The notes beneath the pieces were generated by a model. The model was not told the origin of the DNA and ran no database searches. It saw only the letters and a program-made list of their open reading frames with translations. Both the position numbers and the translations under genes were made by a program. From contig CAMPEQ010000008.1 in NCBI GenBank assembly GCA_946803585.1, forward strand, positions 62,001 through 126,000: a stretch of DNA of 64,000 nt. The letters are read 5' to 3'. This stretch comes from an uncultured Actinomycetes bacterium. GTDB taxonomy: Bacteria > Actinomycetota > Actinomycetes > S36-B12 > UBA10799. Each line of letters opens with the position of its first letter. The stretch's first letter is position 1. This document shows positions 1 through 64,000 of this stretch, piece after piece.

Positions 1-858
1 AGCTTGATGATCCAGATAGGATGTTATAGCGAATCGTCCGGCGCCCGCAGTCACACCTGGGGCATCGTCACTGAAGGCATCCTCTCCAGCTTGGGAGCGA
101 TTGCCGAATCTGACCGCGAGCTCGTGCTCGGTTCGATACGTCAGATGCGCAACTCGGCGGGCAATACCGAGGCCAAGCAAGGGTGGCCCATGATCTGTGT
201 CGTAGTAGTCGCCGGCCACCCAGTTCGGGTCCGCTGTGACCGCCTGAATCTGCAAGGTCTGAGTACCGATCTGATCAGCCGTCGCGACAGCACCGCACGC
301 CAAAATTGCTGCGGCGCCAACTCGCTCCGGATACATCGCAAGCCACTCCAACGCGCGTAGCCCGCCCATCGATCCACCGACGATGGCGGCGAACGTATCG
401 ATTTCCAAATGGTCGGCAAGTCGGGACTCGACGGCAACCTGATCACGAACCGTCACTCTGACCCAGCGTGAGCCCCAAGGACGACCATCCGGTGCCAACG
501 ACGACGGGCCAGTTGTCCCTTGGCAACCCCCAAGGACGTTGCTAGCCACCACAAACCACTTATCGGTGTCGATCGCCCTACCTGGTCCCACGACATCTGA
601 CCACCAGCCTGCACTGACGTGCCCTGGCCCAGCCTCCCCGGTGACATGTGAATCGCCTGTCAGGGCATGCAGAACCAGGACCGCGTTATCCCGCCGCGAA
701 TTCAGAGTCCCCCATGTCTGGTACGCAACGGTCACATCCGGTAGCGAACCCCCAAGGTCGAGATCGACGTCGCCAACGTCGACAAAGAGACGTTCTCCGA
801 CATCATCCCCGGGCCGCCAGTACGCGCCAGGCGGTGCTGGCGACCGGGATTCGTTCAT
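1..858 (-). CDS. metX: Homoserine O-acetyltransferase, C-terminus cut by window edge
   Basis: Reading the minus strand from 858 gives 286 codons without a stop, running off the left edge; the family is usually about 370 residues, so roughly a quarter is missing. It has the alpha/beta-hydrolase fold of MetX: an early LHALTGDSHV segment (residues 63-72) and the nucleophile elbow GGSMGG with Ser163. The enzyme acetylates homoserine so that the sulfhydrylase encoded just upstream can add sulfide. The ATG overlaps the metY stop as ATGA, so the two are translationally coupled. Some relatives use succinyl-CoA; the acyl donor cannot be told from this part. Confidence 0.93.
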   Translation of the reverse strand, partial: MNESRSPAPPGAYWRPGDDVGERLFVDVGDVDLDLGGSLPDVTVAYQTWGTLNSRRDNAVLVLHALTGDSHVTGEAGPGHVSAGWWSDVVGPGRAIDTDKWFVVASNVLGGCQGTTGPSSLAPDGRPWGSRWVRVTVRDQVAVESRLADHLEIDTFAAIVGGSMGGLRALEWLAMYPERVGAAAILACGAVATADQIGTQTLQIQAVTADPNWVAGDYYDTDHGPPLLGLGIARRVAHLTYRTEHELAVRFGNRSQAGEDAFSDDAPGVTAGAGRFAITSYLDHQA

Positions 859-2168
859 GACTTGGCAGCGCTAAAGCCGATTTCGAGGTCCGCGATAATG
901 TCAGTGATGTGCTCAAGCCCGACCGCTAAGCGGACGAGACCGGGAGTCACACCAGCAGTTGCCTGCTCCTCAACGGTGAGCTGCGAGTGGGTCGTTGAAG
1001 CTGGATGAATAACAAGACTCCGCACGTCGCCAATATTGGCGACGTGACTGTGGAGCTCAAGTGCCTCAACGAACTTCCTACCAGCTTCCTCTCCGCCCTC
1101 GATCTCGAAAGCGAGAACGGCGCCTGTTCCCTTCGGCGCGTACTTCTCGGCTAGCTGATGCCAGTTACTGCTCTCAAGACCGGCGTAGTTCACTTGCGCA
1201 ACCTGCGGGTGCGCTTCGAGGAAGGCCGCGACGGCTTCCGCGTTCTCCACGTGACGCTCAATCCGCAAACTCAAGGTCTCTAGTCCTTGTGCGATCAACC
1301 ATGCGTTGAACGGCGCCACTGCCGCGCCCAGGTCGCGCAGCAGTTGGACTCGGGCCTTCATGATGTAGGAGACGTTGGCTCCGAATGGTGACCCAACCCC
1401 AAGGTCGCGGGCGTACACAAGCCCGTTGTAGCTCGGGTCCGGCTCGTTGAAGTTCTTGAATCGCTCAGGATACTGCGAGTAGTCGAACGTGCCACCATCG
1501 ACGATCACACCGGCGATCGCGGTCCCGTGGCCGCCCAGGTACTTGGTCGCGGAGTGGACGACTACATCGGCACCCCAAGCCAGCGGATTGATCAGGTATG
1601 GCGTGGCGATGGTGTTGTCGATGATCAGCGGCACACCAGCGAGGTGCGCAACGTTGGCGATCTCCTCGATATCGAGAATGTCGTTTGCGGGGTTTGAAAT
1701 CGACTCCGCAAAGAAGGCGCGGGTATTGGGCTGCACAGCCGCCGACCAGGAGGCTGGGTCGTCTGGATCCTCCACGAAGCTGACGCTGATCCCAAGCTTG
1801 GGCAACGAGTAGTGGAAGAGGTTGTAGGTACCACCGTAGAGACGCGGACTCGAGACGATGTGGTCGCCTGCCTCGGCTACGTTCAGGATCGCGAGTGTCT
1901 CTGCCGCTTGACCGCTTGAGACGAGAAGGGCGCCGACTCCGCCTTCGAGGGCCGCGACCCGGTCCTCGACGGCCGCCTGCGTCGGGTTCATGATTCGCGT
2001 GTAGATATTTCCGAGCTCTTTGAGAGCAAACAGATCAGAAGCGTGCGCGGTACTCGCGAAGGTGTACGACGTCGTCTGATAGATCGGCAACGCTCGCGCG
2101 TTTGTTGTTCCATCGACGCTCTGCCCTGCGTGAATCTGCTTCGTCTCAAACGCCCAGTCGCTACTCAT
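855..2168 (-). CDS. metY: O-acetylhomoserine sulfhydrylase
   Basis: A 437-residue Cys/Met-metabolism PLP enzyme of full family length. The PLP-binding lysine is Lys209 in HSATKYLGGHG, and the tail has the usual SLVIHPASTTH stretch. It converts O-acetylhomoserine and sulfide (or methanethiol) to homocysteine (or methionine). The order metY-metX on the minus strand with a 4-base overlap is a common actinobacterial operon. The ATG at 2168 begins MSSDWAFETKQIH, the normal N-terminus of this family. Cystathionine gamma-synthase is the main alternative, but length and the metX partner favour MetY. Confidence 0.95.
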   Translation of the reverse strand: MSSDWAFETKQIHAGQSVDGTTNARALPIYQTTSYTFASTAHASDLFALKELGNIYTRIMNPTQAAVEDRVAALEGGVGALLVSSGQAAETLAILNVAEAGDHIVSSPRLYGGTYNLFHYSLPKLGISVSFVEDPDDPASWSAAVQPNTRAFFAESISNPANDILDIEEIANVAHLAGVPLIIDNTIATPYLINPLAWGADVVVHSATKYLGGHGTAIAGVIVDGGTFDYSQYPERFKNFNEPDPSYNGLVYARDLGVGSPFGANVSYIMKARVQLLRDLGAAVAPFNAWLIAQGLETLSLRIERHVENAEAVAAFLEAHPQVAQVNYAGLESSNWHQLAEKYAPKGTGAVLAFEIEGGEEAGRKFVEALELHSHVANIGDVRSLVIHPASTTHSQLTVEEQATAGVTPGLVRLAVGLEHITDIIADLEIGFSAAKS

Positions 2169-2268
2169 CGTGTCTACTGCCCCATCTCTATGCGGATATC
2201 AATCGAACGCCTGGGTTCTACCCAAAGCCGTGCTAGTTGGAACATGTAAGCAGACATCGAGTAGCTCA

Positions 2269-2287
2269 CACCCAGAGCTCTCGGGTG
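2269..2287. promoter_or_regulatory. Inverted repeat in the metY leader region
   Basis: Five-base arms CACCC and GGGTG flank AGAGCTCTC, whose first eight bases are self-complementary. It lies about 100 bases upstream of metY, in the 567-base gap shared with the divergent gene at 2736. It could be an operator for a sulfur regulator or an RNA hairpin. I looked for SAM-I/IV riboswitch core sequence here and did not recognise one. Confidence 0.3.
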
Positions 2288-2586
2288 GCTAAGCACCAAG
2301 TCGACCCTACGGGCGACCAACAGAACGCGCTAAACCGGGTTCAGGCCGCCGCCAGTCGATATCGCCGATACCACCCTGCGTAGGGAATCGCTACGGAGAG
2401 TGACCTATCTCGCAATCAGCGCGAATACCTGAAATCCCCCGTCAGAAGCCGCAAAGCTCGCCCTACCAGACACGAGGAGCTCAGGGGTAAATGCTCAGGG
2501 CGACTCGCCGAGGGATTTCTGGCAAATTCCCTCTAGCGGATCCAAATAGCCAGGTAAGCCATCGTCCAAGGCTCATCAATCGGTTG

Positions 2587-2601
2587 TTCACGATCCGTGA
2601 A
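2587..2601. promoter_or_regulatory. Perfect inverted repeat, operator candidate for the secreted hydrolase
   Basis: TTCACG-ATC-CGTGAA has six-base arms with a three-base centre and lies about 135 bases before the start codon at 2736. The short spacer suits a protein-binding site better than a terminator. The regulator is unknown. Confidence 0.4.
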
Positions 2602-2735
2602 AATTCCTGCTATTTGCGGTAGCTCGGTTCAAGTATGCCGATGTGCTGTCGATAGTCAGGTCACAGGATCAAACCTGCGGAACCACATGCCACGCCAGAC
2701 CTTCGCCACCGCTCACAGCTAGGGACGGAACACCA

Positions 2736-3587
2736 ATGACACACCACCTGCGGAAGATTGTCGTCGCCTCAGTAACTACCTGCGTCGTAGGAGCCGGAGT
2801 AGTTGCCACCACACCGACTGCCTCTGCAGCGAGTGTCGTGCCAACCGCAGTGTCTGCCCACGCGATCTCCGTAGCGCCCGCAGCAAAGAAGTCCCCTAAG
2901 TTCGTCTCAACCCACGCCCGCTACGGAAAGAAGAACTCGAAGTCAGTCAAGCGTCTCCAGCGCAAACTCATCAGCAAAGGCACTGCCTCCAAAGGGCTGC
3001 GGTCGGCCGGTGTCACCGGGTCCTACTACAAGCAAACCAAGAAGTCGGTCCGCAAGTGGCAGCGCAAACTCGGGTACAGCGGAGCTGGTGCGGACGGAAT
3101 CATCGGTCAAGCCAGCGCCACAGCTTTAGGCCTGCGCTGGGTTGTCAAAGGCACTTCATCGACCGCCTCAGTGCCGAACGTCACGTCGACACCTGGTCAG
3201 AGCGGCGCCCTGAGCCCCCAACAGCTGAAGTCAGTTCTCAAGCAGGCAGGGTTCAGTGAACCGAGCATTCGCACCGCCTATGGCATCGCCATGCGTGAGT
3301 CACGTGGATACCCGGGGATTGCCAGCAAGCCCAACTCGAACGGCACCCAGGACCACGGGCTGTTCCAGATCAATGACGTTCACCGCTCGTACATTGACTT
3401 CACCAATATCTATGACGCGGTCTACAACGCCCGGGTCGCGTACAACATGTCCAGTGCAGGGACCAACTTCAGCGCTTGGGGAATCGGCACGCAAGGTTGG
3501 GCCGGAACGCTCAAGAAGCAGTCACCTAGCTACTGGAACATGCTGCAAAGCGAAATGGAACGATTCAAGGCCCAGTACCCAGGCTAA
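2736..3587 (+). CDS. Secreted peptidoglycan-binding, lysozyme-like transglycosylase
   Basis: The start at 2736 is preferred to an upstream in-frame one because AGGGACGG precedes it and it begins directly with a signal peptide (MTHHLRKIVVA, hydrophobic core, TASA cleavage region). The 283-residue product has a PG_binding_1-type domain around residues 60-125 (SVKRLQRKL, GSYYKQTKKSVRKWQRKLGY, DGIIG) and a C-terminal lysozyme-like domain with AMRESRG, whose Glu is the likely catalytic acid, then HGLFQIN and FSAWGIGTQGW. It is expected to act on cell-wall glycan outside the membrane, in growth, separation or resuscitation. No partner gene is adjacent. Confidence 0.85.
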   Translation: MTHHLRKIVVASVTTCVVGAGVVATTPTASAASVVPTAVSAHAISVAPAAKKSPKFVSTHARYGKKNSKSVKRLQRKLISKGTASKGLRSAGVTGSYYKQTKKSVRKWQRKLGYSGAGADGIIGQASATALGLRWVVKGTSSTASVPNVTSTPGQSGALSPQQLKSVLKQAGFSEPSIRTAYGIAMRESRGYPGIASKPNSNGTQDHGLFQINDVHRSYIDFTNIYDAVYNARVAYNMSSAGTNFSAWGIGTQGWAGTLKKQSPSYWNMLQSEMERFKAQYPG

Positions 3588-3598
3588 TTCGGGCTCAA

Positions 3599-3615
3599 AG
3601 CCCAGGATCCGGGCT
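3599..3615 (+). terminator. Weak hairpin after the secreted hydrolase gene
   Basis: AGCCC and GGGCT pair around AGGATCC eleven bases past the stop codon. No U-tract follows, so this is a tentative terminator or mRNA-end hairpin. Confidence 0.3.
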
Positions 3616-3681
3616 GGGGCTTCCAGTGGACACGTGAAGTCGATATCGCCCAGTTGGATGTCGCGGCTAAATGTCGCGCAG

Positions 3682-3885
3682 CTAAATACTGCCGAGGTAT
3701 GCGCCAAAGAACAGCCCAATAATGCCGACCGCTGCGATTCCGGCAGCGGCTGCGCCCTTGTTTGGACCAGAATCATCATGGAGCATGCCGAGCACAAGAA
3801 TGACGGCCGAGATGAATGCAACGACCACGGACAACCAGAACATCTTCGCCACTCCCTCGTGCCAATCGGACAACTCGTCGCTCAA
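3682..3885 (-). CDS. Small two-helix membrane protein
   Basis: A 67-residue product with two hydrophobic helices (about residues 15-35 and 45-63) joined by a short DDSGPNKG loop. The start is TTG, with an AAGAGAAG purine stretch six bases upstream. No family is recognised. Small proteins of this type are common in actinobacteria; the membrane-like composition supports it being real, but there is no independent evidence. Confidence 0.5.
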   Translation of the reverse strand: MSDELSDWHEGVAKMFWLSVVVAFISAVILVLGMLHDDSGPNKGAAAAGIAAVGIIGLFFGAYLGSI

Positions 3886-4029
3886 CCGCGACTTCTCTTC
3901 TTGAGTATCGCTAGTCGAGCAGTGCCAACGCTATCTGCCACGTCGCCGTGGTGCACGTTTTCAGATCCAGCTGGGGCAAGATGACTTGAAGCTTCGCCGG
4001 TTCTCCGAACTCTGCGCGCCGCGACACCT

Positions 4030-4035
4030 TACGAT
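4030..4035 (+). promoter_or_regulatory. -10 box TACGAT, leaderless start
   Basis: TACGAT is followed by six bases and then the GTG at 4042, with no Shine-Dalgarno sequence. This spacing predicts transcription starting at the first codon. Confidence 0.45.
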
Positions 4036-4041
4036 CTGCCA

Positions 4042-5178
4042 GTGAGCACCGATGACACGACACCGGATTCCGATCAGCCCAAAGAGTTGTCCGACGAGGA
4101 AGCACGGGCCCGGCTTGGGGTAACTAATGCCGGACTCGACCGGAAGAAGACCATCATTGGGTCGATCGTCGCGGTGGTGTTCCTCGCGATTGTCTTCGTG
4201 CGCGTTATTCCGCAAATCGGTAGCTACGCGGAGGCCGCGGAGTACATCCAATCAATGACGGCAGCAGCCATCATTGCTCTCGTTGCCGTAACCCTGTTCT
4301 ACCTATGGGTCTATGGCTGGCCGTTCGTCGCGGCCACCCCGGGGCTGAAGTACAAGTCAGGTTTCATCGTTAACCAGTCAGCGTTCGCGGTATCCAATGG
4401 CATCCCGGCCGGCGGCGCACTTGGGCTCGGCTTGCAGTACGCCCAGTTGACGTCATACCGCGCGACCCCAACAGCGGCCACAGCGGCGATTGGCGCCACT
4501 GGAATTTGGAGCATCTTCGTCACTCTCTTTCTGCCCGTCACGGGGATCTTGGCGCTATCCCTTAGCGGTGATGACGCAGGTAAGTATGTGACGGCTGCGG
4601 TACTCGGAATCATCGCGTTGGTCGTCTGTATCGGATTGTTCGCTCTCATCCTGCGCTCCGAAGAGAATGCCGTTCGGATCGGGCGGATCGCCGACCGAAT
4701 CGTCAACGGCACCATCCACATCTTCAAGAAGGACAAGAGCGTCGACATGTCAGCTCAAGTGCTGAAACTACGCGGGGACACTGTCGCGTTGGTGAAGAGA
4801 CGTTGGATAGTGATCACCATTGCCCAGATTGCGGTCTCGTGGAGTCAGTTCGCCATCCTCTACGCGGCTCTTGTTGGAGTCTCGGGCAGCGCAGGAACGA
4901 TCCCCGCGCTGACGGCCTACGGGTGTTGGGCCGTCTCTCAACTCGGCATCATGATCCCGATCACTCCGGGTGGACTCGGCACGGTTGACGCAGTACTCAT
5001 CGCTCTGCTCACCTCCGTTGGCGTGGACAACGGAGCAGCAACAGCCGCGGACCTCGTATGGCGTGCATCGTCGTACATCCCGCAGATCATTATCGGCCTG
5101 ATCTCGATCTTCTACTGGCGGTGGGACGTCCGCAAGCATGGACCCAAGGCAGCCGGACCCAAGCCAACTCTGGCCTGA
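4042..5178 (+). CDS. Flippase-like membrane protein (LPG synthase TM / UPF0104 family)
   Basis: 378 residues. A charged cytosolic N-terminus of about 35 residues is followed by about eight transmembrane helices. The C-terminal half has PITPGGLGTVDAVLIALL, the signature glycine-rich loop of the lysylphosphatidylglycerol-synthase transmembrane (AglD/UPF0104) family. Such proteins are thought to move or bind lipid-linked substrates; no aminoacyl-transfer domain is fused here, so LPG synthesis itself is not predicted. The gene appears to be a single unit, with a leaderless-type GTG start. Substrate unknown. Confidence 0.8.
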   Translation: MSTDDTTPDSDQPKELSDEEARARLGVTNAGLDRKKTIIGSIVAVVFLAIVFVRVIPQIGSYAEAAEYIQSMTAAAIIALVAVTLFYLWVYGWPFVAATPGLKYKSGFIVNQSAFAVSNGIPAGGALGLGLQYAQLTSYRATPTAATAAIGATGIWSIFVTLFLPVTGILALSLSGDDAGKYVTAAVLGIIALVVCIGLFALILRSEENAVRIGRIADRIVNGTIHIFKKDKSVDMSAQVLKLRGDTVALVKRRWIVITIAQIAVSWSQFAILYAALVGVSGSAGTIPALTAYGCWAVSQLGIMIPITPGGLGTVDAVLIALLTSVGVDNGAATAADLVWRASSYIPQIIIGLISIFYWRWDVRKHGPKAAGPKPTLA

Positions 5179-5339
5179 CTCCATTGGGGTTCATGCCTGC
5201 GGTCCAGCCGACAACTCCCGCTGTTTTCCTTTAGCATCAGAGCACCTGGAACGTCACCAACTAGCCGCGGAACTGTCGACCGAAGACCGCCAACAAATCG
5301 GACCTCGACGCAGCCTCCTGGGCAAAAAGGGAGCAGCTC

Positions 5340-6767
5340 ATGTCGATCATCTCGGATATGTTCATCGGCGGGCAGTGGCACCCAGGTTCAGATCGTCTGC
5401 CGGTGTACGACCCGAGCGACGGCAGCGTGATCACTGAGATCGCCATCGCCAGTGAGATCGAGTGCGAAGCAGCCGTCAGCGCCGCTGCCGATGCTCAACC
5501 AAGCTGGGCTGCCACGAGTCCGCGGCATCGCTCGGAAATCCTCCGGCGTGCGTTCGAACTAATGACGACCGAGAGCGAGTACCTGGCCACCCTCATCAGC
5601 CAGGAGAACGGCAAGGTCCTATCCGACGCCCGCGGTGAAGTCGCCTACGCGGCCGAGTTCTTCCGCTGGTTCGCCGAGGAGGCTGTGCGCACTCCCGGCG
5701 ACTATCGGGAGGCGCCAAGTGGTGACAAACGCATTCTCGTCACCCACTATCCGATCGGGCCAAGTCTTCTCATCACACCTTGGAACTTTCCAGCCGCCAT
5801 GGCCACCCGCAAACTCGGCCCAGCGCTAGCGGCAGGGTGTACAACGATTCTCAAACCGGCGACCGAGACAGCCCTCACCGCATTGGCGATTGTCGACATC
5901 CTGCAGCGGGCAGGCGTTCCCGACGGGGTCGTCAATGTGATCCTTCCCCAACCTGTCGGAGAGAACATAAACCGCATCTTGCATGATCCGCGGATTCGTA
6001 GTCTTTCCTTCACCGGTTCGACTTTTGTTGGGAGCATGCTCTTACGGCAGGGAGCAGACCGAGTGATTCGCTGTTCGATGGAGTTGGGTGGGAATGCCCC
6101 CTTCCTCGTGCTAGCTGATGCCGACGTCGACGCAGCCGTCGCGGGCGCAATGGTGGCCAAGATGCGAAATGGCGGTGCAGCTTGTACCGCGGCCAACCGC
6201 TTCTTCGTCGCAGGGAATGTCGCCGAGGAGTTCACCGAGAAGTTCGCTCTGGCCATGGGACAGCTTCGCCTAGGCCCCGGTGTCCACCCGGATACTGACC
6301 TCGGCGCGCTCGTATCCACTTCTGAGCGGGACAAGGTTGCGAAACTCGTCAGCGACGCGCAGGACGCGGGCGCGACCTCCGTTGTTGGTGGAATGACGCC
6401 TGACCGGCCGGGCGCCTTCTACCCGGCAACCGTACTTACCGGTGTCGCCCAGGATGCAGCGATCTTGAACAACGAGATCTTTGGACCTGTCGCACCAATC
6501 GTGACCGTTGCATCCGACGACGAGGCGATCGCCCTAGCCAACAACACTGATTTTGGCTTGATCAGTTACGTATATTCCGGCGATCTTGGGCGGGCCTTGA
6601 AGGCTGCCGAGCAACTTGAGTCAGGAATGGTCGCGCTCAACCGAGGAGTCGTATCGGATCCAGCTGCGCCCTTCGGCGGGGTGAAGATGAGTGGACTCGG
6701 ACGAGAGGGTGGCTTCGACGGAATCCATGAGTTCTTAGAGAAGAAGTACATCGGCTTCGATCTCTAG
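5340..6767 (+). CDS. NAD(P)-dependent aldehyde dehydrogenase, succinate-semialdehyde type
   Basis: 475 residues, full length for the ALDH superfamily. It shows the TPWNFP cofactor segment, the general base Glu248 in MELGGNAP, and the nucleophile Cys282 in GGAACTAANR; the end has PFGGVKMSGLGREGG. The overall pattern resembles GabD-type succinate-semialdehyde dehydrogenases (4-aminobutyrate breakdown), but no aminotransferase is adjacent, so the substrate is open. AGGGAG lies six bases before the ATG. Its stop overlaps that of the converging channel gene by four bases. Confidence 0.88.
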   Translation: MSIISDMFIGGQWHPGSDRLPVYDPSDGSVITEIAIASEIECEAAVSAAADAQPSWAATSPRHRSEILRRAFELMTTESEYLATLISQENGKVLSDARGEVAYAAEFFRWFAEEAVRTPGDYREAPSGDKRILVTHYPIGPSLLITPWNFPAAMATRKLGPALAAGCTTILKPATETALTALAIVDILQRAGVPDGVVNVILPQPVGENINRILHDPRIRSLSFTGSTFVGSMLLRQGADRVIRCSMELGGNAPFLVLADADVDAAVAGAMVAKMRNGGAACTAANRFFVAGNVAEEFTEKFALAMGQLRLGPGVHPDTDLGALVSTSERDKVAKLVSDAQDAGATSVVGGMTPDRPGAFYPATVLTGVAQDAAILNNEIFGPVAPIVTVASDDEAIALANNTDFGLISYVYSGDLGRALKAAEQLESGMVALNRGVVSDPAAPFGGVKMSGLGREGGFDGIHEFLEKKYIGFDL

Positions 6768-7360
6768 TCCTTCGGCGCCCGCGCAGAGGACAGCACCTTC
6801 AAGACGAACCCGATCAAGGCGAGGTCACACAGAATCTGCGCCATCGTGAAGACTTTTGCGTTAGTGGTGAGCGGAGTGATGTCACCAAATCCAATAGTGC
6901 TGAGCACCGTCAGCGAGTAGTAGTAGGAGTTCAACAAGTCCATCGTCTGAGTGAATGAAGCTCCATCCGCTCCACCAAGGACTCGGTAGATATGCGCGAA
7001 TATCGCCAGGAACAGGGTCCCGAGGACAATCAGAGCTTCGATCCAGGTCGCTTGCGGGTGTTCCGACGTCGCAATCCGGCGGACCTGCCGATTCAGATAC
7101 AGCGGAAACACTAAGGCTAGCCAGAAAATGATGAAGAACGTCTCACCGATCAGTAAATGAAGTGGATTGCCCCCAGCGAATGTCGGCGCAGCCGAGAAGG
7201 CCACGACGATAACCAGGCTTGGGACTGCAGCACCGATCAGGAACCCGGGAAAGTAGCGCACCACCCCAACAAGAGTGGGGATTCGCATCCCGCCCATCGC
7301 TGCCGATGCAGCATCGAACGCTCGCGCGTGTTTGGAACCCTCTGAAGTGCTGCTGCCCAT
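6764..7360 (-). CDS. Two-TM potassium channel (Ion_trans_2 family)
   Basis: 198 residues with four hydrophobic segments; the last two flank a pore loop STIGFGD, a canonical K+ selectivity filter with Phe in place of Tyr. There is no RCK/TrkA-N regulatory domain, so gating is not apparent. It lies in the cytoplasmic membrane. The first 20 residues are polar and a second Met at residue 22 is a possible start. It converges on the aldehyde dehydrogenase gene. Confidence 0.85.
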   Translation of the reverse strand: MGSSTSEGSKHARAFDAASAAMGGMRIPTLVGVVRYFPGFLIGAAVPSLVIVVAFSAAPTFAGGNPLHLLIGETFFIIFWLALVFPLYLNRQVRRIATSEHPQATWIEALIVLGTLFLAIFAHIYRVLGGADGASFTQTMDLLNSYYYSLTVLSTIGFGDITPLTTNAKVFTMAQILCDLALIGFVLKVLSSARAPKD

Positions 7361-7528
7361 GGGTCGAACAATGCCTGATTCCTCAGCGGCGAAGCATCTT
7401 GAGAGCGCTAACCATTCCTGCTCCAGCCGCGCTGCCGTGAGTTGCTCCCTTCTAGCGGCTCAGATATCCCCGCACGCTACGTAAGCGAGGTCACGTTTGT
7501 TCGCAAGGCCAGCGGGGATCACTCCCCC

Positions 7529-7885
7529 ATGGCACGGGACCCTCAGCAGGCGATTGCAGCTCAGCACAACGCTACCTACGGCGTCGGCTCGAGCTCCGAA
7601 GTACTTCGTCCGAACAAGTTGCAGCAATGGGTCAGAGAGCACCGCCCGAGTTACCGCCGCACCGAACGTAGCTGGTTCGCAATGGTGTCTCTAGTGTCGT
7701 TCGGCGTCGCCGTATTCATGGCGCCTGTGCTGTTCATCGTCGTAGGAATAGCGGCCGCTGGGGCAGCATGGTGGCAGCGTGAGAGTGCACGTCAGGCAGT
7801 CTTGAACACAGCCTTTGTCGCTCTCTTCGCTGGTATTGCTCTGCTTCTAGTCTCGATACTGATGTACGTATTCCAGAACCTCTAA
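7529..7885 (+). CDS. Small membrane protein, function unknown
   Basis: The start at 7529 is chosen over one further upstream because AGCGGGG precedes it and the upstream extension is not protein-like. The 118-residue product has a polar N-terminal half (HRPSYRRTERSW) and two transmembrane helices in the C-terminal half. No family is recognised. The next gene, 59 bases downstream on the same strand, has its own -10 box. Confidence 0.6.
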   Translation: MARDPQQAIAAQHNATYGVGSSSEVLRPNKLQQWVREHRPSYRRTERSWFAMVSLVSFGVAVFMAPVLFIVVGIAAAGAAWWQRESARQAVLNTAFVALFAGIALLLVSILMYVFQNL

Positions 7886-7930
7886 CAGCCCTTGCACAGG
7901 TCAGTTCTGCGCGTCCGCGGCGTCCTAACT

Positions 7931-7936
7931 TAGAAT
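7931..7936 (+). promoter_or_regulatory. -10 box TAGAAT, leaderless start
   Basis: TAGAAT is seven bases before the GTG at 7944, with no ribosome-binding site. The same hexamer at the same distance precedes the gene at 55575. Confidence 0.45.
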
Positions 7937-7943
7937 CAGCCGT

Positions 7944-8189
7944 GTGGATGGACACGTACAGCCCAACGATGACCCGGAGACGTCCAAGACCTTCCTGGAG
8001 CATCTTGGAACGCGTGGCATTCTGCTCATTGTGAGCGTATTTCTTGCACTTGTTGCCGGTGTTTTTATTGAACGTAGTATGCGATCGCAGCCTGAAGAAC
8101 AGCCACCACGGCCGTTGCCGTCGATCTCGTCGAGCTTCGTGACACCGTCAACGCCGCCAACGAGTCAAGCTTCTCAGCCGAGTGGCTAA
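7944..8189 (+). CDS. Small single-pass membrane protein
   Basis: 81 residues: a polar cytosolic stretch, one transmembrane helix (GILLIVSVFLALVAGVFI) and a Pro/Ser/Thr-rich external tail rich in PP and SS. No family is recognised. The TAGAAT box and GTG spacing support expression. It converges on the sugar dehydrogenase gene. Confidence 0.5.
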   Translation: MDGHVQPNDDPETSKTFLEHLGTRGILLIVSVFLALVAGVFIERSMRSQPEEQPPRPLPSISSSFVTPSTPPTSQASQPSG

Positions 8190-8221
8190 TCAACCGAGGC
8201 TGCCATACCTCAACGTGTTCG

Positions 8222-9361
8222 CTATCGGCTGGTAAGTGTGAGCCGGATGATCTTGTCGTCATCGTCTGCCGGATTAGCCCGGCCATCCGTATTGCTCGTT
8301 GTGACCCAAAGCGATCCATCGAGTGCCACGGCGGGAGTTCGCAACCGCCCGTATTCACCGACGAGTAGCTCGTTTGGCCCGACCGGTTGTGGATTGCCAA
8401 CTCCGACTTGCCATAGCCGCTTACCGCGTAGCGCCGCCATATACGCCCAGTCGTCAATGATTGCTAACCCGCTAGGAGATGCCTCCGATGTGGGCCACTC
8501 CACATACGGATCGGCGTACTTCGGATCATTGGCGATTCCCTCGTGGATGGGCCAGCCGTAGTTCGATCCGGCATTGACCTGATTGAGTTCGTCGTGCCTA
8601 TTGGCGCCGAACTCGCTGTTCCAGAGCCGCCCTTGTGAATCGAACGCGAGGCCTTGAACATTTCTATGACCCAAGGAGAACACCGGTGAATCCCCGAATG
8701 GGTTATCCGCGGCTGGCTTCCCCGACGTCGTTATTCGCAAGATCTTGCCACCGAGGCTGCTCTTATCCTGTGCCAAGTCGGGATCGCCGGCATCACCCGT
8801 TCCCGCGTACAGGGACCCGTCCGGGCCGAACGCCAACCGACCACCATTGTGAATTTGGGCAGAGGGGATACCGGTCAGGATTGGTGATGGCGCCGCAAGC
8901 TTCGATCCGTTCCAACGCATTGACGCGATCCGGTTGTCCTGCCGCGTCGTGTAGTAGACGAAGGCCTCGGCTGGGTCTTGCCCGGGCGCGATTGCGATAC
9001 CCAGCAGACCGCCCTCACCCCCGGTGTGGAAACTCGAGACCTCGCCAACCCGCTTTACAGTTGCCTCGCCACCTGGTTCGGACGTAATTCGATTAATCAC
9101 GCCGGTATCCCGCTCAGTCATCAGCGCGGAACCATCCGGTAAGAACGCGATCCCCCACGGTGCGTCAAGATTCGTCGCGATGATCTCTTGTGACGCGATA
9201 GTGGGGGTTGCGGTCGACGGGGTCTGAGCCTGAGAGGTGTTCGGGGAGCTAGGGGAACTGGATGATCCGGCTGATTCTCCCGAACCTCCCGAACACGCCG
9301 CCAAGAGCGCGACAGCGGACAGGCCGATCACAGGTATGGCGACTGACTTGAGTAGTTTCAT
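8222..9361 (-). CDS. PQQ-dependent sugar dehydrogenase-like lipoprotein (GSDH family)
   Basis: 379 residues. A lipobox LLAAC near residue 22 predicts lipid attachment, then a Ser/Thr-rich linker, then a six-bladed propeller of the glucose/sorbosone dehydrogenase family: LDAPWGIAFLPDG, GGEGGLLGIA, HNGGRLAFGPDG and GHRNVQGLAFD. These soluble-type GDHs oxidise sugars with PQQ and pass electrons outward. No PQQ biosynthesis genes are in the window, and many actinobacterial members are not proven enzymes. The ATG overlaps the stop of the cyclopropane synthase gene as ATGA, so the two form an operon. Confidence 0.85.
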   Translation of the reverse strand: MKLLKSVAIPVIGLSAVALLAACSGGSGESAGSSSSPSSPNTSQAQTPSTATPTIASQEIIATNLDAPWGIAFLPDGSALMTERDTGVINRITSEPGGEATVKRVGEVSSFHTGGEGGLLGIAIAPGQDPAEAFVYYTTRQDNRIASMRWNGSKLAAPSPILTGIPSAQIHNGGRLAFGPDGSLYAGTGDAGDPDLAQDKSSLGGKILRITTSGKPAADNPFGDSPVFSLGHRNVQGLAFDSQGRLWNSEFGANRHDELNQVNAGSNYGWPIHEGIANDPKYADPYVEWPTSEASPSGLAIIDDWAYMAALRGKRLWQVGVGNPQPVGPNELLVGEYGRLRTPAVALDGSLWVTTSNTDGRANPADDDDKIIRLTLTSR

Positions 9362-10674
9362 CGAGATTCGACGTGGGTAGCAGTATCGGCCAACTCTGCC
9401 CGGATTGGCGGCATCCCGCTCGCCCCTGTGGGGCCCTGCGCCACCCCTAGCACCTGATGCAGGTTGATCCCTCCATCAGTGAAGCCCACCGCACTCGCCG
9501 TCATGTAGAGCAACCATACTCGTGCCCGCTCCACCCCCACCTCATCCACAGCGTCGTCCCAGCGCGCTTGTAGGTTCGCCACCCACTTTCGAAGCGTTGT
9601 CGCGTAGTGCTCGCGCAACGACTCAACGTCGCGAACCTCGAAGCCAGCGTTCTGCATCGCTTCGATCGTGTAGCCGAGATCGATCAACTCACCATCAGGA
9701 AAGACGTACCGGTACATGAAGGATCTCGAGGAGAGCTTGGACCCGCCAACAGATGAAATCGCATGATTCAATAGCCGCCCTTGGTCACGAAGCACACCGC
9801 GCAGTGTTCGAAAGTAGCGTTCAATATTCGTCTTACCCACATGTTCGGACATGCCAATCGACGAGATTGCGTCGAAGCGTTCCCCCGCAAGGTCGCGGTA
9901 GTCCTGCAACCGGATCTCGACCTTGCTAGCGAGCCCCGCCTCCGCGACCCGTTCGCGTGCAAGCGCGGCTTGTTCCTTACTTATGGTGATCCCGACAACG
10001 TCTGCGTCATAGCGCGAGGCCGCTTGGATCGCCATCGATCCCCAGCCGCAGCCAACGTCGAGTAGGCGCATATTCGACCGCTGCGCCAAGCCTAGCTTTC
10101 GGCAAATGTGGTCGTGTTTCGCGGCTTGAGCGGCCGCGAGGTCCATACCGGAATCTACGAAGCGTGCACACGAGTAGGTCATCGAGGACCCGAGAACGAG
10201 TTCATAGAACTCGTTGGACACGTCGTAGTGGTGCCCGATCGCGGCAGCATCCCTGCGCTTGGAGTGCGAAGCGAACCGAGGCGGTCGGTACTCGGCGGCG
10301 GGCACCGGCGGGCGGGAATCTATCGCTCCGAAACTTCGCAGCGCCGACAATGTCGCCGGAGCATTCCGTAGGAGCATCGAGCCGCGCGAGTCAGGCGACG
10401 AGAGGGCGAACATCGCTTCCACCGTGTCGCCGGAGACGTCGATGTCCCCGCTGACGAATGCGCGGGCGAATCCGAGTTCGCCCGGGGCCCACAGGAGATG
10501 GCGAAATACCGAGGGCGAATTGATGATCAGCGAGTTCTCTGACGTCTTCCCTGCGATCGAACTGCCATCCCAGAACTCAATCCGAATTGGTGGCGGGTCC
10601 CCAAGCATTCCGCGCACAAACCCGTCTAGCTGCTCGGCTACCGAAGACTCAGTATTCCTGCTCACCCCAGGCAA
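9358..10674 (-). CDS. Cyclopropane-fatty-acyl-phospholipid synthase family methyltransferase
   Basis: 438 residues. The SAM-binding motif LDVGCGWGSMAIQAA follows an N-terminal domain typical of CFA synthases, and YDVSNEFYELVLGSSMTYSC is the family's acyl-phospholipid region. It transfers the SAM methyl group to unsaturated acyl chains to make cyclopropane or methyl-branched lipids at the membrane. The TTG start at 10674 has little ribosome-binding sequence; GTG at 10665 is equally possible. It is the first gene of a two-gene operon with the sugar dehydrogenase lipoprotein. Confidence 0.9.
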   Translation of the reverse strand: MPGVSRNTESSVAEQLDGFVRGMLGDPPPIRIEFWDGSSIAGKTSENSLIINSPSVFRHLLWAPGELGFARAFVSGDIDVSGDTVEAMFALSSPDSRGSMLLRNAPATLSALRSFGAIDSRPPVPAAEYRPPRFASHSKRRDAAAIGHHYDVSNEFYELVLGSSMTYSCARFVDSGMDLAAAQAAKHDHICRKLGLAQRSNMRLLDVGCGWGSMAIQAASRYDADVVGITISKEQAALARERVAEAGLASKVEIRLQDYRDLAGERFDAISSIGMSEHVGKTNIERYFRTLRGVLRDQGRLLNHAISSVGGSKLSSRSFMYRYVFPDGELIDLGYTIEAMQNAGFEVRDVESLREHYATTLRKWVANLQARWDDAVDEVGVERARVWLLYMTASAVGFTDGGINLHQVLGVAQGPTGASGMPPIRAELADTATHVESR

Positions 10675-10776
10675 GATTCCATATCACCGGGGGTTCGGAC
10701 CACCGTCGAGGCAGAGAACCGATAAGACCTCGATAAGAAATTCTAGGTGGCGATGCCCGCCTTGATACGTAACGAA

Positions 10777-11505
10777 CTAGTTGGCGGGCGCCAGCTGGTG
10801 CGGCGAATCGCTGGCCGCGCGTCCACGCATAAGCGGCCACAGGGCGAGTGCGAACACTCCTGTCGCAACTAGAAGTGGTGCCGCAATTCCGTACCGGAGC
10901 AGGAAGGCTCCCAGGGCCGCACCGACGATGAAGGTCACGATTGATCCAGTTCGGCGCTGCCAGTGTGTGTTAGGCCCACCCACGATTCTCGATTCGGACA
11001 CCAATCCTGTCAGGGTTAAGGTCATGACATTCGTAGCGATATCGGGAACCCCATGGGTGCGCATCAACGCATTGTGAATCCCCATCCCAAACGCGAGGAG
11101 CCCAAGAATTACTAACCGTTCCCAAGAGATGGAAATCGCTAGACCGGAATCGAGCGCTACCGGTGAGACCGGTTCCGGAGATAGCACGACAGCCAGCAGC
11201 GTTGCGGTCGCAACTGCCACGAACTCGATTGGGTAGCCCACGATTCGACTCCCCCGCCGCCGGTTTCGATAGATCATTGCACCGGCTAGTAGCGCACCGA
11301 GCAGGAACGGCACGATCGCCGAGGCATAGACAGCAACGTCACCCCAAACGAATGTTCCGGTTCCGATCTCAAAAGCCATCAGCAGCAGGTTGCCCGTCAT
11401 GAGTTCCGCAAACGCTCCACCCAGGGCTAAGAAGCACGCCGCGTCGATCAACCCACAGATGCCCGTCAGTGCGAGAACACCTACCTTGTAACTAGGCGTT
11501 GGCAT
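10777..11505 (-). CDS. DUF1275 (YoaK-type) membrane protein
   Basis: The start at 11505 is chosen over 11532 because GGGAGG lies five bases before it. The 242-residue product has six to seven transmembrane helices and the family's landmark segments: AELMTGNLLLMAF near the N-terminus and MGIHNALMRTHGVPDIATNVMTLTLTG (its core about residue 150-175). DUF1275 proteins resemble transporters but their substrate is not established. It is likely monocistronic. Confidence 0.82.
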   Translation of the reverse strand: MPTPSYKVGVLALTGICGLIDAACFLALGGAFAELMTGNLLLMAFEIGTGTFVWGDVAVYASAIVPFLLGALLAGAMIYRNRRRGSRIVGYPIEFVAVATATLLAVVLSPEPVSPVALDSGLAISISWERLVILGLLAFGMGIHNALMRTHGVPDIATNVMTLTLTGLVSESRIVGGPNTHWQRRTGSIVTFIVGAALGAFLLRYGIAAPLLVATGVFALALWPLMRGRAASDSPHQLAPAN

Positions 11506-11563
11506 GTTGCCTCCCATACGAGTTCGGACCATGTCTCAGCAAGGCAACGAACCCCAAGCAGCA

Positions 11564-11914
11564 CTACTGAGACCAGACTGCGAGTTCGTTGCCCGCAGGG
11601 TCCCGGAACTGAAACCGCCGACCACCCGGAAAAGATGAAATATCGTGAACTATCTTGCCGCCCGCTTCGACAACCCTCGCCATCGTGGCCTCTAGATCAT
11701 CTGAGTAGATAACTGCTAGCGGGGCCTGTTGGCGCATCTCTTCAACCGCGTTAATCCCGCTCATGACGCCGCTACTCTGCGTGTCGCAGTACGACTCTCC
11801 CCAGTTCTTGAACTTCCATGCAAAGACGTCCGAATAGAACTCTGCAGCCAGCCCGAGATCCTCCGCTGACTCAGCCGGGAACTCAATCAGATCTATCTGG
11901 TGATGCGTACTCAT
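11564..11914 (-). CDS. VOC / glyoxalase-family protein
   Basis: 116 residues, one vicinal-oxygen-chelate domain: EFYSDVFAWKF near the start and FRDPAGNELAVWSQ at the end. These usually bind a metal and act in isomerisation, dioxygenation or resistance; single-domain members of this subgroup rarely have a known substrate. The start ATG is preceded by a TAGCAT box, indicating a leaderless mRNA. Confidence 0.8.
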   Translation of the reverse strand: MSTHHQIDLIEFPAESAEDLGLAAEFYSDVFAWKFKNWGESYCDTQSSGVMSGINAVEEMRQQAPLAVIYSDDLEATMARVVEAGGKIVHDISSFPGGRRFQFRDPAGNELAVWSQ

Positions 11915-12473
11915 GGCCAGATGCTACTTCGCCTGAGTCACTGTGCTGATCAACCACGCGTGAACTACTCCCCCGACCTTGAGGCCCATGATCGGACGCG
12001 TGATCCCGTGGCGGCCTAGGCCCCGGCGTCGAGAGCGGTCGAGTTGCGACCACAGAAGAGACTCAAGTGTCCGGGTATTGCCTGTCCGCCTATCGCACCT
12101 CACCTGTACGGGTCATCGACTGCCGACAGGGTAAACGGGTTTCCGGCATTCGTGGGGTCCAGCTTCTGGTCGTTGCGGCCTTTGGGGGTCTGGTTGTCGA
12201 CCCGAATACGGACTCGGTGGGACGGAAACCTGACCCGATCGATAGACGATTCGATCGAACTCCTAACGCCCTACGGTTCTTAAGCCCCTAAGGTCAGCTC
12301 ACCCCACGGCGTTGAAGGACGAGGAACGAACTGAATCTCTCGACTGCGTCATTGTTCGACTGACCTCGACTGCAACGCCGTTACCGCGCACCACCGCCAC
12401 GTCTACTCCCCCATCGCCTGGCAGATTGCTCATCTTGCCTAGCGCCCGCACAGACCGCGACCGTCCTTCACGG
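11915..12473. other. Intergenic stretch of 559 bases without a convincing gene
   Basis: Lies between the VOC gene promoter and the 3' end of the propeller gene. Short open frames exist near 12044-12291 but lack a ribosome-binding site and have unlikely residue composition. I saw no tRNA-like T-loop. Nothing can be assigned apart from the TAGCAT box at 11921. Confidence 0.5.
11921..11926 (-). promoter_or_regulatory. -10 box TAGCAT, leaderless start
   Basis: On the minus strand TAGCAT is followed by six bases and the ATG at 11914, with no Shine-Dalgarno sequence. Confidence 0.45.
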
Positions 12474-14144
12474 TCAGAGCTTGTACACGCGGTTCTCCTT
12501 GTAGGACTTGAAGCCCGTGGCCGATTTCGCTTTCCAGGTGACTCTCAGCTTCAGCGGCGTGCCGTAGGTACGGATCTTCAGCTTGCCCTTTGCGCAGGCC
12601 CGAAACCCACCGAAGCCAGTCGCGGCGGTGCCGGTCTTCTTCCCGCTACCGCCCACGCAGAACAGTCGGTAATAGCGCACATCTCCACGCGGTTTCGCCG
12701 AACGCACCTTCACCCCGACGGGTTGACCAGCGTTGGTGACGCACCCGGACTTCAATAACTTCTTGGCTCCGCGGCGTTGAATTGCGGATCCAGAGACGAC
12801 GCAACTCCGCGCCGGAATCTGGGAAGCCGTCGACGTCCCGGTAGGTCCCGGTTCCCGACTCCGCTGCGCCCCGGTGATTGTGAACGTCAGGATCGCGCTT
12901 GCCTGCGCCCAAGTGGCTGTCCTCTCACCGTCGGCCCGAATAACACAGTCACCCTTGCCGATCCCGGTGACTTTTCCCGTGTCTGTGCTGACGGTGCATA
13001 CGCCGGTCGTTGTTGATGTGAAGGAGATCGCTGCCCCGGCCGCGTTGGAAGTCGCGCTCACGGTTCCGGTCCCACCCACTTCCACGGCTGGGGTTTCCCC
13101 GAATGTGACAGTCTGCTCGGGAAGATTGGGAACGATTTTCGACACGTCGTCTGACCCCAGATTGGCCGTGTACACGCTCCCGACGCGATCCACCGCTACG
13201 CCAAACGGCGCCCTCCCGGTGGCTGCGAGTATCTCTGATGATGTCCCATCGGCGCTGACCTTGGACACGCTATCCGAGCTGTAGTTGGCGGTGTACGCGT
13301 TCCCAGCAGCATCAAGTGCGAGATCCGTCGGCTGATCGCCGGTAGCCCCAAGGGTCTCGATTGTCAGCCCATCAGCGCTGATTTTGGAGACACTATTGGA
13401 GTCCCGGTTAGCTACATACATGCTTCCAGCGCCATCCACCACGATTGCGGACGGATTACTCCCGGTAGGGCCGAACGTCTCGGTTGTGAGACGGTCAGCG
13501 CTGACTCTGGTCACGGTATCCGCAGCTAGATTTGTGGTGTAGACGTTCCCGTCGCCGTCCACCGCAACCGAAGACGGATTGCCTCCAGCAGGAATGGTTG
13601 TTGTTGTAAGGCCATCAGCGCTGATCTTGGTCACATTGTTTCCGCCCGCGTTGGCGGTGTACACGTTCCCGAAGCTATCCACCGCGATACCGGTTGGAAA
13701 CATCGAAGTCTGGCCGAAGGTTTCCGTGACCACGCCGTCCGCACTGATCTTGGACACACTGTCCGAGCCCTCATTGGCGGTAAACACGTTTCCGGCAGCA
13801 TCCACCGCAATACCGATTGGAGACTCACCGGTCGGGCCGAATGTTTCCGTTCTCGAACCGTCCGCGCTGATTCTGGAAACTGTCTCCGACATGTAATTGG
13901 CGGTGTACACGTTTCCAGCGCGATCCAGCGCGATACCTGCTGGATCAGTCCCGGTAGCAGCAAGAATGGTCGATGTCGCTGACGTCGCTAACGTCGCGCT
14001 CGGGGCCAGTCCGACGAGCCCGACCGGAAGGAGCATCAGCGCACAAGTAGCCCTTGCGAGACGGGCCCAGCTACGGCTGGCGGGGTGCACACGGCTGTCA
14101 TCGATTCTGCCGCCATTGTTCGTGCCACTGTCATTCTTCTTCAC
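12474..14144 (-). CDS. Secreted NHL/SBBP-type beta-propeller with Cys/Lys-rich C-terminal module
   Basis: 556 residues, GTG start with GGAGCG six bases before it. The N-terminal 50 residues contain a charged stretch and a hydrophobic signal segment ending PSATLATSA. Residues about 63-345 are seven repeats of about 41 residues built on AGNVYTAN and VSKISADG, matching NHL or Vgb-like six- or seven-bladed propellers. An Ig-like segment (TVFGETPAVEVGG to about 430) and a basic C-terminal domain with several Cys (GQPVGVKVRSAKPRGD, RLFCVGG, CAKGKLKIRTYG) follow. It is exported and probably a binding or surface protein; ligand unknown. The C-terminal module resembles that of the gene at 38393. Confidence 0.75.
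   Translation of the reverse strand: MKKNDSGTNNGGRIDDSRVHPASRSWARLARATCALMLLPVGLVGLAPSATLATSATSTILAATGTDPAGIALDRAGNVYTANYMSETVSRISADGSRTETFGPTGESPIGIAVDAAGNVFTANEGSDSVSKISADGVVTETFGQTSMFPTGIAVDSFGNVYTANAGGNNVTKISADGLTTTTIPAGGNPSSVAVDGDGNVYTTNLAADTVTRVSADRLTTETFGPTGSNPSAIVVDGAGSMYVANRDSNSVSKISADGLTIETLGATGDQPTDLALDAAGNAYTANYSSDSVSKVSADGTSSEILAATGRAPFGVAVDRVGSVYTANLGSDDVSKIVPNLPEQTVTFGETPAVEVGGTGTVSATSNAAGAAISFTSTTTGVCTVSTDTGKVTGIGKGDCVIRADGERTATWAQASAILTFTITGAQRSREPGPTGTSTASQIPARSCVVSGSAIQRRGAKKLLKSGCVTNAGQPVGVKVRSAKPRGDVRYYRLFCVGGSGKKTGTAATGFGGFRACAKGKLKIRTYGTPLKLRVTWKAKSATGFKSYKENRVYKL
13119..13958 (-). repeat. Seven tandem repeats of about 123 bases within the propeller gene
   Basis: Each unit encodes about 41 residues with the pattern P-x-G-[IV]-A-[VL]-D-x-x-G-N-V-Y-T-A-N followed by S-V-S-K-I-S-A-D-G. 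The units are recognisable at DNA level but clearly diverged, so they are old coding repeats and not a fresh expansion. Confidence 0.85.
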
Positions 14145-14295
14145 TTGCGCTCCATATTCATAGGTTGCAAGTAAGGGTACGAACCCACTTGGGGCTGGTC
14201 ACTGGGTAGATCTACCCATTCGAAGATGCGCGCTTGGGAATCGAGACGCGATCGGAATCAACGGTTTCAGGCCGACTCAGGCGCTGACCGATTAG

Positions 14296-14301
14296 TAGAG
14301 T
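14296..14301 (+). promoter_or_regulatory. -10 box TAGAGT, leaderless start
   Basis: TAGAGT is six bases before the ATG at 14308 and no ribosome-binding site is present. Confidence 0.45.
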
Positions 14302-14307
14302 CCAGCT

Positions 14308-15543
14308 ATGCCCGAACTCGCCTTCGTCGACGTCCACCACGTCGCGCACACCAGTATTGAGGGCTTATCCAACCCAACCCAGTGGGTGCTGTTCTTTGTC
14401 GGACTTGCGATCGTGGCGCTCGTCGCAGTCGACGTGACTCGATCGCTAGTGGTGACTCGCTGGTCGAAGACGCCGATCAGTCGGCTAGTTCGATTCGTTG
14501 TCCAGCACAGCGTCGATCTCGTGGCAAGACGCTTCAAGAGCTACCGGCGTCGAGATTCGATCCGCGTGTGGACCGCGGCCGCGATGATTGTTGGCCTGCT
14601 CACCACCTGGCTCTTGTGCTTTCTTGTTGGCTACTCCCTCATGATGCGCGGCATGATCAGCCTCGAGATTGGCACCGCAATGCGGGAAGCCGGATCAAGC
14701 CTGTTCACCCTCGGCTTCGCCTCAGCCGACCGGGAGCGTCTGTCCTTCATCGACTTCATGGCCGCAGCCACCGGCCCAATCACAATCGGCCTGATGATCA
14801 GCTATTTGCCAACCATCTATTCCGCATACAACACTCGCGAGATCGAGGTCGCACTACTCAAGTCGCGGTTTGGCGAGCCGAACTGGGGGCCAGAGATCCT
14901 GGCTCGTCACACCGAACTGGGCCTCGACGACGAGCGAATCAGGACGTTTTGGCGCGGCTGGGAACGCTGGGCGGCCAACGTCACCGAGAGCCACACGACC
15001 TACAGCCTGCTGCTCTATATGCGTAGCTCTCGCCCAATGCGTAGTTGGTTGATCGCCCTTCTGTCTGTTCTCGATGCAGCCGCCCTAACTGTCAGTTTGC
15101 GACCAGAGCACCATCACGCAGCCGCGCGTGTCTTCCTGCGCCAAGGCATCGAGTGTGTCAACGAGATTGCTGGCGCACTTCGGATCAGCGCGCCGCCGAT
15201 CAGTAGCGGCGATAGCCCAATCCAGTTACCCAAGCAGGAGTTCATTGATGCGTGCGCGATGATCGCTGAGCGCGGTTACGAGTACGAGCGCACCCCCGAA
15301 GAAGCATGGCCGTACTACCGCAACTGGCGGCGGATGTACGAATCACTCATGTATGACATCGCGAAGGAACTCGACGCGGTTCCGGCCTATTGGTCAGGCA
15401 CCAGGGATCCTGCCACCCCGCAGGTACCACCTCAGCAGCAGTTCTATGAGGTCACCGACGACGGAACACTGGAGTACCCAATCGAGTCCTGGCGAGTCAG
15501 ATCTCGCCATCTACGCGGTTGGCGCCAACGCGGCGACAGGTAG
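14308..15543 (+). CDS. Ion-channel-like membrane protein with atypical pore loop
   Basis: 411 residues. Three hydrophobic helices lie in the first 185 residues (about 23-45, 88-112 and 150-170), with a loop GSSLFTLGFAS before the last that sits where a K+ channel filter would be but lacks the G-[YF]-G-D sequence. The C-terminal 230 residues are soluble, mostly helical and rich in Arg, Glu and Trp (GWERWAANVTESH, AWPYYRNWRRMYE). It may be a divergent channel or a sensor derived from one. The TrmL gene follows by four bases, so it heads an operon. Confidence 0.6.
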   Translation: MPELAFVDVHHVAHTSIEGLSNPTQWVLFFVGLAIVALVAVDVTRSLVVTRWSKTPISRLVRFVVQHSVDLVARRFKSYRRRDSIRVWTAAAMIVGLLTTWLLCFLVGYSLMMRGMISLEIGTAMREAGSSLFTLGFASADRERLSFIDFMAAATGPITIGLMISYLPTIYSAYNTREIEVALLKSRFGEPNWGPEILARHTELGLDDERIRTFWRGWERWAANVTESHTTYSLLLYMRSSRPMRSWLIALLSVLDAAALTVSLRPEHHHAAARVFLRQGIECVNEIAGALRISAPPISSGDSPIQLPKQEFIDACAMIAERGYEYERTPEEAWPYYRNWRRMYESLMYDIAKELDAVPAYWSGTRDPATPQVPPQQQFYEVTDDGTLEYPIESWRVRSRHLRGWRQRGDR

Positions 15544-15547
15544 GCGG

Positions 15548-16015
15548 ATGACGAACCTCCACGTCGTGTTACTCAACCCAGAGATCGCCGGCAACACCGG
15601 CAATATCATCCGCTTGTGCGCGAATACCGGAAGCCAGCTGCACTTGGTGGAACCGCTGGGATTCACCCTCGATGACGCCCGTCTACGCCGGGCCGGACTG
15701 GACTACCACGAGTTCGCCGACGTCCGTACCCACTCAAACCTTCGCGAGTGCATGGCGGCCTTGGGTAGTCCGCGAACCTACGCGTTCTCCGCACGCGCAA
15801 CAACCACCTTCGACGTGCCCCAGTACCAAACCAACGACGCGCTGCTCTTCGGCTCGGAGAGCGCTGGCCTTCCGAGCGCTGTGACCGAGACCTTTGACAA
15901 CGATCGACTAGTTCGGATACCGGTGCGTGCGCAAACTCGAAGCCTCAACCTGTCGAACGCCGTCGCAATAGCGGTATACGAGGGGTTGCGCCAACTCTCC
16001 TATCCGACCTCATAG
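15548..16015 (+). CDS. trmL: tRNA (cytidine/uridine-2'-O-)-methyltransferase TrmL
   Basis: The ATG at 15548, preceded by AGGCGG, gives a 155-residue protein of the exact family length; an open frame extends further upstream but overlaps the previous gene. SPOUT knot motifs are clear: NPEIAGNTGNIIRLCANTG (residues 9-27), LFGSESAGLP and RSLNLSNAVAIAVYEGLRQ. It methylates the ribose of nucleotide 34 in certain leucine tRNAs. It is between the channel-like gene and tag, all on the plus strand with short gaps. Confidence 0.93.
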   Translation: MTNLHVVLLNPEIAGNTGNIIRLCANTGSQLHLVEPLGFTLDDARLRRAGLDYHEFADVRTHSNLRECMAALGSPRTYAFSARATTTFDVPQYQTNDALLFGSESAGLPSAVTETFDNDRLVRIPVRAQTRSLNLSNAVAIAVYEGLRQLSYPTS

Positions 16016-16031
16016 CGAGTGATACGAATCG

Positions 16032-16580
16032 ATGACGACTAGATGCGCTTGGGCAGTTGGCCCGCTGTTAACCGCCTACCACGATCAGGAGTGGGGAACA
16101 CCAGTCACCGACGATGCCGCCGCATTCGAACGGCTAAGCCTCGAGGCCTTCCAATCAGGCTTGAGCTGGCTGACGATTCTGCGGAAGCGTGCTGCTTTTC
16201 GTGCCGCCTTCGCCGGATTCGATCCCGCGGTTGTCGCACACTTTGACGAATACGATGAGCAGCGACTACTCGCCGATGCGCGGATCGTACGGAACCGAGC
16301 AAAGATCTCCGCGACCATCAGCAATGCTCGGGCAGTGGTTGCACTCAGTGCCACAGGCGGTCCCGGCTCACTCGTGCGAATACTCTACGACGCTGCGCCC
16401 TCAGACCACGTTCGCCCAGCCAATGCCGCGCTCGTGCCCTCTTCTACTCCAGAGTCTGTGCTGCTCGCGAAGCGACTGAAGCGGCTGGGATTCAGTTTTG
16501 TCGGCCCAACGACCGCGTATGCGGCAATGCAAGCGACTCGTGTTGTCAACGACCACACGGCAGACTGCGCGTTCGGTTAG
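16032..16580 (+). CDS. tag: DNA-3-methyladenine glycosylase I
   Basis: 182 residues, normal length. The zinc-site ligands of E. coli Tag are all present: Cys5 (TRCAWA), His17 (YHDQEWG) and the C-terminal His and Cys in NDHTADCAFG. The active-site Glu is in FERLSLEAFQSGLSW. It removes 3-methyladenine from alkylated DNA. Sixteen bases separate it from trmL, so they may be co-transcribed. No adaptive-response gene is nearby. Confidence 0.95.
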   Translation: MTTRCAWAVGPLLTAYHDQEWGTPVTDDAAAFERLSLEAFQSGLSWLTILRKRAAFRAAFAGFDPAVVAHFDEYDEQRLLADARIVRNRAKISATISNARAVVALSATGGPGSLVRILYDAAPSDHVRPANAALVPSSTPESVLLAKRLKRLGFSFVGPTTAYAAMQATRVVNDHTADCAFG

Positions 16581-16699
16581 ATCCGCCATCTGGTTCCCAT
16601 CTCTGGCGAATTCACGGCATCTGACGAATAATGGCAGACAGTGAGCTCGGCACTCCTGCGCGTGAATGCTGAGATATCGATGTAGAGGTGGCGATCAGT

Positions 16700-17350
16700 A
16701 TGCGTTCGAAGCTGCTCAGTGCAGCAGTGGGATCAACGGCCGTTGCGGCTGTGGCAGTCACGGGGATTTCCCCTAGCGTCGCGGCGCCGCCGAATCCACA
16801 GCAGATCGGAGTCCCGTCCGCTAACCCGAGCTGGCAACCAATACCGACCCAGAGCTCTGACTGCCAGCTTGCGGACTCGTGTGGCCTGTGGGCATGGATA
16901 CGTCCGGGCCAGGGATTCCTCATTGAGCAGTCCGGATTCGTCAAGAGCCCGCTCGCGGCTAAGTACCGAATGAAACATGCGGCCGACACCTACCAGGTCG
17001 CACTGACCAACGGAACGACGTCCAAACAGAAGCTCAAAATTAGGTACACCAAGAAGAACCGCCAGCACAAAATGAAGCTGAAGATCCATCGCGCATACGC
17101 GCCCGGCACCCAGGTGACGAGTGAACTTTCCGCGTTCTTCGTTGTCGCCCAAGATCAGGTCCGTAAACGCCCAGGGAACTCTGCGCCATTCAAGAAGAGG
17201 ATTGGAATCGGAACGCTAGCCATAATGCTTAACACCGACTCAATCCCGAATAAGGTCACTGGAAAGAACAACAAGAAGCTCCGTAAATCGATGTACAAGA
17301 TCATAAAGGGCGGGGCTTCCCACCACCTTGAAGGACAGGTCAAGACGTAG
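16700..17350 (+). CDS. Secreted basic protein, function unknown
   Basis: 216 residues from the ATG at 16700; a GTG at 16688 is an alternative. A Sec signal peptide (MRSKLLSAAVGSTAVAAVAVTG, then SVAAPP) is followed by a segment with two Cys nine residues apart (SSDCQLADSCGLWAW) and a strongly basic middle (KQKLKIRYTKKNRQHKMKLKIH). No family is recognised. The cysteine pair could form a disulfide outside the cell. It is part of a run of exported proteins from 12474 to 19338. Confidence 0.65.
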   Translation: MRSKLLSAAVGSTAVAAVAVTGISPSVAAPPNPQQIGVPSANPSWQPIPTQSSDCQLADSCGLWAWIRPGQGFLIEQSGFVKSPLAAKYRMKHAADTYQVALTNGTTSKQKLKIRYTKKNRQHKMKLKIHRAYAPGTQVTSELSAFFVVAQDQVRKRPGNSAPFKKRIGIGTLAIMLNTDSIPNKVTGKNNKKLRKSMYKIIKGGASHHLEGQVKT

Positions 17351-17519
17351 CGTCGGCTTCCCTCGCTAGTGCGGGTAGCCGCGCAATGCGCCAGACACCT
17401 TAGCGCTGACTTCACACGTGATTGCCATGCCAATGCATGAGTACTGATGGTTGAGATTCGCCGCTAGTCGCGGACTAACTCACGTAGAGTAGCCAAACTC
17501 GCGCAATCGGACGAATTTT

Positions 17520-17531
17520 CTCACTTTGAGT
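17520..17531 (+). promoter_or_regulatory. Conserved inverted repeat upstream of first paralogue
   Basis: CTCA-CTT-TGAG is centred 41 bases before the ATG at 17566. The paralogue at 18571 has an equivalent site at the same distance, whereas much of the surrounding leader differs, suggesting an operator or other selected element. Confidence 0.5.
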
Positions 17532-17565
17532 CAACTATCTGGCCCGGTCCATCCGATAGATAGGT

Positions 17566-18459
17566 ATGGCTACCAAGACCCTGCAACCAGCATCCGCACT
17601 CGCGGTGCTTCCCCGCAGCGTCATTTTGGTCCTCGTCTTGCTCGTCTCGCTCGGAGTCGCCCTCGGTACGAATCTGGCAGCCGCCGCAAGTGCCGAGGCC
17701 AGCACAACTACCTCAGCCGCAAGTGCTTTCGTCAAGAAAGACCTTAAGAAGACCAAAGCCACGAAGAAGGCAGCTAAGAAAGCCGCTAAGAAGGCTGCAA
17801 AGAAAGCCGCAAAGAAGGCGGCCAAGCGGAACGTAGGTGCGAGTTCAGTTGGGACCACCTCATACGCTGATGGCGACACCGTCGGTGACTGGAGAGTGGT
17901 CTTTGCTGGCTACGGATCGGTCGATGCGTACGCAGGAAACTCAAAGCGCCTCGGGCTAGCGCCTCAGGCTGTGTCGAACTCAGGCGCAACGAGTGCATCC
18001 CTGGCCGTGTCCAATGAGTCGTTTTCGCAGAACAAGCTGAAGGTCAACTCCACGATGGTCACGACTCAGCAACTGCGCACCAACAATGCACCGAACCCGT
18101 GGGAAGTCGCTTGGCTGGTGTGGGACTACCAAGACAATGAGCACTTCTACTACGCCGTAGCCAAGCCAAACGGCTGGGAGCTCGGAAAACGCGACCCGGC
18201 CTACCCAGGCGGACAACGGTTCCTGGCTACCGGTTCCTCCCCTGCGGTACAGGTTGGCGACACGGCCAAGCTGAACGTGGTTCGCAAGGATCGCGGCAGC
18301 AAGTCGTTCATCAAACTGCGGATCAACGGCACCACAGTGACCAAGTACACCGACTCCGAGCGCCCCTACTCCTCAGGAAGTGTGGGTGCCTACACGGAGG
18401 ACGCCGCAGTCGAGTTCACCAAGACTGCGGTCAACGGATCGGTGCTCCGTACTAACTAG
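17566..18459 (+). CDS. Secreted protein with Lys/Ala repeat linker, paralogue 1 of tandem pair
   Basis: 297 residues. A long signal sequence (SVILVLVLLVSLGVALG, then LAAAAS) is followed by a linker with five KKAA-type units (about residues 65-88) and then a compact domain of about 200 residues. That domain contains DGDTVGDWRVVFAGYGSV, a very conserved WDYQDNEHFYYAVAKPNGWE, and ends SGSVGAYTEDAAVEF. The core looks like an all-beta jelly-roll or laminarinase-like ligand-binding fold of the kind seen in LamG or DUF1080 proteins; this is inference from pattern only. Compared with the next gene, it has exactly 42 extra residues, corresponding to the linker. Confidence 0.75.
   Translation: MATKTLQPASALAVLPRSVILVLVLLVSLGVALGTNLAAAASAEASTTTSAASAFVKKDLKKTKATKKAAKKAAKKAAKKAAKKAAKRNVGASSVGTTSYADGDTVGDWRVVFAGYGSVDAYAGNSKRLGLAPQAVSNSGATSASLAVSNESFSQNKLKVNSTMVTTQQLRTNNAPNPWEVAWLVWDYQDNEHFYYAVAKPNGWELGKRDPAYPGGQRFLATGSSPAVQVGDTAKLNVVRKDRGSKSFIKLRINGTTVTKYTDSERPYSSGSVGAYTEDAAVEFTKTAVNGSVLRTN
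17758..17826 (+). repeat. Imperfect 12-base repeats encoding Lys-Lys-Ala-Ala units
   Basis: Repeats of the form AAGAA[AG]GC[N]GC[N] encode K-K-A-A. They vary at third positions. Such AK-rich segments occur in H1-like proteins and wall-spanning linkers; the signal peptide here points to the latter. Confidence 0.8.
18116..18224 (+). repeat. 109-base direct repeat, copy 1 (within paralogue 1)
   Basis: Matches 18995-19103 with four differences, all at synonymous third positions. Sequence either side is much more diverged, including at synonymous sites. Confidence 0.9.
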
Positions 18460-18523
18460 GCAGCGATTCCAAATGCGGGGGATACTACGCAGGGTAGTCA
18501 ATTCTGCGCGATTGGCGGAACTT

Positions 18524-18536
18524 ACTCACCCTGAGT
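18524..18536 (+). promoter_or_regulatory. Conserved inverted repeat upstream of second paralogue
   Basis: ACTCA-CCC-TGAGT, centred 41 bases before the ATG at 18571, matches the site at 17520-17531 in arms, spacer length and distance to the start codon. Confidence 0.5.
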
Positions 18537-18570
18537 GCAATGCAGGGCGGCCCCCGCCGATAACAAGAGC

Positions 18571-19338
18571 ATGCCCACAAAGAAGCTGCACCCCACCAAC
18601 GGTCTTGCGGCGATCCCTCGCGGGCTCACCATCGGCGCTGTTTCCCTCATGGCCTTGATCGTCGCACTCGGCACTCTGCTGGCATCAGCCACAACCGTTC
18701 ACGCAGCTTCACCGGCAGGCCAAGTCGGCATGACAACCCAGCACACAGACGGAGACATCGTTGGTGACTGGAAGGTTGTCTTCGCCGGATACGGCGCTGT
18801 GCAGTCCTACGCCAAGAACTCCAAACGCCTCGCGCTAACCCCACGCGCAGTGTCCGATGCCTCGGCGACGAGCGCTTCGCTCGCAGTTTCCACCGAGAGC
18901 TTCGCCGACAAGCGCGTTCGGATCAATACAAGGCTCGTGACCACCGAGCAGCTACGCCTCAACGATGCACCAAACCCGTGGGAAGTCCCATGGTTGGTGT
19001 GGGACTACCAAGACAACGAGCACTTCTACTACGCCGTAGCCAAGCCAAACGGCTGGGAACTCGGAAAGCGCGACCCGGCCTACCCAGGCGGACAACGCTT
19101 CCTCGCCACCGGATCCGACATCGCCGTTCAGATCGGTGACGCGGCAACCCTCAACGTCGTCCGGGTCGACCTTGGCGACAAGACCCGGATCAAGCTAAAG
19201 ATTGATGGAGCCCTCGTAGCCAACTTCATTGACGACGAGCGACCCTACTCAGAGGGCAGCGTCGGCGCCTACACCGAGGACGCGGCCGTCGAGTTCAAGC
19301 GTACTGCCGTTAACGGATCAGTTCTACTGACCAGCTAA
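18571..19338 (+). CDS. Secreted protein, paralogue 2 of tandem pair
   Basis: 255 residues from the ATG at 18571, which aligns with the start of the preceding gene. A signal peptide (GAVSLMALIVALGTLLASAT, then VHAAS) leads directly into the same 200-residue domain as paralogue 1: DGDIVGDWKVVFAGYGAV, the nearly invariant WDYQDNEHFYYAVAKPNGWE and EGSVGAYTEDAAVEF. The Lys/Ala linker is absent. The pair arose by tandem duplication that included the upstream region. Function unknown; exported, probably carbohydrate- or surface-binding. It converges on the gene at 19342. Confidence 0.75.
   Translation: MPTKKLHPTNGLAAIPRGLTIGAVSLMALIVALGTLLASATTVHAASPAGQVGMTTQHTDGDIVGDWKVVFAGYGAVQSYAKNSKRLALTPRAVSDASATSASLAVSTESFADKRVRINTRLVTTEQLRLNDAPNPWEVPWLVWDYQDNEHFYYAVAKPNGWELGKRDPAYPGGQRFLATGSDIAVQIGDAATLNVVRVDLGDKTRIKLKIDGALVANFIDDERPYSEGSVGAYTEDAAVEFKRTAVNGSVLLTS
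18995..19103 (+). repeat. 109-base direct repeat, copy 2 (within paralogue 2)
   Basis: Partner of 18116-18224, about 96 percent identical over 109 bases by direct comparison. Confidence 0.9.
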
Positions 19339-19341
19339 TCC

Positions 19342-19974
19342 CTAGTCAATGACCTGGAGCTCACCGCTGGCGAGCAGGTCTCGATACTCGGCACATCTCG
19401 TCAAATCAATCGGGCCCTGTTCCGCTGAGGTTGTCAACTGATCAACCTGCGCCTCCGTTGCTGGCGAGAGATCACGCCATTTCCCTTTGAGGCGGATCTG
19501 CCCGTCCTTCAGTTTGAAGGGAATCGTCACCTGCTGCCCCACATCCGCTATTAGCACTCCGGCGTACTCACCGTCGGCGACCTCACCCACAAAGCAGCCA
19601 CCGCCATCATTGCCCGCGGGCCCGTACCGTTCCTCGGCTGTGACCTCGGCGCCGTTGATGTTGATTGCGAAGACCCGCCAGTCTTGTTCGTTGCCAGCAG
19701 AAAAGTAGACGGTCTGGCTAGTGCCCGCAGGTGCGGCGCTCGAACTCGAGGTAGCAGTTGCAGTCGGGAGGATCGAATCGGAATCGCCGGGATCGACTTC
19801 CTCACCCTGGGTCGCAGCGGCCGATTGGCCAACGTCATCCGGTTCAGGTGCATCACCCCAGGGGGTGACAACGTAAACAACAGCGAGCACGACAACGATC
19901 ACAAGCGCGATCGCGACAAATATCCACGTTGAGCGCGAGACCGTCGAATTCGAATCTGAATCTGCGGATGCCAT
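19342..19974 (-). CDS. Membrane-anchored extracytoplasmic protein, function unknown
   Basis: 210 residues: a short cytosolic N-terminus, one transmembrane helix (WIFVAIALVIVVVLAVVYVV), an acidic and Ser/Ala-rich linker to about residue 85, then an external domain with two Cys (GGGCFVGEV and LTRCAEYRD) that could pair. No family is recognised. It diverges from the DUF4012 gene with about 200 bases between them. Confidence 0.6.
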   Translation of the reverse strand: MASADSDSNSTVSRSTWIFVAIALVIVVVLAVVYVVTPWGDAPEPDDVGQSAAATQGEEVDPGDSDSILPTATATSSSSAAPAGTSQTVYFSAGNEQDWRVFAININGAEVTAEERYGPAGNDGGGCFVGEVADGEYAGVLIADVGQQVTIPFKLKDGQIRLKGKWRDLSPATEAQVDQLTTSAEQGPIDLTRCAEYRDLLASGELQVID

Positions 19975-20181
19975 AGCGTCATCGTGTCAGCGAACATGCG
20001 TAGAGGCCACGAGACTCACGAGACAACGCACCAGAATGTCGCCGGCATTGCGACGGCGGCTGCAACTTGTGCCCTTGCCAACATTCCTACAGGTTTCGTG
20101 GCCAGCTGTGAAACCCTAATCACTCACACCACGTCGAAGTTGGAAGGCCCGTTTGCGGGCAGGAGCTCCGGGGGGAGAGCG

Positions 20182-22101
20182 ATGTACAACGCTGTACGGG
20201 AACGCTACGCCGAACTATCAAATGGCTCCCGCGCTGTGGTTATCTGCACGCTAGCGCTAATCGCACTCTGCCTCATGTTCTGCCTGTGGGCAATGTGGGC
20301 GGTCGGGTCGAGCGCCCTCATGGCCAAGTCTGCGGCCACCCAAGCTTCTGCAGCTGCCACTTCCGGAAACAACCAGGAACTCCAGGATGCTGTCGCCGAT
20401 CTCGATACGGCGGCGAACCGGGTCAACACGGTCGCCTCATCCCCTCCGGTGTGGGCCGTCAGCCAGATTCCCTACATCGGACAGACCGTCAAAGACTTGC
20501 GCCACTTCTCGGCCGCTGGGGTCGATGCCACCGCAATGGCTACCCAAATTGCCCCAGTAGTCCAAGGCAACGTCTACCAAGACCAGCGCATCAACCTCGA
20601 GACTCTCAACGCGGTCCTCGCTGCGCTACCGCAGAGTCAGCAAGACCTGCAGTCGATGGCTGAATCGTTGTCGCAGATTCAAGGTGGTGGGCCAGGAGGG
20701 ACGGCGCTCACGGGTTATCGCAACGACGCAATCGCCGGGCTTGCGACCCTCGATGTCGCGGCCAACATATTGGCGCCGAACCGCCCCGAAGTCATGCAGG
20801 CTCTCGGGTCGCAAGGTCCACGTAACTACCTAATCCCCTTGCTGAACAACGCACAGTTGCGAGCCTCCGGTGGAGCGCCGCTGTCGGCCGCCGTCGTACA
20901 GATTGATGACGGGAAGATCAGCGTCCCCTTCAACGGGTACATCAACGGCAAGGCCTATAAGGGGCATCCAAGCGTGGACTACAAGTCGGCGGAACCGGTC
21001 GCCTGCCAACCATCCCCGGCTGAGTGTGCAGTCGTGCCGCTATGGGGTGCCCCAGGTTCCGGACTGTCCTTCGTGAACTCCAGCGCACACCCTGACTGGC
21101 GTATCGCTGGCGATGACCTACATCGAGCATGGAATGCCTCCCAAGACCTCAAGGTCGACGGCGTCATGGCCCTTGATACCCGTGCTATCGCGTCTCTGCT
21201 CGGCATTGTCGGACCTGTTCAGACTGCCGCCTACGGAGAAGTGACTGAAGAGAACTTCCAGGACCTCGTGCTACAGGGCGCGTACGACGAGTACGCCGAC
21301 GATCAGCAGGAACGCCAAGACGTCAACGACGAGATCGGGCAAGCGGTGATTGGGAAGCTCCTATCTGGAGACACCGCCACGATGTTCGCCACCGTCAGTA
21401 AACTTGTTCAGGAAGCTCCGAGTCGAAACGTGCAGGCGTGGTTCGCTAGCCCCGTACTTGAAGAGGCTGCGATGGCGCTCGGGATGGGCGGAGACATTAG
21501 TGGGGCGCAAGGTGACGATGTCATTGGTGTCTACTCCCGTAACCGCAACAGCAGCAAAGTCGATGTCTATTCTGAGCGCGAGTTGGCGATGGATGTTCAG
21601 GTCGCTGCCGATGGCAGCGCCACAGTGCGCCAGGAACTCAACGTCCGCAATGGTGCGACCGAGCATGGCAACTCAGCCGACAAGATCGGCTACCAGGCCA
21701 ACCGTTCAGCGAACGACTGGTTCTTCGTCCTTCCGATTGGCGCCAGTGATGCCAATCTCGAGACACCCGCGGGCTACGACAAAGTGACCGTTCACCCTGA
21801 TGGGTTTGGGCATCAAGTATTGGCGACAACGGGAACGATCGCTGCGGGTGATACCGCGAGCCTTACCGCAAGTTACCGGCTGCCGGCCGGAACGTTCTCA
21901 TCCGACGACGGGGTGGTGTACCGGCTGAACCTGAATCCTCAGCCGCTACAGTCCCCCGTTGCTCTCACTATCGATGTCACGATGCCCGGGACCGACTGCG
22001 TTGCTAGTCCGCAATGGGACCTCGGGTCGAATACTGCGGAATTCTCCGGTGATCTCACCGAGACTGAACAGTTGTGGATCCGTTGCGCAGTTGCTCTCTA
22101 G
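20182..22101 (+). CDS. DUF4012-family membrane-anchored protein
   Basis: The ATG at 20182 follows GGGGGGAGAG and gives 639 residues; an in-frame extension to 19984 is not needed. One transmembrane helix (AVVICTLALIALCLMFCLWAMW) is followed by a coiled, Ala/Gln-rich stretch and the DUF4012 domain, marked by QGPRNYLIPLLNNAQLRASGG and the later DGVMALDTRAIASLLGIVGPV. The C-terminal 170 residues are beta-rich. DUF4012 proteins are found near exopolysaccharide and cell-surface genes in actinobacteria, but the role is not established. No polysaccharide genes are adjacent here. Confidence 0.78.
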   Translation: MYNAVRERYAELSNGSRAVVICTLALIALCLMFCLWAMWAVGSSALMAKSAATQASAAATSGNNQELQDAVADLDTAANRVNTVASSPPVWAVSQIPYIGQTVKDLRHFSAAGVDATAMATQIAPVVQGNVYQDQRINLETLNAVLAALPQSQQDLQSMAESLSQIQGGGPGGTALTGYRNDAIAGLATLDVAANILAPNRPEVMQALGSQGPRNYLIPLLNNAQLRASGGAPLSAAVVQIDDGKISVPFNGYINGKAYKGHPSVDYKSAEPVACQPSPAECAVVPLWGAPGSGLSFVNSSAHPDWRIAGDDLHRAWNASQDLKVDGVMALDTRAIASLLGIVGPVQTAAYGEVTEENFQDLVLQGAYDEYADDQQERQDVNDEIGQAVIGKLLSGDTATMFATVSKLVQEAPSRNVQAWFASPVLEEAAMALGMGGDISGAQGDDVIGVYSRNRNSSKVDVYSERELAMDVQVAADGSATVRQELNVRNGATEHGNSADKIGYQANRSANDWFFVLPIGASDANLETPAGYDKVTVHPDGFGHQVLATTGTIAAGDTASLTASYRLPAGTFSSDDGVVYRLNLNPQPLQSPVALTIDVTMPGTDCVASPQWDLGSNTAEFSGDLTETEQLWIRCAVAL

Positions 22102-22109
22102 CGAGGAGC

Positions 22110-22553
22110 TTACGTACTAGCGAGAGGTTCGTACATCTGCCAGTCCTCAAAATCGAAACCTGGAGATACGAAGCACGCGAGCAGCACCCAATCACCCGAT
22201 AGGACAGCTGCAGACTGCCATTGTGACGGCTCAACGATGACGTGGGGTGAGCACCCGGCTGACGCCCGACCGAGGCGATACTGCTCGATCTCCAATGGCT
22301 CGTCGCCTGTTCCGCCCGTCTTAACGAGTAGCTCGCCACCATCTTGCCAAACCCAGGTTTCTTGGCTGCCAATGATCCGATGCCAGCGGGATTCCTCGTC
22401 AGCGGGCAACAGGTAGTGAATACTGGTGACGAGGTTTCTGCCACCACGTCGGGTCTCGATCGTCTCGGGCGAAGCCCAGAATCGTCTATACCAGCCGCCT
22501 TCGGGATGCGGTTCTAGCGCAAGACTCTCTGCAACATCATTGATCGACAGCAA
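22110..22553 (-). CDS. DUF985 / cupin_5 family protein
   Basis: 147 residues, TTG start with GGAGG just upstream. Typical DUF985 cupin: LEPHPEGGWYRRFW at the start, TSIHYLLP, SRWHRI, then VEPSQWQSAAVLSGDWVLLACFVSPGFDFEDWQM (core about residues 108-140). The family has a double-stranded beta-helix and binds a small molecule; the substrate is undetermined. It converges on the DUF4012 gene with eight bases between stops. Confidence 0.85.
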   Translation of the reverse strand: MLSINDVAESLALEPHPEGGWYRRFWASPETIETRRGGRNLVTSIHYLLPADEESRWHRIIGSQETWVWQDGGELLVKTGGTGDEPLEIEQYRLGRASAGCSPHVIVEPSQWQSAAVLSGDWVLLACFVSPGFDFEDWQMYEPLAST

Positions 22554-22672
22554 GTCTCCGCCTCCCCATCCCTGCGCGCACTAGCGCTACAACCATCTCG
22601 GCTACGTCTGAATCTAACTCAATCGATGTCTGACTGGGTGCAACTGATCGGCCCAACCCGCTCCGACAGCGA

Positions 22673-22678
22673 TAGCTT
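22673..22678 (+). promoter_or_regulatory. -10 box TAGCTT, leaderless start
   Basis: TAGCTT is six bases before the ATG at 22685, with no ribosome-binding site. Confidence 0.4.
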
Positions 22679-22684
22679 GTCGCC

Positions 22685-23545
22685 ATGAAGAATTCCCCGG
22701 CAAGTAAGGAACTGTCGTCGGCATCTTGGGCCATCGTTAAACAGAACCGATCCCTGGTCTTGTTTCCGGTAATCGGTGGAGTTCTCTCATTGGTTCCGAT
22801 CATCATCTTCTGGATTCCTGCCGCGATCCTGCTCGGCTTGGACAACAACATCGCCGGGCTCTTGCTCGCCCTACTCGGCTTACTTGGCAGTGTCTTTGTC
22901 GTCCAACTCGCGCTAGGCGCCCTAGTCGTGGGAGCCGATGAGGCCCTGCATTCACGACCCGTGTCAGTCGGCGCCAGCTTTGGCCGTGCATTACGCCGAT
23001 CTCCAGCGATCTTCGGCTGGTCGGTGATCAACGCAATCATGCAGATCTTCGTCGGATTCCTTCAGGGCGACGACACGGGTACCGGACTGGGGTCGATCGT
23101 GATGGCGATATTCCGCGCCATTCTCGGCACAGTCGTTGAGATCGCCTGGCGACTCGTCACCTGGCTGGTCATGCCCTTCATCATGTTCGACGATGCAGGG
23201 GCGGTGTCTGCGGTGAAGGGATCCTTCGGTGTCTTTCGAGAGCACTGGGGCACACAGATCCGTGGCTTTGCCCGAATCACTTTCAGCTGGGTGTTGGTGC
23301 TGACTGTTCCGGGCCTACTGCTCGTGATCGGCGGAATCGTCCTTGCCATAAACGACAACGCCACCCTCGGTCTCCCGCTCATCCTGCTCGGGGTCGTGTT
23401 GATGGTCCTGGGAGCACTGCTGTTCAACACCGTTCGAGGTGTCTTCTCTGTGGTGATGTACCGCTACCTCAAGGACGAGGCGGTCCTCGGTGGCTTCACT
23501 TCCGAGCAACTTGAGGCCGCAGTAATCCGGGGTAACGAGCGCTAA
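22685..23545 (+). CDS. DUF6159-type multipass membrane protein
   Basis: 286 residues with about six transmembrane helices, beginning SSASWAIVKQNRSLVLFPVIGG, a pattern shared by many actinobacterial glycerophosphoryl-diesterase-like or DUF6159 membrane proteins. The middle has DDAGAVSAVKGSFGVFREHWG on a probable cytosolic loop. No catalytic motif is visible. Function unknown. It converges on putA with an 11-base gap. Confidence 0.65.
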   Translation: MKNSPASKELSSASWAIVKQNRSLVLFPVIGGVLSLVPIIIFWIPAAILLGLDNNIAGLLLALLGLLGSVFVVQLALGALVVGADEALHSRPVSVGASFGRALRRSPAIFGWSVINAIMQIFVGFLQGDDTGTGLGSIVMAIFRAILGTVVEIAWRLVTWLVMPFIMFDDAGAVSAVKGSFGVFREHWGTQIRGFARITFSWVLVLTVPGLLLVIGGIVLAINDNATLGLPLILLGVVLMVLGALLFNTVRGVFSVVMYRYLKDEAVLGGFTSEQLEAAVIRGNER

Positions 23546-23556
23546 CGGGCTCGGCC

Positions 23557-26500
23557 CTAGAGAATCTGGGCAGCAAGTGAGTTGGGTGAGCCAAACCGAT
23601 GCGCGGTGACACTTACAGCCTGTTCTTGCAGGAACGGAAGCAGTTCGACGCGACCCGCCTCGGTGACGGGCCCGTCCCAGATCGCTAGGTCGACTCGGCC
23701 GTCGGCCGTCCGCAGAATCTCAGAGCGTGACAATCCGATCGCTCGCACTCTGGTGACCAGCGGATCAGCCACCTTCTGAGCCCACCGCGATTCGGACTCC
23801 TGCCTGGCGTCAGTCCCAACCGCCGCACAAGCTGCCACGAAGCCAGTCGGAAGTTCGCCCTCGCTCGATACCGTCACCCTCGCACCGACCGCGAGAGAAC
23901 CGGCTACTTCACGGGCCGCCTCAGCGAGCGACCCTGCCTTAGCTAGTCGCACCACAACAGGTTCAGCCACCGGGACGTACCGAAACACATTGCGCTCTGC
24001 AGTAAGTCCGGAGACATCGCGGTAGCGACCGAACTCATCGTTGACGGCCAGGGCGTCGCTGCTCATGCTTCGCTCCAACCAGCTGCTCTCGACGCCCGAT
24101 AACAGTGGATCAATCGCAGTAAGAAATCCGCTTACCCGCTGATCAATCGACCGTTCGGCCGTGCTCGATGTCGGTCGGCTCTCCCACTTTCCTAGACCAA
24201 ACAGGTAGTTTGGTCCGCCGGCTTTCGCCCCCGGTCCGACTGCTGACTTCTTCCAGCCGCCGAAAGGTTGACGTCGCACGATCGCGCCGGTAATACCTCT
24301 GTTGACGTAGAGGTTGCCGGCCTGAACCCGCTCAGTCCAAAGGTTGAGTTCGTCGCTATCGAGGGAGTGGATTCCACTCGTGAGTCCGTACTCGACGTCG
24401 TTCACGATGTCGATAGCCTCGGCTAGGTCGCTGGCAACCATGATCCCGAGGATGGGCCCGAAGTACTCGGTGAGGTGGTACGTGGACCCTCTGGCCACGC
24501 CCGTACGAATCCCCGGTGAGAACAACCGGCCGTCGTTGCCAATCTGCCTGGGTTCAACCAGCCAGCGCTCACCTGGATCGAGCGTGCTCAGCCCTTGACG
24601 GAGTTTCCCCGTTGGAGTCTCGACGACCCGGCTCACTTGTGTCGCCGAGTCAAACTCGGAACCAACTCGCAACGATGTCGTCGCGTCAACCAGTTGGTTG
24701 ATAAATCGCTGCGAATGGGCGACCGAACCGACGAGTACCACCAGTGATGCCGCAGAGCATTTTTGACCAGCGTGGCCAAAGGCAGAACTCACAATGTCCT
24801 TAACTGCCAGATCGAAGTCAGCGCTGGGGGTAACGATGATTGCGTTCTTTCCGCTGGTCTCGGCCAACAACTGCAGACCGGGACGAAACGACCTGAAGAG
24901 CTCCGCTGTTTGGAAGGCGCCGGTCAGAATCACTTGATCAACCCGGCTATCGGAAATAAGCTCGCGCCCTAGCTCGTCTTCTCCGAGATCGACGAGCGTC
25001 AGGGCATCTCGCGGCACGCCCGCTTCCCACATCAGCTCAGCCAGCACACCAGCACACCGACGAGCCGCTGGTGCCGGCTTGAGCACCACTGCAGACCCTG
25101 CTGCCAGCGCCGCCAAGGTGGAACCCGCGGGAATCGCCAACGGGAAATTCCACGGCGGGGTGACAAGCGTCAGCGGAATTGGCTGGAACGCTGCTCCATC
25201 GATCGTGTCCAGTTGCTGCGCTTGGTCGGCATAGAAGTAGGCGAAGTCAATCGCTTCTGAGGCCTCCGGATCTGCCTGATCAATTGTCTTTCCGGTCTCG
25301 GAAACCGCGACCTCGATAAGGAGGTCTCGGTTCTTCTCAAGGTTTGCGCCTACTTGGCGTAGCACCGCGGCACGTTGCGCGGTCTCGATCTGCCCCCATT
25401 TCGCACCACCCGCGCGTGCCCGCGAGAGCACATCATCAAGCTCAGATTTCTGCTCTACCCGTGCACCCGTTATTGCTGCAACCCCTGCTGGAGAGTCAGC
25501 TGCCCGCAGCAAGATTGACTCTGCCCACCCTCGGTTCTGCGGCACTGCCGGATCGGTATCGGAGCTATTCGCGAACGATCCTACGGGTGCGCAGATGTTC
25601 CGCGAGTCGCGTTGCGCTACCCGATGGGGACTGGGCACCTCGTCGTCCAGCACACGAAGGGAGGACAGAAAGCGATCTCGTTCTCGATCAAAGAGCGCTC
25701 GGGAATCAATCAACTCGAACGCGGCGGACATGAAGTTCGCGGAGGTCGCTCCCTCCTCGAGCCGACGAATGAGGTAGGCGATCGCCACGTCAAACTGCTC
25801 GGGCGCGACGACCGGGGTATACAACCGCAGGCCCGCGACGGTCTTGCGGACGGCGTCGGCTTGACCTTGCGCCATCCCCAACAACATCTCGTACTCGACG
25901 CCATCAGCCGCTCCTCGCTCATTCGCGAGCAGCCAGGAGTAGGCAATCTCAAAGAGATTGTGACCGGCAATCCCGATACGAACATTCGCAACGCGCTCGG
26001 GAGTGAGTGCGTAGTCCAGAACACGTTTGTAGTTCGTGTCCGTTTCCTCCTTCGAGTTCCAAGTCGCTAGGGGCCAGTCGTGAATGTCAGCTTCGACCTG
26101 CTCCATCGGAAGGTTCGCACCTTTCACGACTCGGACCTTTATGTCGGCGCCCCCGCGGGCTCGCCGTGTTGCTGACCAGTCTTGAAGGCGAATCATCGCT
26201 GCGAGGGCGTCTGGCAGATAGGCCTGCAGGACGATCCCCGCCGAGAGGTCGAGCATTTCTGGCTTATCAAGCAATGTCATGAACACTGCGATAGTGAGGT
26301 CGAGGTCGCGGTACTCCTCCATGTCCAGGTTGATGAACTTTGGCGTTCCGGCAGCTGCGGCGATCTCAAAAAGCGGGGTCAACTGCTCGACGATGTCTGC
26401 GACGGCATCGTCAAACGCCCACGGATTGTGTGGGGCGACCGTCGAGGAGACCTTGATAGAAACGTAGTCGACGTCATCGCGTGCGAGCATCTGCTTGGTC

Positions 26501-27051
26501 CCCTGCAACCGCCGGGACGCTTCGTCCTTACCCAGAACTGCCTCACCGAGCAAGTTCACGTTGAGGCTGACGCCGTCACTGGTCGCCCGCGCAAGCGCCC
26601 TGCCCAACTTCTCCGGGGAAGCGTCAAGAATCAGGTGGCCAACCATCTTGCGCATGATGCGCCGAGAGATCGGGACAACTACCTCCGGTAGCACGGGGGC
26701 AACCAAACCGCCCACTCGAACAGCTGAGCGAATCCACCACGGAAGGAACCTCGGAACGCTCGGAGCGATCTGCGCTAAGGCATGGGCGGCGACCCGGGAG
26801 TCCTCTGGACGCACCACGCCGTCGACGAATCCAACGGTGAAGGCAAGGCCGTTTGGGTCCTGCAGTACGTCGGCCAACATCTGGGCAGAGAAGGCAGGTT
26901 TGGATTCGGCAGCCCCCTCAAGCCAACTTCGAACCAGTTCTACGCTTTGCTGTGCGCGATGCCGCTGCTCTTGAGTTAGGCCCGCGTAGGGATCGGCAGG
27001 TGGTTGCGAGGGGTCAGGCATCGTGGGGTGTGCCACAACAGTTTCAGACAT
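23557..27051 (-). CDS. putA: Bifunctional proline dehydrogenase / glutamate-semialdehyde dehydrogenase
   Basis: 1164 residues. The N-terminal half is the FAD-dependent proline dehydrogenase barrel (DYVSIKVSS, YLPDALAAMIRLQDW, RVVKGANLPMEQVEAD, RIGIAGHNLFEIAYSW). The second half is an aldehyde dehydrogenase with TPPWNFP, Glu731 in AETSGKNA and the nucleophile Cys765 in GHAGQKCSAASL. It oxidises proline to glutamate via P5C. No N-terminal DNA-binding domain is seen, so it should not self-regulate as in E. coli. It ends a three-gene operon, 24 bases after ctlX. GAGG lies six bases before the ATG. Confidence 0.95.
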   Translation of the reverse strand: MSETVVAHPTMPDPSQPPADPYAGLTQEQRHRAQQSVELVRSWLEGAAESKPAFSAQMLADVLQDPNGLAFTVGFVDGVVRPEDSRVAAHALAQIAPSVPRFLPWWIRSAVRVGGLVAPVLPEVVVPISRRIMRKMVGHLILDASPEKLGRALARATSDGVSLNVNLLGEAVLGKDEASRRLQGTKQMLARDDVDYVSIKVSSTVAPHNPWAFDDAVADIVEQLTPLFEIAAAAGTPKFINLDMEEYRDLDLTIAVFMTLLDKPEMLDLSAGIVLQAYLPDALAAMIRLQDWSATRRARGGADIKVRVVKGANLPMEQVEADIHDWPLATWNSKEETDTNYKRVLDYALTPERVANVRIGIAGHNLFEIAYSWLLANERGAADGVEYEMLLGMAQGQADAVRKTVAGLRLYTPVVAPEQFDVAIAYLIRRLEEGATSANFMSAAFELIDSRALFDRERDRFLSSLRVLDDEVPSPHRVAQRDSRNICAPVGSFANSSDTDPAVPQNRGWAESILLRAADSPAGVAAITGARVEQKSELDDVLSRARAGGAKWGQIETAQRAAVLRQVGANLEKNRDLLIEVAVSETGKTIDQADPEASEAIDFAYFYADQAQQLDTIDGAAFQPIPLTLVTPPWNFPLAIPAGSTLAALAAGSAVVLKPAPAARRCAGVLAELMWEAGVPRDALTLVDLGEDELGRELISDSRVDQVILTGAFQTAELFRSFRPGLQLLAETSGKNAIIVTPSADFDLAVKDIVSSAFGHAGQKCSAASLVVLVGSVAHSQRFINQLVDATTSLRVGSEFDSATQVSRVVETPTGKLRQGLSTLDPGERWLVEPRQIGNDGRLFSPGIRTGVARGSTYHLTEYFGPILGIMVASDLAEAIDIVNDVEYGLTSGIHSLDSDELNLWTERVQAGNLYVNRGITGAIVRRQPFGGWKKSAVGPGAKAGGPNYLFGLGKWESRPTSSTAERSIDQRVSGFLTAIDPLLSGVESSWLERSMSSDALAVNDEFGRYRDVSGLTAERNVFRYVPVAEPVVVRLAKAGSLAEAAREVAGSLAVGARVTVSSEGELPTGFVAACAAVGTDARQESESRWAQKVADPLVTRVRAIGLSRSEILRTADGRVDLAIWDGPVTEAGRVELLPFLQEQAVSVTAHRFGSPNSLAAQIL

Positions 27052-27075
27052 GAGAGACCTCGATCTTCCCTAGCG

Positions 27076-28059
27076 TTAGACAGCCTGCGAGAACGCTCCA
27101 GGCTCGTCAACCCGTATTCCTTGGACAACTGCGCTTCGACGTCGCTTCAGGTGAATACCGGCGATCATGCATCGCACTGAGCCACCCGCCAACTCGATCG
27201 GCCCCACATCGACGGGCAGGATCTGGCACGAGGCTTCAATAACCTCACGTTGCGCGGCAGTCAGACTGCGCGCGGCCCGTTGAGACAGCGCTAGGACCCT
27301 GTGCCCGTGTCGCGTCGTGAGTTCGATCGCGTTTCCGGCAAACTCACGCAACTGCGCTTGCGACAGCGGGACGGTAGCTCGACCACCCGCGGCGAGGCGG
27401 GCTTCGATCCGCCGCCGCTGGGCCTTGGACTGGATCGAATCCAATCCCACCAAAGCGAACTCCGTGGCGATACTCATCAGGATGTTCGTATGGTAAATCG
27501 CACGACCATCATCATCTTGAGCCGAGAAGTACATCGGCTCGTAATCGAACCGCGAACAGAAGCGTTCTAACGCGATCGGGTGGGCGCGACGGGACTTCGC
27601 TGTGTAGGCGACTCTGGCAACGTGGTCCAGGACCATCGTTCCTGTCCCCTCCAGGTACATCCCGTCCGCTTCTAGCCCTGAGAAGTCGACTACTTCGCCG
27701 ACCTCGTACTGCTCGGAAAGGAAGCTCACGATGTCGGAGCGGCGTTCTGTCCTTCTGTTCTCTGCGAACATTGGATAGAGCGCCAACTGACCTTCGGCAT
27801 GCGTGGAGAACCAGTTGTTCGGGAACACGCTGTCGGGTCGATGTGTCTCGGTGTCCTCAAACACGTGAACATCTACCCCGGCCTCAGCAAGAGCATTCGC
27901 CAAACGGGTCGAGGCGTTGTAGGCCGCCTGGGAGATGTCAGCCTTGAACAGCGGTGCTATATCCCACGACTGGAAGGAGTTGTCGGTGTTCGTCTGCGGG
28001 TTCGAGCTGAAGTGATGCGGTCGTACTAGGACGACCGAACCCGGTGCCTGGCAAGACAC
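27076..28059 (-). CDS. ctlX: Amidinotransferase-superfamily hydrolase (CtlX / arginine dihydrolase-like)
   Basis: 327 residues, GTG start four bases after the ornithine cyclodeaminase gene. Guanidino-group-modifying fold: RPHHFSSNPQTN near the start, RPDSVFPNNWFSTH, His190 in IYHTNILMSIA and the catalytic Cys297 in GGSVRCMIAGIHL. Members hydrolyse citrulline (CtlX) or arginine; cyanobacterial AgrE fuses a related domain to ornithine cyclodeaminase. Between ocd and putA it most likely supplies ornithine. Citrulline versus arginine cannot be decided from sequence. Confidence 0.85.
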   Translation of the reverse strand: MSCQAPGSVVLVRPHHFSSNPQTNTDNSFQSWDIAPLFKADISQAAYNASTRLANALAEAGVDVHVFEDTETHRPDSVFPNNWFSTHAEGQLALYPMFAENRRTERRSDIVSFLSEQYEVGEVVDFSGLEADGMYLEGTGTMVLDHVARVAYTAKSRRAHPIALERFCSRFDYEPMYFSAQDDDGRAIYHTNILMSIATEFALVGLDSIQSKAQRRRIEARLAAGGRATVPLSQAQLREFAGNAIELTTRHGHRVLALSQRAARSLTAAQREVIEASCQILPVDVGPIELAGGSVRCMIAGIHLKRRRSAVVQGIRVDEPGAFSQAV

Positions 28060-28063
28060 GACA

Positions 28064-29134
28064 TCACCGGATCACTGCAGAAGCGCCGCCTGCTGAGTGA
28101 ACAGGTTCAACCGCAAGGGTGCTATCACTCACCAACGAGAACAGGTCTTTGGGATCAGCTGGATCCGCGATCAGGTCCACCTCGGTACAGAAGCGCGTTC
28201 CCTTGACGGCATCGTCGACGTAGCGCAGCGCAGTAAAGTCCTCGATTGCAAAGCCGACGGAGTCGAACACCGTGATCTGATCGGCTCGCACACGCCCTGG
28301 CGCATCTCCGCAGAGCACCTGCCACAGCTCTGTGGCGGGATGATCGGCATCGAGCTGCTGAATCTCGCCCTCAATCCGAGTCTGCTCATCGAACTCGATG
28401 AAGATATCTGCTCGGTGCAGGATCTGAGCGTCGAGCTCGGTCTTACCTGGGCAGTCACCACCGATCGCGTTGACGTGAACACCGTCAACGATCATGTCCT
28501 CGGTTAGAACAGTGGCGAGTTGCTTGTCGGCCGTACACGTTGTGATGATGTCGGCGCCAGTGACTGCATCATGGGCACTGGAGGCTCGATAAACCTCGAG
28601 CCCAAGGGCAGCGGCATTGCGTTCGAACTTTTCCATAGCTGCGGGATCGGTGTCCCAGATGCGCAGCGACGAGATCCCCACCAGCTCACGGAATGCCAGG
28701 GACTGGAACTCAGCTTGAGTGCCAGTGCCAATAAGGGCCATCGTGGTGGAATCGGATCGAGCCAACAACCGGGCTGCCATCGCGGAGGTGGTCGCAGTGC
28801 GCAGAGCCGTAAGGATGGTCATCTCCGACCACATGATCGGGTAGCCGCTGGCGACATCCGCGAGAACGCCGAAGGCGGTTACTGTTTGCAAACCGGCGGC
28901 TGGGTTACCGGGATGCCCGTTGACGTACTTGAACCCGTACTGGACTCCGTCGCTAGTAGGCATGAGTTCGATGACGCCGACATTGGAATGGCTCGCAACG
29001 CGAGGGGACTTATCGAACTCGTCCCAGCGACGGAAGTCGTCCTCCATGTACTGGGACATACCCCGAATGATGCTCGGGACGCCGGTACTGGCTACCCACT
29101 CACGCATGTGTGCCACATCTACGAACCGGACCAT
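28064..29134 (-). CDS. ocd: Ornithine cyclodeaminase
   Basis: 356 residues from the ATG at 29134, which has GGAGTGGG just upstream; a TTG four codons earlier is in frame. It matches the OCD/mu-crystallin family: MWSEMTILTALRTATTSAMA, the NAD-binding ALIGTGTQAEFQSLAF, GADIITTCTADK and HVNAIGGDCPGKTELD. It converts ornithine to proline and ammonia using NAD+. It is the first gene of ocd-ctlX-putA, divergent from the Lrp-type regulator. Confidence 0.93.
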   Translation of the reverse strand: MVRFVDVAHMREWVASTGVPSIIRGMSQYMEDDFRRWDEFDKSPRVASHSNVGVIELMPTSDGVQYGFKYVNGHPGNPAAGLQTVTAFGVLADVASGYPIMWSEMTILTALRTATTSAMAARLLARSDSTTMALIGTGTQAEFQSLAFRELVGISSLRIWDTDPAAMEKFERNAAALGLEVYRASSAHDAVTGADIITTCTADKQLATVLTEDMIVDGVHVNAIGGDCPGKTELDAQILHRADIFIEFDEQTRIEGEIQQLDADHPATELWQVLCGDAPGRVRADQITVFDSVGFAIEDFTALRYVDDAVKGTRFCTEVDLIADPADPKDLFSLVSDSTLAVEPVHSAGGASAVIR

Positions 29135-29195
29135 TTCCCACTCCAATCATTGAGTAACCTTGCCATTACCCTAGGTGACGAGAACGTACACTCGC

Positions 29196-29255
29196 AATGA
29201 GCAGGACGTATCAATCCGTATAGTTTATCGCTCATTTGTGCAGTACTGCTATACA
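29196..29255. promoter_or_regulatory. Operator/promoter region between ocd and the Lrp-type gene
   Basis: Three nested symmetric elements are visible: AATGAGC (29196-29202) with GCTCATT (29230-29236), GTATAG (29218-29223) with CTATAC (29249-29254), and the perfect palindrome GCAGTACTGC (29240-29249). TATACA (29250-29255) is a probable -10 box eight bases before the regulator's ATG. The layout suits multimeric Lrp/AsnC binding. Confidence 0.5.
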
Positions 29256-29263
29256 GTTCGACT

Positions 29264-29698
29264 ATGGCAGTCCAGATTGACGACCTCGACCGGCGACTCA
29301 TTGCGTTACTCAGAGCGAACGGCAGGGAGTCGGTAGTCAACTTGGCTAAGCGACTTGAGGTCACCCGGGCAACCGTGAACAGCCGGATCGATCGCCTCGT
29401 TGATAGCGGAGTGATTATTGGCTTCTCTGCGCGTGTTCGCGACGTCAGCGATCCGAACTCGGTTCGCGCAATCATGCTGATCTCTGTGATCGGTCGGAAT
29501 ACCGATGAAGTCATCACGGCACTGAGGGGTATCCCGGAAATTGGTGCGCTACACACGACCAATGGGCAGTGGGACCTTGTCGCAGAGATGATCTGCGACA
29601 GTCTCGGTACCTTTGACAACGTGCTCGGCGTGATCCGTGGAATCCAGGGAATCCACGACAGTGAGACGAGCATCCTGCTCAGTTCCGCCACTGCATAG
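29264..29698 (+). CDS. Lrp/AsnC-family transcription regulator
   Basis: 144 residues: N-terminal helix-turn-helix (DDLDRRLIALLRANGRESVVNLAKRLEVTRATVNSRIDRL within residues 6-45) and a C-terminal RAM ligand-binding domain (TNGQWDLVAEM). These regulators form octamers that respond to amino acids. Divergent placement with ocd-ctlX-putA predicts control of that operon by arginine, ornithine or proline. A -10-like TATACA eight bases upstream and no ribosome-binding site suggest a leaderless mRNA and autoregulation. Confidence 0.92.
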   Translation: MAVQIDDLDRRLIALLRANGRESVVNLAKRLEVTRATVNSRIDRLVDSGVIIGFSARVRDVSDPNSVRAIMLISVIGRNTDEVITALRGIPEIGALHTTNGQWDLVAEMICDSLGTFDNVLGVIRGIQGIHDSETSILLSSATA

Positions 29699-29724
29699 AG
29701 TTCTGACTTCCCGACGGAGGCACA

Positions 29725-30882
29725 GTGAAGACACCCCCAGCACGGAGCCCGCGGCAATACGCGATCATCGGGATGCTGCTTGCGACAGTCACGCTCATTA
29801 GTGCGTGCGCCTCGACAGACTCTGCTCAGCAACAACTTCCGGGCGGGGCGGAACAAACAGAGCAGATCTTCCTGTCCTCGATCCAACCGGATGCAGGGCC
29901 CCGCCCGGTCGTGAACTATATCGATACGGCCAAGAAGACCCTCGACATCTACATGTACGAGTTCGAAGGCACCTACGCCCCGATCGTTGACGCAACGACA
30001 CGCGCGAAGAACCGAGGTGTCAAGGTTCGGATCCTTCTTTCGAGACGAGAGGTCGGTCAAGAAAAGACTAGAACGAACGACAATCACAAGGCGGCCAAGA
30101 TCCTCAACAGGTTGGGAATCGAGACCAAATTCAGTCGCCCGGAATTCTATGTCTCCCACGCAAAGGCCATCATCGTCGATAGCGGCACCACGAACCAAAG
30201 CGTGATGATCTGCGACTTCAATATCGGATCCGGATACTTCGGTGGCGCCTCGCAGTTTCCAACAACTGGGCAGGGCGGAACTCGCGGAATGTCCGTCATC
30301 GACACCAATCCCGCCGACATCGCCAACATCGCCGCGACGTTCGAAGCAGATTGGCCTCCCTACTCGACGGGCCCCACCCCAACTAGACCCAACCTCATAT
30401 GGGCCCCGGGAGGAGAGAGATTTCAGCCACCCGGCAACGCGCCGAGGGCTACCGAATTGCTACTGCTCGAAGCCCGCCACTCACTCGATATCTATGCCCA
30501 AGCGATCAGCGAAACATCTGAACTAGTGCAACCCACGATTGAGACGGCTAATCGTGGCGTGCCAGTTCGAATCATCAGTAATGCGAAAGGTATCGCTCCC
30601 GAGGCCGCCACCAAGCTGCGCGACGCCGGGGTACAACTTGCAATGCAACCACCAGACCCGACCCAGCCCGGAACCCATTTGTTCGTTCATTCCAAGACGG
30701 TCCTCGTCGACACTGGCTATCCGACAGCGGTCAGTATGGTCGGATCGCTCAATATCTACTCGAACGCTTCGCTGTATGCCGAACGCGAACTCGACGCCTT
30801 TGTTACCGATCCGCCCTCAACAGAAGAGATGCAGCGAACGTTCGACACAGATTTCTCCGCTAGCCCCGCCTACGCAGGCTGA
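29725..30882 (+). CDS. Secreted phospholipase-D-like lipoprotein
   Basis: 385 residues, GTG start. Lipobox LISAC at about residue 27 predicts an outer-face lipoprotein. Two HxKx4D motifs are present, SHAKAIIVD in the first half and VHSKTVLVD in the second, each followed by an Asn-containing segment (CDFNIGS, GSLNIYSN). The N-terminal core LDIYMYEFEGTYAPIVDA is typical of PLD-like proteins. The enzyme class covers phospholipases, nucleases and cardiolipin synthases; an exported lipoprotein argues against cardiolipin synthesis. It is 26 bases after the Lrp-type gene and may be co-transcribed. Confidence 0.85.
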   Translation: MKTPPARSPRQYAIIGMLLATVTLISACASTDSAQQQLPGGAEQTEQIFLSSIQPDAGPRPVVNYIDTAKKTLDIYMYEFEGTYAPIVDATTRAKNRGVKVRILLSRREVGQEKTRTNDNHKAAKILNRLGIETKFSRPEFYVSHAKAIIVDSGTTNQSVMICDFNIGSGYFGGASQFPTTGQGGTRGMSVIDTNPADIANIAATFEADWPPYSTGPTPTRPNLIWAPGGERFQPPGNAPRATELLLLEARHSLDIYAQAISETSELVQPTIETANRGVPVRIISNAKGIAPEAATKLRDAGVQLAMQPPDPTQPGTHLFVHSKTVLVDTGYPTAVSMVGSLNIYSNASLYAERELDAFVTDPPSTEEMQRTFDTDFSASPAYAG

Positions 30883-30941
30883 TCTGGTGGACAGTGAGCG
30901 ATAACGTGACTCCCGCACGACGACTCGACGGAGGCCCGATC

Positions 30942-31718
30942 ATGGCTAGCCCCACTTCGACAGTTCCGCTCTCGCTGTATTTGACCGACCACGTGCGTTC
31001 AATCAACGCATTTGGGTGTTTGTTGGCCGCACAGCCCTGGCTGGCGAGCGCACCACGCGGCACCGGTGAAGCCGTCATTGTTATGCCTGGATTGGCTGCC
31101 AGCGACATCTCCACGGCGCCCCTGCGTGGATACCTTCGCGGTTTGGGATACGACGCCAGAGGCTGGGGCTTAGGTGTCAATATCGGCCCCACCCGCAAGG
31201 TTCTCAATGGGCTGCAACCCTTGGTCGAGGAACTCGCCGCGCACCGGGGTTCGAAGGTCGCACTGGTCGGCTGGAGTCTGGGCGGAATCTATGCCCGGAT
31301 GGTTGCCAGAACGATCCCCGATGCAATCAGTCAAGTCATCACGATGGGCAGCCCGTTCCGTCTCGTTCATGGACACCAGTCCCGCGCGTCTAAGCTGTTC
31401 GACCGTCTCGCACCTTTGCAGGCGCCCCGCTCGGAATGGCCTGAGCAGGAGGCGAACCCGGCGCCGCTCACTGTCCCGGGCTCCTCGATATATTCGCGAC
31501 TCGACGGGATCGTCGACTGGCGATGCTGTATCGACAATGTCGACGATCAGCACGAGAATATTCAGGTCTGGTCCAGCCATCTAGGTTTCGGCCACGACCC
31601 TGCCGTCATGTGGGCCGTGGCAGATCGACTCGGGCAAAGCCCCGGAAAATGGCAACCATTCGCCGCGCCTAAGTACGCAATGTTTGCCTACCCACGGGCC
31701 CATAGCGGCCAGATCTGA
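30942..31718 (+). CDS. Alpha/beta-hydrolase, function unknown
   Basis: The start at 30942 is chosen because GGAGG lies seven bases before it; GTG at 30894 is in frame but has no such site. The 258-residue product has the nucleophile elbow GWSLGG and the preceding VIVMPGLAASD oxyanion-region loop; a late DQHENIQV/HLGFGHDP region may hold the catalytic His. It resembles lipase- or PHA-type esterases without a clear subgroup. No signal peptide is seen. Confidence 0.75.
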   Translation: MASPTSTVPLSLYLTDHVRSINAFGCLLAAQPWLASAPRGTGEAVIVMPGLAASDISTAPLRGYLRGLGYDARGWGLGVNIGPTRKVLNGLQPLVEELAAHRGSKVALVGWSLGGIYARMVARTIPDAISQVITMGSPFRLVHGHQSRASKLFDRLAPLQAPRSEWPEQEANPAPLTVPGSSIYSRLDGIVDWRCCIDNVDDQHENIQVWSSHLGFGHDPAVMWAVADRLGQSPGKWQPFAAPKYAMFAYPRAHSGQI

Positions 31719-31853
31719 CCTAGCTCCTACCGACGCTCAACGGATGCTCGCTACCTCGGAGCGATCTGCGAACCGGACCACATTTCACTATCGTCGAATT
31801 GAGCACGCGGGCGGCACCCAGGCCGCACAACGATGATTCAAGGGCGGTTGCAC

Positions 31854-32489
31854 ATGTCTCAGGTCGCATTTGTGACGACACGATACGTCGAACCGGGACG
31901 TGAGTCCGACTACACCCGATGGAGCGAAAGAGCCGAAGCGGCGTTGGACAAAATTCCCGGGTTCGTCTCCGCTGAGCAGATCCCAGCAGCCGCCAACGGG
32001 CAACCTTTTTGGACTCAAGTCATCAGGTTCTCCGACAAAGAGGCGTCAGTAGCCTGGAACGAATCAGCGGATCTCGCTGAGCTCCAGATGGAAGTGGAGG
32101 AGTTCACCCACGACACGGAGGTTTCGGCGGTCCGGACCGGAACGTCAGATTGGTTGAACTTCGGGCTCAGCACAAAGCCCGGTCCCGGCGCCCCGGTCAA
32201 ATGGAAGCAGCTCATCACCGGGATCATGGCCCTCTACCCCACCGTCGTGATCGCCCACGAGATCCTCTCGGCCCTCATCACGGTTCCCTTCGCCGTCTCG
32301 ACCTTGCTCACTAACGCCATTGCCATGTCGTTGGTAATGCTGGTGTGGCTCCCGCAACTATCCAAGCTCTTGGGTTTTTGGCTCATGCCAAAGGAACCAC
32401 TCCCAACCCGCACCAACCTGGGAGTCGCCGCCATCATCTTGGCAATCATTGCGGCGCTGACAGGCGTCTTTTTAGCGCTCTTCAGCTGA
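31854..32489 (+). CDS. ABM-domain protein fused to membrane helices
   Basis: 211 residues from the ATG at 31854, preceded by AGGGCGG. The first 105 residues form an antibiotic-biosynthesis-monooxygenase (dimeric ferredoxin-like) domain: TTRYVEPGRESDYTRWSE and IPGFVSAEQI. The rest is three transmembrane helices. This fusion is widespread and usually annotated as antibiotic biosynthesis monooxygenase, but a monooxygenase activity is not established. No biosynthetic cluster is nearby. Confidence 0.8.
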   Translation: MSQVAFVTTRYVEPGRESDYTRWSERAEAALDKIPGFVSAEQIPAAANGQPFWTQVIRFSDKEASVAWNESADLAELQMEVEEFTHDTEVSAVRTGTSDWLNFGLSTKPGPGAPVKWKQLITGIMALYPTVVIAHEILSALITVPFAVSTLLTNAIAMSLVMLVWLPQLSKLLGFWLMPKEPLPTRTNLGVAAIILAIIAALTGVFLALFS

Positions 32490-32547
32490 CATACATCCGG
32501 CGAGAAGCGGTCTTATCGCGCAAACCACGGAGTGAAATCAATAGCCT

Positions 32548-33924
32548 TTGAGTATCGACCCAAAAGAGAAGCCAGCGCCAACCACTGCCGCAGCGAGCTC
32601 CGCCAAGGGGTTTAGTCTGCCTGCTGCGGTCTCAATCGGGATCGGCGGAATGGCCGGTGGGTCGATCTTCGCGATCGTCGGAATCGGCGGATCCGTCGCC
32701 GGAGCGGCTCTTCCACTGGCCATGATCCTGTCCGGGATCGTTGCCCTACTCGCCTCCTACTCCTACGCAAAACTTGGCGCCAAGTTCCCGACTTCGGGCG
32801 GAGCTGTCGAGTTCCTCGTTCGCGGGTACGGCAAGGGTGTGATCTCTGGCGGACTCAATATCTTTCAGTGGCTCGGTTACGTACTAGCCCTTGCACTCTA
32901 CGGACACGCGTTTGCGGGCTACCTCGTCTCGCTCCTGGGGATATCTGACCCAAATGGTCCGCTCGAGAAAGCCATCGCATCCCTGCTCGTCGTCGTGTTT
33001 GCCTTCCTACAGTTCGGCGGCACGGCGGTGGTGGGCAAGGCCCAGACTGTGATCGTCGGGGCGTGTGTTGTCGCCCTGGTTGGCTTCGCAGTCGCCGGAC
33101 TGTTCTTCGTGGAGCCAGCGCGAATCGAGTTCAGCGCGTGGAATGGTCCAATCGATATCCTTTTTGCGGCCGGAATCGTGTTTATCGGTTTTGAGGGATT
33201 CGGCTTGGTCACTAACACCGCTGGCGGAATGAAGAACCCTGCCAAAGAGCTTCCCAAGGCGCTCTACCTGAGCATCACCATCGTCATCGGGATCTATGTC
33301 CTGACCGCGATCACGCTCATCGGCAACCTCACGATGGCGCAGATTAACCAAGGTCAAGGATTCGCCCTAGCGGAGGCAGTCGGCAGCTTCGCTGGACGAT
33401 TCGGACTCGTTACATTGTCGATTGTCGCGTTGTTCGCAACTGCCTCGGCAGTAAACGCAACGATCTTTGGCAGTGCCAACGCCAGCTACCAGATTGCCCG
33501 CGATGGCGAGCTTCCGCGCGAGTTTGATCGCAAAATCTGGTCTGCGAATGCTCGCGGTGGACTGTTTATCACCGCGCTTCTGGCGATCGCTGCAATATTC
33601 TTCCTCGACATCACCAAAGTGACGATGCTTGGTAGCGCGGCATTCCTCTTGCTCTACGCGGCGGTTAACTTCGGCCACCTCAGGGTGCGCGATCAGACCG
33701 GCGCTAAGGCAGGGATGATCTGGGCCTCCATGCTCTCGTGTCTGCTGGTATTCGGCTTCCTGGCTGTGTACATCGTTCAGACCGAGGGCATGCTCACGAT
33801 GATTCTCATCGTCATCATGTTGATCGTCAGCTTCATCGCCGAGAAAGCCTTCCGCGAGTTCCGTAAACATCGTAAACCACCCAACCCGTCGACAACGCCG
33901 AGCCAGTCGGGATCGGCAGCCTGA
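32548..33924 (+). CDS. APC-family amino acid permease
   Basis: 458 residues with about twelve transmembrane helices. The first helix region SLPAAVSIGIGGMAGGSIFA is the conserved APC GxG(G) substrate-binding segment; GAVEFLVRGYG and FIGFEGFGLVTNTAGGMKNPAKELPKAL (core residues about 215-240) are also typical. It should import an amino acid or amine. The TTG start lacks a close ribosome-binding site. It lies 3 kb from the arginine-to-glutamate genes and is a candidate but unproven uptake system for them. Confidence 0.85.
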   Translation: MSIDPKEKPAPTTAAASSAKGFSLPAAVSIGIGGMAGGSIFAIVGIGGSVAGAALPLAMILSGIVALLASYSYAKLGAKFPTSGGAVEFLVRGYGKGVISGGLNIFQWLGYVLALALYGHAFAGYLVSLLGISDPNGPLEKAIASLLVVVFAFLQFGGTAVVGKAQTVIVGACVVALVGFAVAGLFFVEPARIEFSAWNGPIDILFAAGIVFIGFEGFGLVTNTAGGMKNPAKELPKALYLSITIVIGIYVLTAITLIGNLTMAQINQGQGFALAEAVGSFAGRFGLVTLSIVALFATASAVNATIFGSANASYQIARDGELPREFDRKIWSANARGGLFITALLAIAAIFFLDITKVTMLGSAAFLLLYAAVNFGHLRVRDQTGAKAGMIWASMLSCLLVFGFLAVYIVQTEGMLTMILIVIMLIVSFIAEKAFREFRKHRKPPNPSTTPSQSGSAA

Positions 33925-33951
33925 CAATCGGGCGAGGCCTTCCGCTTGTCA

Positions 33952-34029
33952 CTAGCCGGCGAAGGCCGGTCGGTAGGTATTGAGGGTGATCAGTCGGCAA
34001 AGGCCGATCGATAGGTCTCGATCGTGATC
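33952..34029 (-). repeat. Partial duplication of the 3' end of the dienelactone hydrolase gene
   Basis: Two units about 38 bases long, roughly three-quarters identical by eye, begin at 33952 and 33990. On the minus strand the gene ends ITIETYRSAFAD-stop, and the second unit downstream would read ITLNTYRPAFAG-stop. The downstream unit is outside the gene and out of phase with it. Confidence 0.7.
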
Positions 34030-34754
34030 GCGAAAGCCTCGTCGGTTACCTGCGCGTCGTAGCGGGGACCGACGTCGCGACCAAACGCATGCTCGGCTGG
34101 GAACTCCGCCCACGAGAAGCTCACCCCACCGTCGTCGAGTGCCTGCCTGATCGTCGCGCGTTGCTGCGCTGAGGTATGCGGATCACGCGATCCAAAGATC
34201 AGCGCCAGGTCCCCTTTGATATCCGGTAGCCGCGAAAGGGTCTGCGCATCATCGGCACCAAGGACCCCGTCGGACAACCCGGTGGGATACCAGACAACGG
34301 TCGCACGGACTCGGGGCTCCAATGCAGCTCGCACCGCGATGTGGCCGCCGGTGCAATGGCCAGCGGCTCCTAGCGCCTCGGCGGTAACGCTCGGCTGATC
34401 CTGTAGCCAATCGAGCAGCACCCGAACGTCCTCGTCGAACTGCGCGGTCGTGAGGGCTTCGACGTCAGCTTGGCCACGCGCCTTGCCCTCATCGTCAAAA
34501 GCCAGCACTTCCCCTGGCGCCTCGATCCGGTAGTAGATCTCCGGTGCCGCAACTACATACCCATAGCTGGCCAGTCGAGAGACCCACCGGAGGGTGCAAT
34601 CGGTCAGCTGAAAAATGTCGGAGTAGAACACAATCCCCGGGTAGGACCCCGGCTGCGCGGGAGATGCAACAAAGGTGCGCATCGGGCGGCCAACTCCTGG
34701 CACGTCAACGTATTCACTCGTGATCTGCACTTCGACTCCCGTCGGACGTTCCAT
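33990..34754 (-). CDS. Dienelactone hydrolase family protein
   Basis: 254 residues. The catalytic triad of the family is present: Cys134 in GHCTGGH, Asp191 in GSRDPH and His222 in EHAFGRD. The N-terminal IVFYSDIFQLT is the usual DLH start region. Members hydrolyse dienelactones in chlorocatechol breakdown or other esters; no aromatic degradation genes are near, so the substrate is open. A decayed copy of its last codons lies downstream. Confidence 0.88.
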   Translation of the reverse strand: MERPTGVEVQITSEYVDVPGVGRPMRTFVASPAQPGSYPGIVFYSDIFQLTDCTLRWVSRLASYGYVVAAPEIYYRIEAPGEVLAFDDEGKARGQADVEALTTAQFDEDVRVLLDWLQDQPSVTAEALGAAGHCTGGHIAVRAALEPRVRATVVWYPTGLSDGVLGADDAQTLSRLPDIKGDLALIFGSRDPHTSAQQRATIRQALDDGGVSFSWAEFPAEHAFGRDVGPRYDAQVTDEAFAITIETYRSAFAD

Positions 34755-34789
34755 CAGGCCGGTTGGTCTTGGCCTGTAGTCAATCAGAC

Positions 34790-36583
34790 TCAGTGGCGAT
34801 CGAGACGTACTTTCACCTTGCGGCCCTGTATCCGCGTCCTACTTAGGGCATCGATTACGGCCTTCGAGGCCTCTGCCGGAACCTCGACCGTCGTAGATCG
34901 ATCCGAGATCTCGATCGCTCCCACATCGGAACCAGACAAATGCGTCTCGTTTGCGATGGCGCCCACAATGTCCTTCGGCCGGACACCGGCGTCCTTACCT
35001 AACGCGATGTTCAACCGTTTTCGGCCCGTACTCGCCTTACCTGATCGCTTCTTCGGCGGACCATCACCGCGGCTTGCACCGTCCGAGCCAGAGTCGTCCC
35101 ACTCGCGACGGTCACGCCCCCGCGAGCCTTTTCCTTCCCAGCTCTTGCTGTCGCGAGACTTGCCATCCCGCGACTTGCCATCCCGCGAGCGACGGTCTCG
35201 CGACTTCTTCCCACCCGACTTGCTTGCAAATCCGGGTTGTGGAATGACCTCCTCGTCGGCCTCCCCCACTGTGTTCACGTGCGCCATCTTGATGGCCGCC
35301 AGTGCTACCCGCTCGATATCGAAGTCACTGACCAGAGAACCAAGTACGCCCCGGTAGTCATCCAGGTCTCCATCCCGACACACCTGCTCTAGCGCCACCC
35401 GCGTGGCTTCTAGGCGCCTGGCTCGCAAGTCGTCAGAAGTAGGTAACGTGCCGATTCGGATCTTCTGTTTGGTGCTTCGCTCAATAGCGCTTAGTTGGCG
35501 CCCCTCGCGGGGTTCCGCGATGGTGATCGCGGTGCCTTCACGCCCGCCACGACCCACCCGCCCGATGCGGTGAACATAGGACTCGGGCGCGGCTGGAACG
35601 TCGTAGTTGAATACGTGCGTTAGCTGATCAACATCGAGCCCTCGAGCCGCCACATCAGTGGCAACTAGTAACTCAGCACTTCCGCTTCGAAGGCGATTCA
35701 TCACTCGGTCACGCTGGACCTGGTCCATCCCACCATGGAGGGCTTCAGCGCGATATCCGCGGGCGTTGAGCGTCTCGGTCAGATTATCGACATCAGCTCG
35801 CGTCCGGCAGAAAACGAGGGCAGCCGTGGGATTCTCGATGTCGAGAATCCGGCCCAACGCGGCCGCCTTGTAGGGGCGCGCAACGATGTAGGCCGTCTGA
35901 TCAATTGTGGGGCGATCTCCCTCTGCCACCACGTCGCGGGGAATCTCGATCCGCTCAGCGTTCGCTAGGTGCCGCTCGGCGATCTTGATGATCCGCTTGG
36001 GCATCGTCGCTGAGAACATCACGGTTTGCCGATCGGCTGGTGCCGCCGTCAAGATGGTGTCGATGTCCTCGGCAAAACCCATGTCGAGCATTTCATCTGC
36101 CTCATCAAGGACGACGGTGTCGATGTCGTCGAGCTTCAGATAGCGACGTTCGATGAGGTCCATGGCGCGGCCAGGCGTAGCCACCACGATGTCGACTCCA
36201 CGCTTCAGTGTCGCCACCTGACGACCGATTGGTTGACCACCAAAGACGGGCAGAGTGCGCACTCCGTAGGGACGGCCGTAGCGGTGCATAGCTTCCGCCA
36301 CCTGCATACAAAGTTCGCGGGTTGGCGTCAGCACCAGGGTTGTCGGCAGCGCTCCCCTGACGGTGTTGTCCTGCCCTGCTCGTCGGTTGAGGATCGGCAG
36401 AGCAAACGCGGCGGTCTTCCCTGTGCCAGTAGCCGCCTGGCAGAGCAGGTCATTGCCGGCCAGCATTGCCGGGATTGCCCGCTGCTGGATGGGGGTCGGT
36501 GCCTCATATCCCAACTCGGCCAAGCAGTTTGTCAATCCGTGCTCAAGGCCTAGGGACTGAAAGTCGTCAAGCTGTTCACTCAT
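34790..36583 (-). CDS. deaD: DEAD-box RNA helicase with DbpA-type RNA-binding tail
   Basis: 597 residues. Q-motif region (PTPIQQRAIPAMLAGND), motif I ATGTGKTAAFALP, motif II LDEADEMLDMGF, SAT and the HRIGRVGRGG motif are all in place, followed by a Lys/Ser/Arg/Asp-rich linker made of SRDGK-like five-residue repeats (DNA about 35141-35210) and a C-terminal DbpA-like domain (DIVGAIANETHLSGSDVGAIEI). It should remodel RNA in ribosome assembly or cold adaptation. The repeat linker is probably disordered. Confidence 0.92.
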   Translation of the reverse strand: MSEQLDDFQSLGLEHGLTNCLAELGYEAPTPIQQRAIPAMLAGNDLLCQAATGTGKTAAFALPILNRRAGQDNTVRGALPTTLVLTPTRELCMQVAEAMHRYGRPYGVRTLPVFGGQPIGRQVATLKRGVDIVVATPGRAMDLIERRYLKLDDIDTVVLDEADEMLDMGFAEDIDTILTAAPADRQTVMFSATMPKRIIKIAERHLANAERIEIPRDVVAEGDRPTIDQTAYIVARPYKAAALGRILDIENPTAALVFCRTRADVDNLTETLNARGYRAEALHGGMDQVQRDRVMNRLRSGSAELLVATDVAARGLDVDQLTHVFNYDVPAAPESYVHRIGRVGRGGREGTAITIAEPREGRQLSAIERSTKQKIRIGTLPTSDDLRARRLEATRVALEQVCRDGDLDDYRGVLGSLVSDFDIERVALAAIKMAHVNTVGEADEEVIPQPGFASKSGGKKSRDRRSRDGKSRDGKSRDSKSWEGKGSRGRDRREWDDSGSDGASRGDGPPKKRSGKASTGRKRLNIALGKDAGVRPKDIVGAIANETHLSGSDVGAIEISDRSTTVEVPAEASKAVIDALSRTRIQGRKVKVRLDRH

Positions 36584-36714
36584 TGCGGTAACCCTCTACT
36601 TCTTCCTACGGTGCCGAAGTCCGGGTCACTCGCTCCCCTATCCCATCATGAACGCTCATGCGGTTCACCATCGAAGTACCCGGATGCCCTGTATTACCAG
36701 CCATTCTCTCAGAA

Positions 36715-38202
36715 CTAGCGAAAGTTGATCTCCGGCATATAGGCCTGCGGTAGCCCAACGATCCCGGTGTAGGCCAGGGTCGTTCGGATGTCATGTGGGA
36801 CTCGCCAGTATCCGCCGTGGATCCCATCGCGCGTCACCTGGATCTCCGGGTGCTCATCTCGCGGCTCGACATGTAGGTCATGGACCATCAGCGCAGCCAT
36901 CAGCACGCACATCGTGGAGGGGGCAAAGACCTCTAAACCACCGCGGGTTGCTCCGTAGTATCCCGCCGCAAGCAGCTTGTTCTTGGTGACTGAAGTTGTC
37001 CACGTGGGCGGAGCGACGTTGAACGAGGCGGTTCGCCCTTGACGCCACGATTCAATCGCCCGCCAGCGCTGCAGCCGCTTAGCCAACGAGTAGTTCGGCC
37101 CTTGTTGGGTGACGATCGCGTCGATAATCCCCATCGCATCATCCTCGGAACTGGTGAGCATGTCCCCGTACGCAGGTGCGTAGAGCTTCCCTGCCGTCAG
37201 GGTGCGCAGACCCAACTCCATTGCACGCCCAGGTCGTGAACGGCGCCGAATATTGCTGTCCTCAACCACGTCTTCCGACACGAGGTAGCAGTCACTCGGA
37301 GTGGCTGCGTATGCCATCGCAACGTTCTGCCCACTATCAGCCAAACTTGTTCCGATGACGTCGGCCGCGACGGTCGCCTGAACGTGAAGCGCACCGTCGG
37401 CGTAGATGAAAAACCCAAGCACCATCGGCTCGTCGTTGTAGCCGCGAAGCCAGGCGATAATCTCGGGCACATCTTCGATGAGATTGGCTCCTGGAACTGG
37501 ACCATCCTCGCTGGCCCGCTGGGGACGAACCGGAACGTCGACCCGTGAGGCACCCTTTCGGGCGATCTTTGCTAGCCGCTCAGCGACCTGCGGGACGGCT
37601 AGATCAACCGCTAGCAGATCAACGCCCCACGATGTCAGTGTCTGCATCGGTGAGGTCTGAGCTCCTGCACCCAGCAGGGTCACCCGCCTACCATCTAGCC
37701 GCAGCCAGTCGGGGTTCTCCATCACGAGGTTAATTGCCGACATTGCTGAGGGCTCGATAATTCCGCGCGATACCCAATCAGCCAACTGACGCCGCAGCGC
37801 ATCCCCGCGCAGGTGGTCCCCACGAAACGGCATGACGATCTCTGTTGCGGCCTCACTCGTGCCGACAATGGTCTGGGTATCAAACTCGAAGGTTGGCTCC
37901 ACATCCGCGATCGAGTCAAGTGCAGTCGTCACTCCATCACGTTCGAACTGCAGATGTTGGCGCGCTGCGTCCAACCCAGCTGAAGCAATCTGCTGTGCGG
38001 TCTCGCGAGACCTCGCGGCCTCACCCGTCACCTTAGGTATGAACTCGGCGTACTCCGCGCGCCACTTCTTACTCGAATGAATGCTCTGTGAAAGCTGCGG
38101 GTCTACGCCAGCAACCGAGTCTGCCCAGATCTCTCGGTTGACGGCCAACGACGGACGCTTCCCCTGGCTATCAGCGGGGAAAACTACACCTGAATCTGAC
38201 AT
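36715..38202 (-). CDS. Conserved-looking protein with Rossmann-like motif, function unknown
   Basis: 495 residues, with GGAGG eight bases before the ATG. The centre has RRVTLLGAGAQTSPMQTLTSWG, where GAGAQTSP resembles a dinucleotide- or SAM-binding Gly-rich turn, followed by VDLLAVDLAVPQVAERL, as in a beta-alpha-beta unit. The C-terminal half is rich in Trp, Tyr and Pro (VAPPTWTTSVTKNKLLAAGYYG, GGYWRVPHDIRTTLAYTG). There is no signal peptide or transmembrane helix. I do not recognise the family. It is likely an NAD(P)- or SAM-dependent enzyme by inference only. It is upstream of, and co-directional with, deaD. Confidence 0.7.
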   Translation of the reverse strand: MSDSGVVFPADSQGKRPSLAVNREIWADSVAGVDPQLSQSIHSSKKWRAEYAEFIPKVTGEAARSRETAQQIASAGLDAARQHLQFERDGVTTALDSIADVEPTFEFDTQTIVGTSEAATEIVMPFRGDHLRGDALRRQLADWVSRGIIEPSAMSAINLVMENPDWLRLDGRRVTLLGAGAQTSPMQTLTSWGVDLLAVDLAVPQVAERLAKIARKGASRVDVPVRPQRASEDGPVPGANLIEDVPEIIAWLRGYNDEPMVLGFFIYADGALHVQATVAADVIGTSLADSGQNVAMAYAATPSDCYLVSEDVVEDSNIRRRSRPGRAMELGLRTLTAGKLYAPAYGDMLTSSEDDAMGIIDAIVTQQGPNYSLAKRLQRWRAIESWRQGRTASFNVAPPTWTTSVTKNKLLAAGYYGATRGGLEVFAPSTMCVLMAALMVHDLHVEPRDEHPEIQVTRDGIHGGYWRVPHDIRTTLAYTGIVGLPQAYMPEINFR

Positions 38203-38378
38203 CTACAAACCTCCACTGCTATCAAAGCTGCCCAGACGAGGCACGCTGCGAACGTACCGCTGCCAGCCTGATCCGCGCGAGTCCCGTTCATCCGAATAGC
38301 CATGCGAAACTCCGACGGAGCCCAAACTGTCATCTCACGAGAGAATTCTCGGTCATTCACTGCGATCGTCAAACCTGA

Positions 38379-38384
38379 TAGCGT
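38379..38384 (+). promoter_or_regulatory. -10-like box TAGCGT
   Basis: TAGCGT is eight bases before the ATG at 38393, with no clear ribosome-binding site, so the mRNA may be leaderless. Confidence 0.35.
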
Positions 38385-38392
38385 CACGCCAC

Positions 38393-39943
38393 ATGACAAG
38401 GACCTTCCCTCATACCCGGTTAACTTCAGCAATCGTCGGCGCCGGAATTCTTTGTGCTGTTGCGCTCGTGGGCAGCACCCCGTCCGCGGCAGACGAAGTA
38501 ACCAAGACGATTCCGGTGGGCACCTATCCAATCGGTGTTGCGTTTACCCCCGATGGCGCCGCCGCCTACGTCGCGAACTGGAGCGATGACACGCTCTCGA
38601 AGGTAGATACCGCAACGGGATCGGTCACAGAAACGATAGCTGTTGGCGGTTCCGCTCCCAATACAATCGCAATCTCCCCCGTGGGCGACTTTGGGTACGT
38701 CACCCTGCAGAGCTCTGACAGCATCATTCGCCTGGACACCAGCGCAGATACGGTTGGCGCACCTATCGCCGGGTTCGGCGGACCGACCGGAGTGACGCTC
38801 TCAAGTGACGGCTCATTCGCCTTAGTGGGCAACTCCGACGACGACACGGTCACAAAGGTCAACACCGCCGACGACAGCTTGGAGGCGCCCATAGCCATCG
38901 GAGACACCGCCAGCCCGACTGCCATTGCCATCGCCGACGATATGACGTTCGCGCTCGCGACCAACCGAGTGGCGAATACGATCTCCCGAATCAATCTTGG
39001 TGACAACTCAGTTACCAACCTTGCTGTGGGGCCGACACCAGTTTCGGTCGATATTTCCGACGACGGATCCTTCGCCTACGTCGTCACAAATGGGAATGAC
39101 TCGGTATCGCGCGTCAACCTCGTGGATATGGAGGTAACCGACGTCATTCCCGTCGGCGATCAGCCCTCGCAAGTGATCCTGTCTAGTGATGATTCGTTTG
39201 CCTACGTCACCAACTCGCTCAGCGACACGACCTCCCGGATACGGGTCAGCGACAACACCGTGTTGTCTGAAACCCCGGTTGGAGACTTCCCAAGCAGAGT
39301 CGCGATTGCCCCGGACGATTCGTTTGCCTACGTCACCAACATCTCGAGCAACGATGTGAGCCGACTCGTGTACGCCGCTCCTCCAACTATGACATCCGTG
39401 TCCCCCAGCACTGGCCCGCAAGCGGGTGGAACATCGATCACTATCAGTGGCACCGGTTTCCTCCCCGGACCGTCCATCGAAGTCGGCGGCGTAGCGTGCA
39501 CGAACGTTGAGGTACTTAACTCAACAACAGCGACTTGCGATACAGGTGCGCACGACATCGGCGCCGTAGCTGTGACGCTGACTAATACCGACACGCAGGC
39601 GGCGACGTTGCCAGCTGGCTTCGCCTACGTTGCCAAGCTTCCGCAGACGCTCCCAAAGGCCGGGCATCCCAAGAAGATCAAAAATCGCGGAACTACCCGC
39701 ATCAACCGGGTGAAGGCGACCACGGTTCAGGGCCTACCTGTCAAGGCGACGGTGAAGTCCGGTCTCCGTGCAAAGGGCGACTTCAACTGCATTCGAGTCA
39801 AGAACAGAAAGGGCCGCAAGGTCACAGCGAAGACGAATGGATACTGCAAGCTGCGAGTGAAGGTCATCTACCGCGCACCGGGGAATGACGCCTACCTGCC
39901 ATTCAAGAAAAAGTTCGTCTACAAGACCCGAAGCACCCGGTAG
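38393..39943 (+). CDS. Secreted YVTN beta-propeller with IPT/TIG domain
   Basis: 516 residues. Signal peptide (AIVGAGILCAVALVGSTPSAAD), then about seven YVTN-type repeats of 40-43 residues (DGAAAYVANWSDDTLSKVD, DDSFAYVTNSLSDTTSRI), then an IPT/TIG domain from about residue 330 (SVSPSTGPQAGGTSITISGTGF) and a Lys-rich C-terminus with two Cys (GDFNCIRVKNRKGRKV, GYCKLRVKV). It is a surface or secreted binding protein. The tail resembles that of the propeller at 12474. The ligand is unknown. Confidence 0.8.
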   Translation: MTRTFPHTRLTSAIVGAGILCAVALVGSTPSAADEVTKTIPVGTYPIGVAFTPDGAAAYVANWSDDTLSKVDTATGSVTETIAVGGSAPNTIAISPVGDFGYVTLQSSDSIIRLDTSADTVGAPIAGFGGPTGVTLSSDGSFALVGNSDDDTVTKVNTADDSLEAPIAIGDTASPTAIAIADDMTFALATNRVANTISRINLGDNSVTNLAVGPTPVSVDISDDGSFAYVVTNGNDSVSRVNLVDMEVTDVIPVGDQPSQVILSSDDSFAYVTNSLSDTTSRIRVSDNTVLSETPVGDFPSRVAIAPDDSFAYVTNISSNDVSRLVYAAPPTMTSVSPSTGPQAGGTSITISGTGFLPGPSIEVGGVACTNVEVLNSTTATCDTGAHDIGAVAVTLTNTDTQAATLPAGFAYVAKLPQTLPKAGHPKKIKNRGTTRINRVKATTVQGLPVKATVKSGLRAKGDFNCIRVKNRKGRKVTAKTNGYCKLRVKVIYRAPGNDAYLPFKKKFVYKTRSTR

Positions 39944-39979
39944 CCGCACCCCGTCGTCACTCGCCTTGGCGGAGCTCGC

Positions 39980-40912
39980 TTACTCGCAAGCGATTCCGTC
40001 AGAGTCGCCATCGAGGTGCGTGTTCGCGTCGTAAGCGGCGGTTCCACGGCGCATCGGAGCGGCGCCAGCCGCACGCGCATCTGCGCAACTACGGAAGAAC
40101 AATGGCGAATCCGGCGCACCACCCACACCTTGGGAAGGTGGGGGTTGGCCGCCTGTATTGCTGGCCAATGTTGGCTGGGCGCCAGGACCGGGCAATTGCT
40201 GGCCAGGACAAGCCTCGAGGATGCCGCGCATCGCCGCCGCTTCAGGAGCAGTTACCCATAACTTGTACTTCTTCTTCACTGCAATCTGCCGCGCGACATA
40301 GGTGCAACGAAAGCTCTTGTTGGAGGGTAGCCAGGTGGCTGCGTCCCCGTCTCCCTTCTGTCTGTTCGCGGCCGAATCCACCGCGAGCAGATTGAGGGGA
40401 TCGTTTGCAAAGGCCACCCGTTTGGCGAACGGGAAGGAGAATGCCCCTGTCTGCCACGAGTTCGATAGCGAGACTAAGTGGTCGATGTCTACTTCTGAAA
40501 CCCCTCCACGGATATAGGAAACAGCTTTAGCCGTGAAAGGATCTTGCAGAACACCTCGGGTAATCACGCACGGGCCAGAACGCGAAATGCTGCCTAGCGC
40601 ATCAGCCAGAATGTCCGTTCGGGTATCGCAACCATTCCTATCAACATCCGCCCAGGCCTGACCGAATTGTTCTCGACTGTAGTCCGTCTTTGGGGCTCGA
40701 CCCTTCACTGGAAGCTGCGCTAGTGAGTCAATGGCTCTCGAGGTCGCCGAATCTCCCAGGCCTGCACTTGCCTCGGGATGTGGTGAGCGGGCCTCGGTGG
40801 ACAGCTCTTCCGTTGGCAGACCGCTCTCCACCTGACCACTCGAGCTTGCGCATCCGCTCGCCAAACCAACGACCACTAGCGCGAGTGCCGCGTAACCTCC
40901 GTGAATCCTCAC
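39980..40912 (-). CDS. Secreted DUF1524 HNH-type nuclease lipoprotein with Excalibur domain
   Basis: The GTG at 40912 has GGAGG six bases upstream and begins a short signal with lipobox GLASGC, giving 310 residues. The DUF1524 region contains DVDRNGCDTRTDIL, VDIDHLVSLSNSWQTGA (HNH His) and NDPLNLLAVDSAANRQKGD; the last 40 residues are an Excalibur calcium-binding motif (FRSCADARAAG, DGDSDGIACE). It is predicted to cut DNA outside the cell, for nutrient recovery or DNA uptake. No immunity gene is visible and none is needed if it acts outside. Confidence 0.85.
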   Translation of the reverse strand: MRIHGGYAALALVVVGLASGCASSSGQVESGLPTEELSTEARSPHPEASAGLGDSATSRAIDSLAQLPVKGRAPKTDYSREQFGQAWADVDRNGCDTRTDILADALGSISRSGPCVITRGVLQDPFTAKAVSYIRGGVSEVDIDHLVSLSNSWQTGAFSFPFAKRVAFANDPLNLLAVDSAANRQKGDGDAATWLPSNKSFRCTYVARQIAVKKKYKLWVTAPEAAAMRGILEACPGQQLPGPGAQPTLASNTGGQPPPSQGVGGAPDSPLFFRSCADARAAGAAPMRRGTAAYDANTHLDGDSDGIACE

Positions 40913-40984
40913 CGTGATCCTCCAACCTTGACCTGCAGTAGGCACAGTATCGGTCAGCACGGTGACAATTCGAGGTCCAAATCG

Positions 40985-42802
40985 TTAGTCTGACGCCAAC
41001 CGTTGTCGCAACTGTGATAGCTCGTCAGATAGGGCCGCGGGTAAACGTTCACCGAACTGCGCGAAGTACTCCTCGGTTAGGTCCGCTTCCGCTCGCCAAC
41101 TCACGCAATCAACGTCAAAGAGCTCATCGAACTGCTCCAGGGTCATGTCCAACCCTGATAGATCGAGCGACCCATCTGCGGGACGACCCCCAATAGGAGT
41201 TTCCACCACACTTGCGGCGCCCTCAAGCCGGTCCACAATCCACGCTAGAACCCGTGAGTTGTCTCCAAAACCTGGCCAGAGGAATTCTCCGTCAGCGTTC
41301 TTCCGAAACCAGTTGACTTGGTAGATCCGCGGCAGTCGAGCATCTTTCGTGTCTGCGCCAAGGTCTAGCCAGTGCTGCCAATAGGACGCCATGTTGTAGC
41401 CACAGAAGGGAAGCATCGCAAACGGGTCGCGACGGAGGGCCCCAACAGTCCCCTCCGCGGCCGCGGTCTGTTCAGAGGCCACCGTTGCGCCGATGAAGAC
41501 CCCGTGCTGCCAGCTCAACGCCTCGTTTACTAGCGGCACGTTGGTTGCTCGACGCCCACCGAACAGGATTGCCGAGATGGGCACCCCCTTGGGGTCTTCC
41601 CATTCGTCGGCAATCGACGGGCATTGCGACGCGGGAGCTGTGAACCGACTGTTCGGGTGGGAACTTGGTTGTTCTGACTCCGGGGTCCAATCGTTCCCTT
41701 TCCAATCGATGAGGTGAGCCGGAGGATCATCCGTCATCCCTTCCCACCAAACATCACCATCGTCAGTCAAGGCGACATTGGTAAAGATGCAGTTTCCCGT
41801 TAGCGTACGAATCGCATTCGGGTTGGTGCTCATGCCGGTGCCAGGCGCAACGCCAAAGAAGCCAGCCTCCGGATTGATCGCGCGGAGCCTGCCGTCGTTG
41901 CCGAAGCGCATCCACGCGATGTCGTCGCCGATGGTCTCGACCTTCCAGCCGGGTAGCACTGGTTCGAGCATCGACAGATTGGTCTTTCCGCATGCGGAAG
42001 GGAATGCCGCCGTGATGTAGCGGACTGCCCCCGCCGGTGTGGTGAGCTTGAGAATCAGCATGTGCTCGGCCAACCAGCCTTCATCACGGCCCATAGCTGA
42101 AGCGATGCGCAGTGCAAAGCACTTCTTGCCTAGCAGCGCGTTCCCGCCATAGCCGGAACCGTAGGACCAGATCTCCCTCGTCTCGGGAAATTGCACGATG
42201 TACTTCGTGTCGCTACACGGCCAGGGCACGTCTTCTTCGCCCGTAGCTAGGGGTTGCCCGACTGAATGCAGAGCGGGCACGAACTCGCCAGTGTCGCCGA
42301 TCAGGTCCAGCGCTGGCTGGCCCATCCTGGTCATGATCCGCATATTTGTCACCACATACGCGGAGTCTGTGATCTGCACTCCGAGTTGTGAGATGGGAGA
42401 ACCAAGCGGGCCCATACAGAACGGCACGACGTACATCGTCCGTCCGCTCATGCAACCTTCGAACAGTCCGGTGAGAACCTCACGCATCTCCTCCGGGGCT
42501 CGCCAGTTATTGGTTGGACCGGCATCGTCTGGGTGAGTTGAACAGATGAAGGTCCGGTCTTCCACCCGAGCAACATCTTTGGGGTCAGATCGGGCTAGAA
42601 ACGAGTTCGGTCGTAGTTCGGGGTTTAACCGGATGAATGTGCCGGATTCGATCAACTCTGCTGTGAGGCGGTCCCACTCCTCCTCGGACCCATCACACCA
42701 TTGCACCGAGTCAGGAGTCGTGAGCTCGGCAACCTTCGAAACCCACTCAAGTAACTGCTTGTTCTTCGTCGGCGGGTGCGCTAGACCGGAGATCGTTGTC
42801 AT
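40985..42802 (-). CDS. pckG: Phosphoenolpyruvate carboxykinase (GTP)
   Basis: 605 residues, normal for the GTP-dependent enzyme. The kinase-1a loop with the hyper-reactive Cys is [12 protein letters not shown]; the PEP-site region CSTHPDD and the later RRATNVPLV are present. It interconverts oxaloacetate and PEP for gluconeogenesis. GGAGG is just before the ATG. It is divergent from the ArsR-type gene, with 63 bases between starts containing the palindrome ATGAATTCAT. Confidence 0.96.
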
Positions 42803-42830
42803 TTCTATCCTCCATGGTGCTATGGTTTAC

Positions 42831-42840
42831 ATGAATTCAT
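42831..42840. promoter_or_regulatory. Palindrome ATGAATTCAT between pckG and arsR-type gene
   Basis: A perfect ten-base palindrome, 26 bases before the ArsR-type GTG and 29 bases before the pckG ATG. It is in the only space available for both promoters and is the best operator candidate for the ArsR-type regulator. Confidence 0.5.
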
Positions 42841-42865
42841 CAAGTCATAATAATAAGGGGTTAGC

Positions 42866-43225
42866 GTGACGCTAGGTTCATTGGGTGTAGACCGTCCGCT
42901 GTATGAGATCAAGGCCGAACTGTTCAAAGCGCTCGGGCATCCGGCTCGAATCCGAATCCTGGAACTACTCGCGGCCGGCGGCGAGGTCCCAGTCTCGGCC
43001 CTCCTCGCCGATACCGGGATGGAACCATCACATCTTTCCCAGCATCTTGCAGTTCTCCGCCGGTCGGGCGTCGTCACATCCCGACGTGCTGGGAATGCGG
43101 TGTACTACCGAACTGCCCACCACTCCGTCGACGTCTTGCTCGGTGCTGCGCGGGAGTTCCTCATCGACGCCCTCTCTCGGACACGCAGCACCCTGACTGC
43201 ACTACAAGCTTCGACCGATGAGTAG
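42866..43225 (+). CDS. ArsR-family regulator without cysteines
   Basis: 119 residues, winged helix: FKALGHPARIRILELL, then PSHLSQHLAVLRRSGVV (recognition helix) and AGNAVYYRT. It contains no Cys, so the thiol-based metal or arsenite sites of classic ArsR and CadC are absent; HHSVDVLLGAARE in the last helix could still offer His/Asp/Glu ligands. AAGGGG lies five bases before the GTG. The gene overlaps the SulP transporter gene by eight bases, so it probably controls that transporter. Confidence 0.88.
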   Translation: MTLGSLGVDRPLYEIKAELFKALGHPARIRILELLAAGGEVPVSALLADTGMEPSHLSQHLAVLRRSGVVTSRRAGNAVYYRTAHHSVDVLLGAAREFLIDALSRTRSTLTALQASTDE

Positions 43226-44933
43226 CCCCCGGATTGATCCCGGACCTACGTTGCCAACTACCCCGAGTCACTGGGCCTGGCTTCACCGGATGTCGGCGTT
43301 TCTTCCGAAGCGCAGTGACTACGCCGGTCTAGGCCGCAGTTGGCGCACTGACCTAGTCGCCGGTATCACGGTCGCGGTGGTTGCATTGCCGCTTGCACTT
43401 GGCTTCGGCGTCGCCTCGGGAATGGGCGCAGCAGCAGGGTTGATCACCGCCGTGGTTGCCGGGATCGTCGCTGCCGTATTTGGCGGATCGAACTTCCAGG
43501 TATCCGGCCCAACCGGCGCCATGACTGTCGTACTCGTCCCCGTCGTCGCAATGCACGGACTCTCAGCGGCAGTCACCGTCGCCGTGATTGCCGGGGTGAT
43601 CGTGATTGCCATGGGTTTAGCAGGAATGGGTCGACTGGTGACGCTAATCCCCTGGCCGGTGATCGAGGGGTTCACTGTCGGGATTGCCATCATCATTGCT
43701 TTACAGCAAATTCCGAACGCCGTCGGTTCAACGGCAACTCCATCAGATCGAACCGCCGTTAATGCACTCAACGCAATCACTCACCTATCTGCTGCGGCGA
43801 TTCCTGCGATCACTGTCACTTCCCTCGCGGTGCTGATCATGCTGGTCTTACCTAGAATTCGGCGCACTCTGCCGGCATCTCTTATCGCCGTTGTCGTCGC
43901 GACTGCAGTGGTATCGATAACCGGACTCGCTGCTGCAAAGGTCGGCGCAGTTCCGAGCTCTCTTCCGGCGCCCCACGTACCGGATTTGAGTCCCGCGACG
44001 GTTCAAGCGTTACTTGGCAGCGCAGTTGCCGTCGCAGCCCTTGCAGCAATCGAAAGCTTGCTCTCGGCCCGCGTCGCAGATGGGATGGCAGACAGCCCGC
44101 CGAGTAACCCGGATCGTGAGCTTCTCGGACAGGGAATGGCAAACGTGGCTTCAGGGCTATTCGGCGGTATGCCCGCGACCGGGGCGATTGCCCGTACTGC
44201 GGTGAACGTGAGATCTGGTGCCGCAACGCGTATGGCTGCAATCGTTCATTCCATCGTCCTTCTTGCCATCATCATGGTTGCTTCAACGCTGGTCGGACTG
44301 ATTCCGCTTGCTGCGCTCGCCGGTGTCCTTATCGTCACGGCCTATCGCATGGTGGAACTCCGGACTGTCCGGTCTCTTCTGCACTCCACCCGCCCCGACA
44401 GAATCGTGTTCCTCCTAACAGCAGTCTGCACGGTCGCGTTTGACCTAGTTGTTGCCGTCGAAGTCGGGATTGTCTTGGCGGCCGTGCTCGCACTGCTGGC
44501 ACTAGCCCGCGCAAGCGGCACCACTCAAGAGAGCCTTCCAGATCTAAGTGATCACTTCGATACCCGTCAAGAACACGAGCTCTTAGCTCGCCACATTGCC
44601 GTGTATCGAATCGATGGATCGATGTTCTTCGGCGCAGCCCAGAGATTCCTCGACGAGCTCACTGCAATAACAGACGTCCGGGTTGTCATCATCCGTATGT
44701 CTGGCATTGGAATTCTAGATGCGACGGGCGCTAACGCACTCCTAAATGTCGTGAAAGACCTCAACTCACGTGGGATCACTGTCATCTTCAAGGGGCTCAA
44801 ACCTGAGCATGAGCAGCTACTCAACACCCTCGGAGTACTCGGTGATTCCGGCGATCACCGCCACAGCTACCCCTCCCTTGACGAGGCAATCGCCCACGCC
44901 AAGGCGCACGTCCTAGCTAGCCCGACATCCTGA
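43218..44933 (+). CDS. SulP-family anion transporter with STAS domain
   Basis: 571 residues. About twelve to fourteen hydrophobic helices, with the SulP signature region LVAGITVAVVALPLALGFGVASG and the GGMPATGAIARTAVNVRSGA segment, then a STAS domain from about residue 455 (YRIDGSMFFGAAQRFLDEL, GIGILDATGANALL). Members carry sulfate, bicarbonate or other anions; the substrate is not fixed by sequence. Translation is coupled to the ArsR-type gene by an eight-base overlap. Confidence 0.9.
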   Translation: MSSPRIDPGPTLPTTPSHWAWLHRMSAFLPKRSDYAGLGRSWRTDLVAGITVAVVALPLALGFGVASGMGAAAGLITAVVAGIVAAVFGGSNFQVSGPTGAMTVVLVPVVAMHGLSAAVTVAVIAGVIVIAMGLAGMGRLVTLIPWPVIEGFTVGIAIIIALQQIPNAVGSTATPSDRTAVNALNAITHLSAAAIPAITVTSLAVLIMLVLPRIRRTLPASLIAVVVATAVVSITGLAAAKVGAVPSSLPAPHVPDLSPATVQALLGSAVAVAALAAIESLLSARVADGMADSPPSNPDRELLGQGMANVASGLFGGMPATGAIARTAVNVRSGAATRMAAIVHSIVLLAIIMVASTLVGLIPLAALAGVLIVTAYRMVELRTVRSLLHSTRPDRIVFLLTAVCTVAFDLVVAVEVGIVLAAVLALLALARASGTTQESLPDLSDHFDTRQEHELLARHIAVYRIDGSMFFGAAQRFLDELTAITDVRVVIIRMSGIGILDATGANALLNVVKDLNSRGITVIFKGLKPEHEQLLNTLGVLGDSGDHRHSYPSLDEAIAHAKAHVLASPTS

Positions 44934-45000
44934 CCTACCAAACTCAGGGTCCTGCTCATTTTCGTTGGGTCTCCATGGCATCGCCCTTGAGCGTCGACAC

Positions 45001-45015
45001 CCTCACGAGGTGAGG
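45001..45015. promoter_or_regulatory. Inverted repeat CCTCAC-GAG-GTGAGG
   Basis: Six-base perfect arms with a three-base centre, 26 bases before the ATG at 45042 and about 67 bases after the SulP stop. The short centre fits an operator better than a terminator. Confidence 0.4.
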
Positions 45016-45041
45016 AAAAGACCGTCTGGAACTCTACCCCT

Positions 45042-45692
45042 ATGACCGACCGCCAACGACTCCAAGCGATGTCATGCGGATTCGGCCTGGGCTCGTTTCT
45101 GTTTGCCGCCGGAACGGTACTGGTGTGGCTAGAGGTCTCGGATATCACCGTCAATGCCGTCTTCGCTGTGGGAGCACTATTCTTCACTGCGGCTGCAGTC
45201 GTCCAATGGCGCACCGCGGTCGCACATACGCCAGCAGGTCCACCACGATCGACCCTGGAGTTCAACCTCAAGAATCCCGACTGGGTCAGCGCCGTTGTGC
45301 AACTACTGGGAACGCTCGCATTCAACGTCATGACTATTCGGGCCCTGGCACTATCGGAAGGGCGCCCAACGCTGTCGCAGGCGGGGGTTTGGCATCCGGA
45401 CCACGTGGGATCGGTGCTCTTCCTGATCGCGAGCATGGTCGCCTGGCATCCCATCGCCAGAAGTCGCCGTCACCGGCTGCTGATAGGACGATCGAAGTGG
45501 GCCTGCTGGGCGAACATGGTGGGTTCGGTGTTGTTTGGCATTTCTGCCTGGGGGGCCAAACCGCTTTGGGACGGATCCATCCAGAGCTTCACCGCAAGCA
45601 ACTGGGGAACCTTCCTTGGAGCAACCGCATTTCTCTTCGGCGCGATCATCACGCTACCGCCCCGCCGACACTCCACCGCGCAATCCGGTTAA
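45042..45692 (+). CDS. Multipass membrane protein, short member of a Trp-rich family
   Basis: 216 residues with about six transmembrane helices. The end (NMVGSVLFGISAWG, then SNWGTFLGATAFLFGAIITLP) matches the end of the 305-residue protein at 60183 (NMIGSMLFGLSAAAAW, then NQGTWWGAGCFLLAAIWLLP), so the two are paralogues. Function unknown. It might be related to YrhK-like domains. Acetolactate decarboxylase follows after eight bases. Confidence 0.65.
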   Translation: MTDRQRLQAMSCGFGLGSFLFAAGTVLVWLEVSDITVNAVFAVGALFFTAAAVVQWRTAVAHTPAGPPRSTLEFNLKNPDWVSAVVQLLGTLAFNVMTIRALALSEGRPTLSQAGVWHPDHVGSVLFLIASMVAWHPIARSRRHRLLIGRSKWACWANMVGSVLFGISAWGAKPLWDGSIQSFTASNWGTFLGATAFLFGAIITLPPRRHSTAQSG

Positions 45693-45700
45693 CTGTCCCG

Positions 45701-46546
45701 ATGACACCTGACTCCCGGCTGTTAGCAGCCGCGTACTCGCACGACGCTCATATGAAATCCCCCGGATCAACAACAGCACTTGTCGAGCAGGTCGAGACGG
45801 CCGAACATCTATTCCGCGGTGGGTTCGACGGTGTTGTCTCGGTGGCGACGGCCTTCGAACATGCCTGGCTTGGACTTGGAGTCGCAGATCAACTTGATGG
45901 CGAGATCGTCGTTGTTGATGGTGTTGTGTGGCGCGTTCCTGCCACGGGGATTCCCGAGGTGGCCGACCCTGACCTCACTGTTCCCTTCGCAATCTCCGAG
46001 AGACGTGCAGCGGCGGATGTCATAAACGAAGTCGACATACCGACGGGAACAACCCTCGACGAACTCGGCGGGATGATTGACACCGACGACTCGCACTGCG
46101 TCACCCTCCGCCTCGAAGGCACCTTCACCGATGTTGTCCTCCGTAGCGAGCGTCGGCAGACCCCTCCTTATCGGCCCATCGACGAGGTCCTCAGTCCAGA
46201 CTCCAACCAAGAAGTCCGTTTCGCATTTCCCCGTTGGGAAGGCGTCTTAGTCGGGTACCGGTTCCCCGATGTGAAACTCGGGGTGTCACTTCCCGGACTT
46301 CACCTCCACGGTCTTTCCCACGATCAACGCTCCGGTGGACATGTGCGGGAGGTGACGGTGGATTCAGGCAAACTCTCCTGGGTTCTGGGTCGATCCACGG
46401 TCACGCTTCCGTCCGATCATTTTGGCCACCTGCTGGGGGCTCCAGCCCACCATCACGGCGATATTCGAGAAGGCATCATGAACGGCGAGAGTCACGCCGA
46501 CCTCGCCCAACGATTCGGAATGATGGCCTCGCCGGACCTCGATTGA
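45701..46546 (+). CDS. alsD: Acetolactate decarboxylase
   Basis: 281 residues from the ATG at 45701; an open frame upstream overlaps the previous gene and is not used. The metal-binding histidines are His201 and His203 in HLHGLSHD and His214 in GGHV, spaced as in the Bacillus enzyme; the metal-ligand Glu is likely in QLDGEIVVVDG. It decarboxylates 2-acetolactate to acetoin. No acetolactate synthase is adjacent, so it would draw on the branched-chain amino acid pathway. Confidence 0.9.
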   Translation: MTPDSRLLAAAYSHDAHMKSPGSTTALVEQVETAEHLFRGGFDGVVSVATAFEHAWLGLGVADQLDGEIVVVDGVVWRVPATGIPEVADPDLTVPFAISERRAAADVINEVDIPTGTTLDELGGMIDTDDSHCVTLRLEGTFTDVVLRSERRQTPPYRPIDEVLSPDSNQEVRFAFPRWEGVLVGYRFPDVKLGVSLPGLHLHGLSHDQRSGGHVREVTVDSGKLSWVLGRSTVTLPSDHFGHLLGAPAHHHGDIREGIMNGESHADLAQRFGMMASPDLD

Positions 46547-46558
46547 TACGTTGTTGAG

Positions 46559-46969
46559 GTGACTCCTGCAGCCCCCACCCGTGAGGTCTCCGCGGTCTAT
46601 GACTCCTTCCCGGATGCCACTCGCTCGAACCTTTTAGAGCTTCGACGGATCATCCTGGAGGTCGCCGCCACAACCCCCGGTGTCGGCTCGGTTGAAGAGA
46701 CACTGCGCTGGGGGCAACCGAGCTTCGTTACCGCTGCCGGGATCGGCAGTACCGTCCGGATCGACGGGCGACGCAACGAGCAGGCTGGCGACTACGCGGT
46801 CTACTTCATCTGCAGCACCCAGCTTGTTGATCAGTTTCGCGCCCTGTTCGGCGACACGTTTCAGTTCGAGGGTGACCGCGCATTAGTCTTCGGCAACGAA
46901 GAAAACCTTCCCCAGGACCAACTGCGCGAGTGTATTGCGCTGGCGCTCACTTACCACTTGCGTAAATGA
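46559..46969 (+). CDS. DUF1801 protein
   Basis: 136 residues, GTG start. The DUF1801 pattern is visible: LLELRRIILEVAATTPGVGSVEETLRWGQPSF and a C-terminal LRECIALALTYHLRK. The fold is frataxin-like or iron-chaperone-like in some annotations; no function is established. It follows alsD by 12 bases and is probably in the same transcript. Confidence 0.75.
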   Translation: MTPAAPTREVSAVYDSFPDATRSNLLELRRIILEVAATTPGVGSVEETLRWGQPSFVTAAGIGSTVRIDGRRNEQAGDYAVYFICSTQLVDQFRALFGDTFQFEGDRALVFGNEENLPQDQLRECIALALTYHLRK

Positions 46970-47117
46970 CAAACCGGATAGTGGACCCGTTCGGCGGGAG
47001 CCTCTTGGCAGCAGTGGACTCGTCCGATTGGGCTAACTCACGTCACAATTGAGGCGCGGATGATCAGCGGCCACCATAATCAAATTCCGCGTCGGCCGCC
47101 TGTCCCCTGGAGCGATC

Positions 47118-48404
47118 ATGAGTCTCTCAGCTCGCAAAATCACGGTAGCGGCGACTGCTCTTGCCCTCCCCATCGGACTGATGATCACAACTGCGCCCAC
47201 CGCCCAGGCAGCTCCGATCGGTAGCGTGCTGATGACATACCAGACGTCAGGTATCAGCCCCCTGATGAATCTTCCGGCCGCCGTAGATCGCGTGACGATC
47301 ACGGCTATTGGCGGTGCCGGCGGCGGAATGGGCGGCGGTGTTGGCGGAAGTGGCGCTGTCGTTACCGCCACCATCGATATCTCCAACCGGAATGTCCTCA
47401 ACTTCCGAGTTGGGGGTGGCGGCGGGCACGAACGATTCGATGTGCCGGGCTCATTCGCGACGGCGGCCGGCGGATCTGCCACCTCGGTCTGGATAGATAA
47501 CGAGAGATTCATGGTTGCCGGAGGTGGCGGAGCTGCCACCCAAGGCGTCGGAGGTAGTGGAGCGGCGGGGAACGCTCCTGCCGGTGGCGCCGGTGCAGGC
47601 GCTTTCAGCGGTGGTGGCGGTAGTGGAGCCGCAGGTGGTGCGGGCGCAGGCCCCAACGGACCAGCGGCCGGAGGCACTTCGGGCTCGATCACGGGCGCCG
47701 CGGGTGCCGCGCCAAACGGTGGCGGCGGTGGCGGGTACTGGGACGACGGTCCGGGCGGGGTCGGAACAAACCCAAGCGAGATTCCCACTGATCCCGGAAG
47801 CTCTGGCTCGTCCCTGCGCCCGGCGTTTGGTGGAGCCGGTGGGAACGGTGCTGGCTTTGCAGGCGGCGGCGGTAAGGGCGGCGGAGGCGGATACGGAGGT
47901 GGCGGTGGAAGCACGAATGCCGCAGGAGCAGGTGGCTCCTGGGTGAGTCCCGCGTACCTCATCGGCGCAGCTCGGTACCGCCCAGCGCCCTTCACTTTGG
48001 CCGGTACGACCTACGGGAAGGCTGGAACCGCAGCCGTTCCAGGCGGTGACGGAGCCGTCCTCATCCAATGGGGGGACCTCCCGGGCAAGTCGGCGAAAGT
48101 CGCCGTCAAAGGCAAGCTCTCCGCAAAGAAGCGAAAAGTCACGTGGAAGAAGCCGTCTGGAACTGTCAGCAACTACCAGCTCACGGTCTCCCAGGTCGGC
48201 AAGAAGTCCTACAAGGGCCGCAACCTCCTGACCCGATCACTAGCGGGAAAGAAGTTGACGCTCAAGAAGAAGCAGTTGCTCAAGCGCGCAAAGAAGGTGA
48301 ACGGATTTAAGGGATCGCGTGCCAAGCTGATCGTGCGAGTCAACGCGGCCAACGTCCTTGGAAGCGGGGCGACTGCCAAGAATAAATTCGTCGTCCGAAA
48401 GTAG
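47118..48404 (+). CDS. Secreted glycine-rich protein with Lys-rich FN3-like tail
   Basis: 428 residues, GGAG six bases before the ATG. Signal peptide (ALALPIGLMITTAPTAQAAP) is followed by about 280 residues dominated by Gly, Ala and Ser with many GGGGG runs, broken by short hydrophobic strands (VTITAIGGAGG, FMVAGGGG). The last 105 residues resemble a fibronectin-III-like sandwich (VTWKKPSGTVSNYQLTVS, RAKLIVRVNAANVLGSG) that is very basic. It probably forms a surface or matrix structure. The long minus-strand frame inside it is a shadow of the GGN codons. Confidence 0.78.
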   Translation: MSLSARKITVAATALALPIGLMITTAPTAQAAPIGSVLMTYQTSGISPLMNLPAAVDRVTITAIGGAGGGMGGGVGGSGAVVTATIDISNRNVLNFRVGGGGGHERFDVPGSFATAAGGSATSVWIDNERFMVAGGGGAATQGVGGSGAAGNAPAGGAGAGAFSGGGGSGAAGGAGAGPNGPAAGGTSGSITGAAGAAPNGGGGGGYWDDGPGGVGTNPSEIPTDPGSSGSSLRPAFGGAGGNGAGFAGGGGKGGGGGYGGGGGSTNAAGAGGSWVSPAYLIGAARYRPAPFTLAGTTYGKAGTAAVPGGDGAVLIQWGDLPGKSAKVAVKGKLSAKKRKVTWKKPSGTVSNYQLTVSQVGKKSYKGRNLLTRSLAGKKLTLKKKQLLKRAKKVNGFKGSRAKLIVRVNAANVLGSGATAKNKFVVRK

Positions 48405-48465
48405 TCATCACGTCGCCATCGAAAGGGACTCTTCCCGCAATCCCCGATTTGCACGACGCCCACTT

Positions 48466-49101
48466 TCAGTGCGCAACAGCAGGTAGACCAGACCAAAGCA
48501 ATTCAGTGAGGTCTTCCGCAAGCGCGATTCGACTAACTCGCTCAGTGACCGGGCGCGTACTAATCCACGAGTCAGCGGTCGTCCGCAGTAGTGAGACCAC
48601 CCCGGCCATCAGGAGCGGCCCATTGCGCCCAAAACCGTCTGAGGCAACGACGTCGCCAAAGAGGCTGGTAGCTCGCCTAACCGTCGCAGGACTCGGGTAC
48701 TCCACCTGCCGCTTATCGAGCACACTCTGATGTTCTAAGAAGCGATAGATCCCCGGATCGACCTCGATCAACTCCAGGTACACCGCAATCAGGGTGTAGA
48801 GCTGCTGGCGCGGTTGGGCGACACCAACGATCGCCGCTTCCAAACGACGAAGGAATACCCCGTCAATACGTTCCGCCACGGCGGCGAATAGCCCAGCCTG
48901 ATCGCCGAAGTACCGGTAGAGCACTGCTTTGCTGGTCCCCGCTGCTTCCGCGATTTCTTCCATACTGGGCGATCCATCGGTCGATCTGATCGCGCTCAGG
49001 GTTGCCTCCACGAGCTCTGCTCGACGGGCGGAACGGTGGGTGTCCCACCGAGAGTCCCGTCCATCACGATCGACGACCGGGTTCATCGGTGGCGTGGTCA
49101 T
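48466..49101 (-). CDS. TetR-family transcription regulator
   Basis: 211 residues from the ATG at 49101, which follows AGGAGAGG; an upstream start at 49143 is less likely. The helix-turn-helix is SMEEIAEAAGTSKAVLYRYFGDQAGLFAAV. The ligand-binding domain is about 150 residues without a recognisable ligand. It is divergent from the acyl-CoA dehydrogenase gene across a palindrome, so it probably represses that gene in response to an acyl-CoA or similar compound. Confidence 0.9.
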   Translation of the reverse strand: MTTPPMNPVVDRDGRDSRWDTHRSARRAELVEATLSAIRSTDGSPSMEEIAEAAGTSKAVLYRYFGDQAGLFAAVAERIDGVFLRRLEAAIVGVAQPRQQLYTLIAVYLELIEVDPGIYRFLEHQSVLDKRQVEYPSPATVRRATSLFGDVVASDGFGRNGPLLMAGVVSLLRTTADSWISTRPVTERVSRIALAEDLTELLWSGLPAVAH

Positions 49102-49185
49102 GTGAGGTCCTCTCCTAACGGATCTGGTCGGCGGCGCGCCCATGGCCGGACTCCCTGCAGGCGCGCCATTTACCCCCAGCTGTAT

Positions 49186-49198
49186 CCGATACTATCGG
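49186..49198. promoter_or_regulatory. Palindrome CCGATA-C-TATCGG, TetR operator candidate
   Basis: Perfect six-base arms around one central base, 81 bases before the acyl-CoA dehydrogenase ATG and 85 bases before the TetR ATG. A partly overlapping GATAC...GTATC pair extends it to about 49202. Confidence 0.6.
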
Positions 49199-49266
49199 TA
49201 TCACATTTGACCGGGAATGTGGATAACGTCTCTCCGCAGGCACACAATCGGTATGGAGTACATCTA

Positions 49267-51063
49267 ATGGATTCGTTAATCATGTCGCGCAGGGACCTCG
49301 ACTTCCTCCTATTTGAGTGGCTTGAGGTCGATCAACTGGCGGATCGGCCTCGCTACCAGGAGCACTCACGGGACACCTTCGAGGCTGTTCTCGATCTAGC
49401 GGAGACGATCGCGACCAATGAGTTCGCGCCGCACAATAAGAAGAACGACAACAACGAACCATCATTTGATGGCACCGAGGTAGCGATCAACCCTGAGGTC
49501 AAGAAAGCCGTCGAAGCATTCAGTCACGCTGGATTTATCGGCAGCACGATGGACGAGGCCGTAGGTGGCATGCAACTGCCGCACGTCGTCTCGTTCGCGT
49601 GTTTCGCTTGGTTTGCCGCCGCCAATATCGGTACAGCCGGCTACCCCATGTTGACGATCGGCAACTCGAACCTGATCCTTAGCCACGGCACCGAGGATCA
49701 GATCGAGACGTACGTGAAACCGATGGTGGAGGGCCGCTACTTCGGGACGATGTGTCTTTCTGAACCGCAAGCGGGATCATCGTTGGCGGATGTAGCCACT
49801 CGGGCCGAGGAGGTCGGCGATGGAACCTATCGCCTGTTCGGCAACAAGATGTGGATCTCCGGTGGAGAACACGACCTAACCGAGAACATCGTTCACCTTG
49901 TCCTTGCCCGCATCCCTGACTCGCCACTTGGAGTGAAGGGTCTATCGCTGTTCATCGTGCCTAAGTACCTCATCAACTCCGATGGCACCCGGGGCGATCG
50001 AAACGATGTCGTACTCGCCGGGCTCAACCACAAGATGGGCCAACGCGGGTTAACAAATACCTTGCTGAACTTCGGCGAAGGCCAGTTCACCCCGGCAGGC
50101 GAGGCGGGCGCCCTCGGCTACCTCGTTGGCGAACCAAACCGCGGTCTCGCCTACATGTTCCACATGATGAACGAGGCCCGCATCTCCGTCGGAATGGGCG
50201 CCACGGCGCTGGGATACACCGGCTACCTCCACTCGCTGCAATACGCGAAAGAACGCCCACAGGGCCGACCTGTGCTGGAGAGAAATCCACAAAGCGCGCA
50301 GGTTCCGATTATCGAACACGCTGATGTTCGCCGGATGCTGCTCGCCCAGAAGGCATACGCCGAGGGCGGACTCGCCCTGACGCTCTACTGCGGCAAGTTG
50401 GTGGATGACCAACACACGGCGGCGACTCCCGAAGCCCGCGCCGACGCTGCGCTACTGCTAGATCTATTGACTCCGATAGCGAAGAGCTGGCCGTCTCAGT
50501 GGTGCCTGGAGGCCAACTCGTTAGCGATTCAAGTACACGGCGGCTACGGCTATACCCGCGAGTACAACGTCGAGCAGTTCTACCGTGACAACCGGCTGAA
50601 CCCGATCCATGAGGGCACCCACGGGATCCAGGCACTCGACCTTCTGGGCCGGAAGGTGCTGATGCGAGAAGGGGCGGCTCTGCAACTCCTGCTCGCGCGG
50701 ATGAACGAGACCATCGATCGGGCTAATGCGCTAGGCGGGGACGTCTCCCCGTGGGCTGACCAACTCCGGACAACAACTGAGCGTTTGGCCACTGTCACTC
50801 GCGATATCTGGGGCTCAGGCCAGATCGATGCAGTGCTGGCGAACGCAACGACCTATCTCGAAGCATTTGGGCACACCGTTATTGCTTGGATCTGGCTAGA
50901 GCAAGCAATCGCCGCCAGCGGCCACGACGACGCCTTCTACCGAGGAAAGCTGCGCGCAGCACAGTACTTCTTCGTGGCGGAACTACCGAAGACATCGCCG
51001 CAGTTCGACCTCTTGAGCGATCTTGACCGCACATCGTTGGAGATGGAATCCGCCTGGTTCTAG
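49267..51063 (+). CDS. Acyl-CoA dehydrogenase, DmdC / long C-terminal type
   Basis: 598 residues from the ATG at 49267, preceded by GGAG. It has the FAD-binding region (CLSEPQAGSSLADV, FGNKMWISGGEHDL) and Glu449 in IHEGTHGIQALDLLGRK, aligned with the catalytic base of 3-methylmercaptopropionyl-CoA dehydrogenase (DmdC). The extra C-terminal domain (about residues 470-598) is also typical of that group. Members act on methylmercaptopropionyl-CoA or medium/long acyl-CoAs; no other dmd gene is nearby. Regulated probably by the divergent TetR protein. Confidence 0.88.
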   Translation: MDSLIMSRRDLDFLLFEWLEVDQLADRPRYQEHSRDTFEAVLDLAETIATNEFAPHNKKNDNNEPSFDGTEVAINPEVKKAVEAFSHAGFIGSTMDEAVGGMQLPHVVSFACFAWFAAANIGTAGYPMLTIGNSNLILSHGTEDQIETYVKPMVEGRYFGTMCLSEPQAGSSLADVATRAEEVGDGTYRLFGNKMWISGGEHDLTENIVHLVLARIPDSPLGVKGLSLFIVPKYLINSDGTRGDRNDVVLAGLNHKMGQRGLTNTLLNFGEGQFTPAGEAGALGYLVGEPNRGLAYMFHMMNEARISVGMGATALGYTGYLHSLQYAKERPQGRPVLERNPQSAQVPIIEHADVRRMLLAQKAYAEGGLALTLYCGKLVDDQHTAATPEARADAALLLDLLTPIAKSWPSQWCLEANSLAIQVHGGYGYTREYNVEQFYRDNRLNPIHEGTHGIQALDLLGRKVLMREGAALQLLLARMNETIDRANALGGDVSPWADQLRTTTERLATVTRDIWGSGQIDAVLANATTYLEAFGHTVIAWIWLEQAIAASGHDDAFYRGKLRAAQYFFVAELPKTSPQFDLLSDLDRTSLEMESAWF

Positions 51064-51204
51064 CGTTTCTCCGTGCGCAGGATCAGTCAGCGGTCCACTT
51101 TGCAGCCACGGTCTCCAAACAACCGTTCACCGTGCCCGCGAAGGTGACGGCGATTGAGGTGGTCACATGGAGTGGCATCTCGCGGTGGTTCCCAACCTTT
51201 TGAA

Positions 51205-51224
51205 ATATTGATACACTTCGATAT
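51205..51224 (+). promoter_or_regulatory. Imperfect inverted repeat, ArsR-type operator candidate
   Basis: ATATTGA-N6-TCGATAT differs by one base from perfect symmetry and is A+T-rich, 40 bases before the arsD ATG. It resembles sites bound by actinobacterial ArsR/SmtB proteins. Confidence 0.5.
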
Positions 51225-51263
51225 GTTGGCTACTGCCCACCACCAGACCGCGAGAAGGCGAAA

Positions 51264-51653
51264 ATGACATCTATTCGAATCTACGAGCCCGCTCTCTGCT
51301 GCAACACCGGCGTCTGCGGTCCCGACGTTGACCAAAGCCTCGTGACCTTCACCGCAGACCTGGACTATCTGAAGTCCCGTGGAGCCGACATCAAACGCAT
51401 CAACCTCACGAATAACCCCAGCGCGTTCGCTGAGGACACGACCGTACGTACGTTCATGCAGATCGCCGGGTCCGAGGGCCTACCGCTGACGTCGGTCGAC
51501 GGCGTCACCGTAACGACCGGCGCCTATCCCACTCGAGAGAACCTGCTGCACTACGCGGGCCTCGCACTCGAATCGATCGTCCCAGCTGATGTGCAGACGC
51601 TGGCGGTCGATGAAGCAGCTCCGACAGACTGTGGCCCGAGTGGCTGCTGCTGA
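51264..51653 (+). CDS. arsD: Arsenite metallochaperone ArsD
   Basis: 129 residues with the functional Cys12, Cys13 and Cys18 (EPALCCNTGVCG) at the same positions as in the E. coli plasmid protein, and a Cys-rich end (DCGPSGCC). It hands As(III) or Sb(III) to ArsA. AGAAGGCG precedes the ATG. Its stop overlaps the arsA start by one base. No arsR or pump gene is beside it. Confidence 0.95.
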   Translation: MTSIRIYEPALCCNTGVCGPDVDQSLVTFTADLDYLKSRGADIKRINLTNNPSAFAEDTTVRTFMQIAGSEGLPLTSVDGVTVTTGAYPTRENLLHYAGLALESIVPADVQTLAVDEAAPTDCGPSGCC

Positions 51654-53425
51654 TGTCATCAACGCCAAGCTTCCTCACCAGTCCCCCGCGCTTCGTCTTC
51701 TTCACTGGCAAAGGTGGAGTTGGAAAGACATCCGTCGCATGTGCAACATCGATCTACCTCGCGAGACGCAACAAGCGGGTGCTGCTCGTCAGCACTGATC
51801 CCGCCTCGAATGTGGGTCAGGTCTTCGCCACCTCTATTGGCAACACTGTGACACCGATTGACCAGGTCCCGGGGCTCTCGGCGCTAGAGATCGATCCGGA
51901 GGAAGCAGCCGAGGCCTACCGGGAACGAATCATCGGCCCCGTGCGCGGGCTACTTCCAGAGAAGGAACTCGCGACCATTACCGAGAGCCTGTCTGGGTCA
52001 TGCACGACTGAGATCGCCTCGTTCGATGAGTTCACCGGGCTGCTATCCGATGACGGGGCTTACGCCGACTACGACCACATTGTCTTTGACACCGCGCCGA
52101 CCGGACACACAATTCGCCTCCTGCAGTTACCGGGGTCGTGGTCGGACTTCCTAGAAACCGGAAAGGGCGACGCATCATGTCTAGGACCTATGTCAGGGCT
52201 AGACAAGCATCGAGCCGTCTACGCACAAGCCGTGGCCGCGCTCACCGATCCGAGCCTGACTCGAATGGTCTTGGTTGCGCGGGCACAATCCTCAACTCTC
52301 ACCGAGGTTGAACGAACCCATCGAGAGCTAGCCGAGCTAGGGATCACCGAAGAGTTCCTCGTCGTTAACGGCGTCCTTCCCGCGGCCGCGCAGACTGATC
52401 CACTCAGTACCTCTGTTGGCGATCGGGAGGCCTCGGCCCTAGCCGCGATGCCGCAAGCGGTCGCACGACTTCCCCGCGACCTCATCGAGCTGAAGTCCCA
52501 GAACATGGTGGGCATCAGCGCATTGGAATCCCTGTTCGAAGCCGAGATTGATGACCGAGAAGGCCCCACCAGTTCGGACATTGAGACTGCGTCGGCGGAT
52601 GCCCCCTTAAGCGACCTGGTCGACGCGTTGGCCCAAGATGATCACGGACTGATTCTGTGTATGGGAAAGGGCGGGGTAGGTAAGACCACCATCGCCTCAG
52701 CAGTCGCAGTGGAGTTGGCGCGGCGGGGGAACCGAGTCCACCTGACCACCACAGACCCCGCTGCTCACCTCAACGAGGTCCTTGCCGAACAGGTCGACGG
52801 ACTACGCGTCTCACGGATTGATCCCGAGCAAGCCACTGTTGAGTACCGCGAGCACGTGATGGCAACAAAAGGTAAAGACCTAGATGACACTGGTCGTGCA
52901 GCACTTGCCGAAGACCTGATGTCGCCCTGCACCGAAGAAGTCGCGGTCTTTGGCCAGTTCTCTAAGGTCGTCCACCAGTCCCGCCGAGAGTTCGTCGTCG
53001 TTGATACTGCCCCGACAGGGCACACCCTGCTCTTGCTTGATGCGGCTGGCTCGTATCACCGGGAGATCGCTCGACAGATGGGTGACGCCACCACGTTCAC
53101 AACCCCCATGATGCGGTTACAAGATCCTGCTCACACCAAAGTGATTCTCGTGACGCTGGCAGAGACAACACCGGTCTTGGAAGCCGAGGAACTACAACGA
53201 GATCTTCGGCGGGCGAGCATCAATCCGTGGGCATGGGTCATCAACAACTCGATCGCGGCCGCCCAGCCTGAGTCAGGATTCCTGCAGAAGCGCGCGCAAG
53301 CAGAAATTGCGCAAATCGCTCGCGTCGAGCAAGAAGCCGACCGGATAGCTATCGTTGCGCTACTTCCAACCGAACCGATCAATGCGCAGAGTTTGCTAGC
53401 GCTGAGTCAACCCGTGCCCAAGTGA
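51653..53425 (+). CDS. arsA: Arsenite-stimulated pump ATPase ArsA
   Basis: 590 residues, two fused nucleotide-binding halves, each with the GKGGVGKT P-loop (start of the protein and about residue 340) and a DTAPTGHT signature. The three metalloid-binding cysteines are present at Cys117, Cys176 and Cys426, next to the E. coli positions 113, 172 and 422. It powers an ArsB or Acr3 pump, but neither is in the window. Coupled to arsD. Confidence 0.95.
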   Translation: MSSTPSFLTSPPRFVFFTGKGGVGKTSVACATSIYLARRNKRVLLVSTDPASNVGQVFATSIGNTVTPIDQVPGLSALEIDPEEAAEAYRERIIGPVRGLLPEKELATITESLSGSCTTEIASFDEFTGLLSDDGAYADYDHIVFDTAPTGHTIRLLQLPGSWSDFLETGKGDASCLGPMSGLDKHRAVYAQAVAALTDPSLTRMVLVARAQSSTLTEVERTHRELAELGITEEFLVVNGVLPAAAQTDPLSTSVGDREASALAAMPQAVARLPRDLIELKSQNMVGISALESLFEAEIDDREGPTSSDIETASADAPLSDLVDALAQDDHGLILCMGKGGVGKTTIASAVAVELARRGNRVHLTTTDPAAHLNEVLAEQVDGLRVSRIDPEQATVEYREHVMATKGKDLDDTGRAALAEDLMSPCTEEVAVFGQFSKVVHQSRREFVVVDTAPTGHTLLLLDAAGSYHREIARQMGDATTFTTPMMRLQDPAHTKVILVTLAETTPVLEAEELQRDLRRASINPWAWVINNSIAAAQPESGFLQKRAQAEIAQIARVEQEADRIAIVALLPTEPINAQSLLALSQPVPK

Positions 53426-53490
53426 GCCAGGCAGGTGACCTACCCACCCGCTAAGAAGCGAAGGCGAAGCTAGCCGGGCAGACTCGGAGT

Positions 53491-54147
53491 ATGGGTCCAT
53501 TGCGTTCGAGAAGCGTCCTCGGGGCTGTTGCCGCCCTCGCAACTGCGGGAATGGTCCTTACGGGATGCTCCACCGGCGCTGAGCCAGCCGACACGGAGGC
53601 GACTGCCGATACGGCGACGGACACCAGCCAGTCCGCAGGTAGCTGGCAGATTGACTCGAACTACCAAGTTGATTACTCCGTCGTCGACTCCGCTTTACGT
53701 ATTCAGTTTCAACTCAGCAACAACAATCGTGGCTGGATGGGTGTTGCCTTTAATGACTTCGAGTTCCCTGCCGACACAGTCATCGCGTGGTACGACCAAA
53801 CATCAGGGTCGGCGACCTGCTGGGATGCCTACAATCCTGGAATCCCTACGTTGCCCAGTTTCCCTGCACCTGTCCAGGACACCGATCCGGTTCTCCGGAT
53901 ACAGGGTGGCTCGCCGTTGAACAACAAAGACAACGTACGCCTCGTATCGGCAGATGTGTCCGACGGAGTTACGACCATCGTGTGCGAGCGCGACCTCATC
54001 ACTGGCGACATCTTTGACAGGCAGTTCAGGACTGGTGGGACCTTCGCGGTCTGGGGTGCCTATAACTCCGAGCTCGGGTTCATCAACGAGAACGGCGCTG
54101 CGCAGCCGACGTGGACTAAGGACGCGACAGACACCTGGCGGCTATGA
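53491..54147 (+). CDS. DOMON-domain lipoprotein
   Basis: 218 residues. Lipobox LTGCS at about residue 25, an Ala/Thr/Asp linker to residue 48, then a DOMON-like beta-sandwich of about 160 residues (IDSNYQVDYSV, NNRGWMGVAFNDFEF, DTVIAWYD, FAVWGAYNSELGFINENG). DOMON domains bind haem or sugars in extracellular electron-transfer proteins. There are two Cys in the domain (TCWDAYN and IVCERDL). No redox partner is adjacent. Confidence 0.78.
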   Translation: MGPLRSRSVLGAVAALATAGMVLTGCSTGAEPADTEATADTATDTSQSAGSWQIDSNYQVDYSVVDSALRIQFQLSNNNRGWMGVAFNDFEFPADTVIAWYDQTSGSATCWDAYNPGIPTLPSFPAPVQDTDPVLRIQGGSPLNNKDNVRLVSADVSDGVTTIVCERDLITGDIFDRQFRTGGTFAVWGAYNSELGFINENGAAQPTWTKDATDTWRL

Positions 54148-54205
54148 GATCGACCAGTGCCTAATCGCTAGTGACGGCCTGAACGTCGGAACACGTCCCG
54201 CTGCC

Positions 54206-55453
54206 CTAGGGCTCATCCCATCGGTTTGTCAGCAAGAGCAGCGCCTGCATCCGGATGGTATCGCCGAAGTAGTCGGTGACAACTGGGAACTGCTGGCCCG
54301 TGATGGTTCGCCAGAGCTTGTTGAGCCAACCACTCGATGAGCCCTTCGCGACCATCGCGTTGACAGCAAACGGAGCGGTGAAAGCTAGATTGGAGTAGTT
54401 GGCGTAGGCCTTACCGGGGCGGCCATTCTTAACGAAGTATCCGGCCTTGATCTTCTTCGGATTGCGCTTCGTTGTCTTCTTAATCCAGCGGAGCTGCTTA
54501 CGCTGAGCCTTCACTAGAGATTTGCGGCCTTGAAGGAGATAGGCGCTAGCAATCCTCCACGGGGTCCGGCAGGCGTTGTAGTTGAGGTCGCCATCGTGCT
54601 TGGTCTCCAGATAGGTACCCCGAACAGGTACCCATCGACCCGACTTCTTCCGGACCATGAAATCGGGCAGAACTGGGCTCTTACTCTTGGGACGCATACC
54701 CTGCCGCGCGATCGCTACGGTTGTTCTGTATGTCCGACGCCAGGCACTGGAGTTAGCGGGGTCGGCCCGCGCGAATGCGAGCAAATGACTCAACATGAAA
54801 TCTGATGTCCGAGTGTGCCTGGCATCCTTGCCGCGCGCCCAATCGCCGGGAGTCAAGTTGCCGTATTTTGCGTTGACGTCGTGGCGCAAGATGTCATTCA
54901 TGACCGCCAAGCCTTGCCCTCGATAGTTGATTGGACCGCTCGACCCCCACCGCTTGTGGGCCAATAGCAAGCCGTAGGCGATATCCATATCGCCATCGGT
55001 GGCGGAATCGGAGCCGCGAACATCAACCATCCTGCCGTCGCGCAGAACCTGCTTCCAGGCCATGAGGTGTGACGCGTTCACGCTTGGGTGCGCCCGGTAA
55101 TACCGGTAGAGGTCGTCGAATAGTTCGCGTTCGGAAAACTGAGCGGAGAGGACCATGCCCCAGCCCTGGCCCTCGGATACCGACGATGGTTGGTTGTTGT
55201 GTTTAACCCACGTGCCCTGACCACCATCAGTGCGCAGGTAGGTCGCCTTCCAGGCGGCCCAGTGTTCGGCGATGACCTCACCTTTACGACCTGCCGTCAC
55301 TTTAGGAAAGGCAACTCGAGATGCGGGCGAAGCAGAGGGTTCTAGGAGGCGCTGGTCATCTGTTGCCGCAGCAGCAACGACGGGCGCCCCTCCTACAAGA
55401 ACCAAGGCAGCAACGATGAGAGACAACCAGGATCTCGCCCACGAACGGACCAT
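54206..55453 (-). CDS. Secreted glycoside hydrolase family 8
   Basis: The ATG at 55453 has GGGAGG eight bases upstream. The 415-residue product begins with a signal peptide (SWLSLIVAALVLVGGAPVVAAA) and is a GH8 (alpha/alpha)6 barrel: SEGQGWGM with the general acid Glu94 and ATDGDMDIAYGLLLAHKRW with Asp153, both hallmarks of the family. Substrates in GH8 are cellulose, chitosan, lichenan or xylan; which one is not determined here. No cellulose synthase gene is nearby, so a bcsZ role is not suggested. Converges on the DOMON gene. Confidence 0.9.
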   Translation of the reverse strand: MVRSWARSWLSLIVAALVLVGGAPVVAAAATDDQRLLEPSASPASRVAFPKVTAGRKGEVIAEHWAAWKATYLRTDGGQGTWVKHNNQPSSVSEGQGWGMVLSAQFSERELFDDLYRYYRAHPSVNASHLMAWKQVLRDGRMVDVRGSDSATDGDMDIAYGLLLAHKRWGSSGPINYRGQGLAVMNDILRHDVNAKYGNLTPGDWARGKDARHTRTSDFMLSHLLAFARADPANSSAWRRTYRTTVAIARQGMRPKSKSPVLPDFMVRKKSGRWVPVRGTYLETKHDGDLNYNACRTPWRIASAYLLQGRKSLVKAQRKQLRWIKKTTKRNPKKIKAGYFVKNGRPGKAYANYSNLAFTAPFAVNAMVAKGSSSGWLNKLWRTITGQQFPVVTDYFGDTIRMQALLLLTNRWDEP

Positions 55454-55561
55454 GAGCAGCACCTCCCTGCCTTGGAGAACATAGACCCGATCCCCGCTAG
55501 ATCGACCACCGAACTACAGTGAGCTTTACTACACCTCACCCTACCTAGCCCAGAGTGCCTG

Positions 55562-55567
55562 TAGAAT
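55562..55567 (+). promoter_or_regulatory. -10 box TAGAAT, leaderless start
   Basis: TAGAAT is seven bases before the ATG at 55575 and there is no ribosome-binding site; same arrangement as at 7931. Confidence 0.5.
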
Positions 55568-55574
55568 CAGTTGA

Positions 55575-56117
55575 ATGGCTCAAACTGAACTAGCACCCGT
55601 GGTCCGAGCTCAAATCGATACTGAACGCCTCACCATTCGGCCTGTTTTGGCCACTGATGTGGCCTCCCTCACGGCAATTCTCCGCCAGCCGAGTGTAGCC
55701 CGATGGTGGTTTGACTACGACGCGAAGCGGGTTCGCGAAGCCTTCGTCGAGAGCAACGACGACTACCCCTTCACCGTTGAGTTCCGGGGCGAGACTGTTG
55801 GGCTCATCAAGTACGCCGAGACTCAAGACGCTGACTATCGCTGCGCCAAGCTCGACATCTTTCTCGGCGAGCAGGCCCAAGGCAAGGGCCTTGGTCAGGA
55901 GGTCCTGACCGGGATGCTCGGCTACCTGTTTGACGACATCGGCCACCACCGCGTCACGATCGCGCCCCGCCTCGACAATGAGCGCGCGGCGACCACCTAC
56001 GAGCGCGTCGGGTTTCGAACCGTCGGCGTCCTGCGCCAGTTCGAGCGGTCTCCCGACGACCAATGGCACGACGGCCTACTCATGGAGATGGTGGCTGATC
56101 AGTTCACTGCCGCATAG
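55575..56117 (+). CDS. GNAT acetyltransferase, RimJ / AAC(6')-like
   Basis: 180 residues. The acetyl-CoA-binding region is EQAQGKGLGQEVLTGMLGYLF, and the end NERAATTYERVGFRTVGV is usual for the family. The start TERLTIRPVLATDVASL matches RimJ/RimL and 6'-aminoglycoside acetyltransferase relatives. Which amine is acetylated cannot be decided; resistance should not be inferred from this alone. Confidence 0.82.
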   Translation: MAQTELAPVVRAQIDTERLTIRPVLATDVASLTAILRQPSVARWWFDYDAKRVREAFVESNDDYPFTVEFRGETVGLIKYAETQDADYRCAKLDIFLGEQAQGKGLGQEVLTGMLGYLFDDIGHHRVTIAPRLDNERAATTYERVGFRTVGVLRQFERSPDDQWHDGLLMEMVADQFTAA

Positions 56118-56153
56118 TCGCGCCTTGGACGTGCCCGCGTGCTGACTAGCTTG

Positions 56154-57713
56154 TCATAGCGCCATGTGGGTTCCTCGACCCGCAACAATCGTCGCCGAAA
56201 CCCGCATAGAGCTCAAGGCTTTGCCAGCTCCCGAGGTGTCGGACTGCGAGGCCAACGGGTCATCATCGAGTAACACGATGTCGCCTCGCCCGCCAACGCG
56301 CAGCCGCTGACCGTCGACGCTAGCTGCAAGCGCCTGCCGCGAATCCAGCGACTGTGCCGGGTTCCAAGCAGCTCGCTCGTCGCCCGACCTATGGACCGCA
56401 GCAGCCATTGCTAGCCAGGGATCCAGTGGTGCAACAGGCGCATCAGAACCGAAGGCAAGCTGCGCGCCTGCCTCGATCAACGAGCGGAATACGAAGGTTC
56501 GTTCCTGTCGGTCCAGCCACATCATGTGGGTAGCGTCGCGATCGTCGATGAGGTGAGCTGGTTGAACACTTGCCCTCACCCCGAGTTTGGCGAATCGGGC
56601 CAAGTCCGAATACCCGATCAGCTGAGCGTGCTCGAGTGATCCCCGAGCTCCAGTCCGCTCGATCGCGTCCAGCGCGCTAGTGACCGCGGCGTCGCCGATC
56701 GCGTGCAACGCCACCTCAAGGCCATTGCGGTTCGCGAGCTCACATAGCTCGTTGAGTTCCTCGTTCGAGTAGTTGAGCACGCCGGTCCAGCCCGGCGGGG
56801 AGCTTGCCTCGGAATAGGGATCGCAGCAGTGCGCCGTGGCAGTGTTGAGGGAACCGTCAAAGATGACCTTCAACGGGCCCATCGTGGCCAGGCCACTCGT
56901 CCCGGCAATGGCACGGCCGGTCCGCAAGCCTGCGCTGATCGCCGCATCGACGCTATCGGGATAGACAGCAGTCCGGACCCGAAGCGCATCGATGCCCTCG
57001 GTGAAGTGCTCCGCCCAATACGAGGGACCCGCCTCGAACTCCATGTCAGTGATGCCGACGACGCCTCTTGAACTCGCACTGGCAACCACTCGCCGGAGTT
57101 TGGATGAGCCCGATGCTTCTACTGGCTCCATCGCCTCGACCTTGGCGACAATGTCGAACCACTCGGTCTCCACCAGCAACCCAGAAACCGGACCGACACC
57201 GCACAGTCTTTGGGCAGCGGAGTTCAGCCACGCACTGTGTAGGTCACCACTGATCAACACGACCGGGACGCGACCGGTGACAGCGTCAAGCTCAGCGGAT
57301 GTGGGACGACGGGTCCAACTAGTCGCACGATATCCGAAGCCGACCACAGGTTTGGCGCTGTCGTGCGCGGCAGCTCTCTGGAGGTAGGAATCAACGATGG
57401 AGGTCACGCCCTCCGGATCGCGCGCACTGCTGACGTCGAGCCGACCAACAGTCATCGCCCACTGCTGCATGTGCACGTGGGCATCCCATAGTCCCGGGAT
57501 CGCCCATCGCCCATCGGCATCGAGCTCCTCTTCGCCAGGCGATCGAGGTAGCTCGCGTCCGATCTCCACGATCTTCCCTCGGCTGATTCTCAGATCCAGT
57601 AGATCAGCGGGACCCTGTGCCGGGTAGGTGGCTGTCGATGCGCGGCCGAATACGCGGGGGCTATCCAAATCCACGACCCGAGCCCTGCGAATAAGTAAAC
57701 CCTCTGGTGGCAC
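56154..57713 (-). CDS. Amidohydrolase family 3 (YtcJ-like)
   Basis: 519 residues, GTG start. The metal-site motif DAHVHM is near residue 98, with later HAIGDAAV and AFGSDAPVAPLDPWLAMAAAV, as in the YtcJ/AepA group. Members hydrolyse amides or similar bonds; substrates are mostly unknown. No signal peptide. It converges on the GNAT gene with a 36-base gap. Confidence 0.85.
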   Translation of the reverse strand: MPPEGLLIRRARVVDLDSPRVFGRASTATYPAQGPADLLDLRISRGKIVEIGRELPRSPGEEELDADGRWAIPGLWDAHVHMQQWAMTVGRLDVSSARDPEGVTSIVDSYLQRAAAHDSAKPVVGFGYRATSWTRRPTSAELDAVTGRVPVVLISGDLHSAWLNSAAQRLCGVGPVSGLLVETEWFDIVAKVEAMEPVEASGSSKLRRVVASASSRGVVGITDMEFEAGPSYWAEHFTEGIDALRVRTAVYPDSVDAAISAGLRTGRAIAGTSGLATMGPLKVIFDGSLNTATAHCCDPYSEASSPPGWTGVLNYSNEELNELCELANRNGLEVALHAIGDAAVTSALDAIERTGARGSLEHAQLIGYSDLARFAKLGVRASVQPAHLIDDRDATHMMWLDRQERTFVFRSLIEAGAQLAFGSDAPVAPLDPWLAMAAAVHRSGDERAAWNPAQSLDSRQALAASVDGQRLRVGGRGDIVLLDDDPLASQSDTSGAGKALSSMRVSATIVAGRGTHMAL

Positions 57714-57791
57714 TGTTTACCTTCCGTCGAGTCGGGGCTAGCACCGCGTGGAGCCGACGAGACCCAGTGCCTCGCCGACGATTGTGTAGTA

Positions 57792-58220
57792 CTACTGCTT
57801 ACTGATCACCACATTGATCGCCGCCGCGTCCTTGCCTACCTCAGCGTATTGACCCTCGAGCTTCCCATCGGCTAGTCGGCCCTCAAAGGTCCCGTCATCA
57901 TCGACGATGAGGACGTTTCCATCCAACCCGACTACGCCGCTGAGCGTCTCCTTCTGCGGCTGCTCGCCTTCGCGCGTGTACTCCTTGAAACCGGCAAAGC
58001 CCTGACCATCGGCCTTCTCGATTACGACAGTCTGGTTGTCCCACGTCACCGCCACACCGCCCTCAAAGCCCGCGCCAGACTGGGTCCACGTTCCGACCAG
58101 ATCAGCGCCAGTGGGTGCTGTTACTGACGCGCTAGAAACGGGTGCGGTGTCGTCTGTTGCGCAACCCGCGAGGGCAATGACGGCGACAGCGGAGACGACT
58201 GCGGAGACAACTAGCTTCAT
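57792..58220 (-). CDS. Small lipoprotein, function unknown
   Basis: 142 residues. Lipobox LAGC at about residue 20 with AAGGGA before the ATG. The mature part has lipocalin-like or calycin-like strands (VGTWTQSGAGFEGGVAVTWD, DDGTFEGRLADGKLEGQYAEVG), suggesting a small-ligand barrel by inference. It is upstream of, and co-directional with, the amidohydrolase gene, but with a 78-base gap. Confidence 0.65.
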   Translation of the reverse strand: MKLVVSAVVSAVAVIALAGCATDDTAPVSSASVTAPTGADLVGTWTQSGAGFEGGVAVTWDNQTVVIEKADGQGFAGFKEYTREGEQPQKETLSGVVGLDGNVLIVDDDGTFEGRLADGKLEGQYAEVGKDAAAINVVISKQ

Positions 58221-58498
58221 TGGAATCCCTTGACGTAGGTAGGTGTGCGGATCTGATCGCCAACCCTACCGGCTAGCCCGACGCAAAAGCGCATATCTGA
58301 ATCCGCCGACTCCTTACAGCGCAACAGCGCGGTGAAAACTGGTCGCTCAGCGACAACAATCCACCGATACGTTGGCGCTGCCGCTTCAAACTGCCTAGAG
58401 CAGCCAATCCTCGAAGCTCATGCACCCTGCTTGGTTGCTGAGAGTCACGCGGGATCTACAGCGCGACTCGCTAGGTGGCGGACTGCATAATCAGGTGG

Positions 58499-59419
58499 AT
58501 GACTACCTGGGATCGAAAACACCGCGAGGTCTCCCGATCGAATCTCACCTCCGCCCGTCGGTGTGTCGCCACGGCTGTGGCTGTGACCGTCGTGGCATCG
58601 ATCGGAATCGCTGCGCCGAGCACCCAAGCTGTTGCGGTGCCATCGAAATCCCAACCGGCCACGCAGACCGGCTTCGTCAAGCCATTCGCCGGCGCACCCA
58701 AATACGAATCGGCCGCCCCGACACAGGCTCGGAGCGCAGGCGAGATTAACCAGCGACTTGGCCGCAAGCGCGCAGACGCGATCGCGGCAGAGATTGGTTT
58801 CCCCAAGAAAAAGACGTTCACCAAAAAGCAGTATCGCCAGCTGACCAGTGGTCGAGGAGTCGGTGGCACCGTCGATGCAGCCAAGCTCATTGATGCCAGC
58901 GTCCGAATCTTGACGCTACCCAGAAAGCGGGCTTCCCAGGCGCGCGGCGATCTGCGCGGACCGCGCAGTGTGCTCCCCAGCTACGGGCTCATGGTGAATA
59001 AGAAGGGACAGCTACAGAGTCCGGCCAACTCCACCGCCCCCACGAGGCAAATCAACTCACTACTAGTTCCAGGCGGCTACCTCGGTACCTGGTGCCGCGC
59101 TAACGGCGCTAAGAAGTCGCTGCGGGCGCTCTATCGATCGGCCTACACAATCGAGGCGATCTACGGCAACAAGTCTCAGCAGCAAGCGGGTGTTGCCCAA
59201 CTCGTGAAGAACCGAAAGCGCGGTGCGACAACCACCGTCGGAATGTCGATGGCGCCGCCGATCTGGATCGTGAACTTCGCCCTCATCTACATGATCAGTC
59301 CGGCCGATGCCGCGAGAATGCCAGCCAAATGGGCACCTATTCCAACGCGGGTCGCCCGAGCGATCAAGAAGAGCCCCACGGGCCAGGTCCGGTATAGCAA
59401 GTACGCCGCTGCCTTCTAG
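58499..59419 (+). CDS. Secreted protein, function unknown
   Basis: 306 residues from the ATG at 58499; an in-frame GTG at 58475 is less likely. N-terminal Arg-rich stretch then a signal core (ATAVAVTVVASIGIAAPSTQA). The mature protein is basic, with one clear Cys (TWCRANGAKKSLRALY), and hydrophobic stretches near the end (PPIWIVNFALIYMISP). No family is recognised. The Lys-rich character is shared with other exported proteins in this window. Confidence 0.6.
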   Translation: MTTWDRKHREVSRSNLTSARRCVATAVAVTVVASIGIAAPSTQAVAVPSKSQPATQTGFVKPFAGAPKYESAAPTQARSAGEINQRLGRKRADAIAAEIGFPKKKTFTKKQYRQLTSGRGVGGTVDAAKLIDASVRILTLPRKRASQARGDLRGPRSVLPSYGLMVNKKGQLQSPANSTAPTRQINSLLVPGGYLGTWCRANGAKKSLRALYRSAYTIEAIYGNKSQQQAGVAQLVKNRKRGATTTVGMSMAPPIWIVNFALIYMISPADAARMPAKWAPIPTRVARAIKKSPTGQVRYSKYAAAF

Positions 59420-59462
59420 AACGGGTCGCGTCCTACCTGCCGTTGGATCGCACCAAGCCCGC

Positions 59463-59954
59463 CTACGCTTCGGCTTCTCGCTTGAGGTTGGACAACGTCG
59501 TCTGGATGTTCCGTCGGTTATGGTCCGGGCGAGCACCAGGGATGATGACTTGCCCGATGCCTTTGATCACGCTGCCGCGTAGCCCGGATCGTTCATCAAT
59601 CCACTCCTCAGTCACCAGCGTTGTGTGACCATCCTGCTCGAACGTGTAGCGCCACGTCGAGATCTTGAATACCCCAACAGCGACCGCAAACTCGAACAGC
59701 GAGCCACGGTCTGCGCGGGTAACCGAGCAAACCGTCGACCACCGAATGACGCCTCGCTTGTTCTGACCCACAAAGCGATCACCCACCCGAAGCGGTCCTT
59801 GCGATGCTCTGAGACGTGCGCCAGTCGCTTCCGGAGACCATTCACCCATCCTGGCGACATCGGCAACTAGGTCGTAGAGAGCCGTCGCCCAGGCCTCGAT
59901 CTGAATCGATTCTGAGACCGTGGCCTGGCGTTCGTGGCACCTGTCGTCTTCCAT
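59463..59954 (-). CDS. SRPBCC / polyketide-cyclase-like protein
   Basis: 163 residues from the ATG at 59954; an upstream start exists at 59987. One START-like helix-grip domain: ATALYDLVADVARMGEWSP, GDRFVGQNKRG, FEFAVAVGVFKISTWRYTFE. These bind hydrophobic ligands; most bacterial members have no known substrate. It converges on the previous gene. Confidence 0.82.
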   Translation of the reverse strand: MEDDRCHERQATVSESIQIEAWATALYDLVADVARMGEWSPEATGARLRASQGPLRVGDRFVGQNKRGVIRWSTVCSVTRADRGSLFEFAVAVGVFKISTWRYTFEQDGHTTLVTEEWIDERSGLRGSVIKGIGQVIIPGARPDHNRRNIQTTLSNLKREAEA

Positions 59955-60182
59955 CTCGGTATCCGTCCTTACTAGGCGTTTGCCCACTGGGCGTAGGGGT
60001 TGGTTCCAAGGAGCGCCGGACCCGTTGGTGGTTTCTATCGGTCGGCGGCCCTCTCAGTGATAACTGAATCACCCCGCGAACTATTATTCAGCATCAAGGA
60101 AACCAGGAATCGACAACACGTGTCACACGCCACATCAGTCGTGAAGAGTTGCATCCCAACCTGAACTTGCAAGAATCGGCTG

Positions 60183-61100
60183 ATGGCCGACTCACCCGGG
60201 AGGACCAAGTACGACTGGTTCAAGTACCCAGATGACTGGGAGGTAGTCCGGGAATCCCACGTGGGCAGATGGCTGTCTGAGGTTGAGTTCCGATTACCAG
60301 ACGGCAGCCGCTACCTGTGGAATGCCCGCCGTAACCACAAGCACTTCCCGGCCCAGGCATTGGACGAGGACTACAAACCGCGGGTCTGGGTGTCCAAGTG
60401 GGCCAGTGTGCTCTGGGTTCCCAGCAGCATGACTTGGTGGGTTTCTTGGACATTCATCGTTGGGTCGATCTTCTTCATGGTCGGTACCGGTCCCGGAGCA
60501 AACGACTTCAGCGCCACGTGGCTGATCGTGTTGCCACTGATCGGCTCCGTCCTCTACACCGTGGGCTGTTTTGTGGGCTTCTGGCAGGTGGGCAGTTCAT
60601 CGACGAATGCTGCCAAGCCCGCCCCACGCCGAAGAATCTTGTGGTGGGCACCCCATCGTCTCGACTGGGTAGCGGCGGCCATCATGCTGATCGGAGCCAT
60701 CGACTTCACGGTGATGACCGTTATCCCGTTCTTCGGACTGACAAGCGTGAGCGACAATCGTGACCTGATCTGGTCCCCAGATATCTTCGGCTGTCTCTGC
60801 TTCAACCTGTCTAGTCTGCTGTCAGTGTTGGAAGCCCGAGGTGGCAAGTGGGGACGCGACATTCGAGCCCGAGATTGGTGGATCAGCAACGGCAACATGA
60901 TCGGCAGCATGCTGTTCGGACTGTCCGCTGCGGCTGCCTGGGTATTGCCAAACAACCAACTGTGGGATCTCTCCCTATCGAACCAAGGCACGTGGTGGGG
61001 CGCAGGCTGCTTCCTGCTCGCCGCAATCTGGTTGCTTCCTGAGGCAAAGGAAGCAACCGACCAGCAGGCAGATGTCGTCGAACGGGAGTCCACGGCTTAG
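60183..61100 (+). CDS. Trp-rich multipass membrane protein, long paralogue of 45042
   Basis: 305 residues. A soluble N-terminal part of about 70 residues, rich in Trp, Tyr and Arg (WFKYPDDWEVVRESHVGRWL), precedes about six helices. Its C-terminal half matches the shorter protein at 45042 in order and wording of motifs (NMIGSMLFGLSA; TWWGAGCFLLAAIWLLP). Function unknown. The NERD-helicase gene follows after 93 bases on the same strand. Confidence 0.65.
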   Translation: MADSPGRTKYDWFKYPDDWEVVRESHVGRWLSEVEFRLPDGSRYLWNARRNHKHFPAQALDEDYKPRVWVSKWASVLWVPSSMTWWVSWTFIVGSIFFMVGTGPGANDFSATWLIVLPLIGSVLYTVGCFVGFWQVGSSSTNAAKPAPRRRILWWAPHRLDWVAAAIMLIGAIDFTVMTVIPFFGLTSVSDNRDLIWSPDIFGCLCFNLSSLLSVLEARGGKWGRDIRARDWWISNGNMIGSMLFGLSAAAAWVLPNNQLWDLSLSNQGTWWGAGCFLLAAIWLLPEAKEATDQQADVVERESTA

Positions 61101-61193
61101 CCCTCGACATTCCGATGGACAGCCCTAGTGCGGTGTTCCGTTGTAGATCAAGCTCCCCGTGCGATCGCGCAACTTCTACGACAGACTCCTCAT

Positions 61194-62834
61194 ATGTCTG
61201 CATTCATCTGGCCGGAGAATCCAGACTTCGTTGCCGATTCCGAACGTCGAGTCTTCAATGCCCTCTTGCCTCACTTGCGCGACGGAGACGCCCTCCTCTA
61301 CGGGCTACGGCTCACGGATCCCCAACATGGCGATATCGAGATTGATTTCGCCGTGTTCCTGGAAGGCGCCGGCCTGGCCGTCATCGAGGTCAAGGGCGGC
61401 CGAGTCTCGTTCAGCAACGGCGAGTGGATCAGCCAATCAGCTACTCAGAGTTTTGCTATTCACCCAACGGATCAGGCGCGCAAAGCCCGCTACGCCTTGC
61501 GCGAGGTCCTCGAGTCATCGCCCCGGTGGTCGCGCGGTTCCCTCCGCGATGCCTGGATGATTGCCCTGCCCGATACCGATGTGTACGACGACTCAATGCT
61601 CGCACCGGACACCCCCTTAGACGTCGTCATCGCGCGCAATCACCTCGAAGATGCACTGGGGCGGGTGTTTGACCACCTCGCTGACGAACGCAACACCGAC
61701 CGTTTGAGCGCACCTGAATGGATCGATTCCGCGCTAGACATTCTCTTGCGCCGCGGCACCCCCCACCGAGACATCTTGGCCGATGCCGCAGCACGCAATG
61801 TCCATGTCGAACGACTCACCCACGAACAAGCAGCAATCCTGGACTTAGTTGCTGACAACCAGTACCTCGAGGTTCGTGGCGGAGCGGGAACCGGGAAGTC
61901 ATGGCTGGCGACCGAGCAGGCTCGAAGATGGAGTTCGGAAGGCAAACGGGTTGCCCTTCTATCGTTCGGACGCGGCCTCGCCGAGACGCTACGCGCCCAG
62001 TTCGCGGCGACGAAGCGCCAGCACCGGCCAGCATTCATTGGCACATTCCATCAGCTGGGTCGGACCTGGGGCGTAACTGCTGAACAGGATGCCCCACCCC
62101 AGTGGTGGACTCACCGAGTCGCGGAACTGATGACAGAAGCCGCGCAGGCCTTGCCGACTGGGCACAAGTTCGATGCCCTCGTCATCGATGAGGCGCAAGA
62201 CTTCCCCGACAACTGGTGGCCACCGCTACTCGCCTCGCTGCGCGATCCCACGAAAGCCCAAATAGCAACCTTTCGCGACGACAATCAGGCAGTCTTCCGT
62301 CAGAGCGGTCGACACGATCTACCGTTCGTCAACGTCACCCTGACGAAGAACCTGCGCAACACCCGTCAGATTGCTGACGCGTTCAGTCCCCTAGTGAACA
62401 ATCGTCCACAGCTACTCGGCGGCGACGGACCACCTGTCAGCTTCGTCGCGTGCTCCTCTGAGGAGGTCATTGACTGTGCTGACGATCAAGCCGTAGCGCT
62501 GCGCGAGGAGGGCTGGAAAGCTCTCGATGTTGCACTACTCACCACCCATCACAGGCATCCCGTACAGATTGAACAGCAGGGGCAGGGATTTGAGGAGTAC
62601 TGGGAGAACCTCTGGTGCGGAGATGACATCTTCTATGGAACTGTCTCCGGATTCAAAGGTCTAGAAAGACCCGCCGTCGTCGTCGCAATCGACGGATTCC
62701 GAGACGGCGTACACCCTCAGCAAATCCTGTACGTTGCGATGAGTCGGGCACGAGACAAGCTTGTTGTTGTCGGGAACCCTGAGGATCTGGCTGCCGTCGG
62801 CCTCGCGATGAACGAAGTCACTGGAATCCGGTAG
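61194..62834 (+). CDS. NERD-domain nuclease fused to UvrD-like helicase
   Basis: 546 residues from the ATG at 61194. Residues about 10-110 are a NERD-type nuclease-like domain (GDIEIDFAVFLEGAGLAVIEVKGG has the D-x13-ExK-type core). An SF1 helicase follows: VRGGAGTGKSWLA (Walker A), IDEAQDFPDNWW (Walker B), LTKNLRNT and YVAMSRARDKLVVVG (motif VI). It should act on DNA in repair or in defence; related proteins occur in both settings. Confidence 0.88.
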   Translation: MSAFIWPENPDFVADSERRVFNALLPHLRDGDALLYGLRLTDPQHGDIEIDFAVFLEGAGLAVIEVKGGRVSFSNGEWISQSATQSFAIHPTDQARKARYALREVLESSPRWSRGSLRDAWMIALPDTDVYDDSMLAPDTPLDVVIARNHLEDALGRVFDHLADERNTDRLSAPEWIDSALDILLRRGTPHRDILADAAARNVHVERLTHEQAAILDLVADNQYLEVRGGAGTGKSWLATEQARRWSSEGKRVALLSFGRGLAETLRAQFAATKRQHRPAFIGTFHQLGRTWGVTAEQDAPPQWWTHRVAELMTEAAQALPTGHKFDALVIDEAQDFPDNWWPPLLASLRDPTKAQIATFRDDNQAVFRQSGRHDLPFVNVTLTKNLRNTRQIADAFSPLVNNRPQLLGGDGPPVSFVACSSEEVIDCADDQAVALREEGWKALDVALLTTHHRHPVQIEQQGQGFEEYWENLWCGDDIFYGTVSGFKGLERPAVVVAIDGFRDGVHPQQILYVAMSRARDKLVVVGNPEDLAAVGLAMNEVTGIR

Positions 62835-62940
62835 TACGCAAGCGCGAACTATTGGCCGGGGCTGAGGGGTCTACCCAGACTCTTGTTGACTCGCGGTTGG
62901 CTTCCTTTTCGAGCTCGTCAGGGAATCTAGACGCCATGAC

Positions 62941-62984
62941 GTTGACTCCTTCCACGCGCGAACCCGCGAATGGAAGGAGTCAAC
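62941..62984. terminator. Strong bidirectional hairpin between converging genes
   Basis: Fourteen-base perfect arms (GTTGACTCCTTCCA and its complement) flank 16 bases, which themselves hold CGCG-AACC-CGCG. It lies between the stop of the helicase gene and the stop of the converging gene at 63032. No U-tract on either side, so it is a likely but unusual terminator. Confidence 0.6.
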
Positions 62985-63031
62985 TCAACCCTGGGCCGAC
63001 CCTGGTGCCGTTCCACCCATGGTGTCAGGCC

Positions 63032-63730
63032 TCACGCACCACCAGAGGTAGTGATGCCTTGGTGGTCTTGTTGCCGGGACGGCATGGCGTCACCCTTGAT
63101 CAGAGTGATCCCCACGGCGACGAACCAGACGATCAGGCCGAGGCCGAAGATAGCGCCCACGTCCTCAAGAGCCGGGACGATCGTCAGCAGCGCGCTGGCC
63201 CCCATGATGACACCGAGGTAGTTGATCCAGCGTGCGAAGAGCCGCTCGCGCAGCGCGACGACGCTGATCCCCACGACCCAGATGCCACCCAGTACCTCGT
63301 TACCGCCTCCGAGACCGTTGGTGACCGCGTCGAGGCTGGCCCAGACGCTCGAAGCCATCTCGGGGTCCGTTCCCTGCAGGTCGCTCACGGTGATGTAGGA
63401 GATATTGAGGATCATTCCGGTGGCGATGATCACGCCTGCCCAGATGAGCCCAAACACGGACGAGACACGCGCCAGTGGCGAGTGCGCTGTGCGGAGCCGG
63501 TCCCCGATCGCCAGGACAAGGGGAACGAGGACGATCCCGAACACAATGTGGATCGCGATGTTCCACAGATGGAGCGCCAGTTGGTTGTCGACAATGAAGG
63601 CCACCGCCTCAGCGGGGCCCGCCGCGCTCACGAAGTCCATAAAGATCGTGGCGAACATGGCGAGACCGACGACGAACGTGCCAGCCGCGATGAGGGCCCC
63701 TATCCCTCCCAATCTTTGAGTCGATTGCAT
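63032..63730 (-). CDS. DUF4386-like multipass membrane protein
   Basis: 232 residues with about six to seven transmembrane helices. GGIGALIAAGTFVVGLAMF at the N-terminus and FARWINYLGVIMGASALL near residue 175 match DUF4386-type proteins. AAAGGA precedes the ATG. Function unknown. It is divergent from the partial gene at the right edge. Confidence 0.7.
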   Translation of the reverse strand: MQSTQRLGGIGALIAAGTFVVGLAMFATIFMDFVSAAGPAEAVAFIVDNQLALHLWNIAIHIVFGIVLVPLVLAIGDRLRTAHSPLARVSSVFGLIWAGVIIATGMILNISYITVSDLQGTDPEMASSVWASLDAVTNGLGGGNEVLGGIWVVGISVVALRERLFARWINYLGVIMGASALLTIVPALEDVGAIFGLGLIVWFVAVGITLIKGDAMPSRQQDHQGITTSGGA

Positions 63731-63888
63731 GACAGTTCCTTTCGTTTCCTATCCCTCGATCGAGGGCTGACACCATCGTGTCCCTGCTCCTGGCAGGTCA
63801 CATCAGGCTGAGAGTCAGCATCACGTCAACCCACGGTCGATTCCCGCGTCGTACTGTCGGTGGACGACCGGGGCTTGGCCGAGCACGT

Positions 63889-64000
63889 ATGCTGTCAATC
63901 GTGCTCATCAACGCCCTGGGATCATTCTGGGCAGAGCCTCGTGAACCCAACCCGCCGCGGCGCGTATGGCGGGATTGGGTGCTCGTGGGCGTTTTGGCAG
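63889..64000 (+). CDS. Start of a gene, probably sensor histidine kinase, cut by window edge
   Basis: Thirty-seven codons from ATG at 63889 (GTG at 63901 is an alternative): LINALGSFWAEPREPNPP, then RRVWRDWVLVGVL entering a hydrophobic segment. This N-terminus resembles actinobacterial NarL-type two-component sensor kinases. The evidence is thin because only the first 37 codons are present. Confidence 0.4.
   Translation, partial: MLSIVLINALGSFWAEPREPNPPRRVWRDWVLVGVLA

Follow-up and report, generated by a model that had tools for sequence, protein, structure and literature searches.

In the 64,000-nucleotide stretch of DNA analysed here (the window), a compact block made up of ocd, ctlX, putA and a divergently oriented lrp gene probably constitutes a citrulline-degradation operon, in which citrulline would be carried through ornithine and proline to glutamate. 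The underlying module is already published and widespread, and what is new is the presence of putA as its third gene together with a candidate operator in the control region. The block contains the following features:

23557-27051, minus strand: putA, third gene, ATG start, 1164 amino acids
27076-28059, minus strand: ctlX, second gene, GTG start, 327 amino acids, predicted citrulline hydrolase
28064-29134, minus strand: ocd, first gene; the mechanical open reading frame reaches 29146 (TTG)
29135-29263: divergent control region, 129 bases between the ATGs of ocd and lrp
29206-29223, minus strand: conserved element CTATACGGATTGATACGT, candidate operator, with 17 of 18 bases identical at the same position in G001, a second species of the genus
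29249-29261: outer arm CTATACAGTTCGA of an inverted repeat, with its partner arm at 29211-29223 and 25 bases between
29264-29698, plus strand: lrp, Lrp/AsnC family, ATG start, 144 amino acids, divergent and upstream of ocd

Open reading frame calls place ocd, ctlX and putA head to tail on the minus strand, with 4 bases between ocd and ctlX and 24 bases between ctlX and putA, and these coordinates agree with the layout and divergent Lrp/AsnC gene described in a first-pass annotation of this DNA. The ATG at 29134 is the likely start of ocd in preference to the TTG at 29146, as it is preceded by a GGAG and aligns with residue 1 of the Pseudomonas putida OCD. The three genes are presumably co-transcribed. 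Downstream, the neighbour of putA is a convergent DUF6159 gene 11 bases away. The G+C content of the operon genes (57-61%) matches that of the window (60%), which rules out a recent foreign insert of odd composition.

The route from ornithine through proline to glutamate, already assigned to OCD and PutA in the first-pass annotation, is well supported by family matches and by the residues that are kept. The OCD, which is of the PF02423 (mu-crystallin) type, scored 539.4 bits against the equivalog model NF005762 (cut-off 350) and shares 56.6% identity with the P. putida enzyme of known structure (1u7h). Alignment to this structure shows that the equivalents of Arg45, Glu56, Lys69, Arg112 and Asp228 are all kept, which we take to be the substrate and catalytic residues of ornithine cyclodeaminase. 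The predicted product of putA is a bifunctional proline dehydrogenase and P5C (glutamate semialdehyde) dehydrogenase, with the Pro_dh domain (residues 152-442), the Aldedh domain (521-946) and the catalytic cysteine in a single chain. It matched the solved bifunctional PutA 5ux5 with 885.6 bits over almost its full length, and the motifs YLIRRLEE, AETSGKNA and GQKCSAAS are all present.

The step that would supply ornithine is assigned to CtlX, which scored 391.9 bits against the equivalog model NF046062 (cut-off 334) and contains the motifs FPNN (79-82), EGTG (137-140), YHTN (189-192) and RCM (296-298). Its Cys297, His190 and Glu137, matching the catalytic Cys/His/Glu of the superfamily, are invariant in an alignment of 43 sequences. 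CtlX was named by Price et al. 2022 from mutant fitness data showing that ctlX and ocd, which are often adjacent, are required for citrulline use (PMC9007349). The citrullinase role of CtlX was inferred from the replacement of the substrate-binding Asp residues in the FTRD and HLD motifs of guanidino enzymes by Asn (FPNN and HTN); ctlX mattered on ornithine too in those data, and biochemical proof of its activity was called for (PMC9007349). The window CtlX carries both FPNN and HTN and, by motif correspondence, has Asn at the two positions at which arginine deiminases, with FxRD and HLD, have a guanidinium-binding Asp. This equivalence between CtlX and ArcA rests on PMC9007349; when profiles of CtlX and of the genome's own ArcA were compared, the alignment covered just a short stretch at the N-terminus, with the motifs lying outside it. 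The genome's ArcA has FQRD and HLD, in contrast to FPNN and YHTN in CtlX. Asn was found at both positions in 97/97 homologues scored, a count that is partly circular in that the search patterns used to fetch most of the loci included the same motifs; the 12 loci retrieved by profile alone also carry Asn at both positions.

In order to place the gene order in context, we compared the 80 named loci most similar to the window CtlX. The ocd gene is adjacent to ctlX on the same strand in 56 of these 80 loci, a divergent lrp is likewise present in 56/80, and 48/80 have both, the dominant order being lrp / ocd-ctlX as in the window. As ocd-ctlX with a divergent lrp recurs across both Actinomycetota and Pseudomonadota, and as the full lrp/ocd/ctlX/putA block recurs in the congener G001 (locus L009), this gene order is not chance. 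A full-length putA was found in the fetched flanks of a single locus out of the 80 (L085), where it lies upstream of ocd and divergent from it. Among 19 genomes checked for PutA, most of them ctlX carriers, the window genome and G001 are the only two in which putA immediately follows ctlX. CtlX itself is rare in the class (15/395 sampled genomes), and in a tree the window CtlX groups with that of G001 and then with Salinibacterium, inside Actinomycetota. Based on the recurrence of ocd-ctlX, the placement of putA and the position in the tree, the block looks like a standard actinobacterial ocd-ctlX module to which putA was added in this genus. It resembles the published module (PMC9007349, NF046062) in a CtlX above the cut-off with Asn at both positions, a same-strand ocd and the divergent lrp seen in most relatives, and differs from it in having putA as third gene.

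The genome from which the window derives (2.71 Mb, 98.8% complete) encodes the other functions that bear on the substrate of CtlX. A contig other than that of the window holds its arcA, clustered with genes for carbamate kinase, ornithine carbamoyltransferase and a protein resembling basic amino acid antiporters. A second proline dehydrogenase, of the stand-alone kind, adjoins proC, and a second CtlX, 35% identical to the first, stands alone on another contig. Searches of this genome detected no arginase and no ornithine aminotransferase above cut-off. The first-pass annotation had left the substrate as either arginine or citrulline; the Asn/Asn signature, together with arginine being fed in by the separate ArcA cluster, narrows this to citrulline as the more likely substrate and leaves arginine less likely.

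From these assignments we infer the reactions of the operon enzymes. As a Cys/His/Glu hydrolase of the arginine deiminase/DDAH superfamily, CtlX would hydrolyse L-citrulline to L-ornithine and carbamate, the latter decaying to CO2 and NH3; OCD would convert ornithine to L-proline and NH3; and PutA would convert proline through P5C/glutamate semialdehyde to L-glutamate. The net effect would be that citrulline carbon and nitrogen reach the glutamate pool with no transaminase involved. Arginine would enter through the separate arginine deiminase, such that each step from arginine through citrulline, ornithine and proline to glutamate has a predicted enzyme, the first of them encoded outside the operon.

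The competing reading with most in its favor, which we nevertheless consider unlikely, is that CtlX is an arginine dihydrolase resembling ArgZ/AgrE that converts arginine to ornithine, two ammonia and CO2, making the operon a full arginine-to-glutamate route. The predicted CtlX structure (mean pLDDT 90.3) had its best Foldseek matches to the ArgZ/AgrE dihydrolases 6juy and 6jv1 (TM 0.67-0.80, E 3e-15), followed by human DDAH-1, a fold that is common to the wider superfamily; ArgZ, AgrE and DDAH-1 are all about 16% identical to CtlX. In addition, the genome is without arginase, and AgrE acts together with PutA in the arginine catabolism of cyanobacteria (PMC8262935). PDB titles single out Asn71 (N71) of ArgZ, an active-site position mutated for structural work, and because ArgZ also has this residue, Asn alone does not exclude arginine as a substrate. 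However, no relative of CtlX was found among solved structures by sequence, whether as a single sequence or with profiles of 6 and 43 sequences, so that even the largest profile gave no match to ArgZ/AgrE, and its placement comes from the fold comparison alone. The guanidinium-binding Asp positions are Asn in every homologue scored, most of them retrieved by those very motifs, and ArcA is already available in this genome to act on arginine. The partners of ctlX elsewhere also argue for citrulline: in Rhodobacterales the order is lrp / arginase-ctlX-ocd (e.g. L043, arginase TIGR01229 at 286 bits), and in several Rhizobiales (L030, L040, L046, L057) ctlX precedes a DDAH-like gene whose product would make citrulline. 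Neither an arginase nor a DDAH-like enzyme would be needed alongside a full arginine dihydrolase.

The same comparison bears on the earlier description of the operon as an unfused version of the AgrE route. The chemical logic of passing ornithine through proline to glutamate is shared with AgrE/ArgZ and PutA (PMC8262935), and the fold of CtlX is distantly related to the ArgZ/AgrE N-domain, but the domains are not shared: the genes here are separate and encode no dihydrolase-OCD fusion, the OCD is of the PF02423 type, CtlX likely acts on citrulline and has no sequence match to the dihydrolases, and no match to PF21570 (the ArgZ/AgrE-type C-terminal OCD domain) was found in the genome. A search for PF21570 in Actinomycetota did find ArgZ-type OCD proteins, and no recognisable dihydrolase partner was present at the four of four such loci that were read. 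A more specific proposal, which we hold to be quite improbable, is that a free-standing, non-cyanobacterial arginine/citrulline dihydrolase is combined here with ocd and putA in an operon that would by itself lead from arginine to glutamate, built without the AgrE OCD domain and governed by its own Lrp-type regulator sensing citrulline or ornithine.

Proline is an osmolyte and is the direct product of OCD, and the genes might be read as supplying it for protein synthesis or osmoprotection, with PutA merely trimming the excess. This is very doubtful, as putA, whose product destroys proline, follows ctlX in the gene run at a distance of 24 bases, a proC is present in the genome, and mutant fitness elsewhere links ctlX and ocd to catabolism (PMC9007349). 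That CtlX is a DDAH acting on methylated arginines, as the name of Pfam PF19420 (DDAH_eukar) suggests, can be given hardly any credence: it matches this model with 289.6 bits and has DDAH-1 among its nearest folds, but it passes the CtlX equivalog, has no match to the dimethylargininase models NF045658, NF045659 and NF045660, and in Rhizobiales ctlX adjoins a separate DDAH-like gene.

Returning to the citrulline operon, its control region has a G+C content of 45%, compared to 60% for the window, and the divergent lrp encodes a protein with HTH_AsnC-type and AsnC_trans_reg domains. The lrp-ocd gaps of the window and G001 have in common the sequence CTATACG(G/A)ATTGATACGT, with an inverted partner (TGTATAG/CGTATAG) approximately three helical turns from the CTATACG element and a TGTACGT block approximately two turns beyond this partner, and the conserved blocks lie at identical offsets of 24, 56, 67 and 89 in the two genomes. 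The inverted repeat formed by 29211-29223 and 29249-29261 is also present in G001 (TCGTATAG / CTATACGA, with 25 bases between the arms). The candidate operator CTATACGGATTGATACGT has one exact copy genome-wide, the nearest other copy having 3 mismatches. A scan of promoter and terminator consensus sequences yielded no more matches than in shuffles. The spacing of the conserved blocks fits local regulation by an Lrp-family protein that would bind along a single face of the helix, and the conservation of the motif with G001 and its single exact genomic copy support a dedicated one. The divergent protein would bind the conserved lrp-ocd sites and switch the operon depending on one of the pathway's amino acids. 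Of the single amino-acid-sensing regulator suggested at the outset, the divergent lrp gene is well supported, while its control of the operon is what we infer.

Two further known systems show similar combinations of genes. The mycobacterial roc cluster (Rv2319c-rocE-rocD-Rv2323c, with the regulator Rv2324; PMC4569260) is likewise actinobacterial and has a DDAH-annotated hydrolase feeding proline/glutamate beside a regulator, but contains rocD and rocE where the window has ocd and putA, and the window CtlX matches neither DDAH-Mtb nor any other dimethylargininase model. The Rhodobacterales cluster (L043) shares ctlX, ocd and the divergent lrp, and differs in the order ctlX-ocd, the arginase in front and the lack of putA.

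In total, the pathway picture is unchanged, having already been published in outline, and the value of these results lies in annotation. The compact operon is suited to testing the predicted citrullinase activity of CtlX together with its downstream enzymes, the conserved element is a precisely located candidate operator for an Lrp/AsnC protein not yet characterised, and the block as a whole adds detail on how a little-studied lineage of actinobacteria would break down amino acids.

The genome from which the window derives (G000) encodes a second CtlX-family protein, which shares only 35% identity with the CtlX of the operon and scores 380 bits against NF046062, the NCBIfam equivalog model for CtlX (cut-off 334 bits). 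Its coordinates are listed with those of other features of the window and genome.

G000:C11:748850-749755 (locus L008, 10851-11756), second CtlX-family protein
G000:C11, locus L100, 6240-11020, arginine deiminase gene cluster
Window 29725-30882, same strand as lrp, phospholipase D-like protein (PLDc_2)
Window 32548-33924, APC-family amino acid permease

This second gene is solitary and adjoins a Sua5/YrdC gene, and its type is also found in three other genera of the order, there too without ocd. The arginine deiminase cluster comprises genes for a basic amino acid antiporter-like protein, carbamate kinase, arginine deiminase and ornithine carbamoyltransferase. Within the window, the operon and the gene for the APC-family permease, a candidate importer of citrulline or ornithine, are some 3 kb apart. 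The PLDc_2 gene starts 26 bases past the end of lrp.

In the lrp-ocd gaps of 35 other loci, CAAATTGC (at most one mismatch) was over-represented, being present in 20 compared to 5.4 expected from dinucleotide shuffles, and is possibly an Lrp-box in the mostly proteobacterial members. In four Rhizobiales loci (L030, L040, L046 and L057), a dimethylargininase (DDAH)-like gene lies immediately downstream of ctlX, an arrangement that suggests a route from dimethylarginine through citrulline to ornithine.
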